A stretch of 36,602 bases of DNA from an uncultured Lachnospiraceae bacterium (GTDB lineage Bacteria > Bacillota > Clostridia > Lachnospirales > Lachnospiraceae), in the NCBI GenBank assembly GCA_947631665.1, contig CANRMF010000019.1:1-36602 (forward strand), given 5' to 3'. The position numbers and the translations under genes are program-made. Shown here piece by piece: positions 1-36,602 of the stretch. The notes under the pieces are model-generated. The model worked only from the letters and a program-made list of their open reading frames with translations, was not told the origin of the DNA and did no database searches. The first letter of the stretch is position 1. The number at the start of each line of letters is the position of its first letter.

Positions 1-25
1 CGGCATCCTTTGCCCTCCTTTCCTT
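1..25 (-). promoter_or_regulatory. Ribosome binding site and first two codons of a gene cut by the window edge
   Basis: On the minus strand a GGAGGG Shine-Dalgarno at 18-13 is followed after six bases by ATG at 6-4 and then CCG. This marks a gene that continues beyond the left edge; only Met-Pro is visible. It begins about 60 bases after the giant helicase frame closes, so it could be the next gene of the operon or the first gene of an element inserted into the helicase gene. Confidence 0.55.
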
Positions 26-64
26 ATGTATTTTTTCATTTAGACGAGTATCTTTTCATCGTCC

Positions 65-3000
65 TCAAAAATTATAGCCCTCAGGAGCAAGTTCCATTTC
101 CGTAGTGCTTTCGCCAAATGTCGATGCCCATGCATCAAAAAAGTTTAATCCAAGTTCTTCCAGTTTATTGAACTGGAGGTATCTCATATTGGTATACATT
201 TCCGTCATGCTGTTGCTGATTGGCGTTCCTGTTGCAAAGGTAATTCCCTTTCCGCCGGTTATTTCGTCCATATATCTGCATTTTGCGTACAAATCCGATG
301 ACTTCGCGGCTTCAGAACTGGATAAGCCGGATACATTTCTCATTTTTGTATAGTGATATAAGTTTTTATAATAATGGCTTTCATCAACAAACAAACGATC
401 TATTCCCAACTGTTCAAATGTAACAACATTGTCTTTTTTTGTGCGGTCGTTTAGCTTCTCCATTTTAATATTTAACTGCTTTCTGGTTTTTTCCATCTGT
501 TTAATGGAAAATTTATCTCCTGTTGAATATTTTACGGTGCGCAGGGCAGTTTCAATTTCATCAATCTGACTTTTAATGCTTGCAATCTGCCGTTCAATAG
601 ATAACGGAATTTTTTCAAACATAGAGTGTCCAATGATTACCGCATCATAATCGCCTGTTGCAATCCGGGAACAAAACTTTTTTCTATTTTGTGGTGCAAA
701 ATCCTTTTTCCCTGCGGCAAGGATTTTTGCTCCGGGATACAATCTCAGGAAGTCCTTTGTCCAGTCATTGATTAAATGGTTTGGAACAACGAACAGTGAT
801 TTTTTGCATAATCCAAGCCGCTTACTTTCCATTGCTGCGGCTGCCATTTCAAAAGTTTTGCCAGCTCCGACGCAATGGGCAAGTAATGTGTTCGGCCCAT
901 AAATCTGTCTTGCAACGGCATTTTTTTGATGTTCCTTTAACGCTATGTCCACAGACATTCCCGGAAAAGTTAAATTTTCTCCGACATATTCCCTCGGTCG
1001 AATGGAATTAAATAGTTTATTATATTTTTGGGTTATTTCCACACGTCTTTGACGGTCAGAAAACAACCAGTCCTTATACGCTTCCTTTAAAGTTTCCTGT
1101 TTCTGAAGAGCGACTGTCGTTTCTTTCTGATTTAATTTCCTCGATTCGGATCCGTCGGGATTTCTTATCGTATCATAAACCTGTACGTCCTTTAAATTAA
1201 GTGTATCCTCCAAAATTTTGTATGCATTGATTCTCTCTGTTCCATAAGTGGTCGTAACAAGAGGATTAAATTTATCCGAATTCTTTCCATCAATACGCCA
1301 TTCATGAGTATACTCCGAATATTTGACTTTAATGCCTTGATACCTCAACAAATATGGTGCAGGTTTTAAAGTGTCTTTGATAAATTCATCAATAATCTCC
1401 GGTTCAATCCATGTTGCTCCTAGCCTTACGTCGATTTCAGAGGCGTCTAATTCTTTTGGCTGCACATTTTCGAGAGCAGAAACATTTGGCAGATATTCAC
1501 TGTTATTTTGTGCAAAATTTCTGGCAACGGCAAGCTTACTGCGAACATTACCGGATAAATACTCATCTGCGGTTTCCCACAAACCGGACGCTGGATTTTT
1601 GAAAATAACTCCTGTTAATTCCTGCACGAGCGTTTCCTCAGACTTTCCAGTCAATTCACTCATATAATCAAAATCCACTTTTCCTTTTTCCGTTATGGAA
1701 AGCGTCAACGCCTCCGCAGCGGTATCAACAGAAGTTACCCTTTCTATTTTTTTGATTGTTCTCTTAGTAAAAATATCTGCTTTCCTGACAAATTGGTCGT
1801 TTTCAAATTCTTCAAGAGAACAAACCATCGGATAACCTGAATCCACATTGAAATATTTTGCATTGGTCTTGGAATTGATCCGGCCATATTTTTTTTCAAA
1901 ATTATCATACAGTTCATTCAGATGTTTCTGGGATTGTTCTATTTCCAAATCGCTTGAATCATTAAGCTGCAAATCAATCAGCTCATAGGTACTCTTGCGG
2001 ATTTCCACCAGCATTTTAATTCTTTCTTCCTGATTTTTCGGAATCATTGCCGGAAACATCACCGAATTTTCCCTGTAATACAGTTTATCTTCCTGCAGCG
2101 CATAAGCGAAATTCATCGCCAAAGGATCCGCCGGGATTACTTCTTCATCTTGTGATCCAAAGTCCAAATCCATTTCCGGCAGAGCAATGCTGCCGGTAAT
2201 TCTACCAAGTGCATCTGACAGTCTTTCCTCAAAATTCTGGTTCTCATCTAAACTGCAGGTACTCGTCATGCCAAATGGGCCAGATACCATTTCCATCTTT
2301 CCTACAATCATCTCCGGGTGATCTACAAAATAACTGTTCATGAGAATTCCATCGTTATTTTCTTTCGTGGAAATCCATTCCGATACATCGTGCGATATGG
2401 CATCTCTTTTCTGCAGGAACAGAATGTCCGATGTGACTTCCGTACCGGCATTTAACTTAAATGCCGTATTTGGTAACCGTACTGCGCCTAACAGTTCCGT
2501 ACGCTCTGCGAGATACCGCCTTACCGTTTCATCTTTTTTATCCATCGTCCCCTTGCTGGTAATGAAAGCAATAATCCCTCCAGCCCTGACCTTATCAATG
2601 GCTTTGGCAAAAAAGAAATCATGAATTAAAAATTTTTCGTTCTGATATTCTTTATCATTTACCCGATAATCTCCAAAAGGAACATTTCCAATGCAGAGAT
2701 CAAAAAAATCATTCGGATAATCTGTTTTTTCAAATCCCGTAATTTCAATTTTTGCAGAGGGATAAAGTTTTTTTGCAATTCTACCTGAAATTGAATCCAG
2801 TTCCACACCATAAAGCCTGCTTTCGTCAAACTTATCCGGCAGCATTCCAAAGAAATTTCCAATACCGCAGGACGGCTCCAATATATTGCCACGTATAAAA
2901 CCCATTTTTTCGATTGTATGATAAATCCCCCGTATAATGACAGGACTGGTATAATGAGCGTTCAGTACGCTCGCACGGGCAGAATGATATTCCTCCTGTG

Positions 3001-6000
3001 TCAACAAACCCTTCAGTTCGGAATACTCTTTACTCCATGCGGGCTTGTTTTCATCAAAAACGTCAGCAAGTCCTCCCCACCCAACATATCCGGACAAAAT
3101 TACCTGTTCCTCATAACTTGCATTCCTGTTTTCAGTTTCAAGTGTTTTTAACGTTTTCAGAGCGTCGATGTTTTTCTGGTATTTTTCCTTCGGTGTTCCG
3201 TTTCCCAGTAAATCATCTGTTATCTGATAATTTTCTGCCGGTATTTGTTTCGATTCCCTGTCAGCAGAATCCTCCTCCGGATTATCATTATCAAATGCTT
3301 TTTCGAGAACATCAGCAAATTTTTCTGGTATTTCTGATGTTTCCTCAAGACTGTTTTCTTCCGACAATATTTCGGAATACTCCCTTTTAAACTGCTCTAA
3401 AATTTCCTCTGAGGTACTGGAAAGGCTTGTCACTTTACCAGCAGCGGAATACTCGATATGCACTTCGTGGTCATTAAAACTATAATATTCATTTCTTAAA
3501 GGCTGTGCCTGTATTTTGATATTATTAAACCATATACTAAGGAATTGATTCAGTTCGAGGATTTCCTCATCTTTGACTGCTTCACGGTAAATCCCCATGC
3601 CGGAATTTTCGTAAGATATGGCAGATAGCTCCTGTTTATCCTTATCTATCCAAACCACGATTTCCGGATCACGCATCAAATCGCCGTTTTGTACATATGT
3701 ATGCATTATGGAAAAACAGTCGTTTCCAATAAATTCAACACTAAGCGGTTCATACGTTACACTATCTGAGGAAAAATGTTTATATGTACAGTTTCTGGAA
3801 AGCATATTTGGAAACATTTCATCAAACTGTCGATACAGTCTGTGTTTTGAAATATTCTCGGAAACAGTTTTATCAGGCGATTCCGTCTTCTGATTTTCAA
3901 TCGTCTGTATTTCTTCTTCTGACAGGTATTGCCCATGGCGGATTAACGCAGCAATTCTTCTTACTGCATTATTCCAAGATAAACGAATGGTAGCCAAGGG
4001 ATTTTGAATACTTTCTTTTGAAATTACAATCCCTTTTGCATCATGATTTTCATAACTCTTTCCCCCAATTCCTAACGCTAGGGAACGTCCCCCGCTGCCA
4101 TATTCCTTTTTTAGAAAATCCTCCCTCTTTGATTCGCTAAAATTATCTCGGAAAAATTCATAGATCCGTTTTTTACTGCCGGAGACATTTGAACCATGCA
4201 ATAGCACGCTATCTATTTCCTCTTTGGTAATAAAATTTACTTCCGGCAATGGAACATCATCTGAAAGCGGGTATGTTTTATAGGGCATTGACAAATTATA
4301 AAGGTCATCAATCAGCATTCGGTTCTGTTTGCGAGTGCGAACACCCATCGCTAGATTGTTCTCGTCAAGTTTCCATAAAACATTTGAAATTTCACGAATT
4401 TTTTCCGGTTCAGATAAATAATTGATTTCTTTACCACGGAACGGATTTTCTTCCAAATTGTCGTTCAGATGAAACTGCAATAGTAAAGCAATCTCTTTTT
4501 TTACATATTCATCAGATAAAAATGCTTCCTCTTTTGATATAAATCTCCCTGTGGTGATTAGTTCCTGCGTTTTTTGTGTGACGCTGTCCCAGTCAATCAG
4601 TTTTGTATTTTCCCCCAAAGCTGTTGTTCCTTTTGCTACGTTCATACCGCTGGCATTAAACCAAACCGAGTATTTATTGCCATCTATAATCAGTCCGGAA
4701 CCTGTAGACTCATATTCTTTCCGGAGAAATTCTTTAAAATTAACAACAGACTGATCATGGATATACCGCTGGTACACGAAATAATTGCTTTTCTCCCTTT
4801 TCCCACCAAGTTTTATTCCATCTTCAATCACTTGCTCCGGGATAGAAAAAGTGGCAGCATCAAGAGTATTTTCTTCTCTTTCAACTGCCACTGCAATATT
4901 TCCTGACTGTTCTTTAAAGTCCGGAAGGAACGTCATTTGAACAAAATCAGAAGTCTGTTCTAAATCGGATAAATCACTTCTTCCTTCACTACTTCTTCCG
5001 CTCTCTGGCGGATATTGTTTACCCTGCGCACCCATTCCAACTGGTTCTCGGCTTTGAGTTTCTCTGTCACGCCCTCGATATTCATCATCTGACTGACGAG
5101 GCTGGTAAACATCTTCTCCGCCCGATCCTGTATCTCCAACAGACGAATCCGCTCCTCGCCGCGCCACAGCCATTCTTGAAACTTCGCCTCGTTCCGTTCT
5201 CTCAGATAATCCATTGCCATCAATCCCCACTTCGTCAGCGGTTCGTCCGGCTGCTCTTTCAATGTCAGGTTCGGTATCAGATAATCTCCGCATTGAGTGT
5301 ATTCCAGTTCCATTTTCATTTCCTCCTTTTAAATATTCAATCTCTTTGTTGCGTTCTTCATTCTTTCTGTTGTTATTATAAAACGTATGTTCGCTTTTGT
5401 CAATCCGACTTTCCACTATTCCATATTTCATGTTATAATTGCGAATTATCCGTCCAATTGAAAGTAACATCGAGTCATTTATTTGCTGTATGGACGTCCC
5501 GATAGACTGAACGCTCCGCATCGTATTAAAATTTTCAATTCCGGAAAAATCCAGACTTGCTAATATATCGCTTTCCATGTCGCATCTTGACAATATAGAA
5601 TACGCAATGCTTGATGAAAGAACTGTCTGATAACGTGACTTTAATTCTTCTTTCGGAAGTCTTTCCAATGCGCTGCCTTTTGAATTTTCCAAAATGAGTT
5701 CGATGTTGCTTTCCACTTCCATAGCTGCAAGACGATCTGCAAGCTGAGTGATGGCAGATGCAAAATTTCCCTCAGGCAGATGTACGCGATATATATCCTC
5801 AAAATATTTTAAAATTTCAGTCTGATGCATTTGGCGGAATACCCACAGATAAGGATACCTGCCAATGTTTTTCACCTTTGTCACATCTGAAATATCAAAA
5901 ACATACCGTAATTTCTTTTTGCCTTTTAAATCTTTATCAATTAACGCAATTCCCTTTGCTCCGCGATTTACCCAGCAGTGCATTTTGGAATTCCATGTAT

Positions 6001-6178
6001 TTAGCGAGGCACAGGCTTCTGCCGCTGGTTTCTGGGCATAAATAAGCACCTGCGATGCAAAATCGTACCGATACACCTTTGCAGAAGCCTGCAAAAAACT
6101 TTTCCACTCAGTAGGGGAAGCAACTATCCTGTCGAGTGTCGTCTGATACAATTTTTCAATATCTTCCAGTTTAGCCAT
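65..6178 (-). CDS. Giant N6-adenine DNA methylase / SNF2-type helicase, C-terminus missing
   Basis: This 2037-residue protein belongs to the very large methylase-helicase proteins carried by Tn1549-like conjugative elements. Their role is not settled; DNA protection or anti-restriction during transfer is usually suggested. Visible order: a basic N-terminal region; a Gly/Arg/Ser/Glu-rich linker at about residues 287-410; repeated LKKEYG..GG-type modules (about 400-800); an N6-methylase domain with motif I EPSCGIGNFFG near 1100 and the NVPFG active-site motif near 1166; then an SNF2 helicase with Walker A HCVGAGKT (about 1767), DESH box (about 1928) and FATGTPISNS (about 1980). The frame ends with TGA soon after ELAPEG, before helicase motifs IV-VI, so the second RecA lobe is absent. 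ATG at 6178 lies directly after radC. A second gene, tnpV, is embedded in the linker in another frame. Whether the product is functional is uncertain. Confidence 0.85.
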   Translation of the reverse strand: MAKLEDIEKLYQTTLDRIVASPTEWKSFLQASAKVYRYDFASQVLIYAQKPAAEACASLNTWNSKMHCWVNRGAKGIALIDKDLKGKKKLRYVFDISDVTKVKNIGRYPYLWVFRQMHQTEILKYFEDIYRVHLPEGNFASAITQLADRLAAMEVESNIELILENSKGSALERLPKEELKSRYQTVLSSSIAYSILSRCDMESDILASLDFSGIENFNTMRSVQSIGTSIQQINDSMLLSIGRIIRNYNMKYGIVESRIDKSEHTFYNNNRKNEERNKEIEYLKGGNENGTGIHSMRRLSDTEPDIERAAGRTADEVGIDGNGLSERTERGEVSRMAVARRGADSSVGDTGSGGEDVYQPRQSDDEYRGRDRETQSREPVGMGAQGKQYPPESGRSSEGRSDLSDLEQTSDFVQMTFLPDFKEQSGNIAVAVEREENTLDAATFSIPEQVIEDGIKLGGKREKSNYFVYQRYIHDQSVVNFKEFLRKEYESTGSGLIIDGNKYSVWFNASGMNVAKGTTALGENTKLIDWDSVTQKTQELITTGRFISKEEAFLSDEYVKKEIALLLQFHLNDNLEENPFRGKEINYLSEPEKIREISNVLWKLDENNLAMGVRTRKQNRMLIDDLYNLSMPYKTYPLSDDVPLPEVNFITKEEIDSVLLHGSNVSGSKKRIYEFFRDNFSESKREDFLKKEYGSGGRSLALGIGGKSYENHDAKGIVISKESIQNPLATIRLSWNNAVRRIAALIRHGQYLSEEEIQTIENQKTESPDKTVSENISKHRLYRQFDEMFPNMLSRNCTYKHFSSDSVTYEPLSVEFIGNDCFSIMHTYVQNGDLMRDPEIVVWIDKDKQELSAISYENSGMGIYREAVKDEEILELNQFLSIWFNNIKIQAQPLRNEYYSFNDHEVHIEYSAAGKVTSLSSTSEEILEQFKREYSEILSEENSLEETSEIPEKFADVLEKAFDNDNPEEDSADRESKQIPAENYQITDDLLGNGTPKEKYQKNIDALKTLKTLETENRNASYEEQVILSGYVGWGGLADVFDENKPAWSKEYSELKGLLTQEEYHSARASVLNAHYTSPVIIRGIYHTIEKMGFIRGNILEPSCGIGNFFGMLPDKFDESRLYGVELDSISGRIAKKLYPSAKIEITGFEKTDYPNDFFDLCIGNVPFGDYRVNDKEYQNEKFLIHDFFFAKAIDKVRAGGIIAFITSKGTMDKKDETVRRYLAERTELLGAVRLPNTAFKLNAGTEVTSDILFLQKRDAISHDVSEWISTKENNDGILMNSYFVDHPEMIVGKMEMVSGPFGMTSTCSLDENQNFEERLSDALGRITGSIALPEMDLDFGSQDEEVIPADPLAMNFAYALQEDKLYYRENSVMFPAMIPKNQEERIKMLVEIRKSTYELIDLQLNDSSDLEIEQSQKHLNELYDNFEKKYGRINSKTNAKYFNVDSGYPMVCSLEEFENDQFVRKADIFTKRTIKKIERVTSVDTAAEALTLSITEKGKVDFDYMSELTGKSEETLVQELTGVIFKNPASGLWETADEYLSGNVRSKLAVARNFAQNNSEYLPNVSALENVQPKELDASEIDVRLGATWIEPEIIDEFIKDTLKPAPYLLRYQGIKVKYSEYTHEWRIDGKNSDKFNPLVTTTYGTERINAYKILEDTLNLKDVQVYDTIRNPDGSESRKLNQKETTVALQKQETLKEAYKDWLFSDRQRRVEITQKYNKLFNSIRPREYVGENLTFPGMSVDIALKEHQKNAVARQIYGPNTLLAHCVGAGKTFEMAAAAMESKRLGLCKKSLFVVPNHLINDWTKDFLRLYPGAKILAAGKKDFAPQNRKKFCSRIATGDYDAVIIGHSMFEKIPLSIERQIASIKSQIDEIETALRTVKYSTGDKFSIKQMEKTRKQLNIKMEKLNDRTKKDNVVTFEQLGIDRLFVDESHYYKNLYHYTKMRNVSGLSSSEAAKSSDLYAKCRYMDEITGGKGITFATGTPISNSMTEMYTNMRYLQFNKLEELGLNFFDAWASTFGESTTEMELAPEGYNF
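4960..5313 (-). CDS. tnpV: TnpV-like protein, nested in another frame inside the giant helicase gene
   Basis: This 117-residue protein matches what I remember of TnpV, a small protein of unknown function found in clostridial transposons and conjugative elements. The N-terminal signature ELEYTQCGDYLIPNLTL is characteristic, followed by a helical charged body (EKLKAENQLEWVRRVNNIRQRAEE) and an ending near VIYPI. It is on the same strand as the giant gene but in another frame, over the low-complexity linker. ATG at 5313 is preceded by AAGGAGG with eight bases of spacing, near ideal although it lies within another coding sequence. An ATG six bases earlier (5319) is too close to that site. Shadow frames rarely carry both a family signature and such a site, so I call this a real overlapping gene. 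Its role is not known. Confidence 0.82.
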   Translation of the reverse strand: MELEYTQCGDYLIPNLTLKEQPDEPLTKWGLMAMDYLRERNEAKFQEWLWRGEERIRLLEIQDRAEKMFTSLVSQMMNIEGVTEKLKAENQLEWVRRVNNIRQRAEEVVKEEVIYPI

Positions 6179-6180
6179 TT

Positions 6181-7509
6181 TTACATCACCCTTTCCCTTT
6201 CCGTCTTTATTTCAGTATTTTTTTCTTTTACGGTGCCAAGTTCCAAGGTTTTTCCTAACGATGTCTTTTTAAACAACTCATTAAAGACTTCTTCATCTTC
6301 TCGCAAAGATTTTTTGTATTGCCTCAGTTCATATACCTCGTCAACAGAATAGGCAGCATCAATTCTGTCATTCGCCTCAGAAATAAGTTCAGCGTTCCAG
6401 TCGGTCACTGCGTAAATTGCATCATTGATACTGTATTCAACAGTTTCCGGCGGATCCGTCTCTACATCAATTCTTACCATTTCTCCATCTACCACGCCAA
6501 GATTATATCCATGTCCGTCCATGTAATTTAATATTTTTTCCGCTTCCTGCTCTGTAAGAGAAATTGTTGTGTGTGTATTATTTACCCAGTAAGCTAAATC
6601 CTCTGCAACTAAAAATACTGGTATTTCTCGGAGAAGGTGCTCACTGATATCAGTAAATTTCATACTTCCAGACAGCGGACGATAATCATCAAACAGCTTC
6701 AAGTCATTTTCCCTGATGCTGTAAAATTCGGTGATGTTATTTCCGCCGATAATAATATGGTCTATCAGTTTGATTCCTACTGCATCAAAACTTCGGAGAA
6801 GCCTCTCTGTTACCTGATAGTCCTCCTTGCTTGGATTAAGTTCCCCTGATGGGTGGTTGTGTAGCATAATTACGCTTCCTGCATTTGACAGAATTGATGC
6901 TTTAAGCATTTCCCTTGGTTCTGTCAATGCCATATCCAGTGTTCCCACAGAAGCGACGGTAAAATTTATCGGTTTTTTTGAGGAGTTAAGATTAACAAGG
7001 CAAATCTGCTCCCTATCAAAATGGGAGAGTAGTTCCTTTCCTACAATCTTTACGGCATCTTCCGGCGTCCGAATTGCCTGATTGGAATACAGCGGAGCCT
7101 CCGAATGTAGACGCACGGAAACCTGCTCTAAAACATTTTTTTGCTGTAATGTCTCAGACGATTTGGTAGCATCTTCCATATGATGATTCGGCTCCAGAGC
7201 ATAATCCGGCAAAAATTCCATCTCAGAAAATTCTAAAATATCAAAAGTGTCTATCAACTCGCCAGCGTCATCATAATCACCCTCCTCAACGTAAAATTCT
7301 GTGACGCTATAATATGTACCGGCAGTCCCCTTTAATTCCTGCACACGACTATGATATTTTTTTAATTCCTTAAGAGCTTCTTCGGCAGTATTGTAAGTTG
7401 CAATAATATTCGGATACTGCCACGCAGAACCTTGAGTACACCCTTCTCTTATTTTATACTTGTCTGAAACTTCGATGGAATTCTCTACAAGATTAAATTT
7501 CCTCATCAT
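6181..7509 (-). CDS. radC: RadC-type JAB/MPN-domain protein with long C-terminal extension
   Basis: About 442 residues. The central part is a RadC domain: it has the JAMM zinc motif HNHPSGELNPSKED (residues about 217-230 from this start) and the following IDHIIIGG segment. RadC proteins on mobile elements are common; the JAB fold is metal-dependent and related to deubiquitinase and deaminase folds, but the cellular role is undefined. An N-terminal region of about 130 residues and a C-terminal region of about 170 resemble accessory domains seen in ICE-borne RadC proteins (a DUF4316-like tail is possible). Start choice: GGAGG lies eight bases before ATG 7509, and a TTG fifteen bases earlier would overlap that site. 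The gene overlaps the 35-residue upstream ORF by 17 bases, so translation is probably coupled, and the helicase gene follows at once. Confidence 0.85.
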   Translation of the reverse strand: MMRKFNLVENSIEVSDKYKIREGCTQGSAWQYPNIIATYNTAEEALKELKKYHSRVQELKGTAGTYYSVTEFYVEEGDYDDAGELIDTFDILEFSEMEFLPDYALEPNHHMEDATKSSETLQQKNVLEQVSVRLHSEAPLYSNQAIRTPEDAVKIVGKELLSHFDREQICLVNLNSSKKPINFTVASVGTLDMALTEPREMLKASILSNAGSVIMLHNHPSGELNPSKEDYQVTERLLRSFDAVGIKLIDHIIIGGNNITEFYSIRENDLKLFDDYRPLSGSMKFTDISEHLLREIPVFLVAEDLAYWVNNTHTTISLTEQEAEKILNYMDGHGYNLGVVDGEMVRIDVETDPPETVEYSINDAIYAVTDWNAELISEANDRIDAAYSVDEVYELRQYKKSLREDEEVFNELFKKTSLGKTLELGTVKEKNTEIKTERERVM

Positions 7510-7600
7510 CTTCTTCACCTCCAATCCATACCGTCACGACCGTATTTTCATCTGTTGTTGTTAAAATTTTTTCAAGTTCTGAAATTGTTACTTCAACCAT
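7493..7600 (-). CDS. 35-residue acidic small protein upstream of radC
   Basis: An ATG at 7600 follows AAAGGAG with a good spacer and opens a 35-codon frame ending in TAA at 7495-7493. The product begins MVEVTISELEKIL and ends in an acidic tail (GGEEDDEEI). Its 3' end overlaps the radC start and contains the radC ribosome binding site, the usual arrangement for translational coupling. It lies first behind the promoter near 7663. I do not recognise the family. It could instead be a leader peptide that tunes radC translation. Confidence 0.6.
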   Translation of the reverse strand: MVEVTISELEKILTTTDENTVVTVWIGGEEDDEEI

Positions 7601-7617
7601 TTTCTTTCTCCTTTCAC

Positions 7618-7648
7618 AAAAAAAGACGACAGATTTTTCTCTGTCATC
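7618..7648 (-). terminator. Rho-independent terminator between relaxase gene and the radC operon
   Basis: On the minus strand the arms GATGACAGA and TCTGTCGTC (nine pairs, one T-G) enclose a six-base loop and are followed by seven T. It lies about 90 bases past the relaxase stop and would end the mobC-relaxase transcript. It also lies only 8-38 bases after the start expected from the -10 box at 7663-7668, so it could act as an attenuator for that promoter. Confidence 0.75.
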
Positions 7649-7662
7649 TCCATTATTTTACA

Positions 7663-7720
7663 ATTATATTTTACTACATCAAAAAGGTAATTTACAGGTT
7701 ACTTTTGGTTACCGTTTCGT
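7663..7720 (-). promoter_or_regulatory. Promoter with GTTACC-box array, upstream of the radC/helicase operon (site A)
   Basis: Minus strand: a consensus TATAAT -10 at 7668-7663 and no good -35 at the proper distance. Just upstream lie two direct repeats of GTAACC(AAAA) ten bases apart (about 7697-7713), within a block almost identical to 27608-27680. A strong -10, a poor -35 and helically phased repeats next to the -35 position resemble an activator-dependent promoter; a repressor site is also possible. Confidence 0.65.
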
Positions 7721-7734
7721 AAAAAGACTTCCTA

Positions 7735-9153
7735 TCACAGTTGTGGATTGGAACGCTTTTCCTGCTTTTCCTGTAACGGGACGGATTTTTTTTCTTTTTG
7801 CTGCTTTTGATATTGTGGCAGCTCCGTTATAATCTCCTGCAGGATTTTTTTCTCCTGCCGTAGGGTTGACCGGAGATGAAAAAGATTATTAAGTTTATTT
7901 TGATATTCCTGATACATTTCACCAACATAATTTACTTCTATCATTTGCGATAATTTTTGTAGTTGCGCTTCTTTCTTTGCAGACAAACTGCTATTATCTT
8001 TAAGATTTACTATTTGTTCATAAATATCAAAAACCGGCGGATTGCCGGTTCTGAAAATTCTATACTCTCTTTTTACCCGTCGTATGTCCTTATTAACTTC
8101 TGTCTGTTTTTCCGCAGTCCTTTCCATTGCTGCTTCCGCATCAGCGGTTGTTACAATTCCGCTTTTTAATAAAAACTGATACTTCTTCATCGTCTGGTTA
8201 ATTCCTCTGATAATTCTTTCATTTTCCCACGGTCGCTGTCCGGTACGTTTATATAATCGCTGCGCCTGATAAATCTTTCTGAGATTTTTCTGCTGATATA
8301 AAGACATCTGATTCCACTTCAAAAAAGTTTTGGCAGGTTTATGGTAAAATGCAGTGCTAAAATAGTAGGCTTTTACAATCGGTATTATCAACGCCGGTTG
8401 GGAAAATAACTGTATCCTCCGATTTATATCATATGGCTGGCAATCTTTCGTAAGCCGATATGATCGGACGGCTCCTCTTTTTCCGGGTGGGCTATAAGCC
8501 AAATAAATTCCATATTTTTTGGAATAGCCCTCTCGGATTGCATAATTAAAATCTGTCTGCATCTTTTTTTTGAAATCCTCATAATCTTTTGCTTGGTGAA
8601 TACAGTCTGTTATATCCTTCTTTATTTTTTCATTCCAGTCGATATCTTTCTCCTCGTTACGAACAAACTCAAGCCGCGACAACCCATATTTTTCGGCGAT
8701 TTTATCCGTAATAGGTTGTATATACTTTTCCCAGTCGCCATCTTCATACCTGTATTTTCTTCCAGTCAGTGCATTAACCGAGTTAAATACAAGATGTCCA
8801 TGCATATGGTCTGTGTCCGTATGAACGCTAAAAACAAAATCATATTCCCCTTTTAAAAATTCATCTGCAAAATCGGACATAACATTCATACACTGCGTTG
8901 CTGATACATGCTCATCAGGCGGAAAAGATATAATAAAGTGATATCCCTGCCTGCCGCTGAATTTTCCGTGAACAGATTTTGTTTCCATAAAACGGCGGTA
9001 TATCATTTCCTCATCTGTTCCACAGTTGCCGCCGACCAGTCTTTTATTCTGCGTTTTCTCTGGATTGAGAATATAATAAATTGAATTTAACAGGCCCGCA
9101 GCCTGATTTCCCTTACTGCGGGCTTTAATGTGTAACAGTTTTGTAATTCCCAT
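7735..9153 (-). CDS. MOBP-type relaxase (MobA/VirD2 family)
   Basis: This 472-residue protein starts conjugation by nicking one strand at oriT and staying covalently bound to the 5' end. The N-terminal 170 residues carry the relaxase domain: tyrosines Y26/Y27 in SIYYILNPEKT as catalytic candidates, the FIISFPP segment (about 73-80), and the metal-binding histidine cluster HTDTDHMHGH (111-120). The rest is helical and charged, ending in a Lys/Gln-rich tail after a coiled coil (about 370-460), typical of regions that contact the coupling protein. ATG 9153 follows GGAGATTTAAATT and lies three bases after the mobC stop, so the two are co-translated. Length fits the family. Confidence 0.92.
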   Translation of the reverse strand: MGITKLLHIKARSKGNQAAGLLNSIYYILNPEKTQNKRLVGGNCGTDEEMIYRRFMETKSVHGKFSGRQGYHFIISFPPDEHVSATQCMNVMSDFADEFLKGEYDFVFSVHTDTDHMHGHLVFNSVNALTGRKYRYEDGDWEKYIQPITDKIAEKYGLSRLEFVRNEEKDIDWNEKIKKDITDCIHQAKDYEDFKKKMQTDFNYAIREGYSKKYGIYLAYSPPGKRGAVRSYRLTKDCQPYDINRRIQLFSQPALIIPIVKAYYFSTAFYHKPAKTFLKWNQMSLYQQKNLRKIYQAQRLYKRTGQRPWENERIIRGINQTMKKYQFLLKSGIVTTADAEAAMERTAEKQTEVNKDIRRVKREYRIFRTGNPPVFDIYEQIVNLKDNSSLSAKKEAQLQKLSQMIEVNYVGEMYQEYQNKLNNLFHLRSTLRQEKKILQEIITELPQYQKQQKEKKSVPLQEKQEKRSNPQL

Positions 9154-9156
9154 AAT

Positions 9157-9855
9157 TTAAATCTCCATTTTCTGTATAATCTCCTGTTCAAGAATTGCAA
9201 TCTCCCCAGCAAGATCATTGATTTGTGTAATAAAAAGATGTATGTTGCTGATATCGCTTTCGGCAAATTTAAAACATATCTGGTTGAGATTGCTAAGCAC
9301 CGGATATACTTGATAATGTACTTTTGTCCGTAAAATCCTGATATCATAATTGGTATATTTTTGCGGATACTCCAGTCGGTATCTGATATATCGGCTCATG
9401 CTCATATGGACACTTTTTGCTTCAGCAACCAGATTTTCATACTGACACTGTTCCAGAGCAAACGTAAGAAGCTGTGTTTTTTTTGCCTGTTCATACTGCA
9501 TTGCACTGTCAACGCTGGCAGCCGGAACTGGCGCAGATTCAGAAAGCAGATTTAAAATCAAGCGCATTTCAGATAGAAAATCATCTAATATTTTTATGAT
9601 TTCCGGATCCTTTTCTATTGCTCCGTATGTATTCAACAGCCTTGCTTTTACATTGATTTTAAATCCTATACCGGATAGATTTTCTTCTATTGTTCTTTCG
9701 ACAATCTCCAGATTGGTCGAAAGAAACAAGGAAGGCTTCTCAATCTGCGTTCTTACATAGGCAGATTTCTTTTTTTTTCTTTTTGTGGCAGCATCAATGA
9801 CCTTTTGATTGAGATCCGGAGAAATCCGGATTTTAATAATTTGTTTACAGCTCAT
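9157..9855 (-). CDS. MobC-like relaxosome accessory protein with two ribbon-helix-helix-like halves
   Basis: A protein of 232 residues upstream of the relaxase. The N-terminal half opens with an RHH-like strand and helices (IIKIRISPDLNQKVIDAATKR...SAYVRTQI). The second half opens with another such unit (LLTFALEQCQYENLVAEAKSVHMSMSRYIRYRL) followed by a helical MobC-like tail. It therefore looks like an internal duplication, a one-chain pseudo-dimer. Such proteins bind palindromic sites near oriT and help the relaxase load, and ten palindromic repeats lie directly upstream. The frame is open further upstream through those repeats, but AGGAAG with a six-to-seven-base spacer selects ATG 9855; ATG 9861 is too close. 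The duplication is my reading and needs alignment. Confidence 0.75.
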   Translation of the reverse strand: MSCKQIIKIRISPDLNQKVIDAATKRKKKKSAYVRTQIEKPSLFLSTNLEIVERTIEENLSGIGFKINVKARLLNTYGAIEKDPEIIKILDDFLSEMRLILNLLSESAPVPAASVDSAMQYEQAKKTQLLTFALEQCQYENLVAEAKSVHMSMSRYIRYRLEYPQKYTNYDIRILRTKVHYQVYPVLSNLNQICFKFAESDISNIHLFITQINDLAGEIAILEQEIIQKMEI

Positions 9856-9877
9856 TTTCATCTTCCTTTTGCTGATG

Positions 9878-10273
9878 TATGCAATGTGTATACATTTTTT
9901 GCAGGCAATATGTATACATTTTTTCACTTGTATGCAATGTGTATACATTTTTTATTCGTGTTGCATACAATATGCATACATTTTCTAAAATGACTGCAAT
10001 GTGCATACATTTTTCAGCATGATTTTTCTGAAGTGCATACATTATGTATACATTTTTTGAATGTATACATTGTGCATACATTTTTGTATGCAATATGCAT
10101 ACATTTCATTTTTCTGTATGCAATATGCATACATTTTAAAGTCTTAAGTCCGTTTTTTAAGTGGCGAGATACGCATTTTTTAGGACATTTTTGTTAAAAA
10201 AATAATTATGTCCTAAAAAACACTCGTTAGGGAGAACCCTAATACCCCTTTATGTATACACTATGCATACATT
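9878..10273. repeat. Array of ten palindromic iteron-like repeats upstream of mobC
   Basis: Ten imperfect copies of a palindrome of the form TGTATGC-AATAT-GCATACA followed by T4-6 begin at about 9878, 9904, 9931, 9964, 9995, 10034, 10061, 10087, 10117 and 10251. The first nine are 26-39 bp apart; the tenth stands apart beyond two hairpins. The spacing suits a dimeric DNA-binding protein loading in series. Their place directly before mobC-relaxase suggests relaxosome assembly and mobC autoregulation; plasmid replication iterons are the alternative. Confidence 0.85.
10176..10243. other. Candidate origin of transfer: two nested-type hairpins inside the repeat array
   Basis: A perfect 13-bp inverted repeat (TTTTTTAGGACAT at 10176-10188, ATGTCCTAAAAAA at 10208-10220) is followed by a second hairpin, TTAGGG-AGAA-CCCTAA (10227-10242), and a TACCCC motif. 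A further 7-bp hairpin CGGAAAG/CTTTCCG lies at 10274-10291. Inverted repeats next to a short asymmetric C/G-rich stretch, just upstream of mobC-relaxase, are the normal architecture of MOBP oriT sites. I cannot name the nick base from sequence alone. Confidence 0.55.
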
Positions 10274-10294
10274 CGGAAAGATACCTTTCCGTAA

Positions 10295-10362
10295 AATAAG
10301 AAAATAATGAAACATCTCTTTTGGGCAGCATAGAAAATGCCGCCCAAAGAAGTCTCATTATT
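10295..10362 (-). terminator. Strong terminator at the end of the transfer/surface operon
   Basis: On the minus strand, directly after the stop of the 99-residue gene, TTTGGGCGGCAT pairs with ATGCTGCCCAAA around a short loop (one internal mismatch). The stem is extended by AATAATGA / TCATTATT outside it and is followed by TTTTCTTATTTT. It separates the long operon from the oriT/mob region. Confidence 0.8.
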
Positions 10363-10363
10363 T

Positions 10364-10663
10364 TTATCTTGCTGCATATCTGTGCAGTTCTTCCATCACT
10401 TTTTCGGAAGAACTGTCCTTGATATTTTCATCAAGAAAAATATTAGAATAGATAGTGTCAATAACACAATCACTGGCACAAATTACAGCAGTTTCTTTTT
10501 CATTAAATTTATCCGGACAATTTAGAATAACCTGATAAATAAATTTCTTGTTCACAATCTCTAAAGCTTTTGAAAAAATATTTTGTTTCGAGGTACATAA
10601 TATTTCTATATTAAATTTTTCCCATTCCCATTTGATATGTTCTTTAATCCTATCGTCTGTCAT
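10364..10663 (-). CDS. Small DUF3848-like protein, last gene of the transfer operon
   Basis: About 99 residues, charged and mostly helical, with segments such as EHIKWEWEKFNIEIL and KALEIVNKKFIYQVIL that remind me of DUF3848 proteins found on Firmicutes conjugative elements. No catalytic motif is visible and the function is unknown. Its ATG overlaps the upstream TGA as ATGA (10663-10660), pointing to translational coupling. An in-frame ATG at 10696 lies inside the preceding gene and has no better ribosome binding site. The assignment to DUF3848 is tentative. Confidence 0.65.
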   Translation of the reverse strand: MTDDRIKEHIKWEWEKFNIEILCTSKQNIFSKALEIVNKKFIYQVILNCPDKFNEKETAVICASDCVIDTIYSNIFLDENIKDSSSEKVMEELHRYAAR

Positions 10664-12552
10664 CTCCTGTTTTGCACCTTCCTTTTTTTTGACCATTTAC
10701 CGTATATTGATTTGCCGCCGGAAATTTTTATAGCGCGCACCCTAACATACAGCTTCTTCCTATTCCGGAGTTTTTTACTGTGTACCGTTGCACTTTTCTT
10801 TTTAATCTTAATTCTCCGGTTTAAAAGTTTCTTTCTGAAATTTTTTGTAACAGATACCTGTATCTGATAGCGTTTCAAACCCCGAACCTTGTTCAGCGAC
10901 AGTCGCAGTATGCTTTTGCTATGTCGTGCTTTTAATATGCGGGGACTGTCGGGTGCTTTCACCACCTTGACTTTTCCGGATTTACTTACCGTAAAAGCAA
11001 CAGGTGTGGAATAGTCGCTGTATACATTTTTTCCGCTTACTTTTTTTAATGACCTTGCCCTTGCTCGGTATGATCCCGCTGAAAGAACTAAAGCGGCAAA
11101 TTTATTTTTTGTAGATAAAGCAACACGATATTTTCCGCCATTTTTGGACAACTCCAGAATCAGTCTGTCATAAAGCGTTCCGGAAAAATCAAAAGTAATT
11201 TTTCCGTAAGCATTTTTGATTGCTGTAATACGTGGCGCATCTGGTTTAAAATCAGCCACTACGGTAAAACTGAAAACATTTCCTGTGGAAGACATTCCGA
11301 CGATAAGAGATTTCCCTGCTCCTTTTCTTTTCAGAACGAGTTTGCCGTTTTTCATCGTGGCATCTGCTACATCAGGATTGGAACTCGTCCAAGTAAAATA
11401 ACTACTGCCCTGCTCTGATACATCAAATGTCAGTTGGTCTTTTTTGCCAAAATTTACCGTACCGTTATTTTTAACTCCGGACAAGCTGATTGTGCTTTTC
11501 TTTACCTTGACAGTAAGAGATACTGTCTGGGGTTTTTCTGCCGGATTATGCTGCGTGATGTCGTCGTCCATGACGCAGGTAACCGTTGCCTCTCCCTCCT
11601 GTGAACTTGCTGCCAGAGTCGCCTGTGCTCCTGCACCCAGTACCGTAAGCACAGATGGATTGGAACTCGTCCAAGTAAATTTTTTATCGTCCCCGCCGCC
11701 TTTTACCTGTGCCTTCGCAGACAATACATTGATGGTATTCGTACTAATCTGCGTCGGTATGCTGACAGATAGTGATGGCTTGTTTCTGACATGTATTTTC
11801 AGTGTCTCTGATAATGACGTGTCTGCGGCGTAATGCTCATACATCATTTCTTCAATTGTCGTGCCTAAAAGTCCTTCCGGCGTGGACGCTGTAAACAGCA
11901 ACGGATAGATTTTGACCTGCGCATCGCCCGACCTTTTCGGGGTGACAGACAATAATTTCGGGTAACCGTCAGAAACTTCCGATATCTCCGCACAATTTCC
12001 GGAGACAGAACCGGCAGTAAACCCCTGCACTGCATTTGTATACTCGTTATCTGTACCGATGTATGCAGCATTATAAGGCAGCACCACAGGTTTCACGATG
12101 GAGGCTGCCTGCCCTGAATAAAGATACATTGTATTATTGCTTACGGCATTTCCTGTCAGCGATATGCTTTCCGGTTTTTTGTGAATAGTCGTAACATAAG
12201 TCAAATCTGACGTTTCTGCGCCGAGCGAAGTGATTTTGGTCTGAATTGTGTCGTACTCCACATATCCACATACTGCTCCGGACAAGCTGATAAGATTTGC
12301 CGTCGGATTGTAATTAAACGTGGCATTTCCATAGGGTTGCCGGGTTAAAACAACATTGCCGGAAGTAGATTTTATTGACGGATTTGATGAAAAATATCCT
12401 AAGTATTTGTGATTATATAGCGGATAGACCGGCTTTATAGTACATTTCCCGCCTTCTGTCAGATGAATGTTGACCTTTGCCGACGCCGCGGCAACGGAAC
12501 AAGGAAATAGTAAAGCCGTCAGTGCCACAAAGATAAAAAATTTTAATTTCAT
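10660..12552 (-). CDS. Secreted protein with bacterial Ig-like domains and a basic fibronectin-like C-terminus
   Basis: A 630-residue protein with a clear signal peptide (MKLKFFIFVALTALLFPCSVAAASA). Repeated strand patterns with F/KTWTSSNPSVLTV-type and FTWTSSNPDVADA-type motifs mark Big_2-like Ig domains around residues 250-440. Residues about 440-630 hold two FN3-like modules rich in Lys/Arg, ending in a strongly basic tail. There is no sorting signal or C-terminal membrane helix, so it is probably released or held by charge at the cell wall. It lies in the transfer operon behind AAAAGGAGG with a good spacer. A role in mating contact or wall interaction is inferred from context. Codon use looks like its neighbours. 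Confidence 0.75.
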   Translation of the reverse strand: MKLKFFIFVALTALLFPCSVAAASAKVNIHLTEGGKCTIKPVYPLYNHKYLGYFSSNPSIKSTSGNVVLTRQPYGNATFNYNPTANLISLSGAVCGYVEYDTIQTKITSLGAETSDLTYVTTIHKKPESISLTGNAVSNNTMYLYSGQAASIVKPVVLPYNAAYIGTDNEYTNAVQGFTAGSVSGNCAEISEVSDGYPKLLSVTPKRSGDAQVKIYPLLFTASTPEGLLGTTIEEMMYEHYAADTSLSETLKIHVRNKPSLSVSIPTQISTNTINVLSAKAQVKGGGDDKKFTWTSSNPSVLTVLGAGAQATLAASSQEGEATVTCVMDDDITQHNPAEKPQTVSLTVKVKKSTISLSGVKNNGTVNFGKKDQLTFDVSEQGSSYFTWTSSNPDVADATMKNGKLVLKRKGAGKSLIVGMSSTGNVFSFTVVADFKPDAPRITAIKNAYGKITFDFSGTLYDRLILELSKNGGKYRVALSTKNKFAALVLSAGSYRARARSLKKVSGKNVYSDYSTPVAFTVSKSGKVKVVKAPDSPRILKARHSKSILRLSLNKVRGLKRYQIQVSVTKNFRKKLLNRRIKIKKKSATVHSKKLRNRKKLYVRVRAIKISGGKSIYGKWSKKRKVQNRR

Positions 12553-12579
12553 GATTTACCTCCTTTTGCGTTATGATTT

Positions 12580-13485
12580 CTAATTTATCCTGACAACCAG
12601 TACCGCTGTTATCCGATAGGTTCCACCGGATTTGACAGAACGGATTCCAACACCGTATGTGCCGGATCCATGCAGTTTGTCTGCAAGTTTTTCGGCTGCC
12701 TGAAGAACATCGTCCTGTGCGCCGGAAGTGATTGCAGTTGCAGTTTTTCCGGTTACTTTAATTGATGTATCACATAATCTGTCTAGCGTTGTCTGTGCGC
12801 CAGTTAATCCGTTCTCTGCCATATAAATGGCAAGAGACTGCATGTTCATATCATAAGTTCCGGCAAAATTGCTCATAATTGTATTTTTAATCAGTCCTGT
12901 TTTTTTGCTTCCGAGTGCGCCCCCGGACTGACGTTGTACAGGTACTTTATTGTTTACTGTTTTCTTTTTGGTCTGTTTGGGTGCTTCCGTTTGCTTTTCT
13001 GATACAGACTTTGTTTCCGTTTTTTCTGCCGGATTGCGCAGTGTAATCTCCTCAGTTGTCGGCACGTCAGAATCTACAACAGTAATCTCTGGCTCCGTCA
13101 AAGGTTCCCTCTTTTTTGTTTGCTTTCGCGTGATTTCCGGCATATAATCCATCTTGCTTTCCGGAAACGTCAGTAATATCGTTTCTTCCTTCATTGTTGT
13201 TTCATGCAGCGGGCTTACTGACGTTATTTCACGCGGAGACTCTGTTGTGCTTCTCTCCCTAGTGGTTTCAGTTGTTGTAACCCTGTCTTTGTCTTTTTTT
13301 ATAATCAGTCCTATAAGAATGACTATAAAAATGGCAGCAATCGTAACCGCTAGAATAATTAGCCATTTTTTCATCTGGGGCTGAGCATCATGCTTTTCAG
13401 ATGTTTCGCCAATGTCTGACAGGTATTTTTCATAAACCTTTTTATCCTGCCATTCATAATATTTTTTTCTTAATTTGGATAACAT
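12580..13485 (-). CDS. Single-pass membrane protein with Thr-rich stalk and C-terminal extracytoplasmic domain
   Basis: About 301 residues. It has a short cytoplasmic basic N-terminus, one membrane helix (LIILAVTIAAIFIVILIGLII), a long low-complexity Thr/Glu/Lys stalk, then an extracellular domain of about 100 residues (from NTIMSNFAGTYDMN to VLVVRIN). I do not recognise the final domain; the pattern of a membrane anchor, stalk and globular head fits an envelope component of a Gram-positive type IV secretion system. ATG 13485 has GAGGTGA six bases upstream and lies ten bases after the previous stop; a frame opening 30 bases earlier would overlap that gene. Function not known. Confidence 0.7.
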   Translation of the reverse strand: MLSKLRKKYYEWQDKKVYEKYLSDIGETSEKHDAQPQMKKWLIILAVTIAAIFIVILIGLIIKKDKDRVTTTETTRERSTTESPREITSVSPLHETTMKEETILLTFPESKMDYMPEITRKQTKKREPLTEPEITVVDSDVPTTEEITLRNPAEKTETKSVSEKQTEAPKQTKKKTVNNKVPVQRQSGGALGSKKTGLIKNTIMSNFAGTYDMNMQSLAIYMAENGLTGAQTTLDRLCDTSIKVTGKTATAITSGAQDDVLQAAEKLADKLHGSGTYGVGIRSVKSGGTYRITAVLVVRIN

Positions 13486-13495
13486 TTCTATCACC

Positions 13496-14005
13496 TCACC
13501 ACATCTGCATTTCAAATGAATGATCCTTTTTCCTATATTTCACAACGATAGACGGATCTTTATACATCGTCGTTTTAATATCAAAAATCATCAGCAGATA
13601 TTGGTCTTTTGATTTCTGTTTTATTTCTGCGCTGTCAAAACGGATTTCTGCAGCATTTTGATAACCATATCCAATAATAAATTCATTCATTTGTGCATCA
13701 AAAATCGTTTTATCTGATCCCATATAATTCAGCTCCGCTTCCGGAATCTCCGTCACCGGAACTATCTGAAGCGGATTTTCTATTTCATGGCCGCTGTCAT
13801 CTTTTGTAACCTCTATCGCCGTCTGTGTCGCTGCTGTACCCGTCTCTGCGGACGGATAAACCGTTGTCATAATTGTTGTAGCCGAAACTGTTGTATCAGC
13901 GGTGTGTGAATGACTAATTGTCATGACAGCGGCAGTAACCAATCCGCCGATAAATAAAACGGGAAATATTATAAATGCACAGATAAACATCATTTTTTTC
14001 TTCAA
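13496..14005 (-). CDS. Small membrane-anchored extracytoplasmic protein
   Basis: 169 residues with an N-terminal membrane helix or signal anchor (MMFICAFIIFPVLFIGGLVTAAVM), a Thr/Ala-rich linker, and a C-terminal domain of about 90 residues (from PVTEIPEAELNYMG to the end). It lies directly after the hydrolase gene and before another anchored protein. The start appears to be TTG 14005, preceded by AGGAGG at eight bases; the ATG four codons later is too far from that site. No family is recognised. A VirB8/TcpC-like scaffold role is possible from position, but I see no motif that proves it. Confidence 0.65.
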   Translation of the reverse strand: MKKKMMFICAFIIFPVLFIGGLVTAAVMTISHSHTADTTVSATTIMTTVYPSAETGTAATQTAIEVTKDDSGHEIENPLQIVPVTEIPEAELNYMGSDKTIFDAQMNEFIIGYGYQNAAEIRFDSAEIKQKSKDQYLLMIFDIKTTMYKDPSIVVKYRKKDHSFEMQMW

Positions 14006-14017
14006 CTCCCAAACCTC

Positions 14018-15835
14018 CTAATTATTTGTATATGTAAAATGCATGGTATCGCGATAGTATCCTGTCCAGTTGCCTCCCCAGTAAAATCCGGCATCTGCCC
14101 ATATCTTTATGACGGCAGGATTGACGGACAATGGATTTAATCCGGGACTGTATACTCCGCTGGTGTATGTAGCAGGATTAGCTTGGCTGTTTATGTCGAT
14201 GCAGCTACCGTATGAATGGTAACTCCGTTTGCTACCATCGCTTGCCATCATTCTCCAGCAAAAAGCTGCGGTCTGGCCGGCATCAATCGGAAATTTAATC
14301 TGATACATTCCGGCAAAAGCCTGCTGGTAAGCTTTGACAAGTTTTTTGTGGACAGTAATATACATCGTAGCCGTTTTTCCCTGCGGTGTATATATCGTTA
14401 CCGGAACCGTCTGCATGTACGACCGTCCTGTTGCTTCATCTGACGGTATCCCGTTTGGAAATAAATACTGCATTCTCTTACCTAATTCAATGCCTTTGAC
14501 TTCAGCTGCCGCAGCGGACGAACCAGTATTATAATACCTCAGGACGTGTTCCACGTAATATGCATCACCATACGCATATGGGCCGAGAAGTTTCGCCTCC
14601 ACTCCCGTTCTTATCTTATTGGCAGACTGTTTTTTCTGAAAATCAAGTGCCGATTCCTGCGTCCATTTCCCTAAAGAATCAAGTTTTTTCAATGCGCTAA
14701 GCCGTTGGGTGTCATTGATAAAATCTATGTAACCGCCTCCGTAGTTGTATGCTTGCAGAGCAACTTTTATGTGCTCCATGTCATCTACTGATGATACTTT
14801 TACCCGCTTGTCTGCCATATGGCCGCACATAATTCTGACGCCGTTTTTTATGGACTTATCAACCGACGAGGCAGAACACTGAAAGATGTCTGTCCCGTTA
14901 CCTCCGGATTCCTGCATTACAATAGCCAAAAACAAATCAATGTATTCCGTTTTTCCATATTTTTTCAGTTCTGACAAAATCCTGTCCCTGTATTGCAAAA
15001 CAGATTCACTGACCATAACAACACCTGCGGGCTGTGTCTGACTTTCTTCTTCCGCTGCGGCTCCGAAAAGTGCAGTGATAATTGCCACTAAAATTGCCGC
15101 GATTAAGATAAACGGTAATAACGGCAACAATAACTGTGCAATGCAGCTAAGAATTGAAAAAATCAGTTTTACGATCAGTTTGGTAACGACGGCCGCCGTC
15201 TTTTTTACCCCTTTAAAATATATCTTCCCGGCTTTTTTCGTGGCGGCTGTCGTGTATTTATCCCTCCACTCTTTCTGAATTTCATCAATCGAACGGTTCT
15301 TTTTCCGATTGTCTGTCTGCATTGATGAAAGTGCTTTATCTACCTGCCTTCCGACTGTCCGAAGGATATTTTTTCCGCGTCTGGAAGTGTTTTTTCCCTG
15401 TTTTGCCTGTTCTTTTTTTGCGTCCTTTTTGGACGGATAATTGAGTGATTCCACTTTTTGGCGGGTAAGATTTCCTTTTTGATCAAGCAGAACTTCTTTT
15501 GTTTTGCGTTCCTTTATCTTTTTCCCCGTAAATAGGGCGGCTTTGAATGGAAGCTTTGCTGCCTTTAAGGAGCCTTTGCCCGAAACCACTGCTGATTTCG
15601 TTGCGGCTTTTCTGACAAAACCCGCTGCCATACGTCCGCGCAATTCCTTCTGCCGGACAGTTCCCGACTGAAGTTCTGATACGTCATAATTTTTTCTGGA
15701 CAAATCTTTTATAACAGCATCAACCATTTTCTTTCTTTTGGCGGGAGACATCTTTATAAACTGCTTTTGAAAGCGAGGAGAGATATAATCGTAAATCATT
15801 TCCTCTCTTGGAGATAACGTTCTCTTATCCCTCAT
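14018..15835 (-). CDS. Bifunctional peptidoglycan hydrolase of the transfer machine (lysozyme-like plus M15 peptidase)
   Basis: A 605-residue VirB1-type protein that opens the cell wall for the conjugation channel. Residues 1-215 are a basic cytoplasmic region. One or two membrane helices follow at about 217-260 (LLLPLLPFILIAAILVAIITALF). Residues about 270-440 form a CwlT/lysozyme-like muramidase domain with the catalytic-glutamate signature AIVMQESGG (E309). Residues about 500-605 form an M15/VanY-type peptidase with zinc ligands in SYHSYGSCIDIN (H540, D547) and DTMHF (H599). The family usually pairs the muramidase with NlpC/P60, so an M15 partner is a less common variant. It overlaps virB4 by four bases (ATGA). 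Confidence 0.85.
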   Translation of the reverse strand: MRDKRTLSPREEMIYDYISPRFQKQFIKMSPAKRKKMVDAVIKDLSRKNYDVSELQSGTVRQKELRGRMAAGFVRKAATKSAVVSGKGSLKAAKLPFKAALFTGKKIKERKTKEVLLDQKGNLTRQKVESLNYPSKKDAKKEQAKQGKNTSRRGKNILRTVGRQVDKALSSMQTDNRKKNRSIDEIQKEWRDKYTTAATKKAGKIYFKGVKKTAAVVTKLIVKLIFSILSCIAQLLLPLLPFILIAAILVAIITALFGAAAEEESQTQPAGVVMVSESVLQYRDRILSELKKYGKTEYIDLFLAIVMQESGGNGTDIFQCSASSVDKSIKNGVRIMCGHMADKRVKVSSVDDMEHIKVALQAYNYGGGYIDFINDTQRLSALKKLDSLGKWTQESALDFQKKQSANKIRTGVEAKLLGPYAYGDAYYVEHVLRYYNTGSSAAAAEVKGIELGKRMQYLFPNGIPSDEATGRSYMQTVPVTIYTPQGKTATMYITVHKKLVKAYQQAFAGMYQIKFPIDAGQTAAFCWRMMASDGSKRSYHSYGSCIDINSQANPATYTSGVYSPGLNPLSVNPAVIKIWADAGFYWGGNWTGYYRDTMHFTYTNN

Positions 15836-18225
15836 ACTTCCGCCTCCTCATTCTCATGGAAAGAGGTATTAAATAAACGGTATAAATCATTATTACGGTC
15901 AATTATATTATCAAAAGGAATGATTTTCTTGCCAAACCTGACCAGTCCGGTTCCCGAATCTACTCCGTTGACATATTTCAGCTGAGCCGCAGACACCTCA
16001 AAAACATCAAACAGATTTTCTTTATCTATGCTGCCCTGCTCCAGCAAAAGCGTAAACTCCGAATTGCCAATCATGGAAGCAGTGGAATCGTCGCTTAATC
16101 CGTCCATGATAAACTGTGTCATACCAGTACAAAGTCCACCCTGTTTCCGAACTTCCCTCCAGAGTTCCTCAAGAGCAATGCGGGAGTATTCGTCCTTCCA
16201 CAGTTCGTGGATTTCATCAACATATACCCATGTGGCTTTTTTATTAGCATAGTTGTATTTGAGCTTGCTTTTTACCGCTTCAATGGCAACCAGCATGGCA
16301 AGTTTTTTCATTTTTTTCCCAAGCTGGGAAAATCCATAGGCTTCCAGACGTGACGAACCTGTGATGCTCTCTTGATGCGAAAAGATATTTAAGGTTCCCG
16401 TTGTGAAAATCTCCATCTGCTCTGCCATATCAGCCGCCGCTTTATCCGTAGCGTTGCGGGAAAATTTTATAAACTTATCCCTCAAAGTAACCAGCGTAGG
16501 ACTGACTGGATTTTCTCCCTTGTGACGGGCAGTAAAGAATTCTTCATACATTTCTTTTGTCGCCCTGTCAATGACATTGATGTGCTTGTTCGTTAAAATA
16601 TCCGGCTTAATTGCCTGTTCACACAAAGCATACAAAAATTCCGCTTTTTCCGATATGAATCCTGCCTCACTGTCAACCTGCTTCGGAACATTTAACGGAT
16701 TTTTGTATACCCTGTTTTCCTCATCTTTCTGTGAAAATTTATAATAACTGCCCTTCCATTCTTCCACAACCGGTTCATATTCTCCCATCGGATCGATGAT
16801 GATTATATCATCGTCCGTATAAGTAAACACCTGCCCGATTTCTGCCTTTGCGTCCTGTGATTTTCCGGAGCCGGAGCGACCAAAGAAAAATCCATTGCCA
16901 TTTTTCAGCAATTTTCGATTGCCGACGATTGGATTTTTAGATACTTGATTGATCCCGTAAAAAAATCCGCCCTTGTCATTGATTTCTTGCACATTAAACG
17001 GCATAAAACCGGATAACGGCGTAGTAAACAGCGGCCGCATGGTATTGACAAATCTCGCAGCCGTTGGAAGTGCTGTATTTAGTGCGTCTAACTGCCTTAC
17101 AATATGCTCCTCGATTTGCAAGGTATAAGTGGAACCGACCGTTTTTACCTGTTCCACATAATTATCCAGCGCCTCCTTGCTGGCAGCATTAACAACCAAA
17201 AGCATATCTACATAGAACATTTTTTCATCAAATGACCGCAGGTCGTCCATCGCTTCCTCAAGTTCCTCCACTTCCTTTCGCTTGTCGTAAGATACATCGG
17301 TTGACCAGTTGCCGGATTTATTTTTTCGTTCCTGCTGTTTATCAATGCTTCTCTGTGCAGACATATATTTCTGCATAAGCATTTTTTCTGCGTAATCCGT
17401 ATCGACTGGCTCAATGTCCTCCGTAATCATCAACGGAAAAGGCAATGACATCATTTCCTGCAGAAATGTATCTGACAATCCGGACGGATACTTGCGGACA
17501 AAAAGGACGCTGACAAACCGGCGCCCGAAATCCATATCAAGATACGTTTCATGTTCCCGGATTGTCGTGTTGATTATATCCCTGCGCCAGTCACGACGTT
17601 GCTTGAGCGCTTCGTCCCATGAAAAACTAAATTCCTTTTCCTTTCCCATGCGGTAAAAATTATGAAGGGCCCGCAATCTCTGTGTGGCGTTCAGCGGAAT
17701 CAGACCGCTGCCAAGCCGTTGGAAACTCATTGTGAGCTGGTTTTCAATGGTGGTAAAAAAGGATTTCGCGCTTTCAAAATCAGCTTTTAGACAGGATATG
17801 ACAAAATACCTTACTTGTTTTGTTTTTTTTTGGCCGGCAGCCGATTTTTCGTGGTAATGCCGGTTAAATTCCCGCGCAAGTAATTCTTCACTGTCATGGA
17901 GGGCGTGTTCAAAAACAGAATGGTTTAATTCCTCCAAGTCTGCTGGCGTGTTGGAAATGATAATTTTAAACGAAACATTTAATGAGCTTAATAACTGCTT
18001 AAACTTATCCTGAATTACCACCTTTTCCTCATCGTCGCGGGTGTGATAATTCATATCTTCAAATAAATAAACTCTGTCGTATAATTTTACGGCAGAGTTT
18101 CCTGCTTCGAGTTCAAAAATCCCGTTTTCCGATATACGGTTAATAGGAATGATATCCGTAATCGATGACGGAACTTTATAAATTTTTTCTGTCAGACGTT
18201 TATACTGCTTAAACTTTGTTGCCAT
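15832..18225 (-). CDS. virB4: VirB4/TraE-type ATPase of the type IV secretion system
   Basis: A 797-residue protein, the usual length for the family. It powers assembly of the conjugation apparatus and substrate passage at the inner face of the membrane. Walker A is GRSGSGKS (449-456), followed by the IIIIDPMGEY segment (about 475-484). Walker B is TWVYVDEIHELW with D670-E671. The N-terminal half is the typical CagE/TrbE-like region. It sits after prgI with a 17-base overlap and before the hydrolase with an ATGA overlap, the conserved order of Gram-positive conjugation modules. Confidence 0.93.
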   Translation of the reverse strand: MATKFKQYKRLTEKIYKVPSSITDIIPINRISENGIFELEAGNSAVKLYDRVYLFEDMNYHTRDDEEKVVIQDKFKQLLSSLNVSFKIIISNTPADLEELNHSVFEHALHDSEELLAREFNRHYHEKSAAGQKKTKQVRYFVISCLKADFESAKSFFTTIENQLTMSFQRLGSGLIPLNATQRLRALHNFYRMGKEKEFSFSWDEALKQRRDWRRDIINTTIREHETYLDMDFGRRFVSVLFVRKYPSGLSDTFLQEMMSLPFPLMITEDIEPVDTDYAEKMLMQKYMSAQRSIDKQQERKNKSGNWSTDVSYDKRKEVEELEEAMDDLRSFDEKMFYVDMLLVVNAASKEALDNYVEQVKTVGSTYTLQIEEHIVRQLDALNTALPTAARFVNTMRPLFTTPLSGFMPFNVQEINDKGGFFYGINQVSKNPIVGNRKLLKNGNGFFFGRSGSGKSQDAKAEIGQVFTYTDDDIIIIDPMGEYEPVVEEWKGSYYKFSQKDEENRVYKNPLNVPKQVDSEAGFISEKAEFLYALCEQAIKPDILTNKHINVIDRATKEMYEEFFTARHKGENPVSPTLVTLRDKFIKFSRNATDKAAADMAEQMEIFTTGTLNIFSHQESITGSSRLEAYGFSQLGKKMKKLAMLVAIEAVKSKLKYNYANKKATWVYVDEIHELWKDEYSRIALEELWREVRKQGGLCTGMTQFIMDGLSDDSTASMIGNSEFTLLLEQGSIDKENLFDVFEVSAAQLKYVNGVDSGTGLVRFGKKIIPFDNIIDRNNDLYRLFNTSFHENEEAEV

Positions 18226-18604
18226 GAGCTTTTACCCTCCTTCCCGATTCTTTCTTTTTTTTCGGCGCTAAAGTCTGTTCTGCTGACTTTATTTTGTAGA
18301 TCCGTATGTCCTCATCTCTGATGGTCAGCGGTCTACCAAACAGAATATTCCATTTACGCCGGATATATTGGGCAAGCGTCATGCCGTTTTTATTAAAAAA
18401 TCCGTTAAATCCTATCAGGGAAACAACCGGCATCATTAAAAATGTTGATATCATGGCGTCCCATTGCAGATAAAGGACAAAGAATAGCATTGTCGCAAAT
18501 CCGACAGCGACAGCCGCCGCTCCCCATATAGTTTCCCGAAACGTCAGCCCTTTCCAAAAATCATTTTTGTATTTATCAAAATCTTCATTGATTGGTGTAT
18601 TCAT
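18209..18604 (-). CDS. prgI: PrgI-family membrane protein of the conjugation channel
   Basis: 131 residues with two adjacent membrane helices (about 28-47 and 50-68) and a C-terminal cytoplasmic region. The opening (MNTPINEDFDKYKNDFWKGLTFRE) and the KNGMTLAQYIRRKW segment are typical of PrgI proteins, which correspond to VirB3 and dock VirB4 at the membrane. It has an AGGAGG site just before ATG 18604 and overlaps the virB4 start. Confidence 0.88.
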   Translation of the reverse strand: MNTPINEDFDKYKNDFWKGLTFRETIWGAAAVAVGFATMLFFVLYLQWDAMISTFLMMPVVSLIGFNGFFNKNGMTLAQYIRRKWNILFGRPLTIRDEDIRIYKIKSAEQTLAPKKKKESGRRVKAHGNKV

Positions 18605-18616
18605 TTTCGATTCCTC

Positions 18617-19480
18617 CTATAAAGCCAGCGCTCGTCTTACCACAGTTTCCGAGCCTTTTAGTCCGGAAGCAACTACTAAAACTTTTACAAGTGCCTCAAC
18701 GTAGATTAGCCAGCTGGACGAACCGCTGTCCGCAACCGACGAGGCGGCAAGAAAAGCAGGGGCAATGACAAGTACAATTCCCATCAGAACAATCTCAAAT
18801 GTATAAATCAGCGTGTTCTTGACGTATGCGTAGGCTGTCTGAGCAGTCTGCCCGCCGGCTGCCAGCGTTGACAGTGCAATGGTAGCAAACGGAACAATCA
18901 GATACAAATTCATGAACCGCCCGAAACACGTCCAAACCATAAGAATACATGCCGCCAGCACGACTAATGCAAAAATGATTGCAAAAAACCACGATACTAA
19001 TACAGACATGCTGTCTCCCAGTTTGTCGGCAATCCCGCTGGAATCAATTTTGATTTTTCCGGATCCTGTCACTCCAAGCAAACTGATAGCCCACCCGTAC
19101 AGCCTCGGAAGCCACCGGATTAGTCCGTTCATCAACGCCGATGCTATAATCAATCTGATGAACATCTTAATTGTCGCCTCGAACTGCAGATCAGCTTTAA
19201 TATCAATCGTATCGCGGCAAAAGCCGTAAATAAAAAAAATTGTCAGCAGAGGTGATCCAATGGCAGAAAAAACATTGTAGAGATTCTTCACTGTATCCCA
19301 TGCTTTGGCGTAGGATCCGCCTGTCGGATTAACTCCAAGCAATGTATAAATCACATCTATAACATCATTAAAAAGGTTGAGTGCCCACTCATAAAGCCCT
19401 TTGCAAGAAAACCACTCTGTAACGGTGTCCAATACACTTGCCGGCAGAAATGACTGCGGCAGAAAATAACTTGGTACCAT
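18617..19480 (-). CDS. VirB6/TrbL-like polytopic channel protein
   Basis: 287 residues with about five or six membrane helices after an amphipathic N-terminus (FNDVIDVIYTLLGVNPTGGSY). Conserved-looking features are the GSPLLTIFFIYGF helix, the internal GVTGSGKI loop and the small-residue-rich C-terminal helices. Its place between the pilin-like gene and prgI matches VirB6-like proteins of Tn1549-like elements, thought to form the inner-membrane pore. AAAGGAG precedes ATG 19480. Confidence 0.82.
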   Translation of the reverse strand: MVPSYFLPQSFLPASVLDTVTEWFSCKGLYEWALNLFNDVIDVIYTLLGVNPTGGSYAKAWDTVKNLYNVFSAIGSPLLTIFFIYGFCRDTIDIKADLQFEATIKMFIRLIIASALMNGLIRWLPRLYGWAISLLGVTGSGKIKIDSSGIADKLGDSMSVLVSWFFAIIFALVVLAACILMVWTCFGRFMNLYLIVPFATIALSTLAAGGQTAQTAYAYVKNTLIYTFEIVLMGIVLVIAPAFLAASSVADSGSSSWLIYVEALVKVLVVASGLKGSETVVRRALAL

Positions 19481-19493
19481 ACTCCCATCTCCT

Positions 19494-19829
19494 TTACGTA
19501 AAAAGTTTGATTATGACTGGAATTGCTATGATAATAATTCCTGCTATTACCTTTTTTATGCCCTGCATCTGCTGTGTCGTATCATGTGAGGAGTATGTCG
19601 TAGCAAAATCCACAATACCCATTACCAAATAGATAAAACCAATACCGCCGACAACTGCCAGACAAATATCTTTGATAATATCTATCCCGCTGGTTACTTC
19701 GGAAAGGTCGGCATTAGAATAGTTCTTTGCCGGCACAGATATCGTAGTAATGCTCTGCGTGGCAAAAAGTATCATAATAAAAGTAATTACCCTGCATACT
19801 TTCAGTTTAATTTTTGTTAATTTTTTCAT
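19494..19829 (-). CDS. TrbC/VirB2-type pilin-like protein
   Basis: 111 residues with an N-terminal signal or membrane helix (VITFIMILFATQSITTISVPA), then two membrane helices separated by a short polar loop (ICLAVVGGIGFIYLVMGIVDF and KVIAGIIIIAIPVIIKLF). This is the usual shape of VirB2/TrbC proteins and their Gram-positive counterparts, which line the channel. It overlaps the sortase gene end by 23 bases, with AAAGGACATGGAAA upstream of ATG. Whether it forms a pilus in this host is not known. Confidence 0.78.
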   Translation of the reverse strand: MKKLTKIKLKVCRVITFIMILFATQSITTISVPAKNYSNADLSEVTSGIDIIKDICLAVVGGIGFIYLVMGIVDFATTYSSHDTTQQMQGIKKVIAGIIIIAIPVIIKLFT

Positions 19830-20559
19830 TTTCCATGTCCTTTCTAAAAGAACATTCTGAACTGGTTACCGCCCTGCAGAACACAACAACGCGTCTGCTC
19901 CCGTCCTGATTGCAGGTTGATAACGTCAGAATGTGTGAAATATCACTAATTCCATTACTACTGCCAGTGATTGTCTCTGCCCACTGGCAAAAGTCCTTTT
20001 TTGACTCAAAATCCATACGAAAGGCGTCTGATTGCGCAGACACCTCCCGTACGGACAAAACCTCATAATCTGTCCTGCCAAACTCTGTCCACAGAAAAAC
20101 CTGCGGGTGTTTTTTTAGATACGCGAGGTCTAAGTATCTTGTTAAATTTGAAAACATTACGTCCGCAGTTCTGCCAAAATTATGACCATAGATTATTCGG
20201 TTGAAGCCAGAACTCTCAGACGACATTCTGGCATCAAAAAACAGAGTCCCGTACCGGCTCTGTTCCTTTTTAATGTTATGTGTGAGGTAAAACGTATTGT
20301 CCTCTGTCGTTACTACCGGATTATCAATCCCTGTTTGGGGGATTTTAATCCATGCGGCAATATCCGGATTTATTTTTCGGAGTGCTGCAAAATCAATGTA
20401 TTCTGTTCCGTCATCGGAAGTTTTAACTGCTTTTTCCCGTATTGACCGGTTATCGTTCTTTACCTTATTGTATTCTTTCACATATGGACTGCATAAAAAA
20501 ACGACTACGCCGACGGCAGCCGCTAACACTCCAAAATAAATCCTTTTAAACAATTTCAA
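19807..20559 (-). CDS. srtB: Class B sortase
   Basis: A 250-residue transpeptidase that cleaves a C-terminal sorting motif and links the protein to the cell wall. It has an N-terminal membrane anchor (about 7-25), catalytic His126 in IIYGHNF, catalytic Cys216 in TLSTC and Arg222/223 in SRRVVVF. The DNPVVTTEDNTFYLTHN region and the helix before the Cys are class B features. The start is TTG 20559, directly after the adhesin stop, with GAGG eight bases upstream; no ATG fits better. The adjacent adhesin, with its PQTG motif, is the obvious substrate. Confidence 0.92.
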   Translation of the reverse strand: MKLFKRIYFGVLAAAVGVVVFLCSPYVKEYNKVKNDNRSIREKAVKTSDDGTEYIDFAALRKINPDIAAWIKIPQTGIDNPVVTTEDNTFYLTHNIKKEQSRYGTLFFDARMSSESSGFNRIIYGHNFGRTADVMFSNLTRYLDLAYLKKHPQVFLWTEFGRTDYEVLSVREVSAQSDAFRMDFESKKDFCQWAETITGSSNGISDISHILTLSTCNQDGSRRVVVFCRAVTSSECSFRKDMENEKINKN

Positions 20560-23500
20560 TTATTTTTCCTCATTTTCATTTTTCTTTTTCTTCTTACCGA
20601 AATAATAAAATCCAAGACCAACAAGAGCAACCAGTATAACGATGGCAACAAAACAATGTATCGGTAGGACGGTGCCTCCTGTCTGCGGTGCAGTTATAAG
20701 CTGCGATATCGGATTTTGTGGCTTTGGTGTTGGTTTTTCCGGCTCCGGATCCGCTACGTTTACCGTATTTTCATCTGTTGCATTGTCTGCATTATCAGAT
20801 GATGCAACAGCCGTATTATCATAAGTCCCTTCTTGGGTAAAAAGTACATCATACGTAACTTTAATGACATCATCTACTGTCATGTTGCAGCCTGTGTCAA
20901 TTTTAAAATCACGCTTATCGCTTTCGATTCCACACTGCTTTGTAATATCCTTGCCGTTCAGATATATTTTAATTGATTTACCTCTAACCATCAGTCCGCT
21001 CTGCTGTACAAAAGCATCTTCAATCACAACGTTTTCTGCGATGGCATCTTGTACTGTCTGATTTACCAGAAGTGTATATTTACCTGTATCTCCAACACCA
21101 TAGGACTTCTTATTAGAGTTTTTCTTGATGCTGAGTGCCGGTGTCAGTGCCTTAACGATTACTTCATTATCATCTTCTGCCTCATTGGTATTATCTGATG
21201 ATGCAACAGCCGTATTATCATAAGTCCCCTCTTGGGTAAAAAGTACATTATATGTAACAGTAATCAAATCCTCGTCCGTCAAGTCTTTATGTGTTTTGAT
21301 ATTGAAGTCTGTACTGTTTGCGGTAATCTCACAATCTGCTGTGATATCCGTTCCGTTAAACAATACTTTGATACTGTTTGTATCTGTTGCAAGACCGTCT
21401 TTCTGAGTGAATGCATCTTCAATGACTAAATTCTTGGCAACCGCACCTTCTACTCTCTCAGTAACATTTAAGGTATAAAGACCGGTTTCTCCGACATTGT
21501 ATTCCTTCTTATCGGATTCCTTGGTAATACGGAGTCCCGGTGTCTTTTCCTCTACGACAACTTCGTTGTCATCTTCTGCCTCATCGGTATTATCTGATGA
21601 TGCAACAGCCGTATTATCATAAGTCCCCTCTTGGGTAAAAAGTACATCATACGTAACAGTAATCAAATCCTCGTCCGTTAAGTCTTTGCCTGTCTGAATT
21701 ACAAAATCGGTCTTTCCGGCGGTAATGGTGCACTGCTTTGTTATGTCATTTTTATTAAAAAGCACTTTAATGCTTGCGGCATCAATCTCCATACCATCTT
21801 GATTGATAAATGTGTCTTTGACTACAACATTTTTTGCCGTCAAATCGTCTTTTGTCTGGGTAACCTTTAATGTATATTTTCCGGTTTCGCCAACCTTATA
21901 AGTCTGTTTGTTGGAACTCTTTACGATATCAAGCATCGGCTTCTTCATCGGGATTTCCTCATCATCGCTTCCGCCGCCGGACGGAACCGTTTCATCATCC
22001 CGGATCAGGTCACCGTTTGTGTTCGGTGTGGCCGGCGCGGTAAAGGTGTTCTTCAGGTTTTCTTCCAATGCCGCTTCGTCTGTAATGGTGGCGTCATAAG
22101 TTACCTTAATCTTATCCGTCCAGTTTGTAATAGACGTATAAGGATTAGGATTGGTGCACGCATCGGTCAGCACCGGAAGGTCTCCGTTATATAAGTTAAA
22201 CGGCGTCTTGATGGTAAAGCCTTTGCCGTCGTCGTCAAATACCACGTCTACTTGAGATGTCACGTCCCTGCCTCCGACAAGGACCGCAACGCTGCCCTCT
22301 TTGATGGAAAGCCCCGGTGTGTCTACGACGTCGGTAAGCACGACATTCCGCATAAACGTACCCGGATTAAAGTTGGTAATGGTTACATCATATCCCACGG
22401 TATCGCCTACTTTATATTTTGTATGCGGTGCGGTCTTGACGACAATGTTTTTCGGGGAATTGATATACACCTGCTCACTGTCACTCTTTTCCGGAATGCC
22501 GATTGCTGTCGTTTTTGCAGTATTGTCAACCAGCGTTCCATTGGACGGAATCAGTGCCTTGGCGTCATAAGTAATCACAATCTTGGTTCCATATGGCAGC
22601 GCATATGTCCCTTTGGATTTTAAAACCCAGCCATTACCCTGTTTTGTAAGGGTATAGTTATCAGAACTGATGCCTGCAACTTTAACGGAGTCAAAATCAA
22701 GTTCCATGCTATCCGGAAGTGTCGTGTCCCAGACTTTAAATCCGGCGGTATCAGCTTTCGGGTTGGTATTCCAGACGGTAACCGTATAACTCACAGTATC
22801 ACCAACCTGATGTTCATAGCGATTGACATCTTTTGTAATGGCGAGTCCCGGAGTACCATTTGAATCTGTGGATAAGTCAATGACCGTTGTGGTTCTGTTT
22901 GTTGTTCTTACATCTCCGTCGATAATCCGTTGTGCTGTATTGTATTCCGTAATGGTCGTTTCCGTCGTGTTATAATGTCCATGGGACTTCCATACATTTT
23001 CCAACGCTGTTTTTTCGGCATCAGTCATGGATTCCCAATTATCAACACCCTTTAAGCCAACTTTGATTACCAGTTCGTAACTTAACTCCGCATCAAAACG
23101 GTCAATAGCGTAGAATTCCGGATTTCCTAAAAATCCTTTTCCAATCAAAGAAGCCGTTACGGTATTCCCTACGGTCGTAATATTAAACCAGTTGGATACA
23201 TCTTTTCCTTCACCCGGCTTCGCATCAGCCCATGGTCGGAACATCTGCTCCACTTTGACGGATTTAATCTCCATACATTCTTCAATTTCATCAATTATCT
23301 GGAAATCGTCATAACCGCCAAATTTTCCGGCTGAATACGGTACGACTTGTGACACACGATATTCCCATTCCTCCATCACATTCCGGCAGTGGTTATTTAC
23401 CACACGCACCTCGTCAATATCCGTAACGGATTTTGTCGGTTCAGGGTTTTCCAACACTCTGGTAGACGTGCTATTGGAAAGCACTATTTCTCCGTCTACC

Positions 23501-25014
23501 CTTGATTCTGCCTGATTGTTAATAGTGAAATAATGTGCGTGTGCCTCCAACGGGTGTCCGTCATCATTCCACTTCTTTTCTAAAGTTTCTTTCTGTGTCT
23601 GCGTTAAATTCTTCCAGTTTTCCGCACCATCAAGATGAACTTCGATTACCATACGGTAAAGATTGTGTGAATAGAAGTCATCATTATTGTTACTTTTCTT
23701 TAAAGTCGCACTAACTTTGTTATTTGTTTTGTCAATGGTAAACCAGTCAGTGACGTCTTTTCCCGCTGCATTGGTTGTGCCATAATACACCTTAACTGAA
23801 TCTACTTTCAGACACTTGTCAAGTTCATCATGTAGGGAAAAAGTATCATAGCGGTGTTTCTCTGCAATATTCTGCGGAATTTCCTGCTCAATTTCATAAG
23901 TCCAGTGTTCGGTTACGTCTTTGATATTATTGCCAACAACATCTTTTTCTGTTATTACTTCCTCTTTAGACGCATAGTATGGACTTTTATCTGTAACTGT
24001 CTTTGCAGGTTCAGGTAGCTTAAACCGCATCATGTTTTGTCCTGTCCCGATATACTGGACGGATCCGGTTGGCGGAATTTCCTTGTCCTCTCCATTTTTG
24101 ACCACACGACCGAAAGTATACTCAAATCCGTTACCGCCAAAAGTAAAGCCCGCTGCACAGTCTGCCCCGCCGGACTCATTGGTCATCTTCGGATAATAAT
24201 AGATGGTTCGTCCATTACTGTCATTTTTCCAAGAAAGTTTTGTATCTCCGTCCGTAAACTCACCCTCTACTTTTTCCGCCTTGACCGCAATGTACTGTCC
24301 GTCGTCAATATCCGTCAGGGTAATGTTGGTATCCAATGTTTTTTTTGTGTTTGTTCCCGCCTCGTAAAAGTCATTCTTTACCCGCACTTCCGCTACGCCG
24401 ATAAATGCCGTTGCAGACAATCCCGGGCCCATGCCGACATAAGCATTCACCGTCACCGGATCTTTCCCCTCCTGCGGGACTTCTACTGTTTTCCGGTCGC
24501 CGTAAAGTGTGTAATCAAGTGTTCTTACGACATCTACATAGACATTTTCATAAGCACCGGTCTTATCATTCTTCTGCCTAATTCGGAGATTTGTCCATTT
24601 CACTTGAATACTGCCGGAACTATTGGTATTGACGTTGAACCACTTCCAGTTGGTATTATCATTGTACAAACTGCTTCCAAGTCCGGCATCTGACAGCTCC
24701 TTTGGAAACTCTCCGCCATTTCCGCTCTCAATTTTAAAATCCGTATCGCCGGTCGTTTGCAATTTTGATGCAAATTTTCCGTCTACCTCAAAAGCCCTTG
24801 ACTTTTCTGTGTCAAAGGAACTGTGTATGTGATTATTTGTCGGGTTGGCAGGATTATCAGGTTCTTCCCACTTGCTTCCCTTAATGGCTGTCATGCCACT
24901 GCTTACATCAATCCGCGCCGCTTTGGTCACGACGCTGTTAAAGCTGATAGATGTAAGTACGATAGCCGCTGCCATTAACACCGATATACTTCTTTTTAAT
25001 TTTTTTATTTTCAT
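20560..25014 (-). CDS. Large wall-anchored adhesin with fimbrial isopeptide domains and DUF11-type repeats
   Basis: A 1484-residue surface protein. Signal peptide at about 1-32 (VLMAAAIVLTSISFNSVVTKAA). A unique N-terminal head covers about 33-330. Two SpaA-like isopeptide-forming fimbrial domains follow (about 350-530 and 540-720), each starting with a 'W-Y-E/R-V-x-Q-x-V/I-P' element. Then come five DUF11-like stalk repeats with KxYxVGDTxxYTVxV openings; the last three are 133 residues each and nearly identical in places at the DNA level. The end is a sorting signal, APQTG (1442-1446), a hydrophobic helix and KKKKK. PQTG is close to the (S/P)PXTG motif of clostridial sortase B. As first gene of the operon it probably promotes donor-recipient contact or host attachment; that role is inferred. 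Confidence 0.9.
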   Translation of the reverse strand: MKIKKLKRSISVLMAAAIVLTSISFNSVVTKAARIDVSSGMTAIKGSKWEEPDNPANPTNNHIHSSFDTEKSRAFEVDGKFASKLQTTGDTDFKIESGNGGEFPKELSDAGLGSSLYNDNTNWKWFNVNTNSSGSIQVKWTNLRIRQKNDKTGAYENVYVDVVRTLDYTLYGDRKTVEVPQEGKDPVTVNAYVGMGPGLSATAFIGVAEVRVKNDFYEAGTNTKKTLDTNITLTDIDDGQYIAVKAEKVEGEFTDGDTKLSWKNDSNGRTIYYYPKMTNESGGADCAAGFTFGGNGFEYTFGRVVKNGEDKEIPPTGSVQYIGTGQNMMRFKLPEPAKTVTDKSPYYASKEEVITEKDVVGNNIKDVTEHWTYEIEQEIPQNIAEKHRYDTFSLHDELDKCLKVDSVKVYYGTTNAAGKDVTDWFTIDKTNNKVSATLKKSNNNDDFYSHNLYRMVIEVHLDGAENWKNLTQTQKETLEKKWNDDGHPLEAHAHYFTINNQAESRVDGEIVLSNSTSTRVLENPEPTKSVTDIDEVRVVNNHCRNVMEEWEYRVSQVVPYSAGKFGGYDDFQIIDEIEECMEIKSVKVEQMFRPWADAKPGEGKDVSNWFNITTVGNTVTASLIGKGFLGNPEFYAIDRFDAELSYELVIKVGLKGVDNWESMTDAEKTALENVWKSHGHYNTTETTITEYNTAQRIIDGDVRTTNRTTTVIDLSTDSNGTPGLAITKDVNRYEHQVGDTVSYTVTVWNTNPKADTAGFKVWDTTLPDSMELDFDSVKVAGISSDNYTLTKQGNGWVLKSKGTYALPYGTKIVITYDAKALIPSNGTLVDNTAKTTAIGIPEKSDSEQVYINSPKNIVVKTAPHTKYKVGDTVGYDVTITNFNPGTFMRNVVLTDVVDTPGLSIKEGSVAVLVGGRDVTSQVDVVFDDDGKGFTIKTPFNLYNGDLPVLTDACTNPNPYTSITNWTDKIKVTYDATITDEAALEENLKNTFTAPATPNTNGDLIRDDETVPSGGGSDDEEIPMKKPMLDIVKSSNKQTYKVGETGKYTLKVTQTKDDLTAKNVVVKDTFINQDGMEIDAASIKVLFNKNDITKQCTITAGKTDFVIQTGKDLTDEDLITVTYDVLFTQEGTYDNTAVASSDNTDEAEDDNEVVVEEKTPGLRITKESDKKEYNVGETGLYTLNVTERVEGAVAKNLVIEDAFTQKDGLATDTNSIKVLFNGTDITADCEITANSTDFNIKTHKDLTDEDLITVTYNVLFTQEGTYDNTAVASSDNTNEAEDDNEVIVKALTPALSIKKNSNKKSYGVGDTGKYTLLVNQTVQDAIAENVVIEDAFVQQSGLMVRGKSIKIYLNGKDITKQCGIESDKRDFKIDTGCNMTVDDVIKVTYDVLFTQEGTYDNTAVASSDNADNATDENTVNVADPEPEKPTPKPQNPISQLITAPQTGGTVLPIHCFVAIVILVALVGLGFYYFGKKKKKNENEEK
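20780..21960 (-). repeat. Three tandem 399-bp repeats within the adhesin gene
   Basis: The same stretch recurs with a period of 399 bp (for example the TTATC at 20792, 21191 and then one period further in the third unit). Blocks of about 100 bp around 21185-21287 and 21584-21688 differ at only a few bases. Each unit encodes one 133-residue DUF11-like stalk domain containing the VLFTQEGTYDNTAVASSDN motif. Such near-identical units can expand or contract by recombination. Confidence 0.85.
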
Positions 25015-25123
25015 ATCTTTGTTCCTTTCTACTATTGATTAAACTGTTTTTATTCTTTCCGTTTTATTTATCGGCGGATCTCTCATTTTCCCTTATATTC
25101 TCTCTTTCTTCTCAAATTTTTCG
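25015..25123 (-). promoter_or_regulatory. Leader of the adhesin/transfer operon
   Basis: AAAGGAAC lies just before the adhesin ATG (25014), so a ribosome binding site is present. No convincing -35/-10 pair is visible in this pyrimidine-rich leader, although a terminator directly upstream implies that a promoter must be here or that read-through is used. Confidence 0.4.
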
Positions 25124-25160
25124 TAAAAAAAAGCACCCGCACAAAAGTGTGAATGCTTTT
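25124..25160 (-). terminator. Terminator after the secreted-protein gene (copy 1)
   Basis: Minus strand: AAAGCATTCACAC pairs with GTGCGGGTGCTTT (with T-G pairs and one mismatch) around TTTT, followed by a T run. Thirty bases here are identical, except one, to the terminator at 26421-26450. Confidence 0.85.
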
Positions 25161-25194
25161 GATAAGTTGATTTAATAATTAAGGTTGCGTTCTG

Positions 25195-26307
25195 CTAACG
25201 CCACTCGAATTCCAGACATGGAGTCGGCGCATGGTTAAAAACGCCACAATCGGCGGCAACAAACTTACCGTTGACATAAATCACTGCTTTATAGTATAAA
25301 CGCTGCGTTGCCTGCCAAATATCCGGGAAATCCGTCCCGTATATATGTACCGTCTTATTTGGATAAACGATATACTGATAGTTCTGAGGAGACGGATCCG
25401 GAATTGGATTAAAACCCTTCCAGTCCCATGCCTTTGCCGCCTGATACCATTGTTCCAAAGCTTCTGGCGTCCAGCTTTGACTGACGCCCTCAGCAAAGTA
25501 TTTTGTTGCCATTTCATATTCTTCCGTTACCTTAGCCGTCCATAAGACATTGAGATAGATGGTCGCGCCGTTTAACGACTTCATTTCACTGTACGGATCC
25601 CTGCTGTTACCTGGTTGATGAATTGTGGTTAAGTATTTATCCGGATCACCAATTTCATAACCGTTAAGATCAGGATTGATATAATATTTCGGTGTTTTTC
25701 CATCAGACTCGTGCCTTATTTCTGTTTTAGCAGTTTTCGCTTTGCGCAGGATATTGTTATAAATCTGCGGAGTAATCACCACATCTTTATACTGCACCTG
25801 AATCACTTTCGTCCGTTTAAACTTTTTGCCTTTGTATAAAGAGATTTTAATTTTTTGACCTTCTTTCAGTTTCTTCGGCAGCCCTTTAATGGTAAAAGTG
25901 CCGTTTTTCTTGACCTTGGCTTTATATTTTTTCTTGCCAAGAAAATATTTCCCAACTTTTGGCCCGGCAAAATGATAATCTGATATCTGACCACCCGGCA
26001 TTTTTTTATTGACCACCAGTCTTGCAACCACCCTGTAACCTTTCGTATTTTTCATCTGCTTTTTCCGGACGCTTTTGATTGGGTGTCCGTACTGGTCTTT
26101 TCCCGTAATGTACACTGCTTTTATTTTAGAAATCTTTCCCTTGATCTTCCGGTCTCCCGTATAAACCGTATTGACCGTAATATGGAACTTCTTGAAATTC
26201 TTTACCTTTGTTTTGGTTTTTGCGGCTGCCGGGGCTACCGGAACCATCATGACAGTCAGTACACACGCCAGCATAATAATCATTGCCTTTTTCATTATAT
26301 TTTTCAT
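25195..26307 (-). CDS. Secreted basic protein of unknown function
   Basis: About 370 residues with a signal peptide (MIIMLACVLTVMMVPVAPAAA). The N-terminal half is very Lys-rich with Ig-like or carboxypeptidase-regulatory-like strand patterns (AKVKKNGTFTIKGLPKKLKEGQKIKISLYKGKK). The C-terminal half is less basic, with many Trp and Tyr (QSWTPEALEQWYQAAKAWDW) and no recognised family. No anchor or sorting motif is seen. ATG 26307 follows GGAGG with a seven-base spacer; an open frame 26 codons longer has no ribosome site. It is a single-gene unit, with its own consensus promoter and palindromic operator upstream and a terminator downstream. Confidence 0.75.
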   Translation of the reverse strand: MKNIMKKAMIIMLACVLTVMMVPVAPAAAKTKTKVKNFKKFHITVNTVYTGDRKIKGKISKIKAVYITGKDQYGHPIKSVRKKQMKNTKGYRVVARLVVNKKMPGGQISDYHFAGPKVGKYFLGKKKYKAKVKKNGTFTIKGLPKKLKEGQKIKISLYKGKKFKRTKVIQVQYKDVVITPQIYNNILRKAKTAKTEIRHESDGKTPKYYINPDLNGYEIGDPDKYLTTIHQPGNSRDPYSEMKSLNGATIYLNVLWTAKVTEEYEMATKYFAEGVSQSWTPEALEQWYQAAKAWDWKGFNPIPDPSPQNYQYIVYPNKTVHIYGTDFPDIWQATQRLYYKAVIYVNGKFVAADCGVFNHAPTPCLEFEWR

Positions 26308-26355
26308 AACAATACCTCCTCGTATAAAATACATTTTTTGTATTCCTCTGATTTT

Positions 26356-26385
26356 ATTATAGTATTCATTGAATACCTTTGTCAA
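26356..26385 (-). promoter_or_regulatory. Consensus promoter with a 15-bp palindromic operator in the spacer (secreted-protein gene)
   Basis: Minus strand: TTGACA (26385-26380), 18-base spacer, TATAAT (26361-26356), both perfect hexamers. The spacer contains GTATTCA-A-TGAATAC (26376-26362), a perfect palindrome placed to block RNA polymerase. A near copy lies in the J-protein promoter at 27532-27561. Confidence 0.88.
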
Positions 26386-26416
26386 GCAGGAATTTTTATT
26401 TTTCTAATTTTTTTTT

Positions 26417-26450
26417 AAAAAAGCACCCACACAAAAGTGTGAATGCTTTT
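26417..26450 (-). terminator. Terminator after the J-protein/HTH operon (copy 2)
   Basis: Same hairpin as at 25124-25160 (AAAGCATTCACAC...GTGTGGGTGCTTT with T run), one base different. It separates the J/HTH operon from the secreted-protein promoter. Confidence 0.85.
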
Positions 26451-26467
26451 CTTCTGGAATTTCTTAT

Positions 26468-26665
26468 TTAGATGGAATCGTCCTTGATAATTCCCTCTTT
26501 TTTTAACTTATAGGCCATCAAATCGACCATATACTCTTTTGGAGTCCGTTCAGATTGTTTTCCGCTGCTTTCCCACTGCTTCACAGTCTGAAGCGGAATA
26601 CCAAAGTAGAGCGAAAACTGCAGCTGTGTCATTCCGGAGAGCTCTCTTAACTGTTTTATTGTCAT
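26468..26665 (-). CDS. Small XRE-type helix-turn-helix regulator
   Basis: 65 residues made of one Cro/C1-type HTH domain: TIKQLRELSGMTQLQFSLYFGIPLQTVKQWE, then a helical tail. It is the likely DNA-binding protein for the palindrome found in the two nearby promoters, which would make it an autoregulator of its own operon and a controller of the secreted protein; this is inference from position. ATG 26665 has GGAG at six bases and fits the family N-terminus. An in-frame ATG at 26710 with AAAGGA would add 15 residues and read through a run of nine G, so tract length would change that frame. Confidence 0.8.
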   Translation of the reverse strand: MTIKQLRELSGMTQLQFSLYFGIPLQTVKQWESSGKQSERTPKEYMVDLMAYKLKKEGIIKDDSI

Positions 26666-26675
26666 TGTTCGCTCC

Positions 26676-26684
26676 ACCCCCCCC
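26676..26684 (-). repeat. Homopolymer run of nine G upstream of the HTH start
   Basis: Nine consecutive G (C on the plus strand) directly precede the TGGAG ribosome binding site of the HTH gene, with a run of seven A about 5 bases further upstream. This is unusual in an AT-rich replicon and is prone to slippage. Confidence 0.9.
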
Positions 26685-26731
26685 CGCAAATTTTTTTGAA
26701 TTGTTGCCATACTGGATTTATCCTTTCTTTT

Positions 26732-27499
26732 TTATGATTCAGGAAATTTTTCCTGAAGAATTTTTTCATATGCATTCTGAATCCCCTTTGAATGTTCATC
26801 ACTACCGTTCTGATTATCCGGATGAAAGATTTTCATTAAATCCCTATATCTCTTTTTTAAATCATCAATGCTGTCGCAATTTTGGAACAGTTCCATATAG
26901 TAATCTTTTCCCGGATCCGAATGAACATTGTTTTGGTAGTCCGCTTGATTATATTCATAATGAGATTCCTGCTCAGACGTCTCTTTCTGCTTCGATTTGT
27001 GAAACGTATAAAAATAGCCATCTCTATTATATGAATTGCTATACGAATTGTCAAAATACCCCTGCTTCTTTTTCCATCTACGGTTTTCTTCGCGTAAATA
27101 ATCCTGATATTCCTCATCAAGAATACTTTGCCATGCTGCAACGTGCAGACAAATTGCCACCACAAAAACAAGCACCGTCCAGAAAATAGTCCAGCCTTTA
27201 TCAACATTGTCCTCAGAACACGAAAACCATATCAAAGCTGAAAATCCTGCGGAAAAAAGAACTGTCAGAATGTAACGGACTGCACGAAAGGTTATAATCA
27301 GGGTATATAATAATAATCCGGCAATAATCCCAATGGCCACTCCCATTGCAGGGTGCATTATTTTTAATTCGCTGATGCTAAGCGAAACAATCGAAAAAAC
27401 CATAACCGATTCCCCGATAATGATATTTTTTAAACACCCCAACAGGGCACCAGAAAAGATAAACAATAAAACTATCTGATATGTTTCTAGTTCTGACAT
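26732..27499 (-). CDS. Polytopic membrane protein with C-terminal J domain
   Basis: 255 residues. The first 125 hold about four membrane helices (for example YQIVLLFIFSGALLGCL, GVAIGIIAGLLLYTLII, TIFWTVLVFVVAICLHVAA). A charged linker rich in Tyr/Asn/Gln follows (about 130-205). The last 50 residues are a J domain with the HPD motif at 226-228 (RYRDLMKIFHPDNQ), which stimulates DnaK/Hsp70 ATPase. It could recruit the host chaperone to the membrane to fold or disassemble a transfer or surface complex. AAAGGAG precedes ATG 27499. It is the first gene of a two-gene operon with the HTH regulator. Confidence 0.82.
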   Translation of the reverse strand: MSELETYQIVLLFIFSGALLGCLKNIIIGESVMVFSIVSLSISELKIMHPAMGVAIGIIAGLLLYTLIITFRAVRYILTVLFSAGFSALIWFSCSEDNVDKGWTIFWTVLVFVVAICLHVAAWQSILDEEYQDYLREENRRWKKKQGYFDNSYSNSYNRDGYFYTFHKSKQKETSEQESHYEYNQADYQNNVHSDPGKDYYMELFQNCDSIDDLKKRYRDLMKIFHPDNQNGSDEHSKGIQNAYEKILQEKFPES

Positions 27500-27531
27500 T
27501 TTTCTTTCTCCTTTGTAAACTTGATGTTTAT

Positions 27532-27561
27532 ATTTTAGTATTCAATGGATACTTTTGTCAA
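27532..27561 (-). promoter_or_regulatory. Promoter with palindromic operator (J-protein/HTH operon)
   Basis: Minus strand: TTGACA (27561-27556), 18-base spacer, TAAAAT (27537-27532). The spacer holds GTATCCATTGAATAC (27552-27538), differing at one base from the perfect palindrome at 26362-26376 and in the same position. Confidence 0.85.
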
Positions 27562-27610
27562 TATCAGATAATCTATTTCATGGCTTTCGCACTGTTAAAA
27601 TATTTTTACA

Positions 27611-27682
27611 ATTATATTTTACTACATTGTAAAATGGATTTACAGGTTACTTTGGGTTACTTTTGGTTACCGTTTCGTAAAA
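27611..27682 (-). promoter_or_regulatory. Second promoter with GTTACC-box array (site B)
   Basis: TATAAT at 27616-27611 on the minus strand lies in a block nearly identical to 7654-7724. The upstream boxes number three here (GTAACC repeated every ten bases, 27644-27671), one more than at site A; the extra 10 bp unit is the main difference between the blocks. No good -35 is visible. It would feed the J-protein operon from a distal start, upstream of the operator-controlled promoter. Confidence 0.65.
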
Positions 27683-27750
27683 GCACAAAAAACTCTTAGA
27701 TTTTCCAATATTGTATGTTCCTTTTTCCTTTTTATGGTTCTGACACTTCC

Positions 27751-27812
27751 TTTCTCGTAGCTGTTCGGGGTAAGAAATCCCTCTACTATTACTAAGTCAC
27801 CAATTTTACAAT
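27751..27812 (-). pseudogene. Fragment of an ssb gene
   Basis: Sixty-two bases match the intact ssb at 32941-33002 with three mismatches, encoding the segment around KIGDLVIVEGFLTPNSYEK. There is no start, stop or remainder of the gene. It looks like a leftover of recombination with a related plasmid or of an internal duplication. Confidence 0.85.
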
Positions 27813-27817
27813 CTTAC

Positions 27818-27880
27818 GGACAGCGAAAGCTGTCCAGCATTGCTCAACGACCGTCAGGTCGTTTTATCATGAGCAATGCT
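27818..27880. other. Cluster of strong hairpins in the intergenic region
   Basis: Three inverted repeats lie together: GGACAGC-GAAA-GCTGTCC (27818-27835), AGCATTGCTC / GAGCAATGCT (27836-27845 and 27871-27880), and inside the latter AACGACC-GTCA-GGTCGTT (27846/47-27863). The first contains GCGAAAGC, known as an exceptionally stable DNA mini-hairpin found in some phage replication origins. No T run follows on either strand, so these are not simple terminators. A single-strand or double-strand origin element, or a structured RNA, fits better. Confidence 0.6.
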
Positions 27881-28019
27881 TCCTTATTAGAAAAAATATC
27901 GGTAGATATTATAGAATTCAAAACAGAAAAGATAGAATGATAAGAGGATATATGCTTCAATGGCAAAATGGCTCAGAGCCCCGATAAATAAAGGGTTTCT
28001 GACTTTGAATATATGCACC

Positions 28020-28140
28020 GATTTGGACAATGGTTATTATCAAATTACAATTCTTTTGGACTTTTTTCTGCAGGTAGTGAAATTTTTTGGACTAAAGCTT
28101 ATTTTTTTACGTCTTTTTTGGACTAAAGTTTATTTTTTAA
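28020..28140. repeat. Four iteron-like repeats at about 31-bp spacing, candidate oriV
   Basis: TTTGGAC(TAAA) recurs with TGGAC at 28024, 28057, 28088 and 28119; the last two units are nearly identical over about 27 bp (TTTTTTGGACTAAAG then TTATTTTTT). Spacing of three helical turns, AT-richness and position just downstream of the probable initiator gene fit replication iterons. The rest of 27562-28295 (about 730 bp) holds the promoter, ssb fragment, hairpins and two terminators; I see no real protein gene there. Confidence 0.55.
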
Positions 28141-28180
28141 CATAAAAAAAAGATGTACATTTTATCTTTTTTGTACATCT
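28141..28180 (-). terminator. Terminator downstream of the initiator gene
   Basis: Minus strand: AGATGTACA and TGTACATCT (nine perfect pairs) around a 12-base loop, followed by TTTTTTT. It closes the maintenance operon about 115 bases after the stop at 28296. Confidence 0.85.
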
Positions 28181-28254
28181 GAACTGCTTTTTATGCTTTT
28201 GGTGTAATTTTTTTAATATTTGAACGGATTCGACGTTTTTCTTCTACGACAAAT

Positions 28255-28284
28255 ACTCTTATATGCATTCATATAAGAGTTTTT
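28255..28284 (+). terminator. Plus-strand hairpin with T run between initiator gene and its terminator
   Basis: ACTCTTATATG-CATT-CATATAAGAGT (eleven perfect pairs) is followed by TTTTT only on the plus strand. It would end a plus-strand transcript entering from the origin region, opposite to all genes here; it could also be an RNA-stability hairpin at the 3' end of the minus-strand message. Confidence 0.5.
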
Positions 28285-28295
28285 AATGCCTTTAT

Positions 28296-29243
28296 TTATG
28301 CAAATGCCGGATTAGCACTGTCTTTTTGATGCCGCCATTTCCTGTGTTGGCTTTCCAGAAGTTTTTTCTCCAGCGAATCGGCTGAATCTTCCTCACGTGC
28401 AAGCCGCGCGCCCAGCAGATGATTAAGCAGTTTAAATGGCAGATTTCTGTTTTTTTGCAGCTTGTCCATGACAATATCGCTTATCAGCTCAAAAATCACC
28501 TTTTTCAAGTCTTTTTTCTTATCCTTTGCCATTTGTTTATATTGCTGCAACAACTCAGCGGTATGGGATATCTCAGTGCTGGTAGCTGCTCTGATTTTTA
28601 GTCTATGTACAACGAGGCGTATATACTGCTCGTCTCTTACAAGTCTTTCGGGTTTCTCAATCTTTTTCTTAAAACGGCTCGCCTTATAGGTAATAAAATA
28701 TTTTCCATTTTTGATTCCGATACTAAAGAATTTTCGCATAGAGTGCAGATATGATTGCACTGTTCTTTCTGATACTGAAAACAGTTCAGTCAGATTTGTA
28801 ATAAGAGTTTCCCGATGGATTTCAAAACTCTGCTTCTGCTGTTTTTCATGTGTCCTTTTGTAAAGATAAAGGACAAGATATTTTTCGGGCGCTTTAAGTG
28901 TTTTAAAATCGGTGCTGTGAAAAACTTCTTTCTGAAGATTTATGTACCCTCTTTTTAAATCCGCTGCGGCAGGAAAGCTGTTGTCTAAGATTTGGACGGT
29001 AAAATAGGATCCGTCAGCATGATACTCACACTCAATGACGCCTGCTTCCTGTAATTCCTGCAGCGCATTATAGAACGATTGTTTTACACGTCCCGTTGAT
29101 TGTACAACGTCGCGGTAATGGACACCGTCCACAATCCCTTTTGCATTATCCTGATGAAACACAAGATCAAGCAATAAATCTGTAGCAGCGGGCTTTAGTC
29201 TTGCAATATTCGGTTTTTCTAACAACATATAACCAAATTTCAT
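28296..29243 (-). CDS. Winged-helix protein, probable plasmid replication initiator
   Basis: 315 residues with two apparent DNA-binding winged-helix units. The first (about 5-75) has the pattern RLKPAATDLLLDLVF...SFYNALQELQEAGVIECE, the second (about 110-190) TDFKTLKAPEKYLVLYLYKRTHEK...SERTVQSYLHSMRKFF. A basic helical C-terminus follows. Two tandem winged helices are the layout of many Gram-positive plasmid Rep proteins, and iteron-like repeats lie upstream (29412-29487) and downstream (28020-28140), near ParMR. I do not recognise a named Rep family, so a transcription regulator remains possible. ATG 29243 has a weak AGG site eight bases upstream, consistent with low expression. Confidence 0.6.
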   Translation of the reverse strand: MKFGYMLLEKPNIARLKPAATDLLLDLVFHQDNAKGIVDGVHYRDVVQSTGRVKQSFYNALQELQEAGVIECEYHADGSYFTVQILDNSFPAAADLKRGYINLQKEVFHSTDFKTLKAPEKYLVLYLYKRTHEKQQKQSFEIHRETLITNLTELFSVSERTVQSYLHSMRKFFSIGIKNGKYFITYKASRFKKKIEKPERLVRDEQYIRLVVHRLKIRAATSTEISHTAELLQQYKQMAKDKKKDLKKVIFELISDIVMDKLQKNRNLPFKLLNHLLGARLAREEDSADSLEKKLLESQHRKWRHQKDSANPAFA

Positions 29244-29274
29244 TTATTTTACCTGTTTAAAATTTATTTATATT

Positions 29275-29326
29275 CCGGCAGAACATAGAGTATGAATATT
29301 TACGCGGGGGATCTACACCCTGCCGG
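29275..29326. promoter_or_regulatory. Long-range hairpin in the leader of the initiator gene
   Basis: CCGGCAG (29275-29281) and CTGCCGG (29320-29326) can pair around a 38-base loop 30 bases upstream of the start. The enclosed GC-rich stretch (GCGGGGGATCT) contrasts with AT-rich surroundings. Such structured leaders often carry copy-number control; no antisense promoter is evident. Confidence 0.4.
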
Positions 29327-29411
29327 GGCTACTGTCTAAATCTCTGCTAAATTTTTTGCATGTTTTTTATCTTATCAATTTTAAATTTCAGCTTGCCAAT
29401 CTGTAGAAAAA

Positions 29412-29487
29412 TTGTATTACATTTTCTACGGCCAAAATTTTTGTATTACATTTTTTAATCCTGAATTTTATTTGTATTACATTTTTT
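29412..29487. repeat. Three TTGTATTACATTTT repeats upstream of the initiator gene
   Basis: Copies start at 29412, 29441 and 29472, spaced 29 and 31 bp. The first sits inside an inverted repeat GTAGAAAA/TTTTCTAC (29403-29429). They span the 3' end of the ribbon-helix-helix-like gene and the region upstream of the initiator gene, as expected for sites of either protein. Confidence 0.75.
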
Positions 29488-29673
29488 GCTCAAATTCTCA
29501 TAAGCATCACGTATTCGCAGATACTCTCTTGTTAAATTCCTGATTTTTTGCGAAAAATTTTCGCCATAGATTGAATTTATGACGTTTAACGTATCCTCAT
29601 CAATACGAATGGATTTCTGTCTCCCCATTCGCACATTGCGATACCCTCCGTAACAACGGTCATATTCACGCAT
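29455..29673 (-). CDS. Small ribbon-helix-helix-like DNA-binding protein
   Basis: About 72 residues. The core MGRQKSIRIDEDTLNVINSI followed by NFSQKIRNLTREYLRIRDAY has the strand-helix-helix pattern of CopG/Arc-type proteins. Directly upstream of the probable initiator gene, it is a candidate copy-number repressor; the three repeats at 29412-29487 would be its or the initiator's sites. ATG 29673 follows AAAGGG and comes one base after the stop of the 26-residue peptide gene. A longer open frame (to 29733) overlaps that peptide and lacks a ribosome site. Confidence 0.65.
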   Translation of the reverse strand: MREYDRCYGGYRNVRMGRQKSIRIDEDTLNVINSIYGENFSQKIRNLTREYLRIRDAYENLSKKCNTNKIQD

Positions 29674-29674
29674 T

Positions 29675-29755
29675 TTAATTACCCTTTCCTTTAAGCAGCA
29701 ACCACAGCAGAGTAACGGCTGCTCCAAAAACAATAATACTTCCCAATATAAACAT
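29675..29755 (-). CDS. 26-residue membrane peptide
   Basis: ATG 29755 has GAGGAG at eight bases, in the last codons of the TOPRIM gene. The peptide is one membrane helix (FILGSIIVFGAAVTLLWLLL) with a short basic tail (KGKGN). Its stop lies one base before the next start, so it is embedded in a tightly coupled operon. Single-helix peptides of this kind include type I toxins and small membrane regulators; nothing here decides between them. Confidence 0.55.
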   Translation of the reverse strand: MFILGSIIVFGAAVTLLWLLLKGKGN

Positions 29756-29757
29756 TA

Positions 29758-30696
29758 TTACGCTCCTCTTTTATTCAAAGCCTGAAGAACATCATTCCAG
29801 TCCTTTCCCATTTTCTCTGGCGGCAGTACCTTTGCTTTTTTTATTTTTTGATGGTTTTCTTCCACCCAGTCCCAAATCATCTTCGCCGTCTCTTTTCCTG
29901 CAGTGTCATTGTCAGTTGCAATCATCACTCTGTTAATCTTTCCGGTATCCAGATATGTTTTAATTGATTGCCATTTTCCAGCACCGCCCAGTGCAAGATA
30001 GTTATATTCGGTATGATGATTTAAACATAAGGTCATAATGCTTAACGCATCAATAACTGCCTCAGCAACAACCAGTGTCCGGCTGCCATTATCCACATAA
30101 AAGCACTGTGCGTAATCGCAGCCGGCAACATCACCGGCAAATTTTTTATAGGTATTTGTGCCTCTTTTACAAGCAAATACCGGCTGATCTGGATTCAAGA
30201 TATCATAACCGACAAAAACACAGTTGCCTAATTGATCCTGATAGAGCATTTTACGTTCCATCATTTCCTGTACAATGTCTTTTGCTATTTTTCGTGTTTT
30301 TATTAAATAAGCAAATACCTTTTTCATATTATTGTCTGCCGGTGGCAGCATCAGCTTTTTTTTGCCTGAAGAAGGGATTTTCCTGCTTTCTTTTTGCGGT
30401 CTCCGGCAGTTTTGAAACAAAAGATTGGAACTTAACACGCTGACCGCCTCTCTAAAGGACAGATGGCAAAAATCCATTGCAAAATCAATGACAGTTCCCT
30501 GCTTTCCGATACAGGTTCCGGAACCGGGTACAGAATTTTGCCAGTAAATATTTCTGTTTGTGTCAATGATGACGGAATCGTGCTCTTTAAGGCTCCAGTA
30601 TTTTCCTTTACGCACAAGCGTGAAGCCACAAGATTCTGCATAGGCTACTATACTGACTTGTTCTCTTATCAATTCGCATTTTTCTGGAATGTTCAT
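29758..30696 (-). CDS. DUF3991/TOPRIM primase-like protein
   Basis: 312 residues. Residues 1-95 resemble the DUF3991-type zinc-less primase N-terminus (GKYWSLKEHDSVIIDTNRN...GTVIDFAMDF). Residues about 200-300 form a TOPRIM domain with E212 in VVAEAVIDALSI and the metal-binding DND (D262, D264) in IATDNDTAGKET. Such proteins are thought to prime the complementary strand of incoming or replicating plasmid DNA. It is 14 bases after the parR-like gene, with AGGG seven bases upstream of ATG. Confidence 0.85.
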   Translation of the reverse strand: MNIPEKCELIREQVSIVAYAESCGFTLVRKGKYWSLKEHDSVIIDTNRNIYWQNSVPGSGTCIGKQGTVIDFAMDFCHLSFREAVSVLSSNLLFQNCRRPQKESRKIPSSGKKKLMLPPADNNMKKVFAYLIKTRKIAKDIVQEMMERKMLYQDQLGNCVFVGYDILNPDQPVFACKRGTNTYKKFAGDVAGCDYAQCFYVDNGSRTLVVAEAVIDALSIMTLCLNHHTEYNYLALGGAGKWQSIKTYLDTGKINRVMIATDNDTAGKETAKMIWDWVEENHQKIKKAKVLPPEKMGKDWNDVLQALNKRGA

Positions 30697-30710
30697 CTTT
30701 TTTCCCTGCT

Positions 30711-31046
30711 TTATTCAGATTCAAACATTTTCAAAAATTCGAGTGCGTCCGGCGTGATTTCATCAATATCCGTTACATCTGCCTCCGTATTGTCAGTCGC
30801 TTCCTCCGGTAAAACGTTCTGTACGTCCGCAGATTCCTGCGGCTGATAATCGTTTCCACAAGATTTTAGGTACTCTTCCATTATTTCTCTGATGGTCTGT
30901 TCTATTTTTTTGCCTTCTAAATCCTTTTCAATAAGTTGCCTGATAAACTGTTGGACATTGCGTTGGGTAGACAAATAGTTGATCAAAATACTGTCTGCCG
31001 CTTTCTCCGGATATAAACGGAGCATATATGTTTTTACTTTTTCCAT
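30711..31046 (-). CDS. parR: ParR-like adaptor protein of a type II partition system
   Basis: 111 residues. The N-terminal third (VKTYMLRLYPEKAADSILINYLSTQRNVQQFIRQLI) has the ribbon-helix-helix pattern of ParR proteins, and the acidic C-terminus (TPDALEFLKMFESE) resembles the tail that binds ParM filaments. ParR binds the centromere parC and couples it to the actin-like motor. It lies downstream of the ParM-like gene with a 160-base gap. AGAGGAG precedes ATG 31046 by eight bases. The assignment rests on pattern and position. Confidence 0.7.
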   Translation of the reverse strand: MEKVKTYMLRLYPEKAADSILINYLSTQRNVQQFIRQLIEKDLEGKKIEQTIREIMEEYLKSCGNDYQPQESADVQNVLPEEATDNTEADVTDIDEITPDALEFLKMFESE

Positions 31047-31057
31047 TCAATTTCTCC

Positions 31058-31220
31058 TCTTGCTATTTTGCTTCAAATATGTTAATTTGTAATCACAGGG
31101 GTGGTGTTGAACTAAATAAACCATTTAAAAATGGTTCCGGTTGCAGTCGGAGTTCAAACCCGCTTTGTATTTTTTGTAACGCTGAGAGCAGACGGATATT
31201 CTGCTCTCAATTTTTTATTG
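31058..31220 (+). ncRNA. Candidate plus-strand small RNA ending in a strong terminator
   Basis: The gap between the parM-like and parR-like genes holds a hairpin AACCATTT-AA-AAATGGTT (about 31119-31136) and ends with TGAGAGCAGA / TCTGCTCTCA (ten perfect pairs, seven-base loop) followed by TTTTTT, a textbook terminator readable only on the plus strand. All genes here are on the minus strand, so it implies a small RNA of roughly 130 bases or an antisense to the parM 3' end. The promoter is uncertain (weak TTGCTT...TAATCA near 31069-31096). The same gap may hold the centromere. Confidence 0.45.
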
Positions 31221-32118
31221 TGTTGTAAGCAAGCACCTCGTATCCTCTGGCATTTCCATAAATGTCATCTTTAATAACAGATGATGCATCAATATCTTTT
31301 CCGAAGTTTTTTAAAACCGTCGCACCTCCACCACAGTAAATTACATTGTATTTAATCCCTTTTGCCTCCAACTCTTTTAAAATATTGTTGATATACAATT
31401 TAATAAACTTTTTGACAAATTTAATATTTTCAGCAGGAAGGTTCACTTTTTCTCCTTGAAAAATTGCCTGTATATATGCTTCGTTTATGCTCTCCTGAAA
31501 CTCTGACAAATAATATTTACTAATTGCGTCAATGCAATCAAGTGTGCCCTTTCGATCAAGCGAAAAACACTTGTCATATACAGGTTTTCCGTTGAAAAAG
31601 GTTAATATATCTATTGTCCGGCTTCCAATATCGACAACCGATGTTTCTCCGGTCTTTTCTTTTCCTAATCCGGTCGCAATCATCGGAAATCCTTGCGGAT
31701 AGATTTTGACTCCTTTGATTGTGATGGAGTATTTTTTTCCTTCATAGACAAATTCCACGTTTTTGTTCTGCCGCAAATAACGAGCAAATTTATCAGATTG
31801 CTTTGACATAAAGGAATATGGCAGCCCCGCCGCAATGATTAAATCATTCACACGCCGCAGATTATGAATCATCATCTCTTTGGCAATGGCTGCAAGCGTC
31901 AAGATATAATAATCTATGGTCTGCGTTTTTTCTGCCGGAAGCTCAGATCTATGCTGCCCTACGGCATAAATGTTTCCATTGTAGGTAAGTATGTCTTCCT
32001 CAAAAGGTGGACGTACCGGCAGTTCTTCTATCCCGGATTTTAAAATCGTCTCTGCACTTTTTGTGTAACCATATCCATGATCTACCCCAATAATTATTTT
32101 ATTTGCCTTTTTAAGCAT
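31207..32118 (-). CDS. parM: ParM-type actin-like ATPase for plasmid partition
   Basis: 303 residues with the actin/Hsp70 nucleotide-binding motifs: phosphate 1 IIIGVDHGYGYTKSA (about 8-22), phosphate 2 SVVDIGSRTIDILTF (about 160-174) and the adenosine motif VIYCGGGATVLKNFG (about 273-287). ParM filaments push plasmid copies apart. It stands in an operon after the sigma-like gene, with GAGAGG before ATG 32118. A ParR-like gene follows. This points to a low-copy plasmid, although some ICEs carry similar genes. Confidence 0.87.
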   Translation of the reverse strand: MLKKANKIIIGVDHGYGYTKSAETILKSGIEELPVRPPFEEDILTYNGNIYAVGQHRSELPAEKTQTIDYYILTLAAIAKEMMIHNLRRVNDLIIAAGLPYSFMSKQSDKFARYLRQNKNVEFVYEGKKYSITIKGVKIYPQGFPMIATGLGKEKTGETSVVDIGSRTIDILTFFNGKPVYDKCFSLDRKGTLDCIDAISKYYLSEFQESINEAYIQAIFQGEKVNLPAENIKFVKKFIKLYINNILKELEAKGIKYNVIYCGGGATVLKNFGKDIDASSVIKDDIYGNARGYEVLAYNTIKN

Positions 32119-32135
32119 TTTTGTTTCCTCTCTTT

Positions 32136-32762
32136 TTAGTTTTTTTCGTTATTGATTAACGAGAAATAATCATATACATTTTTCTGTCCCTTGATTTGTT
32201 CTGATGCCGGACTGCTTTTTGTTTTTGTCGGTCTGAGTAGGCGGTATGTATTTTGCTGCCTTGCCAATTCTATGTTGGATAAGCCGGAATCAATTTTTTC
32301 AGATAATGTGGCAAAAATATCTTTGACGTTCTGCACCAGAATCCGATGGTTCAAATGCAAATCTGTTTCTACGGCTACCCATTTTTCATTTTGTATATAG
32401 AGCCTTTTTACAATTTCCCGCTCAATAGGTAGCAGTGTTCTGTATGCAAGCATTACACGCTTGCATACATCAAGCTGATCCAGCAGCCCCGCATACTCAT
32501 GGAGCAATTCTTTTTCGTATGCACAAAATCGCTTGTCCGTCTGCTCAATGACATCATTGATATCCTTAATAGCGTTTGTGTTGCTTCGTGGCTGATCAGA
32601 TATTTTCACTTGAACCTGCGAATTATATAAAATTTCATTCCGAAAACTTTCTTTTTCTTCCTGTAGTTCAAAAATTATTTGCCGCACATCTTTTGCCCGT
32701 TTCCAGAGATTTTTCTCTAAGTCTTTATTCTGCAGATAATAAATAATCAGTTGTTTGTCCAT
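32136..32762 (-). CDS. Sigma-70 region 4-like regulatory protein
   Basis: 208 residues. The middle part (about 100-155) has the pattern LLPIEREIVKRLYIQNEKWVAVETDLHLNHRILVQNVKDIFATL, similar to sigma region 4 or ArpU-like regulators, in which a helix-turn-helix follows an acidic/leucine helix. The N-terminus is a long charged coiled coil. It could activate promoters on the element, for example those with the GTTACC boxes; this link is speculative. GGAAAGG lies eight bases before ATG 32762. Nineteen bases separate it from ssb. Confidence 0.55.
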   Translation of the reverse strand: MDKQLIIYYLQNKDLEKNLWKRAKDVRQIIFELQEEKESFRNEILYNSQVQVKISDQPRSNTNAIKDINDVIEQTDKRFCAYEKELLHEYAGLLDQLDVCKRVMLAYRTLLPIEREIVKRLYIQNEKWVAVETDLHLNHRILVQNVKDIFATLSEKIDSGLSNIELARQQNTYRLLRPTKTKSSPASEQIKGQKNVYDYFSLINNEKN

Positions 32763-32781
32763 TTATCATCCTTTCCGGTAC

Positions 32782-33207
32782 CTAGAATGGGGCAGAAATT
32801 TCTAAATTGTCCGAAAATCCCATGAACTCAGGCACATCATCTTTATTATTTTCTGTTTTTTTCTCATCTTCAGGGACGCCGGTAGAAGTAAATTCGATAC
32901 TGTCTGCAACAACATTGAATGAATATATTTTTACTCCATCTTTTTCGTAGTTGTTCGGGGTAAGAAATCCCTCTACTATTATTAAGTCACCAATTTTACA
33001 ATGTTTTGCGACAATCTCCGACAGCTTGCCAAATGCAGATATTCCTATAAATACCGCATTTTTTTGTCTGCGCCCGGCTTTAACATTAACCGCCAGTCTG
33101 AAATCCGCCACAGTACGGCTTACTTCATTCCCATCTGCATCTTTGGACTTGAAAGTCCTAATCTCTGGATCGGCAGTTAATCTGCCGCTTAATTGAATTT
33201 TATTCAT
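32782..33207 (-). CDS. ssb: Single-stranded DNA-binding protein
   Basis: About 141 residues with the OB fold of SSB proteins: MNKIQLSGRLTADPEIRTF, VADFRLAVNV, FIGISAFGKLSEIVAKHCKIGDLIIVEGFL and an acidic C-terminal end. The final residues (DNLEISAPF) keep the Pro-Phe ending of the SSB tail. It protects single-stranded plasmid DNA during transfer and replication. ATG 33207 has TAGGAGGA upstream and fits the family start; an open frame 19 residues longer overlaps the HTH gene. A 62-base copy of its middle is found at 27751-27812. Confidence 0.92.
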   Translation of the reverse strand: MNKIQLSGRLTADPEIRTFKSKDADGNEVSRTVADFRLAVNVKAGRRQKNAVFIGISAFGKLSEIVAKHCKIGDLIIVEGFLTPNNYEKDGVKIYSFNVVADSIEFTSTGVPEDEKKTENNKDDVPEFMGFSDNLEISAPF

Positions 33208-33217
33208 TTTATTCCTC

Positions 33218-33415
33218 CTACTTATATAAATTTTTCTGAGCAGTATCCGCCACATATACTCCATTTACAAGTCCTCTTTTTAATTCTTTGTAAATGGTCG
33301 ATCGGCTTACACCAATCGCTTCTGCTATTTTCACAACACGCTGCTTTTTCTTTAGCTGCTGTTGGATAAATTTGCGGTCATCGTAATTTAAACGATGATG
33401 TACTTTATGTTGCAT
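33218..33415 (-). CDS. Small HTH_38-like helix-turn-helix protein
   Basis: 65 residues matching the N-terminal DNA-binding domain of IS30-type transposases: LNYDDRKFIQQQLKKKQRVVKIAEAIGVSRSTIYKELKRG. There is no DDE catalytic domain, and the gene has its own GAGGAGGTGAGG site and stop, so it is a stand-alone regulator rather than a broken transposase. It is co-transcribed with ssb ten bases downstream and probably regulates this operon. Confidence 0.75.
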   Translation of the reverse strand: MQHKVHHRLNYDDRKFIQQQLKKKQRVVKIAEAIGVSRSTIYKELKRGLVNGVYVADTAQKNLYK

Positions 33416-33437
33416 CTTTCCTCACCTCCTCTAGTGT

Positions 33438-33797
33438 TTATTGATTATTTTCCTTGCTGTGATTCCTGCTATGTTTTTTCCAAAAAATTTTTCTATAAAC
33501 TAAAATATTAAATGCAACAATTCCAACCATCGCTACTAATAGATTAAAACATTGCTCCGTACTCAAATGTTCTCCTGCATCCATTTGGATAACTGTAGTT
33601 ATTGCAAACACCAAGAAACCTGCAAAAATAATATCCACAAGATATATAATACTTCTTAGTAATACTCTTTTATCTTTCTTTTTAATAGAAATGTAAATAC
33701 CATAAATCAATATAATAATACACACTATTCCCACAACTCCAGCCATTACATAAGGCATCTTATCTATTAACTGTTCAAATGTTCCAATATTTGTCAT
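33438..33797 (-). CDS. Small polytopic membrane protein
   Basis: 119 residues with three likely membrane helices: VMAGVVGIVCIIILIYGIYI, SIIYLVDIIFAGFLVFAITTVI and CFNLLVAMVGIVAFNILVY, followed by a Lys/His/Asn-rich tail. AAAGG(TGGAAGCAGGTA) precedes ATG 33797. No family is recognised; it is the first visible gene of the ssb/par operon. Confidence 0.65.
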   Translation of the reverse strand: MTNIGTFEQLIDKMPYVMAGVVGIVCIIILIYGIYISIKKKDKRVLLRSIIYLVDIIFAGFLVFAITTVIQMDAGEHLSTEQCFNLLVAMVGIVAFNILVYRKIFWKKHSRNHSKENNQ

Positions 33798-33816
33798 TAC
33801 CTGCTTCCACCTTTCT

Positions 33817-33935
33817 CTAATCTCTATTCAAAATGTATTCTGTCAAATCCAGATATTCTTCCTTTTCTATTTCAGGATATCTTATCAGCATGACTACCGC
33901 CAACCTTTCTCTTTGATACAATTCTTTTGGACTAA
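33817..33935 (-). pseudogene. Decayed copy of the two-gene cassette (fusion of both gene starts)
   Basis: Minus strand: a piece like the start of the 101-residue gene (KELYQR) runs through a short shared AAAGAG into the junction KEKGWR-stop, then ATG and LIRYPEIEKEEYL as in the 258-residue gene, and closes after 24 codons (33891-33817). The intact pair at 35401-36485 shows which parts are missing. Recombination between the AAAGAG motifs probably removed the interior. Confidence 0.75.
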
Positions 33936-35002
33936 AATACAAGATGATACCACTGGCAAAGTTCATTCAACGTGGATTTGGTATCTGGTGTAGCCATTGT
34001 ATTATCCACTTCGATGATTGTTGTAACCGGATATTCGTCTTGTAGCTTTACGTTAATAATAGTTAAGCACTGAGTCCCGTCTTTTTCGTAACTAATTTGT
34101 TGTGCAACACAACCATTTCCCTCGAAGATGTCTCCTACTTCAATTTTGGAGTAGTCAAGCATCTCATAGGTATCTGTTAATGTGTCTACTGTCTCGGAAA
34201 TGACGGTCTGAGTATCGTCCATATTGAAACCAAGGTCAGTCCTTAATGAAATCCCGTCTTTATACCCATACATGCTGCTTCCGCTTACAACGCTGTCCGG
34301 CAATGCGGGTACCGATACGGAAACTATATCATTGGTCAGCGTTTGATAGGTACAGTCGCTATCTGCTGACTCCTGCCCAAACAATGTATCTTCCTGATTC
34401 CATGTACTGACTCCGGAAGACGTGTATCCGGTCTCTCCAAGCTTGTTGTCCATCGCTGCCAGCAATCCTCCTAACAGGAATATGGCAACAAAGTACAGTA
34501 CACTGATTAGTACTGTAGCAACAATCACTGCCGTCTTCCCCTTGCCCTGCGGCCCCTGATAAAGGCAGTTTTTGTCCAACGCTATAATGACCGGCAGAAT
34601 TGACGGGAAAAACAGACAGGCAATGGCAAATCCGTTACCTTTACCATACGCTTTTGCCAGTTTATAACATGTGGCATAAATAAGTACAAAGTTGCCAATC
34701 GGCAGAAACAGCAGCCAAAACAAACTGCCTCGTCCCCACACGATTTTAAACAAGTGATAAGTGTTTGCAAATGGAACTAAGGCCCACCAGCCTTTTTCTC
34801 CCGCTTTTGTAAACAGTTTCCACTGCACTAAAATAGATACCGCCAGTATTGCCAGACACAGAAACAGCACCATACTGGTTGCCCCTGAGCCGGATACTGA
34901 CGTAGAGTTTGTAAGTGTGGGTGTCGCCTTTACACTTGTGGGATTGTTTATAAGTGATAACGCAAATAATAATACTGTCGTAAATAAAAATCTTTTTTTC
35001 AT
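33932..35002 (-). CDS. DUF5684-like membrane protein with extracytoplasmic C-terminal domain
   Basis: About 356 residues with a signal peptide (KRFLFTTVLLFALSLINNPTSVKA). A membrane region of about five helices follows, with WWALVPFANTYHLFKIVWG and LFLPIGNFVLIYATCYKLAKAYGKGNGFAIACLFFPSILPVIIAL typical of DUF5684 proteins of Gram-positive elements. The last 165 residues are a soluble, strand-rich domain without Cys that faces outside. Function unknown; a channel or signal-peptidase-like partner of exported proteins is possible. ATG 35002 has GGAGG at eight bases. Confidence 0.7.
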   Translation of the reverse strand: MKKRFLFTTVLLFALSLINNPTSVKATPTLTNSTSVSGSGATSMVLFLCLAILAVSILVQWKLFTKAGEKGWWALVPFANTYHLFKIVWGRGSLFWLLFLPIGNFVLIYATCYKLAKAYGKGNGFAIACLFFPSILPVIIALDKNCLYQGPQGKGKTAVIVATVLISVLYFVAIFLLGGLLAAMDNKLGETGYTSSGVSTWNQEDTLFGQESADSDCTYQTLTNDIVSVSVPALPDSVVSGSSMYGYKDGISLRTDLGFNMDDTQTVISETVDTLTDTYEMLDYSKIEVGDIFEGNGCVAQQISYEKDGTQCLTIINVKLQDEYPVTTIIEVDNTMATPDTKSTLNELCQWYHLVF

Positions 35003-35025
35003 TATGTTTTCCTCCATTTTGATAT

Positions 35026-35304
35026 TTAACTGTTTAGTTTTTTCATTTTCTGGTAATAAGCTTTGTTGTATGCTTGTATTTCCTTTTTATGAGAGTCCCT
35101 GTATTCCTTTTTCTGTTTAAGAATTTTTTCTTTATTTTTCTCTCGATAAACTTTTCTTTGAGCAGCAATTTCTTTTCTGTGTTCTTGCCTGTATTTCTTC
35201 ATGTATTCCGCTTTTTTGCATTTTTTCAGTTCTCTCTGTATCTGCTCATTTTCTTGTTTCAGATACTTTTCTACTACTTTTTTAATTAGATCATCTTCAT
35301 TCAT
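35026..35304 (-). CDS. Small lysine-rich coiled-coil protein with YR..HKKEI repeats
   Basis: 92 residues, almost all charged. Segments of about 14 residues (KYRQEHRKEIAAQRK, VYREKNKEKILKQKK, EYRDSHKKEIQAY) repeat as an amphipathic helix. Such repeats occur before HNH domains or in nucleic-acid-binding phage proteins. No catalytic part is present. ATG 35304 has GGGAGG five bases upstream. It is preceded by the remnant of the 101-residue gene. Confidence 0.55.
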   Translation of the reverse strand: MNEDDLIKKVVEKYLKQENEQIQRELKKCKKAEYMKKYRQEHRKEIAAQRKVYREKNKEKILKQKKEYRDSHKKEIQAYNKAYYQKMKKLNS

Positions 35305-35319
35305 GCATACCTCCCTCAA

Positions 35320-35426
35320 TCTTTCCAGCATACAGATATATTTACCATGCCACCAGTGTGCAAATATCTGTTCCTAAAATTTGTACACTTTTTTGCCACT
35401 CTAGATGTTTTTATGCAAAAAATTTT
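35320..35426 (-). pseudogene. Second remnant of the two-gene cassette
   Basis: Minus strand: after the stop of the 258-residue gene (35401) comes a spacer identical to that before the intact 101-residue gene, over about 53 bases including 18 bases of the gene end. Then, after a deletion, there is a stretch similar to the 3' end of the 101-residue gene (EQIFAH...GKYI). It now leads into the lysine-rich gene. Confidence 0.75.
35374..35426. repeat. 53-bp direct repeat (copy 1)
   Basis: A near-perfect match to 36497-36549: both hold the last codons of a LHKNI-type gene end and the AGAGTGGCAAAAAAGTGTACAA spacer. It marks a cassette boundary. Confidence 0.88.
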
Positions 35427-36177
35427 TCCTTGATAAATCCATCAGATTTTTTACCGTATCCGGCATTGGAAATCCCTTTTCGATCCCGTCATAATCACTT
35501 TCGCCCATTGTTTTTTCATCGAATACGGAAAAATCAAGGACGCCCGGCTTCAACACTTCACTTAAATCTGGAAAATTAAACATTACACACAAATCAAGGT
35601 TATCACCGGCACTCAGTTCAAATACGTTTTTTTCTTCCGCATCGCCATAAATACGAATTTGAACATCTTGAACATTATTGGTCTTAAAAATTTCCAGTTT
35701 TTCCAACAAGGAAGCTATCTCCTGTTCCCGTTTTTTGTCCATTACTCCCGGGCAGGCGGCTTCATATTCCTTTTTCTTATCCTCGTATAACGCAGTATAT
35801 TTTTCCTTTATATTTTCATACAGATGATTATATTTTTTGATTTCTTCCTCTTTCGGCAAATAAATCTGCAATGCAGTTAGCCCTGTAAAAAAGATTGCAA
35901 AAATTGTTAATACAACGCCCAGCCCCGGATATCCGGATTTATGAGCAGGCAATACCAGCCACGCAGCAAACAGAAAGGCTATACCAGCCACTCCGGTGAT
36001 AATACTAATCAGCCGCTCAATCCGGTCTGATGTTTTTATAATTTTTCGGTAATTTTCATCATATATGTTTTCTGCGGCACTGTTCCCTTCCTCTGCGAGG
36101 TCAGCCAGTTTTTTCCGGTATGTTTCAATTTTCCTCAAATATTCTTCCTTTTCTATTTCTGGATATCTTATCAGCAT
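35401..36177 (-). CDS. Cassette gene 2: two-helix membrane protein with soluble arms
   Basis: About 258 residues. An N-terminal coiled coil (YLRKIETYRKKLADLAEEGNSAAENI) is followed by two membrane helices (LISIITGVAGIAFLFAAWLVL and GLGVVLTIFAIFFTGLTALQIYL), then a coiled coil and a C-terminal domain of about 120 residues (FKTNNVQDVQIRIYGD...FLHKNI). No family is recognised. ATG 36177 sits two bases after the stop of the 101-residue gene; a TTG twelve bases upstream would overlap it. The context is a repeated gene pair. Confidence 0.6.
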   Translation of the reverse strand: MLIRYPEIEKEEYLRKIETYRKKLADLAEEGNSAAENIYDENYRKIIKTSDRIERLISIITGVAGIAFLFAAWLVLPAHKSGYPGLGVVLTIFAIFFTGLTALQIYLPKEEEIKKYNHLYENIKEKYTALYEDKKKEYEAACPGVMDKKREQEIASLLEKLEIFKTNNVQDVQIRIYGDAEEKNVFELSAGDNLDLCVMFNFPDLSEVLKPGVLDFSVFDEKTMGESDYDGIEKGFPMPDTVKNLMDLSRKNFLHKNI

Positions 36178-36179
36178 GA

Positions 36180-36485
36180 TTATCGCCAACCTTTCTCTTT
36201 CGTATACATATAAATCTTTCCAGTATACGTATATTTGCCATATTGATAATGTGCAAAAATCTGTTCCTTAAAATGCCATAAATCGTCTGTCTCGTCATAT
36301 TCAATATGAACCAATCGCAACCAATTGCCTCCGTACATAGAATGTATCTCGTAACCACCACCGGTAATTATTTCAACACCCCGAAAGAAACAATAGCTAA
36401 AATCTTTGCATAAGGGTAAGACATCATCTATCAGCATCTTTGCTCTTTGATACAATTCTTTTTTCTTTAAATATTTAACTGCCAT
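36180..36485 (-). CDS. Cassette gene 1: small cytoplasmic protein of unknown function
   Basis: 101 residues, mixed alpha/beta, with Trp- and Tyr-rich strands (EIITGGGYEIHSMYGGNWLRLVHIEYDE...DDLWHFKEQIFAHY). There is no signal peptide or membrane helix. It is tightly coupled to the membrane protein gene downstream. The pairing, a soluble protein with a membrane protein present in one intact and two decayed copies, resembles immunity or accessory cassettes that are gained and lost, but I have no direct proof. AGGAGA lies about eight bases before ATG 36485. Confidence 0.6.
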   Translation of the reverse strand: MAVKYLKKKELYQRAKMLIDDVLPLCKDFSYCFFRGVEIITGGGYEIHSMYGGNWLRLVHIEYDETDDLWHFKEQIFAHYQYGKYTYTGKIYMYTKEKGWR

Positions 36486-36496
36486 TCTTTCTCTCT

Positions 36497-36549
36497 CCTA
36501 AAATTTGTACACTTTTTTGCCACTCTAGATGTTTTTATGCAAAAAAAAT
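36497..36549. repeat. 53-bp direct repeat (copy 2)
   Basis: Partner of 35374-35426. Here the gene it ended is absent: only the last five codons remain, followed by a terminator upstream (36540-36587). Confidence 0.88.
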
Positions 36550-36587
36550 ACAGCAACAATGGTATTTTTTACCATTTGTTGCTGTTA
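36540..36587 (-). terminator. Strong terminator at the right edge
   Basis: Minus strand: ACAGCAACAAATGGTA and TACCATTGTTGCTGT (15 pairs, one bulge) around AAAAA, followed by ATTTTTTTT. It ends transcription arriving from the unseen region beyond the window, so the cassette genes should have their own promoter in the remaining 50 bases; none is clear. Confidence 0.85.
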
Positions 36588-36602
36588 ATTATACAAATTA
36601 CG

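Follow-up and report, generated by a model that had tools for sequence, protein, structure and literature searches.

A tnpV gene embedded in the linker of a methylase-helicase giant: a probable, widely conserved same-strand overlapping gene pair

The window analyzed here, i.e. the complete 36,602-nucleotide stretch of contig CANRMF010000019.1 from an uncultured Lachnospiraceae bacterium, very probably carries a genuine and widely conserved same-strand overlapping gene pair. Judged from its sequence and from those of its relatives, a giant methylase-helicase gene appears to be read through, while the small protein TnpV would be produced from the linker DNA in frame +1, starting at an internal ribosome-binding site at the end of the N-terminal domain of the giant. 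This arrangement of two overlapping genes is conserved far beyond the window.

The tnpV gene and its host

The tnpV gene (4960..5313, minus strand) extends from an ATG to a TAG codon in frame +1 relative to the host gene and encodes a protein of 117 amino acids. This protein matches the Pfam family TnpV (PF14198) over its full length (profile positions 1-111 of 111) with E=1.6e-36 and 125.1 bits, well above the curated cut-off of 27, which confirms the preliminary description of a complete TnpV-like protein in another frame of the same strand. The AAGGAGG motif reported therein is indeed present at 5322..5328 (minus strand), eight bases ahead of the ATG at 5313, and is a putative internal ribosome-binding site with similar sites in relatives. 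Since an alternative in-frame ATG at 5319 is too close to this motif (two bases), 5313 is preferred as the start of tnpV. A genome-wide search of the source genome returned the window copy as its single TnpV match, and TnpV matches were found in 155 of 299 genomes of the family sample and in none of 14 control genomes. The window protein is divergent, forming a long branch in the smaller of two TnpV trees. AlphaFold modeled it from 33 sequences with a mean pLDDT of 92.5 as a short hairpin followed by helices. The window contains a second same-strand nested pair of open reading frames at 26732-27499 and 26857-27207 (both minus strand) with 255 and 116 codons' worth of amino acids, respectively.

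The host gene (65..6178, minus strand) encodes a giant protein of 2037 amino acids that consists of an ArdC-like N-terminal domain (a weak match; 5315..6178), a linker, a DUF6908 domain, an Eco57I-type methylase and an SNF2-type helicase. Three of these domains score above their Pfam cut-offs, namely SNF2-rel_dom with 27.6 bits (24.9), Eco57I with 25.8 (25.3) and DUF6908 with 70.8 (27). With 14.1 bits, ArdcN falls below its cut-off of 22.6 in the window giant, while a Listeria relative exceeds it with 25.4 bits. The host frame is open across tnpV for 2037 codons. The small gene lies over the linker of the giant as originally proposed, overlapping host residues ~289-407. The linker itself (residues 255-442; 4853..5416, minus strand) is predicted to be disordered: in a model of the first 650 residues, which was built from 6 sequences only and reached a mean pLDDT of 58, this segment stays at ~25 and thus below 50, with better modeled flanks. 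A confident TnpV model next to a disordered host linker suggests that the folded protein encoded here is TnpV, with the giant providing a flexible tether.

The 3' end of the window giant is probably truncated, either truly or through an assembly fault. Within positions 1-120 (minus strand), the protein stops just past a conserved stretch, while a relative of 2559 amino acids runs ~530 residues further; the stop lies 64 bases from the contig end, and the only match to the missing piece in the genome (37%) is on another contig. Another giant (locus L098, 5878-10857) additionally has a MutS domain I match that covers its residues 1328-1409 (E=1.9e-6). Further genes in the window encode RadC-like, lysozyme-like and actin-like proteins, a MobA/VirD2-type relaxase, a VirB4-type ATPase, an SSB and a DUF3991/Toprim protein. 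This gene neighborhood marks a conjugative element.

Conservation of the overlap

Relatives were collected by the N-terminal domain of the giant alone (alignment A2), so that tnpV played no part in the search. With partial ones counted, the family sample had matches in 127 of its 397 genomes, the class sample in 78 of 291 and the phylum sample in 22 of 299. For the family, 30 loci and 96 further listed places were picked by score and open-frame length without regard to tnpV, while the class and phylum samples are represented by their automatically retrieved loci. Distinct giants were included if their N-terminal match spanned 150 residues or more (n=170), after 6 duplicates and 18 short matches had been set aside. 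In 162 of these 170 giants, tnpV adjoins the end of the N-terminal domain in the identical relative frame. Among the remaining eight, five are unjudgeable (two early-ending host reading frames and three contig or locus ends), and three lack tnpV. Hence, relatives with an intact giant and a broken tnpV, which had been named beforehand as the observation that would speak against the pair, were not seen as a rule. The three giants without tnpV comprise a cut-short gene (L162), a 601-codon frame (L226) and a long frame (L229). L226 and L229 share the N-terminal domain and harbor a different linker, in which no recognizable tnpV interrupted by stops was detected; they represent natural tnpV-free comparisons.

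When loci found via tnpV are added, 164 of 172 giants carry an embedded tnpV (26 exact duplicates and 18 short matches set aside). It is complete and wholly nested in 161 of the 164, i.e. both frames are open in independent relatives. The exceptions are L103 and L147, which run into contig ends, and L265, the only case with an intact tnpV and a host-frame stop within the overlap. A second model recovered divergent tnpV genes that had escaped the first (L243, L245, L257) or had been split by it (L251). The search with tnpV itself yielded 98 sites in 96 loci. At 19 of these sites, a long reading frame in the same host frame runs uninterrupted across the gene; the window itself accounts for two of them.

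Selection on the two reading frames

Selection was assessed with 42 independent pairs of overlapped copies that differ by 7.5% on average. For TnpV, an omega of 0.28 was obtained (bootstrap 95% 0.23-0.33), compared with host linker values of 1.33 (1.11-1.60) at TnpV-changing sites and 0.71 (0.58-0.89) at TnpV-silent ones. TnpV is under purifying selection and the host linker residues are near-neutral, just as the preliminary description had predicted with a low dN/dS for TnpV and a variable helicase-frame linker. Together with the conservation in relatives, this result supports its overall interpretation of a second conserved gene that lives in a tolerant linker. Between 1 and 12% divergence, the codon-position shares are 0.25/0.16/0.59 for embedded (30 pairs) and 0.26/0.16/0.58 for stand-alone tnpV (12 pairs); at 25-40% divergence, the third-position share is 0.46 in embedded versus 0.52 in stand-alone copies, a somewhat lower value that weak host constraint would give.

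Codon resampling was performed on 160 of the 161 nested copies, corresponding to 95 clusters. When the host protein was kept and its synonymous codons were resampled, the median TnpV profile score fell from 142.7 to 9.5 bits, and every scored resampled copy ranked below the observed score in all 95 clusters (1893 of 1900 resampled copies were scorable). This collapse argues that tnpV is more than a chance by-product of the host sequence. Conversely, TnpV-silent codons were resampled with the embedded genes' own usage to derive the expected number of host-frame stops, which amounts to 3.1 per copy versus none in the 95 nested clusters, whose members were selected as nested; the mean chance of zero stops is 0.038. 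Stand-alone tnpV genes (61 clusters, biased to copies near the window's TnpV or with a high Pfam score) contain 6.4 stops on average in the corresponding frame, and none of the 61 is stop-free. T-ending codons at stop-making positions are absent from embedded copies (0 of 2383, which restates the absence of stops), compared with 24% in stand-alone ones, and the G+C content is 0.514 versus 0.457, respectively. As far as these sequences tell, the host frame avoids stops, and we infer that the linker mainly has to remain stop-free and flexible. Since its residues are little constrained, the case for translation of the giant through the linker rests on the open frame.

Initiation and proposed mechanism

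Of the 164 embedded copies, 162 start with ATG, and 118 carry at least six bases of AAGGAGG just 5' of the start, compared with 0.7% of comparable windows in host N-terminal DNA; the start was picked with the Shine-Dalgarno (SD) motif in view, which somewhat inflates this count. Some SD match is present in 157 of 161 copies, and 113 of the 161 have a 7-nt spacing to the start. These signals point to ordinary internal initiation within the coding sequence of the giant. In the proposed model, the giant would be translated without interruption across the linker, and ribosomes would start TnpV at the internal site at the end of the N-terminal domain and decode the linker DNA in frame +1. Selection acts on the TnpV sequence, while the host linker would mainly be kept free of stops and flexible. 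A single message of the conjugative element may serve both products, so that TnpV would be made together with the giant, probably upon activation of the element or its entry into a new cell. Translation of both proteins and their co-expression are thus what the sequences lead us to infer. Conceivably, TnpV is a small partner of the giant or helps separately from it, in an early phase of transfer or establishment.

Annotation in public records

The same layout is found in plasmids of Listeria innocua (pLIS40), Enterococcus faecalis (pMP8-1), E. wangshanyuanii and Ruminococcus albus (pRUMAL02), whose embedded frames score 28.7, 52.5, 54.8 and 31.5 bits, respectively, all four above the Pfam TnpV cut-off of 27. 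The gene tables of these four plasmids list only the giant, as 'SNF2-related protein'. Those of Cohnella herbarum and Monoglobus pectinilyticus include TnpV and miss the start of the giant, with host frames open for 2086 and 2559 codons. In both loci concerned, L314 (9001-15213) and L315 (9001-16665), no stop interrupts the host frame; the table for L314 places a hypothetical minus-strand gene over the N-terminal part. The plasmid gene table omits pseudogenes, and the original records may carry a pseudogene label. A seventh record (Subdoligranulum) contains a tnpV match of this layout in a region with no annotated features. The expectation that standard annotation drops the inner gene therefore applies to four of the six annotated records opened, while in the other two it is the start of the giant that is lost; none of the six gives both genes in full. 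No prior description of the tnpV/giant overlap was found in the open-access literature searched.

Alternative explanations

Several other readings of these data were weighed. That only the giant is real, with TnpV as an echo reading frame of its linker, would agree with the four records that show the giant alone. Yet, stand-alone tnpV genes exist in which both other frames are closed, the embedded TnpV evolves under purifying selection and is confidently modeled as a folded protein, and its score is lost once host codons are resampled, which renders this explanation extremely improbable. Hardly more credible is the converse, according to which only tnpV is real and the giant consists of two distinct genes, for its N- and C-terminal parts, joined by an accidentally open frame. 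The near-neutral linker residues and the two records with TnpV and no start of the giant are in its favor, but 161 of 164 copies have an open host frame, two of the three exceptions run into contig ends, and stops would be expected in every copy at the frequency given above and abound in stand-alone tnpV. TnpV might also arise by ribosomal frameshifting and would then be fused to the N-terminal domain of the giant. Such a route is feasible in most copies, as the two frames share an open stretch ahead of tnpV with a median length of 20 codons. However, 11 of 161 copies have an in-frame stop at most five codons before this start, and the nearly invariant ATG, with AAGGAGG-like sites at 7-nt spacing in most copies, favors internal initiation, so that frameshifting appears quite improbable.

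Origin of the embedded gene

The distinct copies read in the class-sample loci comprise 28 embedded and 61 stand-alone tnpV genes. A TnpV tree of 202 proteins, 101 embedded and 101 stand-alone by the rule applied here, is midpoint-rooted and poorly resolved. It implies 20 changes between the two states, at least seven of them forced by well-supported branches (10 changes, 5 forced in the smaller tree), with embedded copies on both sides of the root and stand-alone ones nested among them in many places. This intermixing could be taken to mean that stand-alone tnpV inserted many times independently into the linkers of giants. However, place and frame are identical in 162 of 162 cases, and intermixing is also expected from one origin with escapes, from recombination or from poor resolution. 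Moreover, L265 and L372 are scored as stand-alone though the N-terminal part of the host remains upstream; hence, some state changes stem from breakage of the adjacent host gene, with tnpV itself staying in place. Repeated insertion accordingly appears quite improbable. Embedded tnpV invariably sits in one frame at one position of homologous host genes, so that a single origin followed by many escapes is the simplest account, while recombination and poor resolution bar a firm statement. Regarding the view that the host linker had accepted a second gene, the overlap in a tolerant linker stands, and the order of events is just one option, as tnpV may have been born there. It is thus possible, though we regard it as tentative, that the TnpV family originated by overprinting in the linker of the giant, was kept in elements of Clostridia and Bacilli, and repeatedly escaped as the stand-alone tnpV of mobilizable transposons.

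Significance and comparison with known systems

To our knowledge, hardly any long same-strand overlap whose inner frame encodes a conserved family has been described for bacteria, phages aside. As the overlap occurs in nearly all sampled relatives (162/170) of a widespread type of conjugative element, overprinting can be measured in many lineages with respect to its direction, tempo and use. In addition, a fault of annotation is exposed by the six records discussed above. The link between an enigmatic small protein of mobilizable transposons and a DNA-processing giant of conjugative elements also hints at where to seek the function of TnpV. For Tn4451, a passage in PMC3158075 postulates that TnpV acts in excision, by homology with lambda Xis. 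A PDB search with the predicted TnpV fold gave no clear match, and no Xis-like one appeared in it, though a likeness to Xis may exist.

Three known systems are instructive for comparison. The TnpV of Tn4451-type mobilizable transposons (PF14198) belongs to the same family as the window protein over its full length, but is encoded by a stand-alone gene, whereas the window tnpV is embedded in another gene. The ArdC-N/methylase/SNF2 giants of conjugative plasmids such as pLIS40 share the ArdC-like N-terminal domain, which is a weak match in the window, and the identical place and frame of tnpV; compared with these, the window copy is shortened, and the plasmid gene tables show the giant only. Overlapping genes of Escherichia coli, as outlined in PMC4683798 and PMC7103648, likewise involve two proposed proteins from one stretch of DNA that annotation had missed. 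The cases outlined there concern an orphan gene of recent origin and an antisense frame, in contrast to the present same-strand pair, which harbors a conserved Pfam family in its inner frame and extends over many genera.
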